A stretch of 64,000 nt of DNA, taken from positions 1 through 64,000 of the forward strand of contig WGNQ01000004.1 of NCBI GenBank assembly GCA_016124455.1. The letters are read 5' to 3'. Numbering within the stretch: the stretch's first letter is position 1; each line of letters begins with the position of its first letter. The notes beneath the pieces were generated by a model, which saw nothing but the letters and a program-made list of their open reading frames with translations, was not told the DNA's origin and ran no database searches. Source of the DNA: Sideroxydans sp. (GTDB lineage Bacteria > Pseudomonadota > Gammaproteobacteria > Burkholderiales > Gallionellaceae). The position numbers and the translations under genes are program-made. This document shows, in pieces, positions 1-64,000 of this stretch.

Positions 1-572
<572 letters not shown>

Positions 573-599
573 CTTCCGCACTCTTTCAATATGAAGCGC

Positions 600-630
600 A
601 AACAGGCTGCGATACAGCCTGTTTGTGTTT
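600..630 (+). terminator. Intrinsic terminator after thiC
   Basis: A perfect 10-bp stem, AAACAGGCTG / CAGCCTGTTT, with a 5-base loop (cgata), is followed by a T-rich tail (gtgttt). It lies 28 bases after the thiC stop and separates thiC from the minus-strand accessory genes. Confidence 0.8.
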
Positions 631-635
631 ATCGA

Positions 636-1043
636 TTATTGCACTCTGGCTAGCTTTAATTGATGCAAGCTACGCTCAATTTTTAGCATCTGTCTTTTAA
701 GGCCCAATGGGGTCAACGAACGCATGTTATGCGGAACTCGAAAATCAACAGCCAGTCCGTTGTGTGCCTTTTCTGTTACCAAATAGCAAATCCGATTCAC
801 ATAATGAAACCCAGATGTGATCCATAAATCGTCATCGCAGCCACTTTCCACCACAGTCCACACATGATTCTGATCAAGGCTACGCACCAACTCTAAGTCG
901 GCACCAAATGTTTCAAGCCCGAAACCACCCCAAATGTCATGCGCTGCTCTTGAGTGTCGGTAAGGCACGAAAAACTCGAAAAAAGCATCCTCATGCAAAA
1001 TAATCGGTGTTAGCAGCCAGTCATTTCGTCTGATTATCAACAA
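636..1043 (-). CDS. Hypothetical protein, partner of the HNH nuclease
   Basis: About 135 residues, not recognised. The reading frame is open back to an ATG at 1106, but that start would overlap the upstream HNH gene by 86 bases. A TTG at 1043 (or 1040) gives a 23-base or shorter overlap and is preferred; the start is uncertain. The protein is rich in aromatic residues (stretches such as FFEFFVPYR, HDIWGGFGLETF, DLWITSGFHYVNR) and has no signal peptide, membrane segment or known catalytic motif that I can identify. The overlap with the HNH gene implies co-transcription. Base composition is clearly more AT-rich than the surrounding core genes, which suggests recent acquisition of the pair. Confidence 0.6.
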   Translation of the reverse strand: MLIIRRNDWLLTPIILHEDAFFEFFVPYRHSRAAHDIWGGFGLETFGADLELVRSLDQNHVWTVVESGCDDDLWITSGFHYVNRICYLVTEKAHNGLAVDFRVPHNMRSLTPLGLKRQMLKIERSLHQLKLARVQ

Positions 1044-1800
1044 ATAAATCTGCCCTATGGCGCGAAATGAATTCGACGCTCGGCATGAATCGTTCTGGCA
1101 GATCAATCACTCTACCTTCCAAGGGTAACAAAACTTCAATAACAAAAGGCTCTTTCTTACGTTTCAACTCTTCCGAAACCACAATCTTGAAATCATCGGT
1201 AAGCGTCAACAACCCTTTATCAAATGCTCGGTCATGGATGGCCGATAGGCATAATCCATTGCTCGGGTTTAAGCGGTTCGCCTTGTCTTTGCTCCACGGC
1301 ACAATATGACTTGCAATCAACAAACGTGATTCAGATAAACCCGACATGCAGCAACGCCCTCGATAGCTGCTTAATACGGCACGTCGAAAAAAATTTTGCT
1401 TGATACGTTGCTCGGTAATAATTTTTCTTGTTTCACCACTGAAGTCTTCTGGAACAAGTTGTTCGTCAGCTTCATCAACTGTAGACCGATCCGCGTCTAG
1501 ATTTTGCCTTAATAATTCACATTCCACTGTAAGCTTCTCCCAGTCGGCATGAAATTCTTCCCAAACCTCTCGGTCGAGATTTGACGCGCCATCTAGCCCT
1601 TTACGCCCCGTACCAATTATCGCGGGATCGAGGCTAGCAAAGTTGCTCAGCTTCATCGCTACAGCACCTGGCGTTCGGCCAATCAGCTTTGCAAGCCTGA
1701 TAACTTCTGGAGTCCGCATATCGAGTTTGCCAAAGGGTAGTTGGCAATAAAGATAGAATGCGAGCTTGAGTTGTTCTTTCGTCCAACGGCTTGTAGTCAT
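1021..1800 (-). CDS. HNH endonuclease (putative restriction-type)
   Basis: A 259-residue protein. The N-terminal part (about 1-85) has the pattern LPFGKLDMRTPEVIRLAKLIGRT... SNFASLDP common to a family of solitary bacterial HNH nucleases. The C-terminal HNH_2-type domain (about 145-200) shows the fold's motif: ASHIVPW with H165, N181 in NPSNG, and H189 in AIHDRAFD. It should cut DNA using a bound metal. No adjacent methyltransferase is present, so a classical restriction-modification role is not supported; a defence or modified-DNA-specific role is possible but inferred. It is AT-rich relative to its neighbours and inserted, with the gene at 636, between thiC and core genes. Confidence 0.85.
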   Translation of the reverse strand: MTTSRWTKEQLKLAFYLYCQLPFGKLDMRTPEVIRLAKLIGRTPGAVAMKLSNFASLDPAIIGTGRKGLDGASNLDREVWEEFHADWEKLTVECELLRQNLDADRSTVDEADEQLVPEDFSGETRKIITEQRIKQNFFRRAVLSSYRGRCCMSGLSESRLLIASHIVPWSKDKANRLNPSNGLCLSAIHDRAFDKGLLTLTDDFKIVVSEELKRKKEPFVIEVLLPLEGRVIDLPERFMPSVEFISRHRADLFVDNQTK

Positions 1801-1936
1801 AATGTCTACGGCACTGTAGCGATATTCCCTACTCGTACCCTCTCCCCTAAATTGAGATACAACATTATCAGTCTAGCGACCATTTTATGGTGGTATAACT
1901 TAAAATACTTTGAGAATTCTCTCACCTTCATAATCT

Positions 1937-2197
1937 ATGACCTGCCGCCCCAACTGCGCCGCCTGCTGCATCGCGCCATCCATCAAGTCCCCACTCCCCG
2001 GCATGCAGCACGGCAAGCCCGCCGGGGTGCCCTGCGTGCAGCTCGACGATGAACTGCGCTGCAAGGTATTCGGCCAATCCGAGCGCCCGGCTTTCTGCGC
2101 AGGGCTGCAGCCTTCGGTGGAGATGTGCGGCGCATCGCGCGACGAGGCGCTGGTGTGGCTGACGCAATTGGAGCAGGCAACCCAGCCGGCTGTATAA
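1937..2197 (+). CDS. YkgJ-family cysteine cluster protein
   Basis: An 86-residue protein of the YkgJ/UPF0153 cysteine-cluster family. Eight cysteines (C3, C7, C10, C11, C33, C42, C54, C64) in the order CxxxCxxCC ... C ... RC ... FC ... MC fit a metal- or iron-sulfur-binding module; the ligand is not established for the family. The conserved string [16 protein letters not shown] marks the family. It is 7 bases upstream of the DUF1289 gene, another small Cys-rich protein, so the two are probably co-transcribed. Confidence 0.85.
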
Positions 2198-2204
2198 TCG
2201 CACC

Positions 2205-2414
2205 ATGCATTCGCATTCCATCCCTGTGTTTCCCGATGTTTCATCCGATTGCCCTTGCGTCGGCCATTGCACCACGGCGCTGGGCGACGATGTTTGCCGC
2301 AGCTGCCATCGCACGCTGGATGAAGTGACGCGCTGGCCGGCAATGAGCGAGGATGAGCGGCGCGAGGTGAATCGCCGCATCGCGCTTGGACAGTGGAAGC
2401 AATCTTCCCCGTGA
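2205..2414 (+). CDS. DUF1289 domain small cysteine-rich protein
   Basis: A 69-residue protein matching the DUF1289 pattern: SDCPCVGHC (C16, C18, C22) then VCRSCHRTLDEVTRW (C31, C34). The spacing suggests metal or Fe-S binding; function unknown. It follows the YkgJ-family gene by 7 bases. A TATAAT occurs at 2193-2198, but only 7 bases before the ATG, so it is not a convincing promoter for this gene. Confidence 0.85.
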   Translation: MHSHSIPVFPDVSSDCPCVGHCTTALGDDVCRSCHRTLDEVTRWPAMSEDERREVNRRIALGQWKQSSP

Positions 2415-2456
2415 GGCGGGTATAATCCGCGGCTGGTCACGAAACTCGCATATCCC

Positions 2457-3281
2457 ATGGACACCATACTGCTGCTGAAAGCCGCCATCCTCGGCATCGT
2501 CGAGGGCCTCACCGAATTCCTGCCGATCTCCAGCACGGGCCACCTGATCCTGGCGGGCGACCTGCTGAATTTCAACGACGAGAAGGGCAAGGTGTTCGAG
2601 ATCGTGATCCAGTTTGCCGCGATCCTCGCCGTATGCTGGGAATACCGCGAAAAAATCCTGACCGTGGTCGGCGGCCTGCCGCGCGAGCAGGCCGCGCAAC
2701 GCTTCACCGCCAACCTGCTGATCGCGTTCATGCCCGCCGCGGTGCTGGGCCTGCTGTTCGCCAGCAAGATCAAGGAATACCTGTTCGCCCCCGTACCGGT
2801 GGCGTCGGCGTTCATCATCGGCGGCCTGTTCATCCTGTGGGCGGAGAAGCGCGACCACAAAGTTACCGTGGAAGCCGCGGACAACATGGGCTGGAAAGAT
2901 GCGCTGAAGGTCGGCCTCGCGCAGTCACTGGCACTGATACCCGGCACTTCGCGTTCGGGGGCGACCATCATCGGCGGCCTGTTCTTCGGGCTTTCGCGCA
3001 AGGCGGCCACCGAGTTTTCCTTCTTCCTCGCGATTCCCACCCTGTTTGCGGCAACGGTGTATGAAGTGGTGAAATACCGCCACCTGTTCCATGCCGAAGA
3101 CTGGACCTTGTTTGCGGTAGGCAGCGCAACTTCTTTCGTGAGTGCATTCATCGCCGTGCGTGCGCTGCTGCGCTACATCAGCAAGCACGACTTCACGGTG
3201 TTCGCATGGTACCGGATCGCGTTCGGCGTGGTCGTACTGGCGACCTATTACAGCGGCGCAGTGGACTGGTCGGCCAAGTGA
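2457..3281 (+). CDS. uppP: Undecaprenyl-diphosphatase UppP (BacA)
   Basis: A 274-residue polytopic membrane enzyme that dephosphorylates undecaprenyl diphosphate to recycle the lipid carrier for peptidoglycan and other envelope polymers; it also gives bacitracin resistance. Both family signatures are intact: [15 protein letters not shown] (residues 16-30) with the catalytic glutamates and histidine, and [10 protein letters not shown] (163-172) with the key arginine R167. Full length. A TATAAT at 2421-2426, 31 bases before the ATG, could be a -10 element although no good -35 is visible. A bidirectional terminator follows. Confidence 0.96.
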
Positions 3282-3283
3282 TA

Positions 3284-3307
3284 AAAAGCCCGCTTAAGCG
3301 GGCTTTT
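3284..3307. terminator. Bidirectional intrinsic terminator between uppP and rhodanese gene
   Basis: A perfectly palindromic 24-base element (aaaagcccgctt / aagcgggctttt) begins 3 bases after the uppP stop. A-tract on one side and T-tract on the other let it serve both uppP (plus) and the convergent rhodanese gene (minus). Confidence 0.85.
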
Positions 3308-3325
3308 CGTTATGCGGTCCTGCCC

Positions 3326-3778
3326 TTAACTCTGCTGCCAGGGCAGCTGGACAACCCGCCAGCCGCCCAGCGTATTGCGATGGCCGGCAGTATTCTTTTC
3401 GCCCTCGAAGCCTTCGAGCACGTTATAGCAGTCTGCATAGCCCGCCTGGGTGGCCAGTATGGCGGCCACGTGTGAACGCGCGCCGCTGCGGCAGATAAAC
3501 ATGGTCAATGTTTCTTTGTCCACCTGTTGTTCGAGTTGCGCCATGAAGTTCGGGTTTTTCTGCATGCCTGGATAGCTCGCCCACTCGATCTCCACCGCAT
3601 CGGGTATGCGTCCGACCCAATCCAGCTCGGCACGGGTACGCACATCGACCAGCTTGGCGCCCGGGGCAGACTGCATGATCTGGTATGCCTCGTCGGGCAG
3701 CAATGCGCCCTCGTATGGCAGGCCCAGGTCCTTTGCGCGCTGCTGTGCAGCGGTGAGAATCTCGGTAATCTTGCCCAT
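3326..3778 (-). CDS. Rhodanese-like domain protein
   Basis: A 150-residue single-domain rhodanese. The catalytic cysteine is C96 in the loop CRSGARS (96-102), which would carry a persulfide. LVDVRTRAELDWVGRIPDAV (43-62) is the usual first rhodanese motif. No signal peptide, so cytoplasmic sulfur transfer is likely; the acceptor is unknown. It is divergent from the CDF transporter, with 77 bases between the chosen starts. Confidence 0.9.
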   Translation of the reverse strand: MGKITEILTAAQQRAKDLGLPYEGALLPDEAYQIMQSAPGAKLVDVRTRAELDWVGRIPDAVEIEWASYPGMQKNPNFMAQLEQQVDKETLTMFICRSGARSHVAAILATQAGYADCYNVLEGFEGEKNTAGHRNTLGGWRVVQLPWQQS

Positions 3779-3855
3779 AATATTTTCTGTCCGTGTTTTA
3801 GCTTTTGGCTGCAGATGGTATGCTGCGGCCGGACGTTGATACTATCGCATCTGTA

Positions 3856-5043
3856 ATGAAAAATCACCCGCACAGCCACGCGCACAACGATTCTGCAGTC
3901 TTTGAACCGGCACATCCGGAGCGCTTCGCAGCTGCGCGGAAAAGCACGTGGGTCAGCATCCTGATCAACCTGCTGCTGACTTTCCTGCAGGTGACCGCCG
4001 GCTACTTCGGCCGCTCGCAATCGCTGATGGCCGACGGCCTGCATTCGCTGTCCGATCTGCTGGCCGACATCCTCGTGCTGTTCGCCAACTGGCATGGCAA
4101 CCGTCATGCCGATGCAAACCATCCCTATGGGCACGCGCGCATCGAGACTGCCGCCACGCTGATTCTCGGAGTGGCCCTGGCCGCCCTCGGCGCAGGACTG
4201 CTGATTGCTGCCGGCATGCGCCTGCAGCACCCGGAAAATGTACAGGCCGTTCATCCCGCCACGTTCTGGATTGCCTTGATCGCTTTGGCGGCTAAAGAAG
4301 GGATGTTCCGCTACATGCTGGCGGTTGCCAAACGCGTACGCTCGCAAATGCTGATCGCCAATGCCTGGCATGCCCGTTCCGACGCGGCTTCTTCGCTGGT
4401 CGTGCTGTTGGGGATTGGCGGCAATTTGCTGGGCTACACTTTCCTCGACCTGGTGGCCGCCGCAGTCGTCGGCGTGATGATCGCGCACATGGGCGGCAAG
4501 TTTGCCCTGGAAGCGCTGGCTGAGCTGATCGATACCGGCCTGTCCGAAGAGGAGGTGGCGGATATTCGCAATTCCCTGCTGTCCACTCCCGGCGTGCGCG
4601 GCCTGCATGAACTGCGCACGCGCAAGATGGCGGATAACGCGCTGGTGGATGCGCATATCGTGGTCGATCCAAAAATCAGTGTATCCGAAGGGCATTTCAT
4701 CGCCGAATCGGCACGTCATGCCGTATTAAAGAACCACCACGTAATGGACGTGATGGTACACATTGATCCCGAGGATGATTTACTGGCCAAATCCAACGCC
4801 CACCTGCCCAGCCGCGAAACACTGCTCAAACATATGGAGCAACGCCTGGGCAGCACCCTGCCAGCACATTACCGTTCCATCCTGCATTATCTGGATGGCA
4901 AGGTCGATGCCGAGCTGTTTCTGGATGCGGACACCTGGAGTGCAGACAAGACTGAAAGCCTGCGAATTCAATGTGCCAAAGTGACGGCAGACGATCCTTT
5001 TTTCCGTTCCATCAAGTTGCACCAAACCGATGCACAACAATAG
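3856..5043 (+). CDS. Cation diffusion facilitator (CDF) metal transporter with extra C-terminal domain
   Basis: A 395-residue inner-membrane metal/proton antiporter. The ATG at 3856 is preferred; the frame is open to an ATG at 3805, but the extra residues are not family-like. A His-rich N-terminus (NHPHSHAHND) precedes six predicted transmembrane segments. Metal-site HxxxD motifs are visible in TM2 (H63 and D67 in ADGLHSLSD) and TM5 (H172 and D176 in WHARSD), the pattern typical of Zn-type CDFs rather than the DxxxD of iron/manganese members. A cytoplasmic dimerisation domain follows (about 210-305). The last ~85 residues, after HIDPEDDLL, exceed the usual ~300-residue family length and are not recognised. 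Confidence 0.9.
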   Translation: MKNHPHSHAHNDSAVFEPAHPERFAAARKSTWVSILINLLLTFLQVTAGYFGRSQSLMADGLHSLSDLLADILVLFANWHGNRHADANHPYGHARIETAATLILGVALAALGAGLLIAAGMRLQHPENVQAVHPATFWIALIALAAKEGMFRYMLAVAKRVRSQMLIANAWHARSDAASSLVVLLGIGGNLLGYTFLDLVAAAVVGVMIAHMGGKFALEALAELIDTGLSEEEVADIRNSLLSTPGVRGLHELRTRKMADNALVDAHIVVDPKISVSEGHFIAESARHAVLKNHHVMDVMVHIDPEDDLLAKSNAHLPSRETLLKHMEQRLGSTLPAHYRSILHYLDGKVDAELFLDADTWSADKTESLRIQCAKVTADDPFFRSIKLHQTDAQQ

Positions 5044-5054
5044 TGCGCACGCTT

Positions 5055-5086
5055 AACGCTGCGCACCCTTAACGGGCAGCGTTTTT
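5055..5086 (+). terminator. Probable intrinsic terminator after the CDF gene
   Basis: AACGCTGC (5055-5062) pairs with GCAGCGTT (5076-5083), followed by a run of T. It begins 12 bases after the CDF stop and isolates that gene from glnA. Confidence 0.65.
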
Positions 5087-5112
5087 GCCACTTCTTTTCA
5101 AAGCTTGTGGCA
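5086..5112. promoter_or_regulatory. Inverted repeat upstream of the glnA sigma-54 promoter (possible operator)
   Basis: TGCCAC (5086-5091) and GTGGCA (5107-5112) form a perfect inverted repeat with a 15-base spacer, centred about 70 bases before the expected glnA transcription start. A second repeat, GTGCGCA (5043-5049) and TGCGCAC (5060-5066), lies about 113 bases upstream. Either could bind NtrC, but neither matches the enterobacterial NtrC consensus well. Confidence 0.3.
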
Positions 5113-5141
5113 GAATGGGGGACTACAGCCTTTAATCAGCA

Positions 5142-5157
5142 TGGCACGCTTCGTGCT
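5142..5157 (+). promoter_or_regulatory. Sigma-54 (RpoN) promoter of glnA
   Basis: TGGCACGCTTCGTGCT matches the -24/-12 consensus TGGCAC-N5-TTGC at all but one base. The invariant GG (5143-5144) and GC (5155-5156) are separated by exactly 10 bases. The start should fall near 5168, about 56 bases before the glnA ATG. The nearby ntrB/ntrC genes encode the expected activator system. Confidence 0.8.
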
Positions 5158-5223
5158 ATATCTCGGGGTGCTTTAGGGCTTTAAGGTTTTATTTAATTAC
5201 TCGTTTATGGTTAGGAGAAAGAT

Positions 5224-6639
5224 ATGTCAAAAACAGCAGCAGACGTGATCAAAATGGTCAAGGAAAACGAAGTCAAATTCGTTGATTTCCGGTTTACTGA
5301 CACCCGCGGCAAAGAACAACACGTAGGCGTCCCGGTCAGCGCTTTTGGCATGGAAAAATTCGAGGAAGGCCATGCGTTTGACGGTTCATCCATCGCCGGC
5401 TGGAAGGGTATTCAGGCTTCCGACATGCTGCTGATGCCGGATCCCGATTCCGCCTACATCGACCCGTTCATGGATGAAACCACACTGATCTTGTCATGTG
5501 ATGTGGTTGAGCCGTCCGACGGCAAGGGCTATGACCGCGACCCGCGCTCCATCGCCAAGCGCGCCGAAGCCTACCTGAAAGCTTCCGGCCTCGGCGATAC
5601 CGCCTATTTCGGCCCCGAACCCGAGTTCTTCATTTTCGATTCCGTAAACTGGCATATCGACATGTCGGGCTGTTCCGTCAAGGTCAACTCCGAAGAAGCA
5701 GCTTGGTCTTCCGCTGAGAAATTCGACAGTGGCAATACCGGCCACCGTCCGACCGTCAAGGGCGGCTACTTCCCGGTACCGCCGGTTGACAGCCTGAACG
5801 ACATCCGCGCCGCCATGTGTCTGGCGCTGGAAGAGATCGGCATTCCTGTCGAAGTGCATCACCACGAAGTCGCCACTGCCGGCCAGTGCGAAATCGGCAC
5901 CAAGTTCAGCACGCTGGTGAAGCGCGCCGACTGGACGCAAACCCTGAAGTACGTCGTGCATAACGTTGCACACCAGTACGGCAAGACCGCCACCTTCATG
6001 CCCAAGCCTATCGTGGGCGATAACGGCTCCGGCATGCACGTGCACCAGTCGATCTGGAAGGATGGCAAGAACCTGTTTGCAGGCAATGGCTATGCCGGCC
6101 TGTCCGAAACCGCCCTGTACTATATCGGCGGCATCATCAAGCACGCTCGCGCACTGAACGCCATTACCAACCCGAGCACCAACTCCTACAAGCGCCTGGT
6201 TCCGCACTTCGAAGCACCGGTCAAGCTGGCGTACTCGGCCAAGAACCGCTCTGCCTCGATTCGCATTCCGCACGTTGCGAGCGATAAGGCGCGCCGCATT
6301 GAGACCCGCTTCCCGGATCCGGCAGCCAACCCCTACCTGTGCTTTGCGGCTCTGCTGATGGCTGGCCTGGATGGCATCCAGAACAAGATCCACCCTGGCG
6401 ATCCTGCCGACAAGAACCTGTATGACTTGCCACCGGAAGAAGATGCGAAGATCCCGACCGCAAGTGCCTCGCTCGACGAAGCACTGGCCAACTTGGACAA
6501 GGATCGCGAGTTCCTAACCCGTGGCGGCGTCTTCTCCAACGATTTCATCGATGCTTTCATCACGCTGAAAATGGACGAGGTAACCCGTCTGCGCATGACG
6601 ACCCATCCCGTTGAATTTGACCTGTACTACAGCGTGTAA
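5224..6639 (+). CDS. glnA: Glutamine synthetase type I
   Basis: A full-length 471-residue GlnA that makes glutamine from glutamate, ammonia and ATP as a dodecamer. Family signatures are present: FDGSSIAGW near residue 52, the ATP-binding region [10 protein letters not shown], and the adenylylation tyrosine Y400 in NLYDLPPEE, so control by the GlnE adenylyltransferase is expected. A strong ribosome site (AGGAG, 5213-5217) supports the start. The sigma-54 promoter at 5142-5157 and the downstream ntrBC pair indicate nitrogen-limitation control. A strong terminator follows. Confidence 0.98.
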
Positions 6640-6661
6640 GCACTACCTTAGTGCAATAAAT

Positions 6662-6691
6662 AAAAACGGGGCCGCAATGGCCCCGTTTTTT
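6662..6691 (+). terminator. Intrinsic terminator after glnA
   Basis: AAAACGGGGCC (6663-6673) pairs with GGCCCCGTTTT (6679-6689) around a short loop, with a T-run. It separates glnA transcription from the DUF4124-ntrBC genes, which therefore need their own promoter or readthrough. Confidence 0.9.
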
Positions 6692-6776
6692 GTGCATGAA
6701 CCTTGAGCCATTGGGTTTGTCACACTATGAGCCTTCACCTATACTTCCATCAAACTCTGTTATCGGGATACGGTCA

Positions 6777-7250
6777 ATGAAGTTACGCCACCTTTTTGTA
6801 TTGTTCTGCATGTGCCACGCTGGTTGGGCGCATGCAGAAATCTACAAGTATGTTGACTCTCAAGGACATGTCACTTATTCCAGCACACCAATGAGAGGCG
6901 CGAAAAAGCTGCATCTGGAAGGACTGCCCACCATGCTGCCACCCGGACGACCGCACACCGTCAGCGAATCCGAGTTCCCGCGCGTAAACGAAGAAACACA
7001 ACGCAGCCGCGACAACACGCGCCGCAAAATTCTTGAAGATGAATTGGCAGCGGAGCAAAAGCAGCTCGAAGAAGCCAAACAGAAACTGCAGATCGCACAA
7101 GATACACCGCAGGTTTACCGAGGCAAGGACGGCAAAACCTATCGTAATGTTGTTCAATATGAAGAGAACGTAAAAGCCGCACAGGACGAAGTGAGCCTGC
7201 ACGAAAAAAACATCCAGGCGCTCGACACCGAGTTGTCGCACACCCAATAA
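6777..7250 (+). CDS. DUF4124 domain periplasmic protein with coiled coil
   Basis: 157 residues from the ATG at 6777; the frame runs back to 6690 inside the glnA terminator, so that earlier start is rejected. MKLRHLFVLFCMCHAGWAHA is a clear signal peptide. The DUF4124 motif follows (EIYKYVDSQGHVTYSS). The region ~90-155 is rich in Glu, Lys and Gln with heptad-like spacing (AAEQKQLEEAKQKLQIAQ), suggesting a coiled coil. Function unknown. It sits between glnA and ntrB, 42 bases before ntrB, so it may be co-transcribed with the nitrogen sensor. Confidence 0.8.
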   Translation: MKLRHLFVLFCMCHAGWAHAEIYKYVDSQGHVTYSSTPMRGAKKLHLEGLPTMLPPGRPHTVSESEFPRVNEETQRSRDNTRRKILEDELAAEQKQLEEAKQKLQIAQDTPQVYRGKDGKTYRNVVQYEENVKAAQDEVSLHEKNIQALDTELSHTQ

Positions 7251-7292
7251 TTCAGCCAGCAGACTGGCATGTTTTCTGCTTAATCAACCGGC

Positions 7293-8333
7293 ATGTCAGA
7301 CACTATTATTCCCTCACTCGAACATCTTGCCACTGCGGTTGTCCTGCTGGATGAGCAGGCACGCATCGCCTACCTCAACCCGGCGGCAGAAACATTATTT
7401 GGCCTGAGCAGCAAAAATTCGATCGGCCATCCGCTGCAACATGTTTTCACCCATACCGAACAACTGGCGCTTGCGTTGCAACACGCGCTCAGCAACCAGG
7501 CCACCTATATTGAACATGATCTGATGCTGGGCAGCCATCAGGGCGACAAGCTGCATCTGTTATGCAGCGTCACACCGCTACAGGGCGAGCAGCGCCATTT
7601 GTTGCTGGAATTCCACCCCATTGCTCGTCCGCTGAAACTGGCGCGCGAGGAACAAATGCACGACCAGACCCAGGCCAACCGCCTGCTGCTGCGCAATCTG
7701 GCGCATGAAATCAAGAATCCACTCGGTGGCATCCGCGGCGCGGCGCAATTGCTGGAACAGGAACTGGAAAAACCCGCATTGCGCGAATATACCCAGGTAG
7801 TCATTCAGGAAGCCGATCGCCTGCGTTCGCTGATGGAAAAATTGCTTGTCCCGCAACAGGCCTCTCATGTCACATCGCTCAACATTCACGAAGTACTGGA
7901 GCGAGTGCGCAACCTGGTGCTGGCTGAAGCGCCCGAGGGCCTGGAAATAGTTCAGGACTACGATACCAGCCTGCCGCCGATACATGGCGACAAGGAGCAG
8001 TTAATCCAAGTCATCCTGAACATTGTACGCAACGCAGCGCAAGCCATGCAATGGACAGGCACCATCGTGTTACGCACGCGCATCGCACGCCAGGCAACCC
8101 TGAGAAAGAAACGTCATCCTTTGGCCGTGATGGTACAAATAAGCGACAATGGCCCCGGCATCCCGGAACACTTACGCGACAAAATCTTCTACCCGCTGGT
8201 TTCCGGCCGCCCCGACGGGCACGGTCTGGGACTGACCCTCGCCCAGGATTTCATTAGCCAGCACCACGGCAGCATCGAATTCGATAGCGAACCCGGGCGT
8301 ACCTGTTTTACCGTCATACTTCCATTAAAATAA
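7293..8333 (+). CDS. glnL: Nitrogen regulation sensor kinase NtrB (GlnL)
   Basis: A 346-residue soluble histidine kinase: an N-terminal PAS domain (~5-115), a dimerisation/phospho-acceptor helix with H138 in NLAHEIKNPLGGIRG, and a HATPase domain with an N box (NIVRNAAQAM) and G boxes (DNGPGIP, GHGLGLTLA). There are no membrane segments, as expected for NtrB, which is switched by PII. It phosphorylates NtrC, encoded 9 bases downstream. Confidence 0.95.
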   Translation: MSDTIIPSLEHLATAVVLLDEQARIAYLNPAAETLFGLSSKNSIGHPLQHVFTHTEQLALALQHALSNQATYIEHDLMLGSHQGDKLHLLCSVTPLQGEQRHLLLEFHPIARPLKLAREEQMHDQTQANRLLLRNLAHEIKNPLGGIRGAAQLLEQELEKPALREYTQVVIQEADRLRSLMEKLLVPQQASHVTSLNIHEVLERVRNLVLAEAPEGLEIVQDYDTSLPPIHGDKEQLIQVILNIVRNAAQAMQWTGTIVLRTRIARQATLRKKRHPLAVMVQISDNGPGIPEHLRDKIFYPLVSGRPDGHGLGLTLAQDFISQHHGSIEFDSEPGRTCFTVILPLK

Positions 8334-8342
8334 GCCACCATC

Positions 8343-9743
8343 ATGAAACCGATCTGGATCATAGACGACGACCGCTCCATCCGCTGGGTACTGGAAAAAG
8401 CACTGGAAAGGGAGGGACTGGAATTCAAGAGCTTCGCTTCGGCGGATGAAGCAATGCAGGCACTGGCACTGGGTACGCCGCAAATGGTGATCAGTGATAT
8501 CCGTATGCCCGGTACTTCTGGACTCGATTTCCTGCAGACCCTGCGGGTACGCCACCCCAACCTGCCGGTAATCATCATGACCGCGTATTCCGACCTGGAA
8601 AGTGCCGTGTCGGCATTCCAGGGCGGCGCCTTTGAATACCTGCCCAAACCCTTCGACGTCAACCATGCGGTCGAACTGATCCGCCGCGCGCTTGAACAAA
8701 GCCAGCGCAAGAATGCGCAGACGGAAGAAACGCCGGCCGCACCGGATATCCTGGGGCAGGCGCCCGCCATGCAGGAAGTATTCCGCGCCATCGGCAGGCT
8801 TTCACAGTCCCATGCCACCGTGCTCATCAATGGCGAATCCGGTACCGGCAAGGAGCTGGTCGCGCATGCACTGCATCGCCACAGCCCGCGCGCCGACAAG
8901 CCGTTCGTCGCGATCAACACCGCTGCCATCCCGAAAGACCTGCTCGAATCGGAGCTGTTCGGCCATGAACGCGGCGCCTTTACCGGTGCGACCGCTACCC
9001 GGCGCGGGCGTTTCGAACAGGCCGAGGGCGGCACGCTGTTCCTCGACGAAATTGGCGACATGCCGGCCGAATTGCAGACGCGGTTGCTGCGCGTACTGTC
9101 CGATGGCAACTATTACCGCGTCGGCGGTCACCAGCCAATCAAGGCCAATGTCCGCATCATCGCCGCCACCCACCAGAACCTCGACGCCCGGGTCAAACAG
9201 GGGCTGTTCCGGGAAGACCTGTTCCACCGTCTCAACGTAATTCGTCTGCGCTTGCCGCCATTGCGTGAACGGCGCGAAGATATCCCGTTGCTGGCGAAAT
9301 ATTTCCTGCCGAAGAGCGCGCGCGAACTAGGCGTAGAACAAAAAACACTGAGCGAAACCACCATCCAGTTCCTGATGGCTCAGGATTTCCCCGGCAATGT
9401 GCGGCAACTGGAAAATCTGTGCCACTGGCTCACGGTGATGACACCGTCGCAGCAGGTGGAAATTGCCGACCTACCGCCGGAATGGCGCGAAACATCCCAG
9501 GCGACTGCACCACCTGCGGGCGATTGGCGCGCATCGCTGGCGCAACAGGTTACGCTTGCCTTGCAGCGCGGCGACCAAGGCATTCTGGATACCCTGACCA
9601 AGGAATTTGAAAGCACGCTGATCACCCAAGCATTGCTGCACACCGGCGGGCGCCGCATCGAGGCGGCAACCCTGCTGGGCATGGGACGCAATACGCTGAC
9701 GCGCAAGATTCAGGAATTAGGGCTGGATACCGGGCACGAATAA
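8343..9743 (+). CDS. glnG: Nitrogen regulation response regulator NtrC (GlnG)
   Basis: A 466-residue sigma-54 activator. The receiver domain (1-~120) has phospho-acceptor D52 in ISDIRMPG; the AAA+ domain has Walker A GESGTGKE (164-171) and the sigma-54 contact motif GAFTGA (211-216); the C-terminus has a Fis-type helix-turn-helix (GGRRIEAATLLGMGRNTLTRK). It follows ntrB in the same operon and would activate glnA from the promoter at 5142. It is convergent with xthA, with only 22 bases between the stops and no clear terminator. Confidence 0.96.
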   Translation: MKPIWIIDDDRSIRWVLEKALEREGLEFKSFASADEAMQALALGTPQMVISDIRMPGTSGLDFLQTLRVRHPNLPVIIMTAYSDLESAVSAFQGGAFEYLPKPFDVNHAVELIRRALEQSQRKNAQTEETPAAPDILGQAPAMQEVFRAIGRLSQSHATVLINGESGTGKELVAHALHRHSPRADKPFVAINTAAIPKDLLESELFGHERGAFTGATATRRGRFEQAEGGTLFLDEIGDMPAELQTRLLRVLSDGNYYRVGGHQPIKANVRIIAATHQNLDARVKQGLFREDLFHRLNVIRLRLPPLRERREDIPLLAKYFLPKSARELGVEQKTLSETTIQFLMAQDFPGNVRQLENLCHWLTVMTPSQQVEIADLPPEWRETSQATAPPAGDWRASLAQQVTLALQRGDQGILDTLTKEFESTLITQALLHTGGRRIEAATLLGMGRNTLTRKIQELGLDTGHE

Positions 9744-9765
9744 TCTCCGCACCGGCAAGACAAAC

Positions 9766-10524
9766 CTAGGCCACCTCGGCCACCACGGGTGTATGGTCGG
9801 AAGGACGTTCCAGCTTGCGCGGCGCGCGGTCGATCAGGCAGTTGCTGCATGCGAGCGCCTCGCTGATCAGGATATGGTCGATGCGCAATCCCATATTGCG
9901 GCGGAACGCCATCATGCGGTAATCCCACCAGGAATAGGATTTTTCGGGCTGTTCGAATAGCCGGAAACTGTCGCGCAAACCCAGTTGTTGCAACCCGCGA
10001 AATGCGCTTCGCTCCGGTTCGCTTACCAATACGTTGCCGACCCAAGCCTGGGGGTCGTAGACATCGGCGTCTTCCGGCGCAATATTGTAATCTCCCAGCA
10101 CGGCCAGCCTCGGGTAACGCACCAGCTCCTCTTTCAGCCATGCCTGCAGCGCCACCAGCCAGGATAGCTTGTACTGGTATTTGTCCGAATCCAGGCTCTG
10201 CCCATTGGGAATGTAAACACACACTACGCGCACACCGTCGAATGTGGCGGCAATCACCCGTTTCTGCTCATCAGCGAAACCGGGAATGCCGATCACTACA
10301 TCCTGCGCCTCAAGTTTGCTGAGTATGGCCACGCCGTTATAGGTCTTCTGCCCGCTGAACACCGCCCGGTATCCGGCTTGCTGCAGCTCGGCGGCCGGGA
10401 AGTTTGCATCCTCGGTTTTGGTTTCCTGCAGGCACAACACTTCCGGCTGGTTGGCGGCGAGCCATTCCAGCACATGTGACAGACGTACCTTGAGGGAATT
10501 AACGTTCCAAGTGGCTATTTTCAT
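9766..10524 (-). CDS. xthA: Exodeoxyribonuclease III
   Basis: 252 residues from the ATG at 10524; the frame extends to 10608, but the family begins [15 protein letters not shown]. This exonuclease and AP-endonuclease acts in base-excision repair. Recognisable motifs are [10 protein letters not shown] (metal-binding Glu), [15 protein letters not shown] (catalytic Asp/Asn) and the C-terminal RIDHILIS and [11 protein letters not shown] (catalytic His). It is divergent from cysD across about 160 bases. Confidence 0.93.
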
Positions 10525-10683
10525 GTTCGAACAATACTTTTTTGAATTATAGCCATTAATTCCCCTTCCGAAGAGATTTGTCGCAATTTGCATTTTCTGG
10601 GTATTCATCGTGTGCGGCTGCCATTGGCAATGGCTGCATTCACGTGCTAGTCTGCGAAAGTTACATAATGCGACACACTGACC

Positions 10684-12135
10684 ATGTCAGCTCTGAACAT
10701 CTTCGGTCTTGATACCCCCGGCACGTGGGATACCGAGTCGGCCTTCCGCCACCTCAACAAGCTGGGGCAGGCTGAAACCAAGCGCACGGCAGAACGCAGG
10801 CTGCGCGAATGGAACATTCTGCCTGCCGCATTGGAAGCAGCAAGCCTGCGGGATGAATTCGGCCAGCCACCGACCCCGGCGGTACTGCATTGGGAAATCG
10901 ATGAGGCCCGGCGCAAACGGCGGCTGGTGCTGTTCGCCCAGCTCGGCAGCCTGCCTGACGGCCAGCCATGCTTCTATGCCAATGATGCCCGCGGCGCCCA
11001 TTACTGGATCCCGCTGGGAAACAACTCCCCCATTCCTGACATCTGCCATGCCTTAGAGCAGCTACAGGCGCACCTGGGCAAACCCATCGTACTGTTCCCG
11101 CATGGCCTGCTGGTTGCGCATTGCCGCCAACTGTCTCCACTCTCCGGCATGTCCGTTGCCATCCTGGCGTATCCGCCCATTCTGGATTTGAGCCGCCAAC
11201 TGTCCACCATGCGCCCAAGACCCTCACGCATTGCCCGGGACATGAGCCATCTCGACCGGCTTGAAGCAGAAAGTATTTTCATCCTGCGCGAAGCCGTTGC
11301 CCAGGCCGAAAACCCGGCGATGCTGTACTCCATCGGCAAAGACAGCACGGTCATGCTGCACCTGGCGCGCAAGGCGTTCTATCCGGCGCCACCGCCGTTC
11401 CCGCTATTGCATGTTGATACGCGCTGGAAGTTCCGGGAAATGTATTTATTCCGGGATCACATGGCTCGCGAAAGCGGCATGGATCTGCTGATACACGTCA
11501 ACCCGGAGGCCATCGACAAGAATATCAACCCGTTTGACCATGGCTCCATGCTGCATACCGACATCACCAAGACCGAAGGCCTGAAGCAGGCGCTGGATAA
11601 ATACCAATTCGACCTGGTATTCGGCGGTGCGCGCCGGGATGAGGAAAAATCCCGCGCCAAGGAACGGATTTTTTCTTTCCGCACCCAGACTCACCGCTGG
11701 AATCCCAAGAGCCAGCGCCCGGAATTGTGGAGCCTGTACAACGCCAAAAAACGCAAGGGCGAGAGCATCCGGGTCTTCCCGCTCTCCAACTGGACCGAGC
11801 TCGACATCTGGCAATACATCTACCGGGAAAACATGCCCATCGTACCGCTCTATTTCGCGAAGGAAAGGCCGGTAGTCGTCCGCGATGGCATGATCCTGAT
11901 GATCGACGATGACCGCATACACCTGTTGCCCGGCGAACAGGTCCAGCGACGCAAGGTTCGCTTCCGCACCCTGGGCTGTTACCCGCTGAGTGGCGCCATT
12001 GACTCCAGTGCGGAAACATTGCCCGAAATCATCCTGGAGCTTCTTAATTCGCGCACCTCAGAACGGCAGGGACGCGCCATTGACGCGGACTCTTCCGGTT
12101 CCATGGAACGCAAGAAACAGGAGGGCTACTTCTGA
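10684..12135 (+). CDS. cysD: Sulfate adenylyltransferase small subunit CysD with a 186-residue N-terminal extension
   Basis: Residues 187-483 are a complete CysD, the subunit that makes APS from sulfate and ATP with the GTPase CysN: the PP-loop motif SIGKDS (about 216-221), [32 protein letters not shown], and the usual C-terminus [10 protein letters not shown] normal CysD would start at the internal ATG at 11242. The preceding 186 codons are in frame with no stop and have the same high-GC third positions as the rest, so they look truly coded. They resemble no domain I recognise; they include [15 protein letters not shown], and [19 protein letters not shown]. No strong ribosome site is seen before 11242. 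The stop overlaps the cysNC start by one base (TGATG). Confidence 0.9.
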
Positions 12136-14048
12136 TGCCGCACGCCACCCACAATGCCGCTACTCCGGCCCCGGCGGAGCAAGCTCGTGCCGCTGTCGAA
12201 ACTTTTCTCGAACATCAACAGAACATCGGCCTGTTACGCTTTATCACCTGCGGCAGCGTCGATGACGGCAAGAGCACGCTGATCGGCCGCATGCTATGGG
12301 AATCCAGGCAGCTATTCGATGACCAGATTGCGGCACTCAAGCAGGATTCCCACAAACACGGCACACAAGGCGACAATATCGACTTTGCATTGCTGGTTGA
12401 CGGGCTGTCGGCAGAGCGCGAACAAGGTATCACCATCGATGTCGCCTATCGCTTCTTTGCCACCGACCGGCGCAAGTTCATCGTTGCCGATACGCCCGGC
12501 CACGAGCAATATACCCGCAACATGGTCACTGCCGCGTCAACGGCGGATGTGGCCATCATCCTGGTCGACGCCCGCAAAGGCGTGCTCACGCAGACCTGCC
12601 GCCACGCCTACCTTGCCTCACTCATGGGCATCCGCCATGTCGTACTGGCGATCAACAAGATCGACCTGGTCGGTTATGAGGCTGCCGTCTTCAACAGCAT
12701 TGTGGCCAGTTTCGAGCAATTCGCCGAACCGCTCGGCTTTGCCTCGATTACCGCCATTCCGGTCTCGGCGCTACAGGGTACCAACATCATCGAGCGTTCC
12801 GGCCTCACGCCATGGTACGGCGGCCCGAGCCTGATGGCCTACCTGGAAACCGTGGACACCAGGCGCACACTATCCAGCCGCCTGGCCTTCCCGGTGCAAT
12901 GGGTCAACCGCCCGGACGCCGATTTCCGCGGATTCGCGGGAACGGTAGCCGAAGGATGCGTCCGCGTGGGAAACCAGATCCGCGTTTCCCTCTCGGGCCA
13001 GACGGCCGAGGTCAAACGTATCGTCACCATGGATGGCGACCTGCCCGAAGCGGGCGCAGGGCTCTCCATCACGCTCACCCTGGATCGCGAAATCGACGCC
13101 TCGCGCGGTGATGTGATCAGTCTTGCCGAGCAGCCGCTGGAAACCACGGACCAGTTCGAGGCCATCATCATCTGGATGAGTGAAGAGCGCGGCATGGCCG
13201 GGCGCTCCTATGATTTCAAGCTGGCATCCCAGTCTGCTTCAGTCTCCATCACCTCGATCAAGCACCAGGTCGATATCAACACCCTGGCCCACAAGGCGGC
13301 AAAATCGCTGGGATTGAACGACATCTGCGTGTGCAATCTTGCCACCAGCAAACCCGTGGTGTTCGACACGTTTGCCAATTCACCGGCACTGGGCAGCTTC
13401 ATCCTGATAGATCGCTACTCGCATGACACCGTAGCTGCCGGCCTGATTCGTCATAGCCTGCGCCGCGGGCAGAATGTGCATCGCCAGGCGCTGTCCATCA
13501 CCCGACGCGAACGGGAACAACTCAACGGGCATCAGGGCAAGGTAATCTGGTTCACCGGGCTTTCCGGCTCAGGCAAGTCGACCATTGCCAATGCCCTGGA
13601 AACCCACCTGTACGGCAACGGCTACCGGACCTTCATCCTCGACGGCGACAACATCCGGCAGGGCATCAACAAAGACCTGGGGTTTACCGATGCCGATCGG
13701 GTGGAAAACATCCGGCGCATCGCGGAAGTTGCCAGGCTCATGCTCGATGCCGGCCTGATCGTGATGACTTCTTTCATCTCGCCGTTCCGGCGCGAGCGGG
13801 AAATGGCGCGCGAACTCATCGGGCCGGAAAATTTCATCGAGGTGTATGTGAGCACCCCGCTGGAAGCCTGCGAAGCGCGGGATGTGAAAGGCCTGTACAA
13901 AAAGGCGCGCACGGGAAGACTACCCAATTTTTCCGGCATAGACAGCCCGTATGAGCCGCCGGAAACCGCGGAAGTAACCATAGACAGCACGCAGACCTCC
14001 GTTGAGGAAGCCGTCCGGAAAATTTCCGGCGTGCTGCTGCAAGCGTAA
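12135..14048 (+). CDS. cysNC: Bifunctional sulfate adenylyltransferase subunit 1 / adenylylsulfate kinase (CysN-CysC fusion)
   Basis: A 637-residue fusion of the NodQ type. The N-terminal GTPase (CysN) has G1 GSVDDGKS (40-47), [12 protein letters not shown] and NKID, and drives APS formation with CysD. From about residue 455 an APS kinase (CysC) follows, with its own P-loop GLSGSGKS near 475, [15 protein letters not shown] and [10 protein letters not shown], converting APS to PAPS. Both nucleotide sites look intact. It is translationally coupled to cysD by a one-base overlap. The reductase and sulfite genes are not in the window. Confidence 0.95.
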
Positions 14049-14072
14049 CCCGGCCAGAATCTGGCCGGGTTA
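14046..14072. terminator. Bidirectional terminator hairpin between cysNC and glgP
   Basis: TAACCCGGCCAG (14046-14057) and CTGGCCGGGTTA (14061-14072) form a perfect 12-bp stem around aat. It includes the cysNC stop codon and lies just before the stop of the convergent glgP. The U-tracts are poor, so efficiency is uncertain. Confidence 0.6.
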
Positions 14073-14082
14073 CCTCGGCAAA

Positions 14083-16587
14083 TCAGCGAGCCTGCTTTGC
14101 CGCCACCCTGGGCAAGCGCCAGATATCGCGGTTGTAATCCAGAATGGTACGGTCGCTGGAAAATTTTCCGCTGGCTGCGGTATTCAGTATGCTCATCCGC
14201 GTCCACTGTTCTTCGTTGCGGTAAGCTGCCGCGACCCGGTTCTGGGCGTCGACGAAACCACGGAAGTCAGCCGCGGTCAGCCATGGGTCATGCGGACTGA
14301 GGATAGACTGGATAATCGGGTCGAAGATACCGTGTTCGAACAGGTTGAAATGCCCGCATTGCAGCAGGTTCATTACGCGCTGCAAGTCTTCGTCGGCGGC
14401 GACGATTGCGGCCGGATCGTAGTGGCCGCGCATGGCATCCACTTCTTCGGCCTCCAGCCCGAACAGGAAGAAGTTTTCCTCACCCGCCTCTTCGCGAATC
14501 TCGATATTGGCACCGTCCAGCGTACCGATGGTGAGCGCCCCGTTCATCATGAACTTCATGTTGCCGGTGCCTGAGGCCTCCTTGCCCGCAGTGGAAATCT
14601 GTTCCGACAGGTCGGTACCGGCGCAGATCACCTCCATCGCCGAAACCCGGTAATCCGGCAGGAACGCCAGGCGCAGCATGCCTTCGGTATCGTGATCGTT
14701 GTTGACCACCTTGGCCACCTCGTTCACCAGCTTGATGATGCGCTTGGCCATCTGGTAGCCCGGCGCGGCCTTGCCGCCAATCAGCACGCAACGTGGCGTC
14801 CAGTCGGCGATGTCGCCACGCTTGATGCGGTCGTAAAGATGAATCACATGCAGCACATTGAGCAGCTGCCGCTTGTATTCGTGAATGCGCTTCACCTGCA
14901 CATCGAACAGCGCATGGGTATCGAATGCAATGCCGCAATCGCGCTGCACCATTTCCGCCAGCCGCGCCTTGTTGGCCTGCTTGACCGCACGCCATTTGGC
15001 ACGGAAGCCGGCATCATCGGCATGCGGCGCAAGCTGGGTGAGTTTGCCGAGGTCGGCAGCCCAGCCCTTGCCTATGGTCTTGGTGACCAGCTTGCTGAGT
15101 TCCGGATTGCTCCATGCCATCCAGCGGCGCGGCGTGACGCCATTGGTCTTGTTGTTGAATTTGCCCGGCCAGATTTCGTAAAAATCGTGGAACAGGTGCT
15201 GCTTCAGCAGGCGCGAATGCAGTTCCGCCACACCGTTGACCGAATGGCTCGCCACCACCGCAAGATAGGCCATGCGTATCTGCTGCTCGCCGCCTTCCTC
15301 GATGATGGACATGCGCCGCTGGCGCTCGCTATCGCCCGGCCAGCGTTGCGCCACCTCGGCCAGGAAACGCGCATTGATTTCGTAGACGATCTCCAGCAGC
15401 CGCGGCAACAGGCGGCCGAACATGCTGACCTGCCATCTTTCCAGCGCCTCCGGCAGCAGCGTATGGTTGGTATAAGCCATGGTGCGGCGCACGATATTCC
15501 AGGCCGCATCCCAGCCCAGTCCGTGCTCGTCCATCAACAGTCGCATCAGTTCCGGCACGGCACAGGTCGGGTGGGTGTCGTTGAGCTGGAAACAGTTCTT
15601 CTCGGCGAATTCGCTGAAGTCGTTGCCGTGGACGCTCGTCCATTGGCGCAGCACGTCCTGCAGGCTGGCCGATGCAAGGAAATATTGCTGCTTGAGGCGC
15701 AATTCCTTGCCATTTTCACTGGCATCGTTCGGATACAGCACCATGGTAATGTGCTCGGCCTTGTTCTGAGCCGCCACTGCCTCGGTGTAACTGCCGGCGT
15801 TGAATTCACTCAGGTCGAATTCCTCGGTGGCACTTGCCTTCCACAGCCGCAAGGTGTTGACCGTACCATTGCGGTAACCGGGAACCGGTACATCATAGGG
15901 TATCGCCACCACCTCATGGGTATTCACCCAGTGCGCGCGCAACCGTCCGTCGAGGTCGGTATAGAACACGCTATGCCCGCCGAATTTCACCCGGGTGGAG
16001 AATTCCGGACGCTCGATCTCCCACGGATTGCCGTCGCGTAACCAGTGGTCCGGCTCTTCCTGCTGGCAACCGTTCTCGATTTTCTGGCGGAACATGCCGT
16101 ATTCATAACGAATGCCATAGCCCATTACCGGCAACTGCAACGTGGCGCAGCTATCCAGGAAACAGGCGGCCAGCCGCCCCAGGCCTCCGTTGCCGAGGCC
16201 GGCATCGTGTTCCTGCTCGGCAATATCTTCCAGTTCCAGGCCCAATTTACGCAATGCCTCGGCAGTGGAGGCGCCCACGTCCAGGTTCAGCATGGCATTG
16301 CCCATCGCACGCCCCATCAGGAATTCCAGCGACATGTAGTAAGCGCGCTTGCAATCCTGCTCACGGTAAGCCTGCTGGGTATTTTTCCAGCGTTCCACCA
16401 GGCGGTCGCGCAAGGCCACCGCCAATGAAGTGTAGGCCTGATAAACAGCGAAGCGCGTTTCCTCGCGCCCCAGGGTATGGCTGAAATAACGGCGGAAATC
16501 CTCGACCACACTGTCGGCATCCATGCCGAGCGGCGGTGTCTCGATATCGGGCATGATGCTGCCATTTGCTTGGGGGGCGGTATGCAT
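14083..16587 (-). CDS. glgP: Glycogen/starch phosphorylase
   Basis: A full-length 834-residue GT35 enzyme that releases glucose 1-phosphate from alpha-1,4-glucans using phosphate and pyridoxal phosphate. The cofactor-site region EASGTGNMKFMMNGALTIGT is intact, with the PLP lysine at about residue 677. QLNDTHPTCAVPELMR and EQHDAGLGNGGLGRLAACF are typical family blocks. The phosphoglucomutase upstream on the same strand (169-base gap) would feed its product into glycolysis. The gap holds no recognisable element. Confidence 0.97.
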   Translation of the reverse strand: MHTAPQANGSIMPDIETPPLGMDADSVVEDFRRYFSHTLGREETRFAVYQAYTSLAVALRDRLVERWKNTQQAYREQDCKRAYYMSLEFLMGRAMGNAMLNLDVGASTAEALRKLGLELEDIAEQEHDAGLGNGGLGRLAACFLDSCATLQLPVMGYGIRYEYGMFRQKIENGCQQEEPDHWLRDGNPWEIERPEFSTRVKFGGHSVFYTDLDGRLRAHWVNTHEVVAIPYDVPVPGYRNGTVNTLRLWKASATEEFDLSEFNAGSYTEAVAAQNKAEHITMVLYPNDASENGKELRLKQQYFLASASLQDVLRQWTSVHGNDFSEFAEKNCFQLNDTHPTCAVPELMRLLMDEHGLGWDAAWNIVRRTMAYTNHTLLPEALERWQVSMFGRLLPRLLEIVYEINARFLAEVAQRWPGDSERQRRMSIIEEGGEQQIRMAYLAVVASHSVNGVAELHSRLLKQHLFHDFYEIWPGKFNNKTNGVTPRRWMAWSNPELSKLVTKTIGKGWAADLGKLTQLAPHADDAGFRAKWRAVKQANKARLAEMVQRDCGIAFDTHALFDVQVKRIHEYKRQLLNVLHVIHLYDRIKRGDIADWTPRCVLIGGKAAPGYQMAKRIIKLVNEVAKVVNNDHDTEGMLRLAFLPDYRVSAMEVICAGTDLSEQISTAGKEASGTGNMKFMMNGALTIGTLDGANIEIREEAGEENFFLFGLEAEEVDAMRGHYDPAAIVAADEDLQRVMNLLQCGHFNLFEHGIFDPIIQSILSPHDPWLTAADFRGFVDAQNRVAAAYRNEEQWTRMSILNTAASGKFSSDRTILDYNRDIWRLPRVAAKQAR

Positions 16588-16756
16588 GATTACTCTCCTG
16601 GCGATTCGCTTATAGTTAAGTGCAACTCACATATCCAGCATGGGATGTCCGGCCAGACCGGGCCTGCAGGAACCATATATGGGCAACGCAACAGCAGCAG
16701 GCAAACAAACTCAGGCACAATGCTAACACAGCCTGAAATCCACCCCCCTATACCCG

Positions 16757-18412
<1,656 letters not shown>

Positions 18413-18419
18413 TCAGTAC

Positions 18420-18881
18420 TTATCTGGGGTAGCCCGCTGCATCCAGCTCGTCCTGCCACGCTTTTGCGAAGAAACCCTTGAGCCAGTGACTGCCGACAGT
18501 AATCGCAGGCAGGATGTCACTGCCGGAGTCCTGCTTGAATGCGTCGGTTTCCTCCTTGGTCACCAGGTTTTTCTCGGTGAACGGGATGTGGCGCTGCTGC
18601 AGGAATTCGCGCGCCTGCTGGCAGGGAACGGTGCAGCTCTGCTCCACATACAGCGTAACCGGGAAGCGCTGCCTGGCACGACGCACTTCATACGGCAGGG
18701 CCGCATCGCCCGACAGCGGCGTTGCCGGCTTGTCGAATTTTCGCTCCTGCAGCTGTTCCGCATCGTTTGCCGGCACATCGCCGTAGTGCACCTTGCCTGC
18801 CTGGTCCACCCAGCGATACAGCCCGTCTGCATGGGCAGCTGACAGGAACAGCATTGCTAGGCCAAATATCCAGAATTTCAT
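18420..18881 (-). CDS. Exported DUF4124-glutaredoxin-like protein
   Basis: 153 residues. A signal peptide (about 1-18, ending SAAHA) is followed by a DUF4124 motif (GLYRWVDQAGKVHYGDVP) and, from about residue 74, a glutaredoxin-like fold (VTLYVEQSCTVPCQQAREFLQQRHIPFTEKNL ... is the expected beta-loop-helix-beta pattern; the literal motif is CTVPC at 83-87). The two cysteines are spaced CxxxC, not the usual CxxC, so classical dithiol chemistry is doubtful. LPAITVGSHWLKGF supplies the cis-proline region. It is a likely periplasmic thiol protein of unknown partner, lying between prlC and pgm on the same strand. Confidence 0.8.
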   Translation of the reverse strand: MKFWIFGLAMLFLSAAHADGLYRWVDQAGKVHYGDVPANDAEQLQERKFDKPATPLSGDAALPYEVRRARQRFPVTLYVEQSCTVPCQQAREFLQQRHIPFTEKNLVTKEETDAFKQDSGSDILPAITVGSHWLKGFFAKAWQDELDAAGYPR

Positions 18882-18908
18882 GAGTTCCCCCTCAAGCCGG
18901 GTTGCGCC

Positions 18909-20957
18909 CTATCCCGCCAGTAAACCGTTGTGGCGCAGCAATGCATCTATGCCTGGCTCACGTCCGCGAAATGCCACGAACGACGCCATTGCATCACGGC
19001 TGCCGCCCATCGCCAGAATCTCGCTGCGGAACTGGTTGCCCACCACGGGATTCAGCACACCGCTCTCCTCGAACAGGCTGTAGGCATCGGCGGACAGCAC
19101 TTCCGCCCACTTGTAGCTATAGTACCCCGCAGCATAGCCGCCTGCAAAAATGTGCGAAAAGCTGTTGGGGAAGCGGTTGAATTCGGGCGGAAAGATCACC
19201 GCCACCTCCTTGCGCACTTCGTCCAGCAGCTGCTGGATGCTCTGCCCGCCGCCCGCCTCGTAATCCACATGCAGCCGCATGTCGAACAGCGCAAACTCGA
19301 CCTGGCGCAACGTCTGCAAACCGCTCTGGAAGTTTTTCGCCGCCAGCATCTTGTCGAACAATGCGCGCGGTAACGATGCGCCGCTATCCACATGGCGCGT
19401 CATGTTCTGCAGCACATCCCACTCCCAGCAGAAGTTTTCCATGAACTGGCTGGGCAGCTCCACTGCATCCCACTCCACGCCGTTGATACCCGATACGCCG
19501 AGCTCTTCCACCTGGGTCAGCAAGTGGTGCAGGCCATGGCCAAACTCATGGAACAGGGTAATCACTTCATCATGCGTGAACAGCGCGGGCTTGCCGCCGA
19601 CCGGCGCGGCGAAATTGCAGTTGAGGTACGCCACCGGCGTCTGGATGCCGGACGGCGTACGCCGCCGCGTGACGGCATCGTCCATCCATGCTCCGCCGCG
19701 CTTGCTGTTGCGCGCATACAGATCCAGGTAGAACTGGCCCAGCAGATCGCCGCCGTCGAGAATGTCGAAGAACCGCACATCGTCGTGCCACAGTGGCGCC
19801 TGCGAAGCGCGCACCTGCAGGCCGTACAATGATTCGAGCAAGCGGAACATGCCGCTCAGCACCGCATCCTCGGGGAAATACTGCTTCACTTCCTGCTCGG
19901 AAAAGGCATAGCGCTGCTGGCGCAGGTGCTCGCTGGCATAGCTGACGTCCCATGCCTGCAAATCTGCGATGCCGAGTTCCGCCTTCGCAAATTCACGCAG
20001 TTCCGCCAGGTCGCGCTCGGCAAAAGGCCGCGCACGCTGCGCCAGCTCGCGCAGAAATTCCATGATCTGCTGCGGCGTATCGGCCATCTTGCTCGCCAGC
20101 GACAGCTCGGCATAATTGGCAAAACCCAGCAACCGGGCTTCTTCGGCACGCAGTTTCAGGATGCCGATCATCAGCGGCGTATTGTCCAGGCGTGCTTCGT
20201 CAAATTCGCTGGCGCGCGTACAGTAAGCGCGATACATGCGTGCGCGCAGATCACGGTTGTCGGCATATTGCATCACCGGCAGGAAGGATGGGGCTTTCAG
20301 CGTAAACAGCCAGCCCGGCTTGTCTGCCGCACGCGCCGCTTCCTGCGCCGCTTGCAGATCATCAGCGGGGATACCGGCCAGTTCAGCCTGGTCCTCGATC
20401 ACCAGGCTGTACGCATTGGTAGCGTCCAGCAGGTTGTCGGAAAATTTCGAATCGAGCGCGGACAGCTCCTCCTGGATGGCAAGAAAACGGGCCTTCTGCT
20501 GTTCCGGCAGCTCGGCGCCGCCCAGGCGGAAATCGCGCAATTCGTTCTCGATGATTTTCTGCCGCGGTGCACTCAGCGTCGCATATTCTGCACTGTTGCG
20601 AATCGCCCTCACCTTGTTGAAAAGGTCGAGGTTCTGTCCCAGCTCCGCATAATACTGGGTAATCCTGGAGAGGTTGGCATTGTACGCTTCACGCAGCGCC
20701 GGACTGTTCATCACCGCATTCAGGTGCGCGACCTGTCCCCAGGCGCGTGACAACCGCTCGTTGGCGTCATCCAGCGGGCGCATGAAACTGTCCCAGCCGG
20801 GTGCCGCCGTATCGGCCAGTAATGTGGCCACCAGCGCGCGGTTTTCGGCCAGCAGCTGTTCGACCGCGGGCGTGACATGTTCGGGTTGAACCTCCGCAAA
20901 GCGCGGCAGTCCGGAAAAATCCAGTAGCGGATTATTGGTATTGGCAGATGTATTCAT
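18909..20957 (-). CDS. prlC: Oligopeptidase A (M3 family metallopeptidase)
   Basis: A full-length 682-residue cytoplasmic zinc oligopeptidase that degrades signal peptides and other short peptides. The zinc motif HEFGH is at residues 470-474 within TLFHEFGHGLHHLL, with the third ligand further on in the usual GVEWDAVELPSQFMENF region. The C-terminal YYSYKWAEVLSADAY segment is typical of the family. It is the first gene of the minus-strand run with the glutaredoxin-like gene and pgm; 104 bases with nothing recognisable separate it from the pyrC' stop. Confidence 0.96.
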   Translation of the reverse strand: MNTSANTNNPLLDFSGLPRFAEVQPEHVTPAVEQLLAENRALVATLLADTAAPGWDSFMRPLDDANERLSRAWGQVAHLNAVMNSPALREAYNANLSRITQYYAELGQNLDLFNKVRAIRNSAEYATLSAPRQKIIENELRDFRLGGAELPEQQKARFLAIQEELSALDSKFSDNLLDATNAYSLVIEDQAELAGIPADDLQAAQEAARAADKPGWLFTLKAPSFLPVMQYADNRDLRARMYRAYCTRASEFDEARLDNTPLMIGILKLRAEEARLLGFANYAELSLASKMADTPQQIMEFLRELAQRARPFAERDLAELREFAKAELGIADLQAWDVSYASEHLRQQRYAFSEQEVKQYFPEDAVLSGMFRLLESLYGLQVRASQAPLWHDDVRFFDILDGGDLLGQFYLDLYARNSKRGGAWMDDAVTRRRTPSGIQTPVAYLNCNFAAPVGGKPALFTHDEVITLFHEFGHGLHHLLTQVEELGVSGINGVEWDAVELPSQFMENFCWEWDVLQNMTRHVDSGASLPRALFDKMLAAKNFQSGLQTLRQVEFALFDMRLHVDYEAGGGQSIQQLLDEVRKEVAVIFPPEFNRFPNSFSHIFAGGYAAGYYSYKWAEVLSADAYSLFEESGVLNPVVGNQFRSEILAMGGSRDAMASFVAFRGREPGIDALLRHNGLLAG

Positions 20958-21061
20958 GATGACCTGATAATTTTAATCTGGCTGTCAGCACAAGCTGCGC
21001 CTGCAATGCAGGCTATGCCGTAACTGAACATACAGCAGGAATCCCGGCGCTTCAAGGATCG

Positions 21062-22342
21062 TTAAGCGGATTGATAAACCACCTGGCCATTGACCAGGGT
21101 GTAACGTACCTTGCCGCGCAGTTCCATACCGAGGAACGGCGTATTCTTGCCCTGGCTTTTCAGCGCGGCCGGCTCGACTTTCCAGTAGCATTCCGGATCG
21201 AACAGGCAGACATCGGCAGCAACCCCCACGGCCAGGTGGCCCGCGTCCAGTCCCAGAATACGTGCGGGTTGCGAGCTTACCTTGGCCAGCGCCTCGACCA
21301 GCGGCAGCTTGGCCTGCTCCGCCCATTTCAGCACCAGCGGCAACAGCAGTTCTGCCCCGGTCGCGCCCACTTCCGCTTCGGCGAACGGCAACTGCTTGGC
21401 ATCGTCGTCCACCGGCGAATGATTGGAGCACATCGCGTCGATGGTACCGTCAAGCAGGCCGGCACGCAGGGCTTCGCGATCGCGCAGGCTGCGCAATGGC
21501 GGCACCAGATGACAGTTGGAATCGAAAAAGCCGATGTCCATTTCGGAAAGGTGCGTGTGGTTCATCGACACGTCGCAGGTCAGCGACAGACCCTGCTGTT
21601 TCGCGGCACGCACCATGGCCACGCCTTCTGCACTGGAAATGCGGCAGATGTGCAGCCGTGCGCCGGTTTCCCGCGCCAGTTGCAGCATGGTGGACAACGC
21701 TATGGTCTCCGCGCACACCGGAATGGACGGCAATCCCAGCCGGGTCGCCACTTCGCCATCGTGTGCCACGCCGTCCTTGGCAAGAAAACTGTCCTGCGCC
21801 CGCAGCCACACACTGTAGCCGAAGGTCGCGGCATACTGCATGGAGCGCATCAGCACGCGCGTATCGATAAGCGGCGCATCGGCCTGGCTGAACGCAACGC
21901 ATCCGGCGTCGGTCAGCTCCGCCATTTCGGTCAGTTCGATTCCCTTCAGACCATGGGTAAGCGCACCGACCGGGTACAGATGCGCCTGATTCAGCTGCCG
22001 GGCGCGATGCTTGAGCATTTCCACCAGACCCGGTTCATCCAGCGGCGGATCGGTGTCCGGCGGGCATGCCAGCGAAGTGATGCCGCCCGCCACGGCCGCT
22101 TCCATTTCCGATTCCAGCGTGGCCTTGTATTCGTAGCCGGGTTCGCGCAGGCGCGCCGAAAGGTCGATCAGCCCCGGCATCACCACCAGCCCCGCAGCAT
22201 CGATAACGTTGTCCGCGACAAATCCCGCCGGTGCACTGCCGACAGCAACCACCCGGCCCGATGCAATGAACAGGTCCTGCTGCGCATCTATCCCGTTTTT
22301 CGGATCAACCAGGCGTCCGTTCTTGATCTGGATGTTCATCAT
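21062..22342 (-). CDS. pyrC': Dihydroorotase-like protein PyrC' (apparently inactive homologue)
   Basis: A 426-residue protein with the class I dihydroorotase/amidohydrolase fold. The metal-binding HxH of GLIDxHxHxREPG is replaced: residues 59-69 read [11 protein letters not shown] region, with S62 and R64 where both histidines should be, and the catalytic aspartate position is N307 (CSNHSP). It should therefore not hydrolyse dihydroorotate. It overlaps the upstream pyrB by 4 bases (ATGA), exactly the arrangement known for pyrB-pyrC' in Pseudomonas, where the dead homologue is a structural partner of aspartate transcarbamoylase. A second, intact dihydroorotase is at 47252-48292. Confidence 0.92.
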
Positions 22343-23289
22343 CTCTCCGCCAGCAAACTCATGACCGCCATGCGTACCGCGATCCCGAAGGTGACCTGCG
22401 GCAGGATCACCGAATGGCTGCCGTCGGCCACGCTGGAATCGATCTCCACCCCGCGATTCATCGGTCCCGGATGCATCACGATGGCATCCGGCCTAGCCTG
22501 TGCCAGCTTGTCCTGGGTCAGGCCGTAATACTTGAAGAACTCCTGCGCGCTGGGCAACAACGCCCCCTGCATGCGCTCGTTCTGCAGGCGCAGCATCATC
22601 ACCACATCCACGTCCTTCAGTCCCTGCGCCATGTCGTGATAGACATGCACACCCAGCTTTTCGACATCTGTCGGCAGCAGCGTCTTGGGTGCGATCACCC
22701 GCACTTCCGGCACGCCCAGCGTGGTCAGCGCATGAATCTGCGAACGCGCCACGCGCGAATGCAGTACGTCGCCGACGATGGCCACGCGCAGGTTGTGGAA
22801 CTCCCGCTTGTAGTGGCGGATGGTATACATGTCGAGCAGCGCCTGGGTGGGATGGGCATGACGTCCGTCACCGGCATTGATTACGTGGATGTTGGGCGCC
22901 ACATGTCTGGCAATAAGGTGGGCTGCGCCGGATTGCGAATGGCGCACGATAAACATGTCGGCATGCATTGCGCACAGGTTGTCGACCGTGTCGAGCAGGG
23001 TTTCGCCCTTGCTGGTGCTGGATGAGCCAATGTTGAGGTTGACTACATCCGCCGACAGGCGCTTGGCGGCAATCTCGAAAGTGGTGCGCGTGCGCGTGCT
23101 GTTTTCGAAGAAGATGTTGAACACCGACTTGCCCTGCAGCAGCGGCACTTTCTTGATCTCATTGCTGTCGACCCCCCCGACAAAACCTGCGGCGCGGTCG
23201 AGAATATCGAGCAGGATGCGCGCAGGCAGCCCTTCAGTGGAAAGCAGGTGCTGCAATTCGCCGTTCTTGTTCAACTGCGGGTTGTTCAT
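22339..23289 (-). CDS. pyrB: Aspartate carbamoyltransferase catalytic subunit
   Basis: A 316-residue PyrB that joins carbamoyl phosphate and aspartate in pyrimidine synthesis. The carbamoyl-phosphate motif [12 protein letters not shown], the HPTQALLD loop and the aspartate-loop [12 protein letters not shown] are intact. Its start overlaps the ruvX stop by 4 bases and its stop overlaps pyrC' by 4 bases, so the three are translationally coupled. No pyrR is present between ruvX and pyrB, and no pyrI regulatory subunit follows. Confidence 0.97.
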
Positions 23290-23747
23290 ATGCTAAGCCC
23301 CATGCCGGGTTCGTCAAAATAGGCTTGTAAAATCTGTTGCGCGGCATACTGGTCGAGCAGCGGCTTCTGCCTGATGCCGTGCACGCCGGCCGCATCGAGT
23401 TCGCTGCTCGCAGCGGCGGAAGTATAACGCTCATCCACCAGCACCGTGGGCAAATTAAAGCGCCCGTGCAGGCGCTGTGCGAAACGGCGGCATAGCCGGG
23501 TCAGCTCGTGCGGCGAACCATCGTCATTGCAGGGCAGCCCGACGACCAGCGCGGCCGGCTGCCATTCCCTGATCAGCGCCTCGATGGCGGCAAAACGCTG
23601 TTCGTTCTTCTCGCCATGCAGGGTAGTCAGCGGCCGGGCCGTGCCGGAAATGGTATTGCCGATCGCCACGCCGATGCGCCGGGTCCCGAAATCGAATGCC
23701 AGCAATGTGCCCTGCACTGTCATGGTGGCCGCAGCCACCTCAGGCAT
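23286..23747 (-). CDS. ruvX: Putative pre-16S rRNA nuclease / Holliday junction resolvase RuvX (YqgF)
   Basis: A 153-residue RNase H-fold protein of the YqgF family (16S rRNA 5' maturation in E. coli). [14 protein letters not shown] carries the first catalytic Asp; [16 protein letters not shown] and [12 protein letters not shown] carry the others. The start at 23747 is backed by a GGAGG 8 bases upstream and gives an 8-base overlap with yqgE; a second ATG at 23723 would give a product beginning [13 protein letters not shown], closer to E. coli. Both are possible. Confidence 0.93.
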
Positions 23748-24309
23748 GCCCGGCTTCCTCCGACAGGCTGGCGTAATCGACGCCGAGCAAGGCCAGCGCT
23801 GCCGGCAGGCGCTCTTCCGCGGACAGCTCGAACAGGATGTGCTCCGAGGCTGCCACCGTCAGCCAGGCATTCTGCGCCAGCTCTTCCTCCAGCTGGCCCT
23901 GCGACCAGCCGGCATATCCCAGCGTGACCAGCAGGTTGTGCGGCCCCTGTCCTTCGCCGACCGCCTGCAGGATGTCCTTGGAGGTGGTCAGGCCGATCTT
24001 GCCCTTGATGTCCAGCGTGGACTGCCATGTTCCCATCGGCTCGTGCAGCACAAAGCCCCGGTCGGTCTGCACCGGCCCGCCGAAGTGCACTGCCATATCC
24101 TGCAGTTCATTGGCATGCAGCGGCATATTGATCTGGGCGAACAGTTCTTTCAGCGTCAGGCTGATCGGGCGGTTGACCACGATGCCCATCGCACCCTGCT
24201 CGTTGTGCTCACACACATAGGTCAGCGATTTGGCAAAATACGGGTCCGCCATGGCGGGCATGGCGATCAGGAAGTGGTGGCTTAAATCGAGTTGCTGCAT
24301 GGTCGCCAT
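23740..24309 (-). CDS. yqgE: YqgE/AlgH family protein (UPF0301)
   Basis: A 189-residue protein of the UPF0301 family. The family blocks [35 protein letters not shown]-like region and [17 protein letters not shown] are clear (each quoted motif is a part: [28 protein letters not shown]). Function is not settled. It heads the yqgE-ruvX-pyrB-pyrC' operon, an order common in beta- and gammaproteobacteria. ATGs at 24309 and 24300 are both plausible. Confidence 0.92.
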
Positions 24310-24384
24310 TGTAACCGATTGCGCGGAAATTCCACCGGCCTGTTACAAAAACTGCGGGCCCGGCGAGCAGTGCAGGCAGCGGGC

Positions 24385-27300
24385 TCAGCCCATTTCCGGC
24401 AGGCTGGTGAAGCTGGCGATCTGCTGCAGCATTTCCTCTTCCTGGTACGGCTTGCCGAAGTAGGCGTTGACCCCCAGCTCCATCGCATAATTGCGGTGTT
24501 TGTCGGCGGTGCGCGAAGTGATGATGATGATGGGCAGGTCCCTGGTCCGGGGGTCGCGACGCACCTGCTTGGTGAATTCGAACCCGTCCATGCGCGGCAT
24601 TTCGATGTCCAGCAGGATCACCGCCGGCGTGACCTGCGTCAGTTGCTCCAGCGCATCCACGCCGTCCTTGGCGGTAACCACCTCGTAACCGGCGCGCGTC
24701 AGCATGCGGCTGGTAATCTTGCGCACGGTAAGCGAATCGTCGACCACCATCACCAGCGGCCGCACATGCAGCGGCTCGACTTCTGCCGCGGCTCTGGCTT
24801 CCCTGGCCGCCACCGGAATACGCTGCTTCAGCACCACCGGATTGAGGATCAGCACCACGCGCCCGTTGCCCAGCACAGTAGCGCCGGCAACGCCCGGCAG
24901 CCGCGCCAGCTGCGGGCCGATATTCTTGACCACCGCCTCCTGGTTGCCGAGCAACTCGTCCACGTGCAATGCCATGCGCTGCTCGCCGCTGCGCAGCAGC
25001 AGTACCGGATTATGCAGCTTGCTTTCCGGCACGCGCTCGTTATCGCCCAGCAGGTGCGGCAAATAACGCAAGGGGTAAATCCGGCCATGCCAGTCAAACT
25101 GGCCTGCCAGGTAGGCCTCTTCCAGCATGTCGGGTTTGGCCTGCAACACTTGTTCCACCATCACCGAAGGAACCGCGTAGCTGTCCTGTCCTGCCTGGAT
25201 CATCAACACCTGCGTCACTGCCAGGGTAAGCGGCAGGTGTATCCTGAAACGCGTGCCCTTGCCAGGCTCGCTGCTGACATCGATACGCCCGCCCAGCGCG
25301 GTGATCTCGCTGCGCACCACATCCATGCCGATGCCGCGCCCGGATATTTCCGTTACTTCGGCCGCCGTGGAAATACCGCTGCTGAATATCAGCTGCATCG
25401 CCTGCTCGTCGCTCATTTCCTCGCCGGCACGCAACAGCCCGTGCTCCACTGCGCGCTGGCGCAGGGCTGGCAGGTCCAGCCCGGCACCGTCGTCGCTGAA
25501 CTCGAAAACCACCTCGTTGTTTTCCTGGCTCAGGGCCAGTCGAATTTCCCCGATCGGCAGCTTGCCCAGACTGATGCGCCGCTCCGGGCTCTCCAGCCCG
25601 TGCGCAACGGCATTGCGCAGCAGGTGTTCGAACGGTGCCGCCATTCTTTCCAGCACGCTGCGATCCAGTTCCACTTCCGCCCCGACCAGTTCCAGGTTGG
25701 TTTTCTTGTCGAGCTCCTTCCCGGTCTGCCGCACAATGCGGTACAGCCGGTCGCTGATGCTGGAAAACGGCACCATGCGGATCGCCATCAGGCTCTGCTG
25801 CAGGTCACGGTTGAGGTGCGACTGCGCCGACAGCGCGGCCGCGGTTTCATCGAGGTTTTTCAGCAGCCCCTGCTGTACGGTCTGTACGTCGTGCACGCTT
25901 TCGTTCATGAAGCGCGTGAGTTCCTGGAAGCGGGTGAAACGGTCAAATTCCAGCGGGTCGAATTTTTCTGCCATGTCGCGCGACAGGGCACTGCGCGCTT
26001 CCATCTGGCTTTCGGCCTGGATTTCGATTTCTCGCAGCTGGCTGCGCAGGCGGCTGACGCTGTCCGTCAGTTCGAGCAGGCTGCTGCGGAACGCGCGCAA
26101 CTCGGTTTCGATGCGCGTGCGCGCCACGCTGATTTCACCCGCTTCGTTGACCAGGCGATCGACCATGTCGGAGCGCACGCGCAGCATGGAAGCGAATATT
26201 GCACGCTCTGCGCCTAGTTCCAGCATCGGCGCTGCGACTTCTGCTTCGGCCTCTGTCTCCGTCCCGGCTGCGGGTGATTCTTCCGGCAGTGCGCCGCTGC
26301 GCAGCTGCTCCAGCACGCTGCCGATCCGGTCGAAGTAATTTTCCAGTTCGTCCCACAGCAGCTGATCCTGTTCTGCCTGGGATATCGCAACCACTACGCG
26401 GTCCTCCATGCGATGGGTCAACTCGCCCAGGCGCATTACGCCGGCCATGCGCGCACTGCCCTTCAGGGTGTGCAGCAGGCGCTGCAGGCTGTTGCCGAGA
26501 CGCTCATCGTCCGGTTGCTCGCGCCAGTCACGCAGGTTGGTGCCGATCTGCGGATACAGGTCATCCGCCTCTTCCATGAACAGCGGCAGCAATTGCTCGT
26601 CGATATCGTCGCGCACGATGCGCGACTCCACCCGTCGCCGGCTGCGCCGCTCCTCCGGCTGTTCCGGGTGTGTTTCTGCTGCAGGCGGCGGCATGGCCGC
26701 TTCATCGGCCGCTGCAACACTTGCCGCTGCCGCCGGTGCAGCAGCAAGCCGTTCGCGTTCCACCTGCAGACGCGCAACCAGCTCCGGCTGCGCTTGCGGT
26801 TCCCGGCGGTCCTCACGTATCGCCCGGCACATCTCATCCAGCGCGGCAATGCTTTGCTCGATCAATGCCAGCTGCTCTGTACCCAGCGTGAATGGCTTGT
26901 CGATCCGCTCTTCCAGCCACAATTCCAGCGCATAGGCGAGCTCCGCCACATTCAGGAAACCCATGGTGCGATTGACCCCGGCCAGGGTATGGGCCGCACG
27001 CATGAAATCGTACGGGATCACCGGCGGTTCGCTTGCGCGCAGTGCGGACAGATAACGCTGCAACCCGGCAAGGTGGCTGGCCGCCTCTTCGGTAGCAATG
27101 CTGAACAGGGTAGGCGACAGCGAAACGGCGCCGATGACCACGCTATCGGGAGCCGCCGATGTTGCCGGTGGCCGCTCCTCCGCTTCCGGCATTACTTCAG
27201 CTGCGGGCTCCGCCGTAACCTCAGGTGCGGCAGATGGTGGCGGAGCCGGTTGTTCGACGGCCTCCTGCAGTTCGATCGGCTCGACGCCCTCCTCGAACTG

Positions 27301-29403
27301 CTGCGCCAGCGCGATCAGTTCCGCACCGTCCACAGTCGCACTCCCGCTACTGCGCAGCGCATCGACCCAGCCCTGGAATTCCGTCGCCACCTTGGCAATG
27401 AATTTCAGCAGGGCCGGTGTAGCCGGCTTGTTATCCTGTAACCGCTTGTTGATGGCGCGTTCGATGGCCCAGGCCACCTCTCCGAGATCGGTCAGGCCGA
27501 CCATGCGCCCGCTGCCCTTGAGGGTATGGAAGCCGCGCCGTATGGTGGTGAGCGGCTCCAGGCTTTCAGGGTGCAACTGGCTGATTTCAAGGTTGGCACG
27601 CAGGATCTCCAGCACTTCCTGCGCTTCCTCGATGAACACCTCCAGCAACTCGCCGTCTTCATCGGAAGCATGCACCGCCGCAGGCGGCGTTACGCCAGGT
27701 ACCGGACGCACCGGCGTTGCCGTACGCTGCAGCGACCGTACGCTGAGCAGTACATTTTCCAGTTGCGCATCGTTGTCCGGCTTCTGCCCATATGCGAGAT
27801 CGTGGGAATACGCCTCCAGCGTACTGACTGCCGTGGCGAGCGTGCGCATTTCCGCCGGCGAGGGATTCGCACCCTCCGCATAGCGGCCGACAACCTGCTT
27901 CAGCGCCTCCAGCACTTGTTCCGCCATGTCCAGTGACAGGATATGCAGCCCGCCCTGCACCTGGCCCAGCAAACGGCCGAGTGGCGCCAGTTCCTCGCGC
28001 TTGCCGAAATCGTCAAAGAAGGCATTCAGACCCTGCTCCACATGCTGCAGGTTATTCTGCATTTCGGTGGCCAGCGGCGCCATTACATCGTGCTCTTCCA
28101 TCTGGCAATGCAATTGCACCAGCTGCTCGAAACTCTTTTCGTCCTCCGGCATGCGCTTCAGGGCGACCTGCATGCGCTGGCCGATGATGCGCGCCTGTTC
28201 GTGAAAGCCACTGCCCAGGTGGCTGTAGTGCTCTACCCCGCTGTTCAGCAACAGCAGCGCCATCGCCATATCCATGGCCATGCGCTGCGCATATTCGGGA
28301 TCATCGACATGGCCGGAAACCGTATGTATCTGCTTGCACAGGAACTGCAGGGTGTTGCGATCCAGGCACTCGGACAGGCCGTACAGCTGGCCGGCCTGCT
28401 CGGTGAATCTCCGGCAGGCGGCATGTTCGCCGCGCACGCATTTTTCCCAGCTTTCCTCCGCCACTTTCAGCAAGGCACGCAACTGGTCAAGCACCTGGCC
28501 GATTTCGCTCGGCGGCAACGGCAACTCTTCCGGCAGGTAGGCATCCAGCGCATACACCCGCTTGATTTCATCCACCGTATCGCTTACCGCATGGCTGCGC
28601 GCCACCAGATACAGCATCTCGCACAGCGTGGCCTTGCTCTCCTGCACTACGCCGTCGGCCAGCGATTTCATTTGCAGGTCTATCCGGCCCAGCAGTTTCT
28701 TGGGGTTCAGCTCCGGCGGCAATCCGTCATAAATCAGGCAATCCATCAGCCCACCGGCAACCCACCAGAATGCCCGCTGCACTACCGGCGCACAGCCCAT
28801 CGCGCCCTGCACTGCGACGCGCATGACCTGCAGCGCATCCGCCGTACCGTCGCGTCGCAGCCATTTCAGCAATGCCTGCTGGTACTGGCTGCGCATTGCC
28901 TTGATGCGCAGCGCGGCGGCTGCTTCCAGCGGCATTTCCTGCACCCAGTCCGGTAATTCGACATTCAGTTCCGGGAAAAACAGGTCGACTTCGAACGCGG
29001 TCTCGATACCGCGTGCCTGGAGCATTTCCTGGTACTGGCTGAACAGGCGCAGCGCGGCATTGGGTGCGCCCTCGGCCAGCGCATCGAGATAATGCGTCAG
29101 CGCAAACAGGGCACGCCGGATCGTCGCCTGGTATACCGGGGAAATTTGCAGGACACCAGTAGCAAACTCCTGCAACAGTTTTTCGAGCTCCCCGCAATAG
29201 GCAACTACACCATCCAGCGACAGCATTTCCAGTACACCATGCACACGGTGCAACTCGTCGACCGCGGCCCGCAACTCCTCCAGCTGACTGTCGCCACCCG
29301 TAAAGTATTGCTCCAGCGTCTGGCTCACCTTGCCCAGAGAACTGTCCAGCCCCGCCTTCACCGAAAGCAGCGGCAGGGTGTTGAATTGTGGAAAGTCGCT
29401 CAT
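24385..29403 (-). CDS. chpA: Hybrid chemotaxis histidine kinase ChpA/PilL of the type IV pilus Chp system
   Basis: A very large (1672-residue) CheA-like kinase. At least three Hpt phosphotransfer sites are visible: FHTLKGSGRM (His near 626), AAHTLAGVNR (near 805) and LLHTLKGSARM (near 978); the N-terminal 500 residues look like further degenerate Hpt/FimL-like helical modules. Then come a CheA dimerisation region and HATPase domain (LLRNAVAHGLES near 1260, SGRGIGMDVV), a CheW domain (~1415-1530), and a C-terminal receiver with the phospho-acceptor near 1598 (LLDIEMPRMDGFEF). It is the last gene of pilG-H-I-J-chpA, 19 bases after pilJ. It signals to PilG/PilH to control pilus motors and often cAMP. 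Confidence 0.95.
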   Translation of the reverse strand: MSDFPQFNTLPLLSVKAGLDSSLGKVSQTLEQYFTGGDSQLEELRAAVDELHRVHGVLEMLSLDGVVAYCGELEKLLQEFATGVLQISPVYQATIRRALFALTHYLDALAEGAPNAALRLFSQYQEMLQARGIETAFEVDLFFPELNVELPDWVQEMPLEAAAALRIKAMRSQYQQALLKWLRRDGTADALQVMRVAVQGAMGCAPVVQRAFWWVAGGLMDCLIYDGLPPELNPKKLLGRIDLQMKSLADGVVQESKATLCEMLYLVARSHAVSDTVDEIKRVYALDAYLPEELPLPPSEIGQVLDQLRALLKVAEESWEKCVRGEHAACRRFTEQAGQLYGLSECLDRNTLQFLCKQIHTVSGHVDDPEYAQRMAMDMAMALLLLNSGVEHYSHLGSGFHEQARIIGQRMQVALKRMPEDEKSFEQLVQLHCQMEEHDVMAPLATEMQNNLQHVEQGLNAFFDDFGKREELAPLGRLLGQVQGGLHILSLDMAEQVLEALKQVVGRYAEGANPSPAEMRTLATAVSTLEAYSHDLAYGQKPDNDAQLENVLLSVRSLQRTATPVRPVPGVTPPAAVHASDEDGELLEVFIEEAQEVLEILRANLEISQLHPESLEPLTTIRRGFHTLKGSGRMVGLTDLGEVAWAIERAINKRLQDNKPATPALLKFIAKVATEFQGWVDALRSSGSATVDGAELIALAQQFEEGVEPIELQEAVEQPAPPPSAAPEVTAEPAAEVMPEAEERPPATSAAPDSVVIGAVSLSPTLFSIATEEAASHLAGLQRYLSALRASEPPVIPYDFMRAAHTLAGVNRTMGFLNVAELAYALELWLEERIDKPFTLGTEQLALIEQSIAALDEMCRAIREDRREPQAQPELVARLQVERERLAAAPAAAASVAAADEAAMPPPAAETHPEQPEERRSRRRVESRIVRDDIDEQLLPLFMEEADDLYPQIGTNLRDWREQPDDERLGNSLQRLLHTLKGSARMAGVMRLGELTHRMEDRVVVAISQAEQDQLLWDELENYFDRIGSVLEQLRSGALPEESPAAGTETEAEAEVAAPMLELGAERAIFASMLRVRSDMVDRLVNEAGEISVARTRIETELRAFRSSLLELTDSVSRLRSQLREIEIQAESQMEARSALSRDMAEKFDPLEFDRFTRFQELTRFMNESVHDVQTVQQGLLKNLDETAAALSAQSHLNRDLQQSLMAIRMVPFSSISDRLYRIVRQTGKELDKKTNLELVGAEVELDRSVLERMAAPFEHLLRNAVAHGLESPERRISLGKLPIGEIRLALSQENNEVVFEFSDDGAGLDLPALRQRAVEHGLLRAGEEMSDEQAMQLIFSSGISTAAEVTEISGRGIGMDVVRSEITALGGRIDVSSEPGKGTRFRIHLPLTLAVTQVLMIQAGQDSYAVPSVMVEQVLQAKPDMLEEAYLAGQFDWHGRIYPLRYLPHLLGDNERVPESKLHNPVLLLRSGEQRMALHVDELLGNQEAVVKNIGPQLARLPGVAGATVLGNGRVVLILNPVVLKQRIPVAAREARAAAEVEPLHVRPLVMVVDDSLTVRKITSRMLTRAGYEVVTAKDGVDALEQLTQVTPAVILLDIEMPRMDGFEFTKQVRRDPRTRDLPIIIITSRTADKHRNYAMELGVNAYFGKPYQEEEMLQQIASFTSLPEMG

Positions 29404-29422
29404 TGCGTGCTATCAGTCCGGC

Positions 29423-31450
29423 TTAAAGTTTGAAACCGGCCACCGAGGCTCTCAAATCAATTGCCAGATCGGCCAGGTCGGTTACCGAGGCGTTGGTCTT
29501 CCTGGTGCCGTCGGTAGTCTGCTCGGTAAGCAACAGAATCTCCGCCATGGCGGCGGCGACCTCATTTGCCATATCGGTTTGCACCTGGGTAGACACGGAA
29601 ATGCTGTTGATCAGGCCTGACAGTTCACGCGACACCTGTTCAATTTCCTGCAGCGACTGTCCCGCGGCATCCGACAGCTTGGCGCCTTCCACCACGCCCT
29701 GCGTGCTTTTTTCCATCGCCGCCACTGCATTCTGGGTATCGCCCTGAATGGTTTTCACCAGTGCACCGATCTGCTTGGTCGCCTCGGCGGATCGTTCCGC
29801 CAGGCGCTGCACTTCCTCGGCCACCACCGAGAAGCCACGCCCGGCCTCACCTGCCGAAGCTGCCTGAATCGCCGCGTTCAGCGCCAGCACATTGGTCTGC
29901 TCGGTAATGTCCGAGATCAGGTCCACGATTTCCCCGATCTCCTGCGAGCTTTCGCCGAGCCGCTTGATGCGCTTGGAGGTTTCCTGGATCTGTTCGCGAA
30001 TGCCATCCATGCCGGCAATCGTATTGCGCACCGCCAAAGCACCCTGTTCCGTCACCTCCAGTGTATGCCGCGCCACCTGCGCGGACTGCGTCGCACTGCT
30101 GTCGACTTCCTGGATCGACTTGGTGATCAACTCGACGGCCTCGCCCGTATTGCGCAACTCACTCGCCTGCTTCTGCGTCGCCGCCAGCAGTGCCTGCGCA
30201 ATCGTTTTCGCCTCGTCGGTCGCCTGGGCCACCTTGCCGGACGCCACGGTGACACCGGATACCAGCTTGCGCAACTCATCGGTGGTGTAGTTCACCGCAT
30301 CGGCAATCGCCCCGGTAATCGCATCGCTCACGGTTGCCTTGACCGTCAGGTCACCGTCGGCCAGGTCGGCCATTTCGTTCATCAACAACAGGATCGCCTG
30401 CTGGTTGCGGTGGTTGGACTGTTCCGCTTCCCGTGCGCGCCTGCGCGATTCATCCAGGTATTCCTTGGACAGCACCAGCAGCAGCAGCAGCACCATGCCG
30501 CTGGACAGCGTCATGACCGCGCTGGTAACCCGCCCGGACAGCACCGACTGGTATTCGCTGGTCAGTGCGCGAGCCTGCTTCAGCATCTCGTCGCTGTCCC
30601 TGAAAATCGCTTGGCCTGCCTGTTTCGCGCCGAGCAGGCCCTGGGCATTACCGATAACCGCTTCGGCCGAAATGCGGTAACCGTAAAACAGATCCTTGGC
30701 TTTCAGCACCAGCGGATCGGTTGCCGGCAGGGCATTCAGCAGGTCTTCCGCCTCCAGCGTATCGTGGCCCAGCGAACCCACCTGGTCGGTTGTCACGTTG
30801 CTGCCCAGCATCAAACTCGCATCCCGCGCAATCCGTTCGATCAGCAAGGCCAGGCGTATCGCACGCTGCCGGTCGGCACCGTCCAGGTGCGCGATCAGAT
30901 CCTGCAGCACATCGCGCAACTCCTGACTGTAGACATCGCTCGCATTAATCGCGGCTTTCACCGTTACCAGGCCGGGACGACCGTCTTCAACCGCCTGCAC
31001 ATCGTTCTCGGTTTTCTGCACCAGCTTGATCAGGCGGTCAAGCACCGGGCGCGGCGAGCCGGAGGTTGCCGGCAGGCGGGCATCGCCCTTGTCGAGCAGG
31101 GTGAGGATGCTGTCCATCTGCTGGCGGCTCTGCGCCATATCGTCGAATGCCAGATAGTTGCCATCCAGCGCCTGCTGCGCATCCTTGGCCAATCGCTGCG
31201 ACAACATCAGCAGTTCTGACGACTGCGCCACATAGCGCGTACCCTGCGAGGCCGCACGGTTATCGAGATAGGCCGACACCACCGCCAGTAGCAGGAACAC
31301 CAGCAGCGCAACTCCCAAAACGCGCAACTGTTTGTTGAACGGCAAGTCGCTGATGAACGGAAGGCGTAACCCCTCTATCTCCTCTTCGACGGATTGAGCG
31401 GCCTTGCCGAACAATTTCGGCAATTTGAGCGACGCCAGATTGAATGCCAT
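29423..31450 (-). CDS. pilJ: Methyl-accepting chemotaxis protein PilJ
   Basis: A 675-residue receptor of the Pil-Chp system. TM1 is about residues 44-64 and TM2 about 308-330, enclosing a PilJ-type periplasmic sensor ([20 protein letters not shown] and its repeat-like second half). A HAMP-like linker and the signalling coiled coil follow, with the conserved tip [15 protein letters not shown] and [20 protein letters not shown]. It would present signals to ChpA via PilI. The C-terminus lacks a CheR/CheB docking pentapeptide, and no pilK methyltransferase gene is nearby. Confidence 0.95.
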
Positions 31451-31473
31451 ATGGATACCCTCCGAGGAACTGC

Positions 31474-31968
31474 CTAGGTTCCGATTTGTAAAAATTCAGG
31501 TTGCTGCAGCAACTTGCCTATATCCAGCTTGTGCCAGGCTTGCCCTTGTTCGTCCTGGTAGCTGATGCCTGCTGCCGTTTCTTCGTGCTGCCAGTTCGCG
31601 GCATCGCGCAATCCGAGTACGCGCGTCACCAGCAGGCCGGCATTGAAAGCAAATTTCGGGTTGACCAGCAATACGCGGTTCTGCGCTTCGCGCATGGTTT
31701 CCGCGCCGCCCATGAATGCCGCCAGGTCGCTGATGCTGTACAGGTTGCCGCGGATATTGGACACGCCGCAGTACCACGACCTGGTCAACGGCACCTCGGT
31801 CAGCGGCGGCATGGGCAGCACCTCGCTGATATCGCCCATTTCCACCAGCCAATACCCCTTGTCCACCTGCACCCCCAAGGTGGAAACATGACCGCCAGCC
31901 GTCTGCTTCTGCTGCATGCGATCAAGTACATTCTGCTGGAACTCCCGCAGGCTGAACCGTCTGGCCAT
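31474..31968 (-). CDS. pilI: CheW-like coupling protein PilI
   Basis: A 164-residue single CheW domain that links the receptor PilJ to the kinase ChpA. The central CheW pattern is visible ([54 protein letters not shown]). It begins 4 bases after pilH and precedes pilJ by 23 bases, the standard order. Confidence 0.92.
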
Positions 31969-31972
31969 GGCT

Positions 31973-32338
31973 CTAGCCCAGCGCCGCTATCTTGCTCAGC
32001 AAGTCGGCTGCCACCACCGGCTTGACCAGATAATCTTTCGCGCCCTGGCGCACGCCCCAGATCTTGTCGGTTTCCTGGCCCTTGGTGGTAACGATGATGA
32101 CCGGGATGTGCTGCGTTGCCGGATCGTGGGTAATGGCGCGGGTTGCCTGGAAACCGTTCAGCCCCGGCATCACCACATCCATCAGGATCAGATCCGGCGC
32201 ATCGGTTTTGGCCTTGGACACAGCTGTTTCGCCATCTTCGGCAAATGCCGCCTCGAATCCTTCTTTGGTCAGGAGCTCGCCCAGGATATGACGTTCGGTA
32301 GCCGAATCGTCCACCACCAACACCTTCTTAATAGCCAT
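31973..32338 (-). CDS. pilH: Response regulator PilH
   Basis: 121 residues from the ATG at 32338; the frame runs on to 32386, but the receiver domain begins MAIKKVLVVDDS. Phospho-acceptor D54 (LILMDVVMPG), acidic pair D10/D11, and the conserved T/K (VTTKGQE, VKPV) are intact. It has no output domain. The start overlaps the pilG stop by 11 bases, so translation is coupled. PilH is thought to counter PilG in pilus retraction control. Confidence 0.94.
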   Translation of the reverse strand: MAIKKVLVVDDSATERHILGELLTKEGFEAAFAEDGETAVSKAKTDAPDLILMDVVMPGLNGFQATRAITHDPATQHIPVIIVTTKGQETDKIWGVRQGAKDYLVKPVVAADLLSKIAALG

Positions 32339-32744
32339 AACTGCCCTCCGCTTGTCGTTGCTGCGTTTGTGCGATAACTGCTTCAATGAGGCTTTTCTTG
32401 CTGAATGGCTTGGTCAGGTACTGGTCGGAACCGACCAGCCTGCCGCGCGCGCGGTCAAACAGGCTGTCCTTGCTGGTCAGCATGATGACGGGTGTGTTCA
32501 TGTATTTGCGGTGGTTCTTGATCAGGGCGCAGGTCTGGTAGCCGTCGAGGCGCGGCATCATGACATCGACGAAAATGATATCGGGCTTGTTGTCGACCAC
32601 CTTGGACAGGCCGTCGAAGCCATCCTCTGCCAGCACCACCTGGCAGCCGGCCTGCGACAGGAATATTTCGCCGCTGCGGCGTATGGTATTGCTGTCGTCA
32701 ATGAGCACGACCCTGACCCCCGTCAGGGGCAAACTATCGCCCAC
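32328..32744 (-). CDS. pilG: Response regulator PilG
   Basis: A 138-residue stand-alone receiver, with the acidic pair in VVLIDDSNTIRRS, phospho-acceptor D60 in IIFVDVMMPRLDGY, and the K of TKPFSKKSL. It is the first gene of the pilG-pilH-pilI-pilJ-chpA operon; a promoter would lie in the 111 bases between it and trkH, where no clear element is seen. PilG is phosphorylated by ChpA and promotes pilus extension. Confidence 0.94.
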   Translation of the reverse strand: MGDSLPLTGVRVVLIDDSNTIRRSGEIFLSQAGCQVVLAEDGFDGLSKVVDNKPDIIFVDVMMPRLDGYQTCALIKNHRKYMNTPVIMLTSKDSLFDRARGRLVGSDQYLTKPFSKKSLIEAVIAQTQQRQAEGSYGY

Positions 32745-32855
32745 GCTAATCCTCCCGCATTATGGATTTACCCGCGATGGGATGCGGATAATTTTTTGGA
32801 TTCAGATGCTACCTTATTTCATAACAGGCTGTTAACTGTTTTTACCCCACTCAAA

Positions 32856-34313
32856 TCAGCGCTGCCAGAAACGCGGCGTGAAAATAATCAGCAAGGTGAA
32901 AATTTCCAAACGCCCGGCCAGCATCGCCACGATGCACACCCAATCCTGGAAGGTGTTCAGCCCGGCGTAATTGCTGGCGGGCCCGACCTCGCCCAGGCCC
33001 GGGCCCGCGTTGTTGATACAGGCAATGATTGCAGAGAATGCCGAGATGAAATCCATGCCGCTGATAACCAGAGCGAAGGTCATCACCACCACGCTCATGA
33101 AATACAGGAAGATGAAACCCAGCACGGAAAACACGATGTTGTTGGGCACTACATGGCCGCCGATCTTCATCGGGTTCACCGCCATAGGATGCAGCAGCTT
33201 GAGAAATTCGCGCCCGGCCTGCTTGAACAGCACCAGGGTACGTATCATCTTGATGCCGCCGCCGGTAGAGCCGGAACTCGCGGTGATGCAGCTCAGGAAC
33301 AACATCCACAACGGCGCGAAAGTCGGCCACTGGTTGAAGTCCACGCTGGCAAAACCGCAGTCCGTCGCTATCGATATCAGGTTGAAACTGGCATGGCGCA
33401 ACGCCGTCCAGAAGCTCGCATAGGTCCCCTGCCACCACAGGAATACGGCTATGCCGAGGCAGCTTGCCCCCAGCAGCACGACGGTACCGATCGCCTCGGC
33501 ATCCTGCAGGTAGCGTCGCCAGTTCCGCTCGCGCCATACCAGGAAGTGCGTGGCAAAATTGACCGCGGCCAGCAGCATGAATACGATCAGCACCAGCTCA
33601 ATCGCTGGCGAATTGAAGTAGCCGATGCTCGCATCATGGGTGGAAAACCCGCCCAGCCCCAGGGTCGAGAACCCGTGGCACACGGCATCCAGCCAATTCA
33701 TGCCCGCCACCCTGAGCGACAGGATGCAGGCCACGGTAATGCCGAAATATATCAGCCACAAATTGCGGGCCGTCTCCGTCACCCTTGGTGTCAGCGCCGA
33801 ATCCTTCATCGGCCCCGGCGTTTCCGCCTTGTACAACTGGCGGCCACCGACGCCCAGCAGCGGCAGGATCGCCACCGCCAGCACGATGATACCCATGCCG
33901 CCCAGCCAGTTCAGTTCATGGCGCCACAGGTTGATAGCCGGCGGCAGGCTGTCCAGCCCGGACAGCACGGTAGCGCCCGTAGTGGTGATGCCGGACATGG
34001 TTTCAAAATAGGCATCGGTGAATGACACGCCATCGAGCACCAGCAGCAGCGGCAAGGTGGCGACGGCAGGCATCGCCGTCCACATGCCCACCACCAGCAG
34101 GTAACCGTGACGGATCGACAGCTCGCCCTTGTAGCGGCGCGTCACCATCCACAGCAGCAAACCACCGGCAAAGGTCATCACCATGGCCAGCAGGAAATCG
34201 ATCAGGGTGCCATCGGAGTAAATCAGCGCAGTCGCTATCGGCAATACGTAGGTCAGGCTGAACATCACCAGCATCAGGCCCAGCGCATGGAAGACAGTGA
34301 GCGCGCGCCGCAT
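32856..34313 (-). CDS. trkH: Trk system potassium uptake protein TrkH
   Basis: A 485-residue membrane potassium translocator. The selectivity-filter-like loops of the four pore repeats are visible (TTGATVLSGLD, STLGLGGFSTHD, ITASSGSTGGGIKMIR, NNAGPGLGEVGP). It overlaps trkA by one base (TAATG), so channel and regulatory subunit are translationally coupled. The terminal residues PRFWQR are typical. Confidence 0.95.
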   Translation of the reverse strand: MRRALTVFHALGLMLVMFSLTYVLPIATALIYSDGTLIDFLLAMVMTFAGGLLLWMVTRRYKGELSIRHGYLLVVGMWTAMPAVATLPLLLVLDGVSFTDAYFETMSGITTTGATVLSGLDSLPPAINLWRHELNWLGGMGIIVLAVAILPLLGVGGRQLYKAETPGPMKDSALTPRVTETARNLWLIYFGITVACILSLRVAGMNWLDAVCHGFSTLGLGGFSTHDASIGYFNSPAIELVLIVFMLLAAVNFATHFLVWRERNWRRYLQDAEAIGTVVLLGASCLGIAVFLWWQGTYASFWTALRHASFNLISIATDCGFASVDFNQWPTFAPLWMLFLSCITASSGSTGGGIKMIRTLVLFKQAGREFLKLLHPMAVNPMKIGGHVVPNNIVFSVLGFIFLYFMSVVVMTFALVISGMDFISAFSAIIACINNAGPGLGEVGPASNYAGLNTFQDWVCIVAMLAGRLEIFTLLIIFTPRFWQR

Positions 34314-35686
34314 TAGAAGAAGCCTACGTCAACCTGGAACAGCTGTTCGATCTTGCGCACCATCGCCTTGTTGATCACGAACACGATCACATGATCCTCC
34401 GCTTCGATTACCGTATCGTGGCGCCCCATCACGACCTGCTCGCCCCGTACGATGGCGCCGATGGTCGCTCCCTTGGGCAGATCGATTTCATCGATACGCC
34501 GCCCCACCACCTTCGACGACTGGCGATCGCCGTGCGCCACCAGTTCCAGCGCCTCGGCCGCGCCGCGCCGCAGCGAATGCACCACGGCCACGTCACCGCG
34601 CCGCACATAAGCCAGCAGCGAACCGATGGTGACCTGTGCCGGCGACAGCGCAATGTCGATCTTGCCGCCCTGCACCAGCCCGACATAGGCACCGCGATTG
34701 ATCAGCGAAATCACCTTGCCGGCACCACCGCGTTTGGCGAGCAACGCCGACATAATGTTGTTCTCGTCATCGTTGGTCAGCGCGCAAAAGACATCCACCT
34801 CGCTGACATGCTCCGACTCCAGCAGGTTCTCGTCCGTGCCGTCGCCATTCAGCACCAGCGTGCGTGTCATCTCGCTGGCCAGCCGCGCGCAGGCTTTCTT
34901 GTTGTGCTCGATGATCTTGACCTGGTAATCCTTCTCCAGCGCCAGGCCAAGCCGCCGCCCGATGTTGCCGCCGCCCACAATCATTACGCGCTTCGCCGGC
35001 TTGTCCATGTGGCGCAGCTCTTTCAGCACGGTACGAATGCTCTGGGTGGCGGCAATGAAAAACACCTCGTCATTGGCCTCGATGACGGTATTGCCCTCGG
35101 GAATGATCGGCCGGTCCTGGCGGAAAATTGCAGCGACCCGTGTTTCAGTATTCGGCATGTGGCTGCGCAGGAAACTCAGTTCGCGCCCGATCAGCGAGCC
35201 GCCTTCGTTCGCCCGCACCGCCACCAGCGAAACCAGGCCGCCGGCAAATTCCAGCACCTGCAGCGCATTCGGGAAATCGATGAGCTTCTTGATGTAATCG
35301 GTAAGTATCTGCTCCGGGCAGATCGAGAAATTGACGCAGAAATTGTCGGCGTCGAACAGTTCCGGATGCGCCAGGTAGTCCGCGGCACGGATACGCGCGA
35401 TGCGCGTCGGTGTATTGTAGAGGCTGGCGGCAATCTTGCAGGCCACCATATTGACCTCGTCGCTCATGGTCACCGCCAGCAGCATGTCGGCATCGGCAAT
35501 GCCGGCCTGCTCCAGTACCGTGGGATGAGAGGCATTGCCGACCAGGGTACGCAGGTCGAAACGGTCCTGCAGCTGGCGCAGCTTTTCCGCGTCGGTGTCG
35601 ACCACGGTAATATCATTGGCCTCGCTCACCAGGCTTTCAGCCACTGTCGAGCCAACCTGGCCCGCCCCCAGTATCAAAATTTTCAT
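34313..35686 (-). CDS. trkA: Trk system potassium uptake protein TrkA
   Basis: A 457-residue cytoplasmic gating subunit with two tandem RCK units: NAD-binding loops ILGAGQVGSTVAESL at the N-terminus and MIVGGGNIGRRLGLAL at about residue 235, each followed by a TrkA-C domain. It gates TrkH in response to nucleotides. It is the first gene of trkA-trkH on the minus strand, 25 bases after the phosphatase gene at 35712. Confidence 0.96.
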   Translation of the reverse strand: MKILILGAGQVGSTVAESLVSEANDITVVDTDAEKLRQLQDRFDLRTLVGNASHPTVLEQAGIADADMLLAVTMSDEVNMVACKIAASLYNTPTRIARIRAADYLAHPELFDADNFCVNFSICPEQILTDYIKKLIDFPNALQVLEFAGGLVSLVAVRANEGGSLIGRELSFLRSHMPNTETRVAAIFRQDRPIIPEGNTVIEANDEVFFIAATQSIRTVLKELRHMDKPAKRVMIVGGGNIGRRLGLALEKDYQVKIIEHNKKACARLASEMTRTLVLNGDGTDENLLESEHVSEVDVFCALTNDDENNIMSALLAKRGGAGKVISLINRGAYVGLVQGGKIDIALSPAQVTIGSLLAYVRRGDVAVVHSLRRGAAEALELVAHGDRQSSKVVGRRIDEIDLPKGATIGAIVRGEQVVMGRHDTVIEAEDHVIVFVINKAMVRKIEQLFQVDVGFF

Positions 35687-35711
35687 GCCAGACGCTCCCC
35701 GCCCTGAGAAA

Positions 35712-36518
35712 CTATTCTTGTGCGCGCACCCAGTTTTTCCATTCTTCGAATAATGCCGGGTCTGCTGACGCGATCACCGAACGCCGCCATACATCGCAAT
35801 CGCGAAAATCGTCGCCATCCAGGCAGCACATCTGGCCGCCTGCTTCATGCAATATCAGTGAACCTGCCGCGTAATCCCACAGCATCTGGCCGCCATGCAG
35901 GTACACGTCGTAGCGGCCCGCGGCAGTGTAGCACCAGTCCAGTGCACTGGCGCCGAAATTGCGCTGCGAACTGAACGGTGGCGCGGCTGACACCCTGCCC
36001 ACCAGCTTGTCACTGAGACGCTTCATATCGACGGCGGCGAGTGCCGTACCCAGCTCTTTCGCCACGTTGCGGCTGACCAGCTTCTCGCCATTGAGAAACG
36101 CGCCGCGTCCGTCCTCGGCGGCAAACGCCTCGTCGCCCACCGGGTCATAAACCACGCCGAGCACGCTCCGGCCATCGCGCACCAGTGCCGCGGACACGGC
36201 AAAGTAGGACAGGCCGCGCACGAAATTGGACGTACCGTCGATGGGGTCGATGCACCACACGCCCTGCTCGCCGCTGCTCGCCCACAGAGCCCGGTGCTGC
36301 TCGGCAGCCATTTCCTCGCCGATCACCGGCACGTTGAGTATCGTCTGCAGCTTGCGGGTCAGCGCTTCCTGTGCGGCCAGATCGGCCTCAGTGCACAGGC
36401 TGCCGTCACTCTTGCGCTGGTGCGCCACCTTCATATAGCGCGGCATGATTTCTTCCGCAGCGACCAGCTTCACCGCCGCGACCACCGCGCGCAGGGTGGC
36501 GCTCAACCCGCGTTTCAC
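35712..36518 (-). CDS. Inositol monophosphatase family protein (IMPase/CysQ-like)
   Basis: 268 residues from a GTG at 36518 that forms a 4-base GTGA overlap with the upstream thioredoxin-like gene; the longer frame back to 36716 overlaps that gene by 200 bases and reads as non-coding. The metal/phosphatase motifs are present: GEE (67-69), DPIDGTSNFVRG (D91, D94), and the C-terminal WDYAAGSLILHEAGG. Substrate is not decided by sequence; inositol phosphates or 3'-phosphoadenosine phosphate are both known for the family, and the latter would fit the PAPS-making CysNC elsewhere in the window. Confidence 0.9.
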   Translation of the reverse strand: MKRGLSATLRAVVAAVKLVAAEEIMPRYMKVAHQRKSDGSLCTEADLAAQEALTRKLQTILNVPVIGEEMAAEQHRALWASSGEQGVWCIDPIDGTSNFVRGLSYFAVSAALVRDGRSVLGVVYDPVGDEAFAAEDGRGAFLNGEKLVSRNVAKELGTALAAVDMKRLSDKLVGRVSAAPPFSSQRNFGASALDWCYTAAGRYDVYLHGGQMLWDYAAGSLILHEAGGQMCCLDGDDFRDCDVWRRSVIASADPALFEEWKNWVRAQE

Positions 36519-37072
36519 GCCTCGTCTTTCCACTTGATGGAACAGCCCATGCTGGGAATCTGCTCCAGCGGGCCCTTGCCGGTCTGCGCTACCTGCATCA
36601 TGGCATTGAACAGATCGCGCGCCGCATCGGGTGCCGCTTCCTTGCGCGAGGCATCGAGACGGCCGCGGTACTGCAATTCCAGGTTGGCGTTGAAACCGAA
36701 AAAGTCCGGCGTGCAAACGGCGCCGTAATCCTTGGCCACCTGCTGCGTTTCATCCCATACGTAGGGGAAAGGATAGTCGTACTCCTCCGCCACCTTCTTC
36801 ATATTGTCGAACGAATCCTCCGGATAGTCAGCCGGGTCGTTCGACATGATGGCGATGCTGTTGATGCCGTGTTGCTGCAGTTCACGGGTATCGCGGATGA
36901 TGCGATCGCGGATCGACTGCACATAAGGGCAGTGGTTGCAGATGAACATCACCAGCAAGCCGTTCTTGCCGCACGCGCTTTGCAGCGTGTGCAGCCTGCC
37001 GTCCACGCCCGGCAGGCTGAATTCGCGCGCCTTCCAGCCGAAATCACAGACCGGTGGTTGCAAACTGACCAT
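36515..37072 (-). CDS. Thioredoxin-family (AhpC/TSA-like) protein
   Basis: A 185-residue redoxin of the family carrying the motif FICNHCPYV; the active-site cysteines are C45 and C48. No signal peptide, so cytoplasmic. SNDPADYPEDSFDNMKK and YVWDETQQVAKDYGA are typical of the thioredoxin-like subgroup annotated next to peroxiredoxins. It is the first gene of a two-gene unit with the IMPase-family gene and is divergent from rsmE. Confidence 0.88.
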   Translation of the reverse strand: MVSLQPPVCDFGWKAREFSLPGVDGRLHTLQSACGKNGLLVMFICNHCPYVQSIRDRIIRDTRELQQHGINSIAIMSNDPADYPEDSFDNMKKVAEEYDYPFPYVWDETQQVAKDYGAVCTPDFFGFNANLELQYRGRLDASRKEAAPDAARDLFNAMMQVAQTGKGPLEQIPSMGCSIKWKDEA

Positions 37073-37081
37073 AATCTACTC

Positions 37082-37109
37082 CTGACAACAAATCGAGGGG
37101 CGTTATATT
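37082..37109 (+). promoter_or_regulatory. Candidate sigma-70 promoter of rsmE
   Basis: CTGACA (37082-37087), a 16-base spacer and TATATT (37104-37109) lie about 33 bases before the rsmE ATG in the divergent 69-base gap. Confidence 0.5.
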
Positions 37110-37141
37110 ATCACGCTGGCCCATACCTCTTGAATCCGCCC

Positions 37142-37879
37142 ATGTCCGCACCGCGTTTCTATTGCCCGCCGCCACTGTCTTCCGGCGCTACCTTTGAACT
37201 GCCGCCCGAGGCAGCGCACCATGCCAGCCGCGTGCTGCGCCTGCGTGCGGGCGATGCCGTACAGATCTTCGACGGGCTGGGACAGGCGCTGGACGCCAAA
37301 ATCAGCGCCATCCAGGGCAAGCGCGTGCTGCTGCATGAATTGCAGACCTGCATGGACGGCACCGAATCGCCGCTGCGCATCACGCTGGCACAGGCAATGA
37401 GCAGCAGCGAGAAGATGGACTGGGTAATGCAGAAAGCCACCGAACTCGGCGTTGCCGAAATCCACCCGGTGCAGACCCAGCGCAGCGTAGCAAAGCTGAC
37501 CGAAGCACGCGCCGAGAAACGTACCGCGCACTGGCGAGGCATCACCGTTGCCGCCAGCGAACAATGCGGCCGCAATGTGTTGCCGCAGGTACATCCGCCA
37601 CAGGAGTTCGGCACCTGGCTGGACCAGGCGCGCCATTTGCCCGGCAGCAAATTCATCCTGCTGCCGGAAGGCGCTGCCATGCTGAGCAGGCAACTGCCGC
37701 CGCAGGGCAGCGCGACGCTGCTGATCGGGCCGGAAGGGGGCTTCAGCGAAAGCGAAGCGCAACTGGCCCAGCAGCTGGGCTTCATTCCGATCCGCCTCGG
37801 CGCGCGCACCCTGCGCACCGAAACCGCCGCCCTGGCCGGCATTGCCGCGCTGCAAACGCTATGGGGCGATTTTTGCTGA
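37142..37879 (+). CDS. rsmE: 16S rRNA (uracil(1498)-N(3))-methyltransferase RsmE
   Basis: 245 residues from the ATG at 37142; the open frame upstream runs back through the promoter and the opposite gene and is rejected. It is a SPOUT-fold methyltransferase with an N-terminal PUA-like domain (about 1-70) and the knotted SAM site: LLIGPEGGFSESEAQLAQQ and LGARTLRTETAALAG. The family N-terminus (PRFYCPP) supports the start. It precedes the phytochelatin-synthase-like gene by 19 bases. Confidence 0.95.
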   Translation: MSAPRFYCPPPLSSGATFELPPEAAHHASRVLRLRAGDAVQIFDGLGQALDAKISAIQGKRVLLHELQTCMDGTESPLRITLAQAMSSSEKMDWVMQKATELGVAEIHPVQTQRSVAKLTEARAEKRTAHWRGITVAASEQCGRNVLPQVHPPQEFGTWLDQARHLPGSKFILLPEGAAMLSRQLPPQGSATLLIGPEGGFSESEAQLAQQLGFIPIRLGARTLRTETAALAGIAALQTLWGDFC

Positions 37880-37898
37880 TGAATATGCGAGGCCTGCC

Positions 37899-38597
37899 AT
37901 GACCAAATCCGTGCTGCTGCTCCTGCTGTCCTTCTTCATTGCCGCCCCTTCCGCCGGCGCGGCCGAGCCGCCCGCGGTGGTCTACTGGAATTCCGATGCA
38001 GGCAAAACATTGCGCACGCATATCCCGGCCGATGCCGACTACTGGCAACTGGCACCGGTATTCACCGCACAGCGGACCCAGTCGTATTGCGCGGTGGCCA
38101 GCGCCGTCACCGTGCTTAATGCAATGCCGATCGAGCGTCCCGTCGATCCGACCTATGCGCCCTACGCCTACTTTACCCAACGCAACTTCTTCACGCCCGC
38201 GGTCAGCAGGATCATCGACGCGCAGACCGTGCTGGCACAGGGCATGACGCGCGAAGAAATGGCCAGGACGCTGGCGGCACATGGCGTCAAGACCAGCTCC
38301 ATCCCCGGCGACCGCCTGGACGAAGCCAGCCTGCGCACATTGCTGCAGAAGGCACTCGGAGACGACGGACAATTCGTGCTGGCCAACTACCTGCGCCAAA
38401 GCCTGGGCCAGGTCGGCGGCGGGCACTGGTCGGTGCTCGCCGCTTATGACGCACAATCGGATCGCGTGCTGATACTCGATGTGGCCAAATACAAATACGC
38501 GCCGGCATGGGTCACCATCAGCGCCCTGCACCAGGCCATTGCCACGCTGGATACCACCAGCCACCAGTCGCGCGGTCTGGTCATCGTATCGAAATAA
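37899..38597 (+). CDS. Exported phytochelatin-synthase-like cysteine peptidase
   Basis: 232 residues from the ATG at 37899, starting with a signal peptide (MTKSVLLLLLSFFIAAPSAGA). The papain-like catalytic triad of phytochelatin synthases is visible: C64 in QSYCAVASAV, H176 in GGGHWSVLAAY and D194 in ILDVAKY. The length matches the one-domain bacterial forms such as Nostoc Alr0975, which mainly hydrolyse glutathione to gamma-glutamylcysteine rather than polymerise it. The eukaryotic C-terminal Cys-rich regulatory domain is absent. Periplasmic location suggests glutathione turnover or metal handling outside the cytoplasm. Confidence 0.9.
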   Translation: MTKSVLLLLLSFFIAAPSAGAAEPPAVVYWNSDAGKTLRTHIPADADYWQLAPVFTAQRTQSYCAVASAVTVLNAMPIERPVDPTYAPYAYFTQRNFFTPAVSRIIDAQTVLAQGMTREEMARTLAAHGVKTSSIPGDRLDEASLRTLLQKALGDDGQFVLANYLRQSLGQVGGGHWSVLAAYDAQSDRVLILDVAKYKYAPAWVTISALHQAIATLDTTSHQSRGLVIVSK

Positions 38598-38725
38598 GTC
38601 GGGGTACCAGAACAGGGCCGGGCGAATGAGCATTTGCACCCCACCAGACCCAGGTACTTCAATAGACGGCCTTGCCAAGTGAAGTTATGATTCCCGTACC
38701 CCATTAACGCCAAAGGAAATTTCAC

Positions 38726-38974
38726 GTGAGCCTAAAGTCAGCTTTCATCATTGCCGTCTGCGCCGCACTGGGCCTGATTGCCGGATATGCAGTTTTCGGT
38801 AAATGGGCGGGTAGCTATGTGAGCATGGATACGCTGCTTTCTTTTGGCGGCAATGCATTCCAGAGCGCCCTTCGCTCCGTTTCCGGCATTGAAGCAATGC
38901 GCAACAAAATCCTGCTTTGTGGCGCTGCAGGCGGTGTAGTTGGCATATTGCTGGCTCTCACGGCAAAAAAATAA
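38726..38974 (+). CDS. Small membrane protein, unknown function
   Basis: 82 residues from a GTG start with an AAAGGA ribosome site a few bases upstream. Two hydrophobic helices: about 5-25 (AFIIAVCAALGLIAGYAVFG) and 63-78 (LLCGAAGGVVGILLALT). The middle is amphipathic. Not recognised. It lies 12 bases before the tautomerase gene and may share its transcript. Confidence 0.65.
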   Translation: MSLKSAFIIAVCAALGLIAGYAVFGKWAGSYVSMDTLLSFGGNAFQSALRSVSGIEAMRNKILLCGAAGGVVGILLALTAKK

Positions 38975-38986
38975 AGGATATAGCCA

Positions 38987-39172
38987 ATGCCATACGTCAA
39001 CATCCGCATCGCAGGAACCCTGAGCCGCGAACAGAAAACCAAAATTGCCGAGGAAATCACCGACACACTGGAACGCATTGCGCACAAGCCGAAATCGTAT
39101 ACCTACATCGCTTTCGACGAACTGCCGGACGAAAACTGGGCGATTGCAGGCAAACTGCTCGATGAGGATTAG
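38987..39172 (+). CDS. 4-oxalocrotonate tautomerase family protein
   Basis: A 61-residue tautomerase-fold protein. After Met removal the catalytic N-terminal proline would be exposed (MPYVNIRIAG). The usual helix (SREQKTKIAEEITDTLERI) and C-terminal strand are present. Substrate unknown; no degradation pathway genes are adjacent. Confidence 0.85.
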   Translation: MPYVNIRIAGTLSREQKTKIAEEITDTLERIAHKPKSYTYIAFDELPDENWAIAGKLLDED

Positions 39173-39303
39173 CCGTTTTTGCAAATTATCGTCATTTACC
39201 CTAAAGAAAATATAAAACGGGTCGCTATTACCAGACTGAGGACGTGGGCAGGTGGTTTTTGTCCGAGTTTGTTAATGGTTGCACAATATTCCAAGGGGGT
39301 TCG

Positions 39304-39504
39304 ATGTCCATCAGTTCTGTTTCTTCCAGCTACAGCAACACTGCCGCAATACAGCCGCAGAGCCAGCCCGCCGAAGTTCGCGACCGCGAAGGGGATGCAG
39401 ACGGCGATGACAGCAGCAAGGTCGCCGCGGCACCGGCCTCACAAGGCCCGACAGTCAACACCAGTGGCCAGACCGTCGGCAGTATTATCAATACTCAAGC
39501 CTGA
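39304..39504 (+). CDS. Small Ser/Gln-rich hypothetical protein
   Basis: 66 residues from an ATG with an AGGGGG ribosome site 5-10 bases upstream; the frame extends to 39244 without support. Starts with a run of Ser (MSISSVSSSYSNTAA), has an acidic middle (REGDADGDDSSK), and ends VNTSGQTVGSIINTQA. Similar SGQT-x-GS-x-(I/L)-N endings are seen in short hypothetical proteins of other proteobacteria. No known domain; probably disordered. Followed by a strong terminator, so it is likely a separate transcript. Confidence 0.6.
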   Translation: MSISSVSSSYSNTAAIQPQSQPAEVRDREGDADGDDSSKVAAAPASQGPTVNTSGQTVGSIINTQA

Positions 39505-39526
39505 CCCGCCGGATTTCCGCAAAAAC

Positions 39527-39563
39527 AACGGGTACCCCGGTCTGGGGTACCCGTTGCTTTTTT
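39527..39563 (+). terminator. Intrinsic terminator after the small Ser-rich gene
   Basis: AACGGGTACCCC (39527-39538) and GGGGTACCCGTT (39544-39555) make a perfect 12-bp stem with a 5-base loop, followed by gctttttt. Confidence 0.92.
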
Positions 39564-39662
39564 AACGCCGTCATCAATCCCGCCATTGCAGCTATTGCGC
39601 AGAGAGGCCGCCTTGCAGGATACTGGGCGGCAAATCAGAACCCATGCCATCAATCCTGAAAA

Positions 39663-40994
39663 ATGATGCAAGACGCTGCCCCACATTCCACCGAGTTCGT
39701 TGACTGGTTCCGCTCCGTCGCGCCCTACATCAACGCCTTCCGCGGACGCACTTTCGTAGTGGCGTTCGGCGGCGAGGTGGTGGCGGATGGCAAGTTTGTC
39801 GAGCTGACCCACGACCTCAACCTGCTGGCCAGCCTCGGCGTGAAACTGGTGCTGGTACACGGCGCACGGCCGCAGATCGAGCAGCACCTGTCGCGCAACA
39901 GTATCGATGACTACTATCACCACGGCATCCGGCGTACCGATGCGGAAACCATGCAATGCGTAAAAGAGGCGGTAGGACGGGTGCGCGTGGAAATCGAGGC
40001 ATTGCTGTCGATGGGCCTCGCCAATTCGCCGATGGCCAATGCCGACATCCGCGTAGCGGGCGGCAATTTCATCACCGCGCAACCGATGGGGGTGATCAAC
40101 GGGGTCGACCTGCTGCATACCGGCAACGTGCGCAAGGTGGACGTAGCCGCCATCAGGGACCGGCTCGAGTTCAACGAAGTCGTGCTGCTGTCGCCGCTGG
40201 GGTATTCGCCGACCGGCGAGGTCTTCAACCTGACGCTGGAAGACGTGGCCACCGCCACCGCCATTGCGCTTGATGCAGACAAGCTGATTTTCATGATGGA
40301 CAGCGACGGCGTGCTGGACAAGAAAGGCAGCCTGATTTCCGAGCTGACCGTTGCCTCAGCCAACGCCCTGCTGTCGAGCAAGCTCAGGCTGAGCGATGAC
40401 ACGGCATTGTTCCTGCCGTGTGCGGTACGCGCCTGTGAGGCCGGCGTTGCGCGCACGCACCTGATCAGTCGCCATATCGACGGCGCCATCCTGCACGAGC
40501 TGTTCAGCGACGACGGCATCGGCAGCATGGTGGTGGAAAGCACGCTCAACATCCTGCGCGATGCGACCATCGATGACGTCGGCGGCATCCTGCAATTGCT
40601 GCAGCCGCTGGAAGAAGAAGGTGTGCTGGTGCGGCGCAACCGCGAATTGCTGGAGCGCGAGATCGACCGTTTCGTAGTGCTGGAGCACGACCACCGCACC
40701 ATCGGCTGCGCTGCGCTGTACCCGTTTGCCAATGAGGCGGCTGGCGAGCTGGCCTGTCTTGCGGTGCAGCCGGGTTACCGCAATCAGGGCTATGGCGACG
40801 CGCTGCTGCAGCACATCAGCGCCGAAGCCAAGGCACTGGGGCTGCGCAAACTGTTCGTGCTGACGACGCGCACCGCACACTGGTTCATCGAACGCGGCTT
40901 CAAGGAGACTGATGTCGCGCAGTTGCCGGCGCAGAAAAAATCGCTGTACAACTACCAGCGCCGCTCCAAGGTATTTTGCAAGGCAGTGAAATAA
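39663..40994 (+). CDS. argA: Amino-acid N-acetyltransferase (N-acetylglutamate synthase) ArgA
   Basis: A 443-residue two-domain enzyme for the first step of arginine synthesis. The N-terminal amino-acid-kinase-like domain (about 20-290; LVLVHGARPQIEQ) holds the arginine feedback site; the C-terminal GNAT domain (about 295-440; CLAVQPGYRNQGYGDALLQH binding acetyl-CoA) does the transfer. Two tandem ATGs (39663 and 39666) leave the start ambiguous by one residue. It lies after the 39527 terminator, so it has its own promoter. Confidence 0.95.
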   Translation: MMQDAAPHSTEFVDWFRSVAPYINAFRGRTFVVAFGGEVVADGKFVELTHDLNLLASLGVKLVLVHGARPQIEQHLSRNSIDDYYHHGIRRTDAETMQCVKEAVGRVRVEIEALLSMGLANSPMANADIRVAGGNFITAQPMGVINGVDLLHTGNVRKVDVAAIRDRLEFNEVVLLSPLGYSPTGEVFNLTLEDVATATAIALDADKLIFMMDSDGVLDKKGSLISELTVASANALLSSKLRLSDDTALFLPCAVRACEAGVARTHLISRHIDGAILHELFSDDGIGSMVVESTLNILRDATIDDVGGILQLLQPLEEEGVLVRRNRELLEREIDRFVVLEHDHRTIGCAALYPFANEAAGELACLAVQPGYRNQGYGDALLQHISAEAKALGLRKLFVLTTRTAHWFIERGFKETDVAQLPAQKKSLYNYQRRSKVFCKAVK

Positions 40995-41080
40995 TCCTCC
41001 GCCTGCGGAACAGTTCGCCGGAAGTTGTTTCATAATACTGCCATAATCAGTATATACAATTAATTTACGGAGATAGCTGA

Positions 41081-41353
41081 ATGACAAGAATGGTGCAATG
41101 CGTAAAACTCGGGCGTGAAGCCGAAGGACTCGACCGCGCGCCCTACCCGGGCGCACTGGGTCAGCGTATTTTCGAAAATGTGTCGAAAGAGGCCTGGCAA
41201 GGCTGGATCCGCTTCCAGACCATGCTGGTGAACGAAAACCGCCTCAACCTGGCCGATTCGCACGCACGCAAATATCTGGCCGAACAAATGGAAAATTATT
41301 TCTTTGGCGAAGGTGCTGCCATGCCGGCCGGCTACGTGCCGGAGAAGAAATAA
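41081..41353 (+). CDS. yggX: Fe(2+)-trafficking / oxidative damage protection protein YggX
   Basis: A 90-residue YggX-family protein: [15 protein letters not shown] with the single conserved Cys, [22 protein letters not shown], and [10 protein letters not shown]. It protects iron-sulfur enzymes and is linked to iron trafficking. A ribosome site (ACGGAG) precedes it. It ends 15 bases before ppk1; the AT-rich 86 bases upstream may hold the promoter. Confidence 0.95.
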
Positions 41354-41368
41354 GACAAGGCCCTACGC

Positions 41369-43462
41369 TTGAGCAAAAAATATCTCCCGCAGAACTTCCT
41401 CAACCGCGAACTGGGGCTGCTGGAATTCAACCAGCGCGTGCTGGCGCAGGCGGAGAACGTTACGGTGCCGCTGCTGGAACGGCTGAAGTACCTGTGTATC
41501 GTCAGCAGCAACCTCGATGAATTCTTCGAGATCCGCGTTGCCGGCCTGAAGGAACAGATCAAGCTCGGCAGCGTGTCCACCGGCCCCGACGGCATGGATG
41601 CGCGGCAGACGCTGCGCCTTGTCCGCGAGCGCGCCCACCAGCTGATCGAGCGCCAGTACCATGTACTCAACGACAGCCTGTTGCCCGCGCTGGCGCAGGA
41701 AGGCATCCATTTCCTGCGCCGTACGCACTGGAACGACGCGCAGCGCGCCTGGGTCAAGGATTTCTTCATGCGCGAAGTAATGCCGGTGCTGACGCCGATC
41801 GGCCTCGATCCGGCACACCCGTTCCCGCGGGTGCTCAACAAGAGCCTTAACTTTGCCGTCGAGTTGCAAGGCAAGGATGCCTTCGGCCGCAACTCGGCCA
41901 TGGCCATCGTCCAGGCGCCACGCCTGTTGCCGCGCACCATTCCGCTGCCTGCGGAGATCTGCGGCTGCCCGCACGGTTTCGTATTCCTGTCCTCGATCCT
42001 GCACGCGCATGTCGGCGAACTGTTCGGCGGCATGGAAGTGCTGGGCTGCTACCAGTTCCGCGTGACGCGCAACAGCAACCTGTTTGTCGATGAAGAGGAA
42101 GTCAAGAATTTGCGCACCAGCCTGCAGGGCGAGCTGCCGCATCGCCACTTCGGCCATGCCGTACGGCTGGAAGTGGCCAACAGCTGCTCGCTGCAAATGG
42201 CCGATTTCCTGCTGCAGCAATTCAGCCTGAGCCACGACGACCTGTACCGCGTGGACGGCCCGGTGAACCTGGTACGCCTGATGGGCATTCCCAACCAGGT
42301 GGCGCGCAGCGACCTGATGTTCCCGCCGTTCGTACCCGGCATGCCCGGCATACTGCAGAAAAAGGGCGCCGACATGTTCAAGGCCCTGCGCAAGGGCGAC
42401 GTGCTGCTGCACCATCCTTTCCAGTCGTTCAAGCCGGTGATCGATTTCATCCAGCAGGCTGCCGACGACCCGAGCGTGGTCGCCATCAAACAGACCGTTT
42501 ACCGTACCGGTGTCGACTCCGAGCTGATGGAAGCGCTGATCGCCGCCGCCCAGCGTGGCAAGGAAGTAACCGTGGTGGTGGAATTGCTGGCGCGCTTCGA
42601 CGAGGAGGCCAACATCAACTGGGCCAGCCGCCTGGAACAGGCCGGCGCGCATGTGGTGTATGGCGTAGTCGGGCACAAGACCCACGCCAAGCTGCTGATG
42701 GTGCTGCGCCGCGAAGACGGCAAGCTGCGCCGCTACGCCCACCTCGGCACCGGCAACTATCATCCGCGCACCGCCAGGCTGTACACCGACTTTGGCCTGT
42801 TCACCAGCAACGAGGAGGTCTGCTCGGACGTCAGCGAAATGTTCTCGCAGATCACCAGCCTCGGCAAGGCGGGCAAGCTGCGCCACCTGTGGCAATCGCC
42901 GTTTACGCTGCATAGCCAGGTACTGCGTGCGATCCAGAACGAAACCCGACTGGCCCGGGAAGGCAAGCGCGCCCACATCATGGCCAAGATGAACGCACTG
43001 CTGGAACCGGAAACCATCATGGCGCTGTATGAAGCATCGCAGGCGGGTGTCAAGGTCGACCTCATCGTACGCGGCGTATGCGCGTTACGTGCCGGCGTGC
43101 CGGGGCTGTCGGACAACATTCGCGTGCGCTCGGTGATCGGCCGCTTCCTGGAGCATACCCGCATCTTCTATTTCCGCAACGACCTCGCGCACGATGTCTA
43201 CCTCGCCAGTGCCGACTGGATGGACCGCAATTTCTTCCGCCGCATCGAGGTCTGTTTCCCGATACTCGATGCCAAGCTGAAAAAGCGTGTCATCGACGAA
43301 GGGTTGAGCATCTACTGGCAGGACAACACCCAGGCCTGGGACATGGACGGGGAAGGATACTACCGGCTGAAAACGCCGCGCCGCGCGACACCGAAGTGTG
43401 CGCAGTCGCTGCTGCTGGAAAAGCTTGCAGCGTTGCCGCTGGATATCGAGGAAAACGCCTAG
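41369..43462 (+). CDS. ppk1: Polyphosphate kinase 1
   Basis: A full-length (697-residue) PPK1 that polymerises the ATP gamma-phosphate into polyphosphate. The start is a TTG (41369); the product begins SKKYLPQNFLNRELGLLEFNQRV, the family N-terminus. The autophosphorylated histidine is H439 in GHKTHAKLL, with the second essential His H458 in RYAHLGTGNYHP. N, head, C1 and C2 domains all appear complete. Its stop overlaps by 4 bases the stop of the convergent lysine-rich gene. It opens a polyphosphate gene group. Confidence 0.96.
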   Translation: MSKKYLPQNFLNRELGLLEFNQRVLAQAENVTVPLLERLKYLCIVSSNLDEFFEIRVAGLKEQIKLGSVSTGPDGMDARQTLRLVRERAHQLIERQYHVLNDSLLPALAQEGIHFLRRTHWNDAQRAWVKDFFMREVMPVLTPIGLDPAHPFPRVLNKSLNFAVELQGKDAFGRNSAMAIVQAPRLLPRTIPLPAEICGCPHGFVFLSSILHAHVGELFGGMEVLGCYQFRVTRNSNLFVDEEEVKNLRTSLQGELPHRHFGHAVRLEVANSCSLQMADFLLQQFSLSHDDLYRVDGPVNLVRLMGIPNQVARSDLMFPPFVPGMPGILQKKGADMFKALRKGDVLLHHPFQSFKPVIDFIQQAADDPSVVAIKQTVYRTGVDSELMEALIAAAQRGKEVTVVVELLARFDEEANINWASRLEQAGAHVVYGVVGHKTHAKLLMVLRREDGKLRRYAHLGTGNYHPRTARLYTDFGLFTSNEEVCSDVSEMFSQITSLGKAGKLRHLWQSPFTLHSQVLRAIQNETRLAREGKRAHIMAKMNALLEPETIMALYEASQAGVKVDLIVRGVCALRAGVPGLSDNIRVRSVIGRFLEHTRIFYFRNDLAHDVYLASADWMDRNFFRRIEVCFPILDAKLKKRVIDEGLSIYWQDNTQAWDMDGEGYYRLKTPRRATPKCAQSLLLEKLAALPLDIEENA

Positions 43463-43893
43463 GGCTTCTTCGGGCGCCCGGTCTTGATCGGTGCCAGCTG
43501 CACGATGGCACGTTCCAGCTGGGCTACGCTCATCTTGCTCAAGGCCTGCAGACCGGCCCGCAACAGTTCGCTTTTTTTCACATGCAGGCCGGCCTTCTGG
43601 CACACCTGCTTGAGCGCCGCAATCTGCGCGTAGTCCGTTTGCGGCATGGTGAAACTGTCGCGCACGACTTTCGATTTGCCTTGTGCCTTCTTTTCCTTCT
43701 TGGACTTCTTGGCAGGTTTCACCTGACTGACTGCCGGCGCACTCTTCACCGCTGCCTTGACCGGCGCAGCCGCTCGTGTCCGCGTCACCGGCTTGCGTGC
43801 TGCTGCCGGCTTGCGCATCGCCGGTTTACGCGCCGCAGGCGCCTTCTTTACCGGGGCGGTTTTGGGTTTGCTTGCAGCGGTGTTCTCAGTCAT
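43459..43893 (-). CDS. Lys/Ala/Pro-rich histone H1-like protein
   Basis: 144 residues from the ATG at 43893; the frame reaches 43947 without support. Residues 1-75 are a low-complexity basic tail built from K, A, P and R (runs such as APVKKAPAARKPAMRKPAA), like H1/AlgP-type bacterial histone mimics. Residues 76-144 look folded (VVRDSFTMPQTDYAQIAALK, VKKSELLRAGLQALSKMS). Bacterial H1-like proteins bind DNA; the position between ppk1 and sixA/PAP also makes polyphosphate, a polyanion, a possible ligand. That is inference. It is convergent with ppk1 (4-base overlap of stops) and divergent from sixA. Confidence 0.8.
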   Translation of the reverse strand: MTENTAASKPKTAPVKKAPAARKPAMRKPAAARKPVTRTRAAAPVKAAVKSAPAVSQVKPAKKSKKEKKAQGKSKVVRDSFTMPQTDYAQIAALKQVCQKAGLHVKKSELLRAGLQALSKMSVAQLERAIVQLAPIKTGRPKKP

Positions 43894-43980
43894 GATGCAC
43901 TCCTCCGGGGGATGTGATGCGGGCAGTATATACAGCATATCCGGCAAAATGAAATGTAATATTTTTCATGGGAGGAAACC

Positions 43981-44433
43981 ATGGAGCTGATACTCTGGCG
44001 TCACGCCGAGGCCGAGGATGGCGTACCCGACATCGGACGCGCGCTCACCGGCAAAGGACATAAACAGGCGGAAAAAATGGCCGCGTTCCTGCGCTCGCGC
44101 CTGCCGCAGGACACCCGCATCCTGGTCAGTCCGGCCAAACGCACGCAACAGACCGTGCATGCCCTCACCAAATATTTCGACACCGAGCCGGCCATCGCAC
44201 CCGGCGCTGCGCCCCGGGCCATCCTCGATACTGCCGGCTGGCCTGAGGCCGGCGGCAGCGTACTGGTCGTTGGCCACCAGCCTTCGCTTGGCCAGACCGC
44301 GGCAATGCTGCTGGGCGAACCGGCAACTTGTTTCAGCGTAAAGAAAGGTTCAGTATGGTGGCTCAGCCGCCGCGAACGCGAGGGCGACTTCCAGACCAAC
44401 CTGCGCCTCGTCATCTCGCCGGAATTTCTGTAA
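43981..44433 (+). CDS. sixA: Phosphohistidine phosphatase SixA
   Basis: A 150-residue histidine-phosphatase-superfamily enzyme with the RHG-type motif LWRHAEAED (catalytic H8), the conserved SPAKRTQQT, and the second His in VVGHQPSLGQ. SixA removes phosphate from histidine on phosphotransfer proteins. It ends 10 bases before the PAP gene, so co-transcription is likely. Confidence 0.92.
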   Translation: MELILWRHAEAEDGVPDIGRALTGKGHKQAEKMAAFLRSRLPQDTRILVSPAKRTQQTVHALTKYFDTEPAIAPGAAPRAILDTAGWPEAGGSVLVVGHQPSLGQTAAMLLGEPATCFSVKKGSVWWLSRREREGDFQTNLRLVISPEFL

Positions 44434-44443
44434 GGAGCATGCC

Positions 44444-45928
44444 ATGTTTGAATCTGCCGAGCTTGGTCACCGCATAGACAAAACCACCTACGATACCGAG
44501 GTACCCAGGCTACGCGAGGCGCTGCTCGACGCGCAATTCGAACTGGCACAGCAGGCGAAATTCCCGGTCATCATCCTGATCGGCGGCGTGGATGGCGCCG
44601 GCAAGGGCGAAACGGTCAACCTGCTCAACGAATGGATGGACCCGCGCCATATCGAGGCCCACGCCATGGGCGAGCCGTCCGACGAGGAGCGCGAACGCCC
44701 GCGCATGTGGCGCTTCTGGCGCGCGCTGCCGCCCAAGGGCAAGATCGGCATCTTCTTTGGCTCCTGGTACACCCAGCCCATCGTCCAGCATGTGCTCGGC
44801 AACATCAAGACCTCGCAGCTCAACCAGAGCATCGACCGCATCAACCGCTTCGAAAAGATGCTCACCGACGAAGGTGCACTGATCCTCAAATTCTGGTTTC
44901 ACCTGTCCAAGGACGTACAGAAGAAACGCCTGAAGACACTGGAGAAAGACCCCAAGACGCGCTGGCGCGTCACCGACACCGACTGGGAGCGCTTCAAGCT
45001 ATACGACAAGTTCCGCAAGGTATCGGAACATGCGCTGCGCGAAACCAGCACCGCGGAAGCACCGTGGCTCGTGGTCGAAGGCACGGACTTCCGCTACCGC
45101 AGCCTGACCGTCGGCAAGATCCTGCTCGACGCCATACGCAAACGTCTCGACAGCCCGGCAAAAGCAGCACCGCTCAAAGTCGCGCCGCTGCAGGCGCCGA
45201 TCGACCAGCTCGACGTGCTCGACGTGCTGAACATGTCGCAGAAATTGTCCAAGAAGCTTTACGAAGCCGAACTCGAGAAATACCAGGGCAAGCTCAACCT
45301 GCTCACGCGCGACCCGAAATTCTGCAAGATGTCGGTAATCGCGTTATTCGAAGGTTCCGACGCCGGCGGCAAGGGCGGCGCCATTCGCCGTATCACCGCC
45401 GCGCTCGACGCACGCTACTACCGCATCATCCCGGTCGCCGCGCCCACCGAGGAAGAGCGTGCACAGCCCTATTTGTGGCGCTTCTGGCGGCACATCCCGC
45501 GCACCGGCCGCGTCACCATTTTCGACCGCTCGTGGTATGGCCGGGTACTGGTGGAACGGGTCGAGAAATTCTGCTCGGAAGCGGACTGGATGCGCGCCTA
45601 CAGCGAGATCAATGACTTCGAGGAGCAGCTCGTCGACAACAACACCGTGCTGGTCAAATTCTGGCTCGCCATCACCAAGGAAGAACAGCTGCGCCGCTTC
45701 CAGGAGCGCGAAAAGATCGGCTTCAAGCGTTTCAAGATCACCGAGGAAGACTGGCGCAACCGCGAGAAATGGGACGACTACGAGCACGCGGTGTGCGACA
45801 TGGTGGACCGTACCAGCACCGAGATCGCACCGTGGACGCTGGTCGAAGCCAACGACAAGTATTTCGCGCGCATCAAGATCCTCAAGACCCTGTGCCAGCG
45901 CATCGAAGCGGCGATGAAGCAGAAATAG
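44444..45928 (+). CDS. pap: Polyphosphate:AMP phosphotransferase (tandem PPK2, class II)
   Basis: A 494-residue enzyme with two PPK2 domains. Walker A GGVDGAGKG at residues 47-55 in the N-terminal copy and EGSDAGGKGGA near 303-313 in the C-terminal copy; each is followed by a lid/Walker B segment (FGSWYTQPI and FDRSWYGRVLVERVE). Two-domain class II PPK2 enzymes phosphorylate AMP to ADP with polyphosphate. The N-terminal domain departs from the FDRSWY consensus (FFGSWY), so it is probably non-catalytic. Located with ppk1 and sixA. Confidence 0.94.
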   Translation: MFESAELGHRIDKTTYDTEVPRLREALLDAQFELAQQAKFPVIILIGGVDGAGKGETVNLLNEWMDPRHIEAHAMGEPSDEERERPRMWRFWRALPPKGKIGIFFGSWYTQPIVQHVLGNIKTSQLNQSIDRINRFEKMLTDEGALILKFWFHLSKDVQKKRLKTLEKDPKTRWRVTDTDWERFKLYDKFRKVSEHALRETSTAEAPWLVVEGTDFRYRSLTVGKILLDAIRKRLDSPAKAAPLKVAPLQAPIDQLDVLDVLNMSQKLSKKLYEAELEKYQGKLNLLTRDPKFCKMSVIALFEGSDAGGKGGAIRRITAALDARYYRIIPVAAPTEEERAQPYLWRFWRHIPRTGRVTIFDRSWYGRVLVERVEKFCSEADWMRAYSEINDFEEQLVDNNTVLVKFWLAITKEEQLRRFQEREKIGFKRFKITEEDWRNREKWDDYEHAVCDMVDRTSTEIAPWTLVEANDKYFARIKILKTLCQRIEAAMKQK

Positions 45929-45935
45929 CCGCGCC

Positions 45936-46364
45936 CTACAGCAACAGCACCAAAGTCCCGCTCACAATCAAGGCACCGCCTGCCGCCCCTTTCAGGGTCA
46001 GCGGCTCGCCCAGGGCAAACCAGCCGGTCAGCATCACCAGCGCCACACTGAGTTTATCGATCGGCGCCACCATGGATACCGGCCCCAGTTGCAGCGCGCG
46101 GAAATAGCACAGCCACGACAATCCGGTGGTGACACCCGAGGCGATCAGGCATGCCCAGCCGACCCAGTTGCCCACCATTGGTCTCTGCCATTCGTTGCGC
46201 ACGCTCACGATAAAGGCGGCAACGCCCAGTATCACCACGGTACGGATAAAGGTCGCGAGATCGCTGTTGATATGTGCAACGCCGACCTTCCCGAGTATCG
46301 CCGTCATCGCGGCGAATACCGCGGAAGCCACCGCCAGCAGTTGCCAGGACAGGGTGAAATTCAT
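45936..46364 (-). CDS. EamA/DMT-family transporter, half-size
   Basis: A 142-residue membrane protein with one EamA repeat (about five hydrophobic helices; typical DMT pattern VAPIDKLSVALVMLTGWFALGEPLTLKG). Normal DMT carriers have two repeats; single-repeat forms work as dimers. Substrate unknown. Convergent with PAP, with 7 bases between the stops. Confidence 0.88.
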   Translation of the reverse strand: MNFTLSWQLLAVASAVFAAMTAILGKVGVAHINSDLATFIRTVVILGVAAFIVSVRNEWQRPMVGNWVGWACLIASGVTTGLSWLCYFRALQLGPVSMVAPIDKLSVALVMLTGWFALGEPLTLKGAAGGALIVSGTLVLLL

Positions 46365-46389
46365 ATGCGCCCCAGGCTGCCCGGTTGCA

Positions 46390-46698
46390 TTAGTTGCCGA
46401 TCGGCTGCACCAGCACGTAAGGACTGATCACGACCGCCCACACCTCGGCATCCGCCTCATGCCAGGCCAGCGCCTGTTCGTCGGTCACGTTGCCGACTTG
46501 CCCGATCGCCATCCACTGCGAAACCAGCGCCATGTTGTCCTGGGAAATCTGGAAACCGACCTCGACCAGATCAAGTTCGGGACTCACAAAAACAGCCGCG
46601 CCGCTGGCGAAGAAACGCTCCAGTTCTTTCCACGCGATGCGCGAAGTCTCCATGTTCACCTTGGTACGGGTTATCTCCTGCAGGTTTGCGTCGGTCAT
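46390..46698 (-). CDS. DUF2288 family protein
   Basis: A 102-residue protein of the DUF2288 family (RIAWKELERFFASGAAVFVSP, GVEFQ-like segment VEVGFQISQDN, and the C-terminal AVVISPYVLVQ). Function unknown. Start overlaps the gamma-carbonic-anhydrase stop by 4 bases, so the two are coupled. Confidence 0.85.
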   Translation of the reverse strand: MTDANLQEITRTKVNMETSRIAWKELERFFASGAAVFVSPELDLVEVGFQISQDNMALVSQWMAIGQVGNVTDEQALAWHEADAEVWAVVISPYVLVQPIGN

Positions 46699-47246
46699 TC
46701 TTGCGTTCCTTGTGCCGCGTCATTCAGGTAATTGTTTTTCACCAGCATGTAATGCTCGGCGGAATATCGCAGGTAAGTCACTTCTTCATCGGTCAGCCCG
46801 CGCACCGCCCTCGCCGGACGGCCGATGTAGAGCATGCCGCTTTCCAGCACCTTGCCCGGCGGCACTAGGCTGCCTGCGCCTATCATCACGCGGTCGGGGA
46901 TCACCACGTCGTCGAGAATGATGGAGCCCATGCCGATCAGGCATTCGTTGCCGATGGTGCAGCCATGCAGGATCACCGCATGGCCGATGGTCACATAGTC
47001 GCCGATGATCAGCGGCGAGCCTCCGGACTTTTCCGCCGTGCTGTGCGACACATGGCCCACGGTCATGTCCTGTACGTTGGTGCCGCATCCGATCACAATG
47101 CGGTTCACATCGCCGCGCAATACGGTGTTGCACCACACCGAGCTATCGTCGCCCAGCTTCACGTCGCCGATGACCTGGCACGAAGGATGGAGATAAACCC
47201 GGTCGCCAAGGACAGGCGTCGTATCGAGATAAGCCGAGACAGGCAT
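46695..47246 (-). CDS. Gamma carbonic anhydrase family protein (YrdA/PaaY-like)
   Basis: 183 residues from the ATG at 47246; the frame to 47342 is inside pyrC and rejected. A left-handed beta-helix of hexapeptide repeats (VIGDVKLGDDSSVW, VIGCGTNVQD, TIGNECLIGMGSIIL) forms a trimer; the zinc histidines H65, H89 and H94 are present (GHVSH, GHAVILHG). CO2 hydration is possible, but many family members have no shown activity. It begins 5 bases after pyrC. Confidence 0.9.
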   Translation of the reverse strand: MPVSAYLDTTPVLGDRVYLHPSCQVIGDVKLGDDSSVWCNTVLRGDVNRIVIGCGTNVQDMTVGHVSHSTAEKSGGSPLIIGDYVTIGHAVILHGCTIGNECLIGMGSIILDDVVIPDRVMIGAGSLVPPGKVLESGMLYIGRPARAVRGLTDEEVTYLRYSAEHYMLVKNNYLNDAAQGTQE

Positions 47247-47251
47247 TTCGT

Positions 47252-48292
47252 TTACCCCCCCAGTTTCCACTTCATCGTCCCTCCTGCCCGCAGCGGTACC
47301 AGCTGGTGCTCGCCGAATCCAATCGAGGCGGGAACCTGCCATTCTTCCTTGCGCAGCGTGATCTGCTGCGTATTGCGCGGCAGGCCGTAGTAATCGGCGC
47401 CGAAGAAACTCGCGAAGCCTTCCAGCTTGTCCAGTGCACCCGCTGCCTCGAACACCTCGGCATACAGTTCGATCGCGGCATGGGCGGTGTAGCAGCCGGC
47501 ACAGCCGCAGGCATTTTCCTTGGTGTGCTGCGCATGCGGGGCACTGTCGGTACCGAGGAAAAATTTGGCGCTGCCGCCGGTGGCTGCCTTGACCAATGCC
47601 TTGCGGTGTCCCTCGCGTTTCAGCACCGGCAGGCAGTAGTAATGCGGGTGGATGCCGCCCACCAGCATCGCATTGCGGTTATACAGCAGGTGATGCGCCG
47701 TGATGGTGGCCGCAACACTGGCCGGCGCCGCACGCACGAATTGCGCAGCATCCTGGGTGGTGATGTGCTCGAATACCACGCGCAGTTCCGGCATGTCTTT
47801 CAGCAGCGGCTGCAGCACGCTTTCAATGAACACCGCCTCGCGGTCGAAGACGTCCACTGCCGGGTCGGTGACTTCGCCATGCACCAGCAGCGGCATGCCG
47901 CAAGCCTGCATCGCCTCCAGCGCAGCGTAAGTCTTGCGCAGGTCGGTAACGCCGGCGTCGGAGTTAGTGGTCGCACCCGCCGGATAGAGTTTGACGGCGT
48001 GGACCATGCCGCTGGCCTTGGCCTCCCTGATTTCTTCCGCACGGGTATTGTCGGTCAGGTACAGCGTCATCAGCGGCTGGAAATCCGAGCCGGCAGGCAA
48101 TGCGGCAAGGATGCGCTCGCGGTAAGCCTGTGCCTGAACGGTGGTGGTCACCGGCGGGCGCAGGTTGGGCATCACGATGGCGCGAGCGAACTGGCGCGCG
48201 GTATCGGGCAGCACCGAATGCATCAGCGCTTCGTCGCGCAGATGCAGGTGCCAGTCGTCGGGGCGGGTGATTTTAATTTCCATGGTCGCCAT
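47252..48292 (-). CDS. pyrC: Dihydroorotase (class II, active form)
   Basis: A 346-residue PyrC of the E. coli type. The metal site is intact: H15 and H17 in DDWHLHLRD and the carboxylated lysine K101 in [13 protein letters not shown]; later His (VHGEVTD, VFEHITT) and catalytic Asp ([13 protein letters not shown]) are present. It hydrolyses/forms dihydroorotate for pyrimidine synthesis and supplies the activity that PyrC' at 21062 has lost. It is distant from pyrB and sits with the gamma-carbonic-anhydrase and DUF2288 genes. Confidence 0.96.
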
Positions 48293-48304
48293 TTTAGTTG
48301 AAAG

Positions 48305-49171
48305 TCACTCCTGCTTCTTGAATTCCAGTGCACGCTGGTAGAGTTCGTTTTTGCCGGCACCGGTGATCTGCACCGCAAGCTGCACCGCCTGCTTCAGCGG
48401 CAGGTCCTGCAACAGCACCGACAGCATGCGTTCGGTTTCGCTGTCCAGCCCTTCCTGCTTCGCTGCCGCGCCCGACACCAGCAGCACGAATTCGCCGCGC
48501 TGGTTATTGGCATCGGCATGCAGCCAGTCCAGCGCCGCGCTGAGCGCGCAGGCATGGATGCTCTCGAACAGCTTGGTAACCTCGCGCGCAAACACGATCT
48601 GACGCCCACCGCCGAAAACCTCCTGCAGGTCGGCTACGCATTCCAGGATGCGGTGCGGCGCTTCATAGAACACCAGGGTGTAAGGCATTTCCGCCAGCGC
48701 CTGCAATTCGCGGCAGCGGGCGCCGGATTTGTTCGGCAGGAAGCCGTAAAACAGGAAGTGCGGCGCAGGCAATCCGGCAGCGGACAAGGCGGCCAGCGCG
48801 GCATTCGCACCGGGCACCGGGATCACCCGGTGGCCCGCCTCGCGCACCGCCTGCACCAGCAGCGCGCCGGGGTCGCTCACTGCCGGCGTGCCGGCGTCCG
48901 TCACCAGCGCCACCGCCTGGCCCTGCGCCAGCAGCGCGATGACCTTTTCCGCCGCACCGCGCTCGTTATGCTGGTGCAGTGCCAGCAGGCGCGGCGCGGT
49001 AATCGAGTAATGCGCAAGCAAGTGCGCGGTGTTGCGCGTATCCTCCGCCGCAACGGTATCCGCGGATGTCAGCACATCCAGCGCGCGCAGGCTGATATCG
49101 CGTAAATTTCCAATCGGGGTGGCAACTACATATAATGCACACTCCAGTTTCTGCTTTTGCCCGTTATGCAA
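48305..49171 (-). CDS. rsmI: 16S rRNA (cytidine(1402)-2'-O)-methyltransferase RsmI
   Basis: A 288-residue tetrapyrrole-methylase-fold enzyme that modifies C1402 of 16S rRNA. VVATPIGNLRDISLRALDVL, AAEDTRNTAHLL and VTDAGTPAVSDPGALL are diagnostic. The only plausible start is a TTG at 49171 (or a CTG at 49147); the TTG overlaps the first six bases of the divergent lpoA gene, so there is no intergenic space. Confidence 0.95.
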   Translation of the reverse strand: MHNGQKQKLECALYVVATPIGNLRDISLRALDVLTSADTVAAEDTRNTAHLLAHYSITAPRLLALHQHNERGAAEKVIALLAQGQAVALVTDAGTPAVSDPGALLVQAVREAGHRVIPVPGANAALAALSAAGLPAPHFLFYGFLPNKSGARCRELQALAEMPYTLVFYEAPHRILECVADLQEVFGGGRQIVFAREVTKLFESIHACALSAALDWLHADANNQRGEFVLLVSGAAAKQEGLDSETERMLSVLLQDLPLKQAVQLAVQITGAGKNELYQRALEFKKQE

Positions 49172-50349
49172 CGTCTCGCCTCTTGGTTTTTGTTGTTCGC
49201 CGCACTATACGTCAGCATGTGTACCTCCGCCACTTCCGGGGAGCTGCCTGCGGCGTCCGGCGAAGAAGCGCCCGCGCCGCACATCGCGTTGCTGCTGCCG
49301 TTGCAGTCGGACGCCTTCGGCAAGGCGGCGGAAGCCGTGCAACAGGGCTTCATGGCCGCCGCCAATGCCCAGCCGCACCACCTGCCGGTGCGCGTTTACG
49401 CCAGTTTCGATGAAAGCACGGACATCACCGCACTGTACCTGCATGCAATCGCCAGCGGCGCGCAGGCGGTGGTCGGGCCGCTGACGCGTGACGGCGTCGC
49501 TACCCTGGCCTCCCAGCCCGCCCTCATCACCGTCCCGACACTGGCACTCAACGTCGTGGACAACATCATCGCCCCGGACAAGCTGTATTTCTTCGGCCTG
49601 AGCGCAGAAGCCGAGGCGCGCCAGGTCGCGCAGATCGCCGCCGGCGACAAGCTCACCAGCGCCAACATCATCAGCACCGACACCCCGCTGTCGCGGCGCC
49701 TGGCACAGGCTTTTGCCGACGCATGGGTACACAACGGCGGCACCATCGCCACCAACACGGTGTACAACAACGACCCGACGATCTTCGCCAACCTGCCGGC
49801 CGACCCGGGCAACATGGTGTTTCTCGCGGCAGCGGCCGACAAGGCGCGGCTGATCCGGCCTTACATCAACCAGACGATCCCGGTATACGCCACCTCGCAG
49901 GTATTCGTCGGCAATAACGACACGCTGCTCAATTTCGACCTCAACGAGATCCATTTCATCGACATGCCCTGGCTGCTGCAGCCTGACCATCCGGCAGTGA
50001 TGATCTACCCGCGTCCCGACCTGCCGCTGGGGCCGGATCTGGAGCGGCTGTATGCGCTGGGCATCGACGCCTTCCGCCTGCTGCAGATCATGCTCGCCAA
50101 CAGCGAGCCCGCCACTCTGCCGCTGGACGGCGTAACCGGCAACATCTACCTGAACGGCAATCACCAGTTCATACGCGAAGGCATCAAGGCCCAGTTCAAA
50201 CAGGGCCGCGGGCTAACGCCGGAAGCGGAAGCCGCACTGGCTGCCGCCGCCCGCGCCGCCGCGGCGGCAGCGGCGGCAAGCAGCGTTCCCCCCACCATCA
50301 CCACCGCCCAGGCACCCGCACCTGCGGTAGCGGCACCACCCGCCAAACC

Positions 50350-50353
<4 letters not shown>
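49166..50353 (+). CDS. lpoA: Penicillin-binding protein activator, LpoA-like (LppC family)
   Basis: 395 residues from the ATG at 49166 (the frame also allows a TTG at 49157). A signal sequence runs to about residue 18 with a cysteine at 19, but the lipobox is poor (YVSMC), so lipidation is uncertain. The rest is a periplasmic-binding-protein-like fold (HIALLLPLQSDAFGKAAEAVQQGF, AVVGPLTRDGVATLAS). The N-terminal TPR domain of enterobacterial LpoA is missing, as in other short forms. The C-terminus has an Ala-rich tract (~358-380) and a Pro/Ala tail. It should be outer-membrane-associated and linked to peptidoglycan synthesis. Confidence 0.87.
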
Positions 50354-51327
<974 letters not shown>

Positions 51328-51328
<1 letters not shown>

Positions 51329-51897
51329 TGCGTTATCTCAATTATCTGTTATTCGCAGCACTGCTGGCGGCCCTCCAGGGATGTTTCCCCGTCGTCGCCA
51401 CCGGTGTCGGCACCGGTGTATTGATGGCAGCAGACCGCCGCACCACCGGCACCTATATCGAAGATCAAGAAATCGAGAGCAAGGCATCCGGTCGCGTCGC
51501 CAGGGAATATCATGACAAAGTGCACGTCAACATCACCAGCTTCAACCGCCATGTACTGGTTACCGGCGAAGTGCCGGATGATGCGACCCGTACCGGCGTC
51601 GAACGCATTGTGGCCAGCGTCGCCAACGTCAAGGCCGTCAGCAACGAACTGGTCATTGCCGGACTGAGCTCGCTGTCCTCGCGCGGCAGCGATACCGTGA
51701 TCACCGGCGATGTGAAGCTGCGCTTCCTCGACAACAAGAACGCGTTCAATCCCGACCACGTCAAGGTCGTCACCGAAGACGGCACGGTTTACCTGATGGG
51801 CCTGGTATTCCACAAGGAAGCCGATGCGGCCGCCGAGATCGCCAGCACTACCAGCGGCGTGCAACGCGTAGTCAAGGTATTCGAATACCTCGATTGA
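51328..51897 (+). CDS. dolP: BON-domain outer-membrane lipoprotein (DolP/YraP-like)
   Basis: 189 residues from the ATG at 51328, which overlaps the previous stop by one base and has a strong AGGAGGGG ribosome site. Lipobox LQGC with C19. Two BON domains follow (about 48-115 and 125-189; [20 protein letters not shown] and [18 protein letters not shown]). DolP helps outer-membrane integrity and binds phospholipid. Fourth gene of the conserved lpoA cluster. Confidence 0.93.
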
Positions 51898-51904
51898 TCG
51901 CGGC

Positions 51905-52390
51905 ATGACGGCACCCCCGGAGTTCGAACGGAAAATCTGCACGCGCGATAATTTCGCCGCACGCATCGCCGCCCTGCCGCGCCCGCTGGTATTCACCAAC
52001 GGCTGCTTCGACGTACTGCACCGCGGCCACGTTACTTACCTGGCCCAGGCGCGCGCACTGGGCGCCGCCCTCATCGTCGGCGTCAACAGCGATGCTTCCG
52101 TGAAACGTCTGGGCAAGGGCGACGACCGGCCGGTAAACAGCGAAGCCGACCGCATGGCGGTGCTCGCCGCACTCGAATCGATCAGCCTGCTGGTACCGTT
52201 CGACGAAGACACGCCGCTGAACCTGATCCTCGCCTGCAAACCCGATGTGCTGGTCAAGGGCGGCGACTGGACGCCGGACAGAATTGTCGGCGGCAAGGAA
52301 GTGCAAGGCTGGGGCGGCTCGGTTCACAGCATTCCGTTCCAGCATGAGCGCTCTACCACCGCCCTGCTGAAAAAAATCCGCAACCAGTAA
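51905..52390 (+). CDS. rfaE2: D-glycero-beta-D-manno-heptose 1-phosphate adenylyltransferase
   Basis: A 161-residue nucleotidyltransferase equal to the C-terminal half of HldE. The HxGH signature is at 39-42 in [29 protein letters not shown] and the C-terminal [10 protein letters not shown] (ISSTxIxxKI-like) complete the site. It makes ADP-heptose for LPS core. The kinase half must be encoded elsewhere. It begins 7 bases after dolP and is consistent with the GmhA-like gene above. Confidence 0.94.
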
Positions 52391-52485
52391 TAACCGGCCA
52401 GCGCCGATCCGCCCTCTTGCTGCCTCCCTGACCCGGATAACGCACGCGCACTGCCGCTCGGCAACGCTTCTGCATGTATTGATAA

Positions 52486-53433
52486 ATGACAATTGAGCAA
52501 GCATTGTCAGGTTTGGCTTGGCAGGAAACGGCATCATTGCTCCCGGATTGTGGAGGACAGGCTTTGGACGACAGCAGGGAAAGGGCATATGTGCAACGCT
52601 TCGAGCGGGTGTTCGATTACATCGGGCGGCACCTCGGCGGAACGCTGGACGTCGAGCAGTTGAGCCAGGTGGCGAATTTCTCGAAGTTCCATTTCCACCG
52701 GCAGTTTTCGCATTACGCCGGCATCGGCATTTCGGCTTATGTTCGCATGATGCGCTTGCGCCACGCCTCGTACCGGCTGGTGTTCAGCAAGCACGAACGC
52801 ATCATCGACATTGCGCTGGATGTCGGTTTCGACAGCCCCGAGTCGTTCGCGCGTGCCTTCCGGCAGGCATTCGGCCAGTCTCCTTCGCAATTCAGAAAGC
52901 AACCGCAATGGCAGCCGTGGAAGGAACAGTTCCGCCTGCCGCCCAAACCAAGGAGAGCAATGATGGAAGTAAACATAGTTGATTTTGGAGAAACGAAGAT
53001 CGCCGTGCTGGAACACCGCGGCCCGCCCGAGAGGGTCAACCACTCGGTGATGGACTTTATCGAATGGAGGAAGCAGAGCGGGTTGTCGCCGGTGAAAACC
53101 AGCCGCACCTTCGGTGTGGTCTATGACGACCCGGATACCGTGGAGCCGGACCAGTTCCGCTTCGACATCTGCGGCGAAGTGGCCAACGGCGTGCCGGACA
53201 ACGCCCAGGGCGTGAAGAGCGGGACGATACCGGGCGGCCGCTGTGCCGTGATCCGGCACCAGGGCCCGCACGAGCGCTTGGGCGAAAATATCTATTACCT
53301 CTATCGGGACTGGCTGCCGCAAAGCGGCGAGGAACTGCGCGACGCGCGGCTGTTTTTCCACTACCTGAACCTGCGTTCGGAAGTGGCCGATCACGAGCTG
53401 ATGACCGACATCTACCTTCCGCTCAAGTCCTGA
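52486..53433 (+). CDS. AraC-type regulator with GyrI-like effector domain
   Basis: A 315-residue protein with an N-terminal AraC DNA-binding domain (about 35-130, two helix-turn-helices: LDVEQLSQVANFSKFHFHRQF and IIDIALDVGFDSPESFARAF) and a C-terminal GyrI/SOUL-like ligand domain (about 160-312, AVLEHRGPPERVNHSVMDF). This reversed AraC layout (DNA-binding first) is the Rob/SoxS-like type; such proteins sense small hydrophobic or drug-like molecules. No transporter is adjacent, so the target is unknown. The flanking gaps (95 and 149 bases) hold no recognised element. Confidence 0.9.
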   Translation: MTIEQALSGLAWQETASLLPDCGGQALDDSRERAYVQRFERVFDYIGRHLGGTLDVEQLSQVANFSKFHFHRQFSHYAGIGISAYVRMMRLRHASYRLVFSKHERIIDIALDVGFDSPESFARAFRQAFGQSPSQFRKQPQWQPWKEQFRLPPKPRRAMMEVNIVDFGETKIAVLEHRGPPERVNHSVMDFIEWRKQSGLSPVKTSRTFGVVYDDPDTVEPDQFRFDICGEVANGVPDNAQGVKSGTIPGGRCAVIRHQGPHERLGENIYYLYRDWLPQSGEELRDARLFFHYLNLRSEVADHELMTDIYLPLKS

Positions 53434-53582
53434 TCACGCGCCGCCCACGGTTCCGGCCCGCCATGGCCGGAGCCGCGCGGCGGATTAGCCATGGCCTCTG
53501 CAGTGCCAGGTTCGACAGGTATCAATTGTGGATTGTGCCGCCGCTTGCGATAATGAGCCGTTCGCAACGATCTTTGGGCATC

Positions 53583-53939
53583 ATGACAATACCTACCGAA
53601 ATCACCCTGCACCAGAAATCCAATACGCTCGAAGTCGCTTTCGACGACGGTACGCGTTTCCAGCTGCCCGCCGAATTCCTGCGCGTGCTGTCGCCTTCCG
53701 CCGAAGTGCGCGGCCACGGACCGGGGCAGGAAGTGCTGCAGGTCGGCAAGAAGAACGTAGCCCTCACCGAACTCGAAGCGGTGGGCAGCTATGCGCTCAA
53801 GCTGACTTTCGACGACGGCCACGACAGCGGCCTGTACACCTGGGATTACCTGTACGAGCTCGGGCAGAACCAGGAACAGCTGTGGCAGGGCTACCTGCAC
53901 GAACTGGAAGAAGCCGGCGCCAGCCGCGACCCCCATTAA
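53583..53939 (+). CDS. DUF971 (gamma-butyrobetaine hydroxylase-like N-terminal) protein
   Basis: 118 residues from the ATG at 53583; the frame is open to 53463 without support. DUF971 pattern: [43 protein letters not shown]. Function unclear; some DUF971 proteins are linked to Fe-S delivery. It lies 44 bases upstream of ubiE. Confidence 0.9.
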
Positions 53940-53983
53940 CATTGCAGGCCGGACGTAGCCCGGCCGCATTTCAGGAGCAAAAA

Positions 53984-54715
53984 ATGGCAAACACCCATTT
54001 CGGTTTCGAGACCGTAGCCGAGGAAGAAAAAGCCAAGCGCGTCGCCGGCGTGTTTACCTCGGTCGCCAGCAAATACGACATCATGAACGACCTGATGTCG
54101 GCCGGGCTGCACCGCTTGTGGAAACGCTTCGCGGTCAGCGTGAGCGGCGTGCGCACCGGGCAGCGCGTGCTCGACGTGGCGGGCGGCTCCGGCGACCTGT
54201 CGCGGCTGTTCCTGAAAAAGGTCGGCAGCAGCGGGCAGGTCGTGCTCACCGACATCAACAATGCCATGCTCACCGTCGGCCGTGACCGCCTGCTCGACGA
54301 AGGCACCGCCACCCCGGCTGCACAATGCGATGCCGAGCACCTGCCCTTCCCCGACAACTACTTCGACTGCGTCAGCATCGCCTTCGGCCTGCGCAACGTC
54401 ACTCACAAGGACGCCGCGCTGCGCGAGATGCACCGCGTGCTCAAGCCCGGCGGCCGCGTGATCGTGCTCGAATTCTCCAAGGTCGCCAAGCCGCTGGAAA
54501 AGGCCTACGACCTCTACTCGTTCAAGCTGCTGCCGAAGATGGGCGAAATCATCGCCAGCGACGCCGACAGCTACCGCTACCTGGCCGAATCCATCCGCAT
54601 GCACCCGGGGCAGGAAGAACTCAAGCAGATGATGATCGATGCCGGACTGGAACGCGTCGAGTACTTCAACATGACCGGCGGCGTGGTGGCGGTGCATCGG
54701 GGTTATAAGCTGTAG
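53984..54715 (+). CDS. ubiE: Ubiquinone/menaquinone methyltransferase UbiE
   Basis: 243 residues from the ATG at 53984, supported by AGGAG 9 bases upstream and by the family N-terminus [20 protein letters not shown]. The frame upstream runs through the DUF971 gene in another phase and is spurious. SAM motif [13 protein letters not shown] and the family blocks [14 protein letters not shown] and [12 protein letters not shown] are present. It C-methylates the quinone ring. Confidence 0.96.
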
Positions 54716-54739
54716 CCATTAGCGACAGCAAGAAAATAC

Positions 54740-55162
54740 ATGCCTAGCATTGCCTTCCGATTTATCTTCGTTTTTTTGCTTAGCGCTTTGGTGGCCGAAA
54801 TTGCTAATGCAGATGAAGACTATCGATGCACCATTAATCGTGTATCTCTGGCAGGAGATGAGTCTGGCGCCAACTTTAAGTTATTACAGACTTATATTGG
54901 AAAAGAATTTACCGTTGAGCGCCGCACAGGCTTAATGGCTGGCGCATTGAAAAATTCATACGTAACCAAACCACAAGTAGTCGATTATGGATCAGCGGCA
55001 AATTCTTACAAAGTTGTAACAACTATGAGAATGGCAGAAGGAGCTGGCTACGGATCAAATATCTATGCACTAACAATAAATGAATACGAAAAGTCCCTAA
55101 AGAAACCTTTCGTATTTCTGAGTAATGACGAAATATATTTTGGGAGTTGCACCCATTTCTAG
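54740..55162 (+). CDS. Hypothetical exported protein
   Basis: A 140-residue protein, not recognised. It begins with a signal peptide (MPSIAFRFIFVFLLSALVAE, cleaving near NADED). The mature part has two cysteines (C30 and C137) that could pair, and mixed-beta-like sequence (SYKVVTTMRMAEGAGYGSNIYAL). Clearly more AT-rich and lower in GC third positions than ubiE and yjdM around it, suggesting recent transfer. No good ribosome site is seen. Confidence 0.65.
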   Translation: MPSIAFRFIFVFLLSALVAEIANADEDYRCTINRVSLAGDESGANFKLLQTYIGKEFTVERRTGLMAGALKNSYVTKPQVVDYGSAANSYKVVTTMRMAEGAGYGSNIYALTINEYEKSLKKPFVFLSNDEIYFGSCTHF

Positions 55163-55273
55163 CCCGCATAGAACGGCTCAAAAACTCAACACCCCTCATC
55201 CGCTATAATCCCGCCCTTTCCAACCTCATGGGCTGCTTGCGTCGGCCCATGTGCTTTTTGATGGAGTTCCCCT

Positions 55274-55609
55274 ATGAGTCTGCCCAAGTGCCCCAAATGC
55301 AATTCCGAATATACCTACGAAGACGGCAGCATGTACGTCTGCCCCGAGTGCGCGCACGAGTGGCCGCAGATTGCGGCAACTGCCGGCGAAGAGCAACGCG
55401 TGTATAAGGACGCGTTCGGCAACGTGCTGGCCGACGGCGACTCGGTCACCGTGATCAAGGACCTCAAGGTCAAGGGTTCGTCCTCGGTGGTGAAGGTCGG
55501 CACCAAGGTGAAGAACATCCGCCTGGTCGACGGCGACCACGACATCGACTGCAAGATCGACGGCATCGGCGCGATGCAGCTCAAGACGGAGTTCGTGAAA
55601 AAGGCGTAA
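55274..55609 (+). CDS. yjdM: YjdM/PhnA zinc-ribbon protein
   Basis: A 111-residue protein: N-terminal zinc ribbon with C6, C9, C23 and C26 (PKCPKCN, YVCPEC), then the PhnA domain ([27 protein letters not shown]). Despite its old name there is no good evidence for a phosphonate role. TATAAT at 55204-55209 may be a -10 element. It ends 7 bases before the pseudouridine synthase gene. Confidence 0.93.
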
Positions 55610-55616
55610 GCCCGTC

Positions 55617-56240
55617 GTGCCCGCCGCCGATTTCGAACTGGTCTATTGCGACGCCGCACTGCTGGTCGCGAACAAGCCGGCCGGACTGCTGGCTGTACCG
55701 GGACGCGGCGCGGACAAGCAGGACTGCCTTTCCGCACGCATCCAGCAAACCCATCCCGACGCCTTGATCGTGCACCGCCTGGACATGGCGACTTCCGGGC
55801 TGCTGGTGTTCGGGCGCGGGGCCGACATGCAGCGCAAGCTGTCACGGCTGTTCCATGACCGCAAGGTGGAAAAACGCTACGTGGCGGTGGTGGCCGGCCA
55901 AATGGACGAGGCTGGCAAGATCGAATTGCCGCTCGGCGCCGACTGGCCGAACCGCCCGCAGCAGAAAGTGGACCACGCCTCAGGCAAGCACTCGCTTACG
56001 CGCTATCGCCTGCTGGCCCACGATGCGGCCGCCGATACCAGCCGCCTAGAGCTGGAACCCGTCACCGGGCGCACCCACCAGTTGCGCGTGCACCTTGCGG
56101 CGATCGGCCACCCGATTGTCGGCGATGCCCTGTACGGAGGACGTGCGGCCGCTCGCCTGCTGCTGCATGCGAGCGCACTGAGCTTTCCCCATCCGCTGGA
56201 TGGCAGTGTGCTGAGGCTGGAAAATACACCGCTGTTCTAA
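55617..56240 (+). CDS. RluA-family pseudouridine synthase
   Basis: A 207-residue enzyme from a GTG start, 7 bases after yjdM. Catalytic D56 lies in HRLDMATSGLLVF; PVTGRTHQLRVHLAAIGHPI is the second family block. It has no S4 domain, which suits the RluA (23S U746/tRNA U32) or RluC/TruC-like short forms. The target base cannot be told from sequence. Confidence 0.92.
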   Translation: MPAADFELVYCDAALLVANKPAGLLAVPGRGADKQDCLSARIQQTHPDALIVHRLDMATSGLLVFGRGADMQRKLSRLFHDRKVEKRYVAVVAGQMDEAGKIELPLGADWPNRPQQKVDHASGKHSLTRYRLLAHDAAADTSRLELEPVTGRTHQLRVHLAAIGHPIVGDALYGGRAAARLLLHASALSFPHPLDGSVLRLENTPLF

Positions 56241-56315
56241 AGATGGGCGCAAAAACGCCGATGCTATACTCCGAAGCACAATAATCCCCACTTAACGCCC
56301 AGGCAGTTGCCAGAC

Positions 56316-56720
56316 ATGAAGAAACGAGGTTCGCGCCGCATCCCGGTCACGCATGGTCTGAAGAACATCTATGCGATGGACATGCACCTGCCCTACAAGG
56401 CCGCCTGTGCCGGTAAATTCACGGTAGTTTCCTTCGGCCGGCTGGCTGCCGCCATCATGGTCATCCGCTCCGCGCTCGAGCGCGCGCAAACCAGAACCCC
56501 GCAGGCCGTCGAAACCATGGATGCCGCAATCGGCACGCTGCAGGTGGTCCGGGCGCGCGGCGACCGTACCGGCGTCTGGGAAATCACCGAAGACGAGCGT
56601 CCCTCGGTGCTCAGCGGGATCGAGATGGCAGAACAATGCATCGGCACCCTGAGCGTCGCGCTACTGGAACAAACCGCCGACATCCTGCTGCAGCAGGTGC
56701 TCAACGAACCCGCAGCGTAG
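56316..56720 (+). CDS. Hypothetical protein
   Basis: 134 residues from the ATG at 56316 (a TTG at 56307 is also in frame). Basic N-terminus (MKKRGSRRIPVTHGLKN), then mostly helical sequence with an acidic patch (EITEDERPSVLSGIEMAEQ). No signal peptide or membrane segment, no known motif. TATACT at 56265-56270 could be its -10 box. Codon use matches the core genome. Confidence 0.6.
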   Translation: MKKRGSRRIPVTHGLKNIYAMDMHLPYKAACAGKFTVVSFGRLAAAIMVIRSALERAQTRTPQAVETMDAAIGTLQVVRARGDRTGVWEITEDERPSVLSGIEMAEQCIGTLSVALLEQTADILLQQVLNEPAA

Positions 56721-56794
56721 GCGGCGCAGGCGCCGTCCGGACGCGGCGCAATGCTATACTTCGCCTTGCAGCTTAACCACCGTATGAGGAATCG

Positions 56795-57598
56795 ATGAAG
56801 CGTTTTTTGATGTTGTTGACGATAGCCCTGACCTGCTTCAGTTTGTTCGCCGCCCCGGCTGAGGCCAAACGTTTCGGCGGTGGCATGAGTTTCGGCAAGC
56901 AGCGTTCATTCTCGCAACAGCAAATGCAGCGCGCACCGGCGGCGGCACCTTCTCCCGCTGCGCCTGGCGCGCAGCCCAAAGGCAACAAATGGCTGGGGCC
57001 GTTGGCCGGCCTGGCGCTGGGCGCCGGGCTGGGCGCGCTGTTCATGAACGGCGGCTTCGGCGGCGGCCTGCTGACCATCCTGCTGATCGCAGTCGCAGCC
57101 ATGTTCCTGCTGTCGCTGTTCCGCCGCCCGCAACCCGCGATGCAGTACGCCACCAATACGCCTTACGATCCGGCCGAACCCATGCAACCGCAATATGCGG
57201 GTGGCACTTCCGCTGCCTCGACCATTCCGGCTGACTTCCCGGTAGATGCGTTCCTGCGCAGCGCGAAGACTTCGTTCATCCGCCTGCAGGCCGCAAACGA
57301 CCGCAAGGATCTCAACGACATCCGCGAATACACCACGCCGGAAATGTTCGCCGAGATTTCCATGCAGCTGCACGAGCGCGACCACTCACCGCAAAAGACC
57401 GATGTGCTGGAGGTGGAGGCCAACCTGCTGGAAGTGGTCAGCGAGGGCAACCATGCCATCGCCAGCGTGCGCCTGGTCGGCCAGCTGCGTGAAAATAACG
57501 GTATGCCGGAAAACTTCGATGAAGTCTGGCACGTGCAGAAAAGCCTCAACGACGAGCACGCGGTGTGGCTGCTCGCCGGTATCCAGCAAGTCGCCTGA
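56795..57598 (+). CDS. Tim44-like domain membrane protein
   Basis: A 267-residue protein. Signal-like N-terminus (MKRFLMLLTIALTCFSLFAA), a Gly/Gln/Pro-rich segment (FGGGMSFGKQRSFSQQQMQ), a transmembrane helix (about 87-108, GLLTILLIAVAAMFLLSLF), and a Tim44-like domain (about 145-265; DAFLRSAKTSFIRLQAANDR). Proteobacterial Tim44-like proteins have no settled role. It lies just upstream of ubiJ-ubiB, a common betaproteobacterial arrangement. TATACT at 56755-56760 is a candidate -10. Confidence 0.88.
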   Translation: MKRFLMLLTIALTCFSLFAAPAEAKRFGGGMSFGKQRSFSQQQMQRAPAAAPSPAAPGAQPKGNKWLGPLAGLALGAGLGALFMNGGFGGGLLTILLIAVAAMFLLSLFRRPQPAMQYATNTPYDPAEPMQPQYAGGTSAASTIPADFPVDAFLRSAKTSFIRLQAANDRKDLNDIREYTTPEMFAEISMQLHERDHSPQKTDVLEVEANLLEVVSEGNHAIASVRLVGQLRENNGMPENFDEVWHVQKSLNDEHAVWLLAGIQQVA

Positions 57599-57601
57599 CC
57601 C

Positions 57602-58177
57602 ATGCTGAGCCAACCGGGCGCCGCTGTCCTTAACCACCTGCTCGAACAGAGTGGCTGGGCATTGCCGCGGCTGGTGCGCTTTCACGGCAAGACGGTGCGC
57701 TTCCATATCGCGCCGTTTTCCTTCGGCTATACCATCCTGCCGGACGGTTCCCTGACCGGCGCCGCAGCCGACGCCAGCGCCGACGTGACCTGCACCATTG
57801 CGCCTTCCCTGCTGCCGCGGCTGGCGCTGCACGACGAAAAGGCCTACACCCAGATCGCCAGCGAAGGCGACCCGGCACTGCTCAACGAAATTTTCTTCCT
57901 CAGCCGCAACCTCAACTGGGATGCAGCGGAAGACCTCAGCCGCTTCACCGGCGACATTGCCGCGGAACGTATCGTGCAGGCCGCAAAAAGCGGCCGGCAA
58001 CAGCTGCGCGACAGCGCGCTGAACCTGTCGCAGGCGCTGTCGGAATACTGGACGGAAGAACGCCCGCTGCTGGCCAAGCCGGAGCAGATCGCCGGTTTCA
58101 CGCACGACGTGGACAAGCTGCGCGACGACACGGCGCGGCTGGAGCAACGCATCAAACGCCTGACCGGAGCGAAGTAG
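57602..58177 (+). CDS. ubiJ: Ubiquinone biosynthesis accessory factor UbiJ (SCP2 domain)
   Basis: A 191-residue protein: an SCP2 lipid-binding domain (about 10-115; [27 protein letters not shown]-like LLPRLALHD) plus a C-terminal helical segment ([15 protein letters not shown]). UbiJ binds ubiquinone intermediates in the soluble Ubi complex. Start is 3 bases after the Tim44-like stop and its stop is 1 base before ubiB. Confidence 0.93.
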
Positions 58178-58178
58178 C

Positions 58179-59699
58179 ATGCGGCTGTTACGGGTACTGA
58201 AAATCTTTTTTGTGGTGCTGCGCTTCGGCCTGGACGAATTCCTGCTCGCGCACGCACGCACGCGCTGGCTGCTGGCACCCCTCAACATCCTGCTGTTCTG
58301 GCGCGATACGTCGGCGCCGCGCGCGGTGCGCCTGCGCCTGGCGCTCGAGAACCTGGGGCCGATCTTCGTCAAGTTCGGCCAGATGCTGTCCACGCGCCGC
58401 GACCTGATGCCTGCCGACATTGCCGACGAGCTGGCCAGGTTGCAGGACCAGGTTCCGCCGTTCCCTTCCGCGCAGGCCGTGGCATTGCTGGAAAACGTCT
58501 ACAGGAAAAAACTCAGCGAGGTGTTCTTCAGCTTCGACGAGACGCCTGTCGCCAGCGCCTCGGTGGCACAGGTGCATTTCGCCGTGCTGCCGGACGGGCG
58601 CGAGGTGGCGGTGAAAATCCTGCGCCCTGGCATCGCCAGCGTGATCGCCCACGATATTGCGCTGATGGATATCGGCGCCGGCCTGCTGGAACGCTGGTGG
58701 GAAGACGGCAAGCGGCTCAAGCCGCGCGAGGTGGTGGCCGAGTTCGAGAAGCACCTGTACAACGAACTCGACCTGATGCGCGAATCGGCCAGCGCCAGCC
58801 AGCTCAAGCGCAACTTCGCCAGCTCCAGGCTGCTGATGGTGCCCGAGGTGTACTGGGACTGGTGCAGCAGCGAAGTCATGGTGATGGAGCGCATGGACGG
58901 CATCCCGGTAAGCCAGGTGGACAAGCTGCGCCAAGCCGGCATCGATATTCCCAAACTCGCATCCAACGGCGTGGAGATTTTCTATACCCAGGTGTTCCGC
59001 GACGGTTTCTTCCACGCCGACATGCATCCGGGCAATGTGCTGGTCGCCGCCGACGGCCGCTACATCGCGCTCGACTTCGGCATCATGGGCACGCTCACCG
59101 ACACCGACAAGCATTACCTGGCGCAGAACTTCATCGCTTTCTTCCGCCGCGATTACAAACGCGTAGCGGAAATCCACATCGAATCCGGCTGGGCGCCCGC
59201 CGCTACCCGGGTGGACGAGCTGGAAGGCGCGATCCGCTCGGTATGCGAGCCGATCTTCGACAAGCCGCTGCGCGAAGTATCGTTCGGCCGCGTGCTGCTG
59301 CGCCTGTTCCAGACTTCGCGCCGCTTCGGCATCGAGGTGCAGCCGCAGCTGGTGCTGCTGCAGAAGACGCTGCTCAACATCGAGGGACTGGGCCTGCAGC
59401 TCGACCCCGAGCTGGATTTATGGAAAACCGCAAAGCCCTGGCTGGAGCGCTGGATGAGCGAACAGGTCGGCTGGCGCGGCTTCCTCAAGACCTTGCGCAC
59501 CGAGGCACCGCATTACGCCACGCTGCTGCCGCAACTGCCGCGGCTGATGCACCAGCGGCTGACTGACAGCGGCAACGTACAGATTGAAAACCTGCTGGGC
59601 GAGCTGCTCGAACAGCAGAAACGCCGCAACGGCTGGCTGATGCTGATCGCCGCCGCGGCAGTCACAGCGGCCGGCGTACTGTTGCTCCAGACCTTCTGA
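58179..59699 (+). CDS. ubiB: Probable protein kinase/ATPase UbiB
   Basis: A 506-residue atypical kinase (ADCK/UbiB family) needed for ubiquinone synthesis. KxGQ motif in [16 protein letters not shown], Ala-rich nucleotide loop [10 protein letters not shown], and catalytic DMHPGN with DFGIMG are present. A hydrophobic C-terminus ([17 protein letters not shown]) anchors it in the membrane. It forms an operon with ubiJ and is 7 bases from the kinase-HDOD-GAF gene. Confidence 0.96.
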
Positions 59700-59706
59700 G
59701 GCGGCA

Positions 59707-62088
59707 GTGCAGAACCGGATTATCGACCGCTTCAATATCATCCGTGAGCTGGGCCGGGGAGTACAGGGCACCGTATACCTGGCACAGGATACCCAGCTCG
59801 ACCGCCAGGTCGCCATCAAGACCTTGCGCGCCGGCCCCAGCCAGGATGCCGCCAACCTGATCCGCGAAGCAAAGATCGCCAGCAAGCTGCAACATCCCAA
59901 CATCGTTACCCTGCACGACGCTTTCGTGCACGAGGATGTCCCTTACCTGGTCTATGCCTTTATCCAGGGCCAGACCCTGGCACAATTGCTCAAGCAGGAA
60001 AAAATGCTGCCGCTGGCGCGTTCCGCGCAGATTGCGAGCGGCGTGCTGGAAGGCCTGGCCTATGCGCACCGGCAGGGTGTCATGCACCTCGACATCAAGC
60101 CGGCCAATATCATGATCCAGGACAACGGCCAGTCGATGGTGATGGACTTCGGTATTGCGCGCGCGATCTCGCAACGCGCGGCACAGGCCGCCGAAATCTC
60201 CGGCACGCCGCAGTACATGGCGCCGGAGCGCATTTCCGCGCATGGCTCCGAGCCGCGTTCCGACCTCTATTCGGTAGGCATGATGCTGTACGAGATGGTC
60301 ACCGGCACGGCCGCGATCAGCGGCGACAACGTCTACCAGATCCTCCACCAGAGTGCCCACGGCAAGACGGACGCGCCATCCAGCCGCAACCTCAAGGTAG
60401 ACGAGAAACTCGAGACGATCATCCTCAAGGCCATCTCCAAACAGCCGGACGAACGCTATCCCGACGCAGCCAGCATGCGCCAGGCGCTGCAGCAGTACCT
60501 GGATGCCACGGCGCAGGAACATGCCGCCGCGGGAAGCGGCCACAGCACGCTGGAATTCCTGTTGCGGCGCATGCGCAGCAAGAGCGATTTCCCGGCCCTG
60601 TCCGGCATCATCAACGAGATCAACAAGGTGGTTGGTTCCGAACTCGAGAGCACCAGCAAACTCACGCAGATCATCCTCAAGGATTTTGCGCTGACCAACA
60701 AGCTGCTCAAGGTCGTCAATACGGTGTCCTACGGGCAGTTCGGCGGCAAGATCAACACCATCTCCAAGGCGGTGGTCATCCTCGGTTTCGAGACCGTGCG
60801 CAATATGGCGATGACGCTGATCCTGCTCGACTTCCTGCAGAACAAGTCACAGGCGGTGGAGCTCAAGGACGAGATCATCTTCTCGCTGTTTTCGGGTACC
60901 GTTGCGGCGGAACTCGCACCGGCACAGCGCCCGGGATTTTCCGAAGAGGCCATGATCTGCTCAATGTTCCACCATCTGGGCAAATTGCTGGTCACTTTCT
61001 ATTTCTTCGAAGAAAGCCAGCAGATCACGCGGCTGGTGGAGGAGCAGGATATCGACGACGAACAGGCCGCCGTCAAGGTGCTCGGCTTATCCTATAACGA
61101 ACTGAGCATAGGCGTGGCCAAGAGCTGGAATTTCCCCAGCCAGATGATCTCGGCCATGCGCAAACTGCCGCAGGGGAAAATCAGCAAACCCGCAAACGGC
61201 CTCGATCAATTGAACGTAACCGTCAACCTTGCCAACGAGCTCAGCCAGCTGGCGGCGATCACCAATCCGTCGGAAAAGGAAAATGCGCTGCATCGGCTCA
61301 GCGCACGTTATGCCGATGTGTCATCGGTTTCCGAGCGCTCCCTTACCAAGGCGCTGGACAAGGGCCTGCAGGAACTCGCGCAGCGTTCCGTCATTCTCGG
61401 CATCAATACCACCAAGAGCCCGTTGCTGGCCAAGGTACGCAAATGGGCAGGACACGAGGAATTGCCGGCCGCTGCGACAAATGCGCAGGAAGCCGCTGCC
61501 GAACAGGAACAGGCGCTGGAACAGGAGATCACCGCCGACAGCGTTGCGGCAACCGACAGCACGGCCGAGCAGCCGCAACCCGAGGACTTGCTCAATGCCG
61601 GCATCCAGGACGTAACCAATACCCTGGTAGAAGACTACAACCTCAACGATGTATTACGCATGGTGCTGGAAACCATTTACCGCAGCCTGGGCTTCAATCG
61701 TACGCTGATTTTTATCCGCGACGGCAAGCAGAACATGATGGTGGCGCGCTTTGGTTTCGGCGAGCATATCGATGAGGTGATTCCGCGCTGCCGTTTTTCG
61801 CTGAAGTTCGCGCCGGACGTGTTCCACCTCGCGGTCGAGAAGGGCACCGATATTGTGATCGAAGACGTGCAGGCAGAAAATATCGCCAGCAAGATACCGG
61901 CCTGGCATCGCGAGGCGATTGATGCGCAAAGCCTGCTGTTGCTGCCGATCATGATCAACAACAAGGCTATCGGCCTGCTGTATGCCGACATGTTGCAGGC
62001 TCACAGCCTGCATTTAACCCAGCGCCAGCTGGCCATGCTGCGCACCCTGCGCAACCAGGCTGTGCTGGCGATCAAGCAGAAGATCTGA
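59707..62088 (+). CDS. Ser/Thr protein kinase fused to HDOD and GAF domains
   Basis: A 793-residue protein from a GTG start. Kinase domain about 8-270: G-loop LGRGVQGTVYLA, K38 (AIKTLR), catalytic loop HLDIKPANIM (D129; HLD replaces HRD), DFGIARA (D147) and APERIS. HDOD domain about 285-480; the HD pair reads HH (MFHHLGKLLV), so phosphohydrolase chemistry is unlikely. A Glu/Ala-rich linker (~590-625) leads to a C-terminal GAF domain (about 640-790). It would join a sensory GAF to a Ser/Thr kinase through the HDOD. Substrates unknown. It follows ubiB by 7 bases and converges on glmS. Confidence 0.88.
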   Translation: MQNRIIDRFNIIRELGRGVQGTVYLAQDTQLDRQVAIKTLRAGPSQDAANLIREAKIASKLQHPNIVTLHDAFVHEDVPYLVYAFIQGQTLAQLLKQEKMLPLARSAQIASGVLEGLAYAHRQGVMHLDIKPANIMIQDNGQSMVMDFGIARAISQRAAQAAEISGTPQYMAPERISAHGSEPRSDLYSVGMMLYEMVTGTAAISGDNVYQILHQSAHGKTDAPSSRNLKVDEKLETIILKAISKQPDERYPDAASMRQALQQYLDATAQEHAAAGSGHSTLEFLLRRMRSKSDFPALSGIINEINKVVGSELESTSKLTQIILKDFALTNKLLKVVNTVSYGQFGGKINTISKAVVILGFETVRNMAMTLILLDFLQNKSQAVELKDEIIFSLFSGTVAAELAPAQRPGFSEEAMICSMFHHLGKLLVTFYFFEESQQITRLVEEQDIDDEQAAVKVLGLSYNELSIGVAKSWNFPSQMISAMRKLPQGKISKPANGLDQLNVTVNLANELSQLAAITNPSEKENALHRLSARYADVSSVSERSLTKALDKGLQELAQRSVILGINTTKSPLLAKVRKWAGHEELPAAATNAQEAAAEQEQALEQEITADSVAATDSTAEQPQPEDLLNAGIQDVTNTLVEDYNLNDVLRMVLETIYRSLGFNRTLIFIRDGKQNMMVARFGFGEHIDEVIPRCRFSLKFAPDVFHLAVEKGTDIVIEDVQAENIASKIPAWHREAIDAQSLLLLPIMINNKAIGLLYADMLQAHSLHLTQRQLAMLRTLRNQAVLAIKQKI

Positions 62089-62106
62089 CTGCGGGCGCTG
62101 CGGCGT

Positions 62107-63939
62107 TTATTCCACCGTAACCGATTTGGCAAGATTTCTTGGCTTGTCCACATCCGTGCCCTTTTGCAGGGCGGCGTGGTAAGCCAGCAATTGCACCGGA
62201 ATGGCATGCACAACGGGTGACAACACACCGGCATGACGCGGGGTGCGGATGACATGCACGCCCTCGGTTTCGCCGAAATGGCTGTCCAGGTCGGCAAACA
62301 CATAAAGCTGGCCGCCGCGCGCGCGGACCTCCTGCATGTTGGATTTCACTTTTTCCAGCAAGGCGTCGTTGGGGGCGATCACCACCACCGGCATGCTGCT
62401 GTCGACCAGCGCCAGCGGGCCATGCTTGAGTTCACCGGCCGGGTAGGCCTCGGCATGGATGTAGGATATTTCCTTGAGCTTGAGCGCGCCTTCCAGCGCG
62501 ATCGGGTAATGCAGGCCGCGACCGAGGAACAGCGCATGCTGCTTGTCGGCGAATTGTTCCGCCCATACCTTGATCTGCGGCTCAAGGTTGAGCGCGTGCT
62601 GCACGCTGCCCGGCAATTGGCGCAATGCCTCCAGATGCGCATGCTCGGCTTCGCCGTCCAGTTGCCCGCGTTGTTTGCCCAGCACCAGGGCAAGAATGAA
62701 CAGCGCGGCAAGCTGGGTAGTGAACGCCTTGGTGGAAGCGACGCCGATCTCGGCACCGGCGCGGGTGTAGAACACCAGTTTCGATGCGCGCGGTATGGCA
62801 CTTTCCTGTACGTTGCAGATGGACAGCGTATGCTGGTGGCCAAGCTCCTTGGCACGCTTGAGCGCCTCCATGGTATCCAGCGTTTCACCGGACTGGGAGA
62901 TAGTAACCACCAACTGACGCGGGTTGGGAATGGATTCGCGGTAGCGGTATTCGTGGCCGAGCTCGACGTTGCAGGGAATGCGCGCTATCGACTCCAGCCA
63001 TTGTTTGCCGACCAGCCCGGCATAGTAGCTGGTACCTGCGGCCAGGATCAGCACGCTGTCGATTTCGCCGAAAACCCCGGCAGCAGAAGCGCCGAACAGT
63101 TCCGCGTTGACGCCTGCAGCGATGATGCCTTCCAGGGTGTCGGAAACCGCGCGCGGCTGCTCGTGGATTTCCTTCTGCATGTAGTGGTCGTAAGGGCCAA
63201 GGTCGATGGCATCGGCCGACACTTCGGAGATGCGCTCCGGCCGCTGCACTGCGTTACCTGCGCGATCGACGATGCTGACCCCATCCCTGCGGATAGCCGC
63301 CACGTCGCCGTCGTCGAGGTAAATGATGCGGCGGGTCGCGGACAACAACGCGGAAACATCGGAAGCAAAGAAATTTTCACCTTCGCCCAGGCCAATCAGC
63401 AATGGACAACCCATGCGCGCGCAGCATATCGTGTCCGGCGAACGCTGTGAAACGATGCCGATTGCATAAGCGCCGGTAAGCTCGGCCGCCGCACGGCGGG
63501 TCGCTTCAAACAGGTCGGCAGACTGGGCGTAGTAGTGATGCACGAGATGGGCGATGACTTCGGTATCGGTTTGCGATTCGAAGGTATAGCCCAGCGCCCT
63601 GAGCCGTTCGCGCTGCTGCTCGTGGTTTTCGATAATGCCGTTGTGCACCACCGCCAGTTCGTCGCTGGAAATGATGGGGTGCGCGTTATATTCGGTGACG
63701 CCGCCATGCGTAGCCCAGCGCGTGTGGCCGATGCCGACGAAGCCGGACAGGTTTTGCGCCTCGGCGCCGGCTGCCATTTCCGCTACGCGGCCGACGCGCC
63801 TCACCCGTTCCAGCCGGCCGGCCGCATTCAGCACTGCCGCACCGGCCGAATCATAGCCGCGGTATTCGAGACGCTTCAGTCCTTCGACTATTACAGGTAC
63901 AACATTGCGCTGCGCGATAGCGCCGACGATTCCACACAT
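62107..63939 (-). CDS. glmS: Glutamine-fructose-6-phosphate aminotransferase (isomerising)
   Basis: A full-length 610-residue GlmS that makes glucosamine 6-phosphate for peptidoglycan and LPS. The N-terminal glutaminase has nucleophile C2 ([10 protein letters not shown]), and GHTRWATHG; two SIS domains follow ([36 protein letters not shown]). The family C-terminus [13 protein letters not shown] is intact. The region 63940-64000 upstream has a TACAAT-like element on the minus strand at about 63971-63976 that may be a -10. Confidence 0.97.
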
Positions 63940-64000
63940 GACGGATTCCGTGAGTCGATTTCAGTTCTGGATTGTAGCAAGAAGCAGGCTTATTTTTTCT

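Follow-up and report, generated by a model that had tools for sequence, protein, structure and literature searches.

A predicted exported phytochelatin-synthase-like enzyme in Gallionellaceae, a family that keeps gshA and appears to have lost gshB

In the 64,000-nucleotide stretch of Sideroxydans sp. DNA analyzed here (contig WGNQ01000004.1, positions 1 to 64,000; hereafter the window), an open reading frame on the forward strand at 37899..38597 encodes a one-domain phytochelatin-synthase-like (PCS-like) enzyme of 232 residues (PF05023, Pfam E=1.2e-50; PDB alr0975, E=3e-46) that is predicted to be exported. The explanation to which we give about an even chance is that this protein is a Sec-exported glutathione deglycinase, which would convert environmental glutathione to gamma-glutamylcysteine (gamma-Glu-Cys) outside the inner membrane. 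The fold and the catalytic triad are assigned by homology, the reaction is proposed by analogy with alr0975 of Nostoc, and export is predicted from the sequence.

The limits of the reading frame are exact in the window sequence, with the start ATG at 37899 and the end of the stop codon at 38597; a plausible ribosome-binding site (GAGG) lies at 37889-37892, and an alternative in-frame ATG is found at 37881. The sole Pfam domain of the protein is PF05023, the phytochelatin synthase catalytic domain of peptidase family C83, whose match covers residues 24-226 and profile positions 7-209 of 210 with 172.1 bits against a cut-off of 24.9, and is not due to chance; this full-length match bears out the original prediction of a one-domain PCS-like enzyme. 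Among solved structures, a phmmer search of the PDB recognized only alr0975 (2btw/2bu3, 6th5, 6tho and 6tjl; residues 25-232, E=3e-46 to 8e-45); five alr0975 sequences reach E<=8e-45, and the match next in rank is due to chance. The two proteins share 85 identities over 209 aligned residues. The triad that had been proposed, C64, H176 and D194, aligns with positions 81, 194 and 212 of the 2btw chain, which after removal of an 11-residue tag offset correspond to C70, H183 and D201 of alr0975; we take these to be the published catalytic triad. The proposed residues are therefore in register, and all three are invariant across 14 aligned sequences. Their codons lie, on the forward strand, at 38088..38090 (Cys64, the only Cys of the protein), 38424..38426 (His176) and 38478..38480 (Asp194). 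A Phytochelatin_C domain (PF09328) was not matched by Pfam in the protein, which lacks the C-terminal domain with extra Cys residues of eukaryotic-type phytochelatin synthases, and no NCBIfam model matches it. A structure model built from the 14-sequence alignment has a mean pLDDT of 61, with residues 42-114, including the catalytic Cys, below 50. As an enzyme, the protein adds a further member to an established class.

Residues 1-21 (37899..37961, forward strand) form a probable Sec signal peptide, judged from the sequence and from the hydrophobic N-termini of relatives, with cleavage predicted after A21 or A22. The N-terminus, MTKSVLLLLLSFFIAAPSAGA followed by AEPP, contains a single Lys and a hydrophobic core, with small residues at -3/-1 and no lipobox, and inspection together with a hydrophobicity count finds in it the layout of a Sec/SPase I substrate (charged n-region, h-region, -3/-1 residues, no lipobox Cys). 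A hydrophobic N-terminus is shared by 47 of 47 distinct Gallionellaceae-type relatives (>60% identity), in which this segment differs in sequence while the mature part is well conserved; the same crude hydrophobicity test is passed by 10 of 43 neighboring genes, TrkH membrane proteins included. For these counts, duplicate relatives were collapsed on their last 150 residues, start codons were picked by script, and rows without a start (L074, L007, L051) were left out. The mature part holds a single Cys in 45 of the 47 relatives. These observations uphold the signal peptide of the original prediction, and the protein is probably exported to the periplasm. Alphaproteobacterial members of the family likewise start with signal-like sequences. 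By inspection, lipobox-like starts are present in L097, L099, L100, L101 and L102, from elsewhere in the order, and in the gammaproteobacterial L076; these six are probably lipoproteins, which would represent a second route to a position outside the inner membrane. As judged from such N-termini, export is usual among the proteobacterial members examined, and the window gene is not special in this respect. No report of natural export of bacterial PCS-like proteins was found in the open-licence literature, an absence that constitutes weak evidence.

The genes that surround the PCS-like gene offer no evident partner, and we do not claim an operon partner for it. An rsmE-type 16S rRNA methyltransferase ORF lies upstream on the same strand (36869..37879, from the ORF list and Pfam; its annotated start is over-extended), and as it ends 19 bases before the PCS-like gene, the two are probably co-transcribed. 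Downstream are found an 82-aa ORF and genes for an N-acetylglutamate-synthase-type protein, a Fe(2+)-trafficking protein and polyphosphate kinase, while thioredoxin-like, inositol-phosphatase-type and trkA/trkH-type genes lie upstream on the opposite strand; the gene names follow from the Pfam domains. The 82-aa ORF, just 3' of the gene (38726-38974), has hydrophobic stretches and no Pfam match. An Rfam scan of the window returned no matches.

The PCS-like gene is accessory in Gallionellaceae: PF05023 was matched in 53 of 158 genomes of the family, as opposed to 5 of 386 elsewhere in the order (Fisher p ~3e-26, with kinship unaccounted for). The outside set comprises 399 genomes drawn from the order minus the 13 of the family itself, read from listings, and the 53 include one match below the cut-off (G155), two genes with an in-frame stop (G120, G037) and some fragments. 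Relatives above 60% identity come mostly from records of Gallionella, Gallionellaceae, Sideroxydans, Ferriphaselus and Nitrosomonadales. Synteny was examined in 58 collection loci, alphaproteobacterial ones included, of which 54 remained after setting aside four without a picked PCS ORF. A purU-like gene directly precedes the PCS-like gene in 8 of the 54 loci, the rsmE cluster precedes it in two (L053, L058) besides the window, and most other neighbors are unshared; since the context varies so widely, the gene appears to have been often lost and moved. In 8 of the 53 genomes, all of genus g6, the PCS-like gene and gshA lie on one contig and no more than 13 kb apart, which is probably one inherited location and was not counted as evidence. 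A plasmid search yielded 19 records, all below 60% identity, and so gave no indication of a close relative on plasmids. One record titled uncultured Methylomonas (L054, 4700-5395) carries a copy that is 63% identical, reflecting either a mis-binned contig or gene transfer.

The thiol metabolism of the host lineage bears directly on the possible substrate. The genome that harbors the gene (89% complete) encodes gshA (PF08886; TIGR02049 equivalog) and gives no match to the gshB domain PF02955. Across Gallionellaceae, 140 of 158 genomes carry gshA (91 of the 94 good ones), and PF02955 is matched at E<=1e-3 in 18 of 158, strongly in only one (G065, 249 bits). The other 17 matches reach at most 24 bits and fall inside frames of about 720-930 aa; in the two of these frames that were read, a Mur-ligase-like motif, GTNGKTTT, comes after an ATP-grasp-like region, and both are presumably cyanophycin synthetases. 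PF02951, the N-terminal gshB domain, is found in a single genome of the 158, again G065, and as positive controls both domains were detected in E. coli and Caulobacter. Outside the family, PF02955 is present at E<=1e-3 in 370 of 386 genomes of the order, in about 365 of them strongly (370 less five weak matches, judged from the listing). Strong gshB matches occur in none of the 53 PF05023-positive family genomes; five of these 53 also give no gshA match, four being at most 83% complete and one 91%. A family-wide loss of gshB, and hence of glutathione synthesis, is thus predicted for Gallionellaceae, and it may have been a single event; a GshF-type or unrelated glutathione synthase may nevertheless exist in the family. 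No mention of this loss was found in the open-licence literature searched, which again is weak evidence. A report on "Ferrovum" JA12, another betaproteobacterial iron oxidizer, records a glutathione synthase (PMC4725956).

The position from which gshB would have been lost can be discerned by synteny. In all seven Gallionellaceae clusters inspected (G000, G011, G017, G065, G122, G123, G154) the genes run gshA-apbE-EIIA-HPr-ptsI, and nothing that lies between gshA and apbE matches gshB; the gshB-less cluster is exemplified by L105 7337-12243 (G000:C23) and is also present in L106-L108 and L114-L116. G161, an outgroup to the family, reads gshA-gshB-apbE-EIIA-HPr-ptsI, G456 reads gshA-gshB-apbE, and G403 has gshA followed by gshB, with no apbE; in G284, gshB lies in a stretch that is devoid of gshA of the PF08886 type. 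L109 and L111 represent outgroups with gshB in the slot. The loss is not explained by gaps in the assemblies, as six of the seven cluster genomes are near-complete and five consist of a single contig. G065 carries its strong gshB, the sole one in the family (L113 7271-8230, G065:C9), on another contig than its gshB-less gshA operon, and this copy has probably been moved or regained.

In enzymes of the PF05023 family, a gamma-Glu-Cys acyl-enzyme is formed and glycine is lost. In the window protein, C64 would thus attack the Cys-Gly bond of gamma-Glu-Cys-Gly, releasing glycine, and water would resolve the acyl-enzyme to free gamma-glutamylcysteine, with transfer to a second thiol as a minor side reaction. 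The expectation that hydrolysis prevails in one-domain forms agrees with work on the Nostoc enzyme as cited in PMC7411734: water mostly completes the reaction (PMC7411734, PMC12065762), and NsPCS converts GSH to gamma-Glu-Cys and Gly (PMC12065762). The donor would most likely be environmental glutathione or glutathione conjugates, because the host lineage keeps gshA and appears to have lost gshB. Gamma-Glu-Cys cannot be a donor, for it lacks a C-terminal residue that could be released; cells that make it and no glutathione would therefore lack an evident donor of their own, and external glutathione is what an enzyme outside the membrane would encounter. The product would be the very thiol that these cells are predicted to make, and it could be imported whole or degraded further, for example by the gamma-glutamyltransferase (GGT) of the genome, which has a plausible signal peptide. 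A transporter for gamma-Glu-Cys was not identified. A family-wide loss, perhaps one event, combined with a patchy gene (53/158), amounts to weak evidence of a functional link. PF05023 was not matched in other genera of the order that have no gshB, such as g34 and g35. The more general idea that exported forms accompany the loss of gshB was rejected, as gshB is present in 12 of 12 genomes tested outside the order that carry an exported relative (11 alphaproteobacterial and one gammaproteobacterial, by record title).

Three other explanations must be weighed against a salvage deglycinase. The protein could serve plain nutrient scavenging, in which a periplasmic GGT and peptidases would, together with it, break glutathione and similar peptides down to amino acids as sources of S and N, leaving no special role for gamma-Glu-Cys. 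We regard this as unlikely, although a GGT (PF01019) with a signal-like N-terminus is indeed encoded in the genome, and 17 of the 29 GGT-bearing genomes among the 158 of the family carry the PCS-like gene as well. The co-occurrence of the two genes is above expectation (17 of 53 genomes with the PCS-like gene as against 12 of 105 without it; Fisher p=0.0023, kinship uncorrected), and fits salvage and scavenging alike; however, 36 of the 53 gene-bearing genomes give no GGT match, and how gamma-Glu-Cys would then be split is not obvious. It is quite improbable, on the other hand, that the substrate is glutathione exported by the cell itself, or its metal complexes, with short phytochelatins perhaps being made in the periplasm. 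Membership of the phytochelatin synthase family speaks in favor of such a role, as does the Geitlerinema enzyme, for which PMC7411734 describes Cd-induced transpeptidation that yields phytochelatins. However, a convincing gshB is missing from 157 of 158 family genomes, as well as from the gshA operon, making self-made glutathione an unlikely donor and an environmental one more likely, and this part of the original prediction, that the enzyme acts on exported glutathione, is not supported. Moreover, the single Cys of the mature part, found in 45 of the 47 relatives, leaves no Cys-rich, metal-sensing part, and metal-resistance genes were not identified among the Pfam-annotated neighbors of the gene.

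It is improbable, too, that the periplasmic substrate is another gamma-Glu-Cys-like compound or an amide, as might be proposed from the Rhodobacterales homolog, which would take part in an oxidative pathway with a multicopper oxidase, a cytochrome c and a GMC flavoprotein. The corresponding operon is conserved in 11 of 12 alphaproteobacterial loci, in the order multicopper oxidase, (small cytochrome c), PCS-like protein, (small FAD-SLDH-type subunit), GMC oxidoreductase and membrane protein, where the cytochrome c and FAD-SLDH subunit occur in part of the loci and the membrane protein, which has no Pfam match, in most. This tight operon suggests other uses of the PCS-like fold; yet it is not seen in Gallionellaceae loci, the window protein is only 34-36% identical to the alphaproteobacterial ones, and the triad of alr0975 is retained. 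The operon is located at L081 6156-12236, with matching parts in L077-L080, L082-L084 and L086-L088. A periplasmic deglycinase acting on environmental glutathione remains our preferred reading.

Among known systems, the window protein is closest to Nostoc alr0975/NsPCS, a one-domain PF05023 enzyme with the triad and degree of identity described above, and differs from it in that alr0975 is cyanobacterial and its crystallized chains begin at the mature domain. With plant two-domain synthases of the AtPCS1 type it shares the catalytic domain and the acyl-enzyme chemistry (PMC10318531). Unlike those cytosolic enzymes, it is predicted to be exported, lacks PF09328 and has no Cys besides the catalytic one. 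Bacterial GGT (PF01019), present in the same genome, is likewise an exported glutathione-degrading enzyme, but its fold is unrelated and it cuts the gamma-glutamyl bond, so that its product is Cys-Gly rather than gamma-Glu-Cys.

We tentatively entertain the possibility that Gallionellaceae are gamma-glutamylcysteine bacteria, in which the gshA-apbE-pts operon has lost gshB but is otherwise intact, and roughly one genome in three encodes an exported enzyme that would turn the glutathione of others into the cell's own thiol; no description of such a thiol-salvage route was found in the open-licence literature searched. If true, a whole family of environmental iron oxidizers uses gamma-glutamylcysteine and not glutathione, and an enzyme class that is usually discussed for metal detoxification serves periplasmic thiol salvage. 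A precedent for the thiol itself exists in haloarchaea, in which, according to PMC7278568, gamma-glutamylcysteine is the main thiol and gshA occurs without gshB; the same gshA-without-gshB state is found here in a betaproteobacterial-type lineage, for which the thiol is predicted from genes alone.
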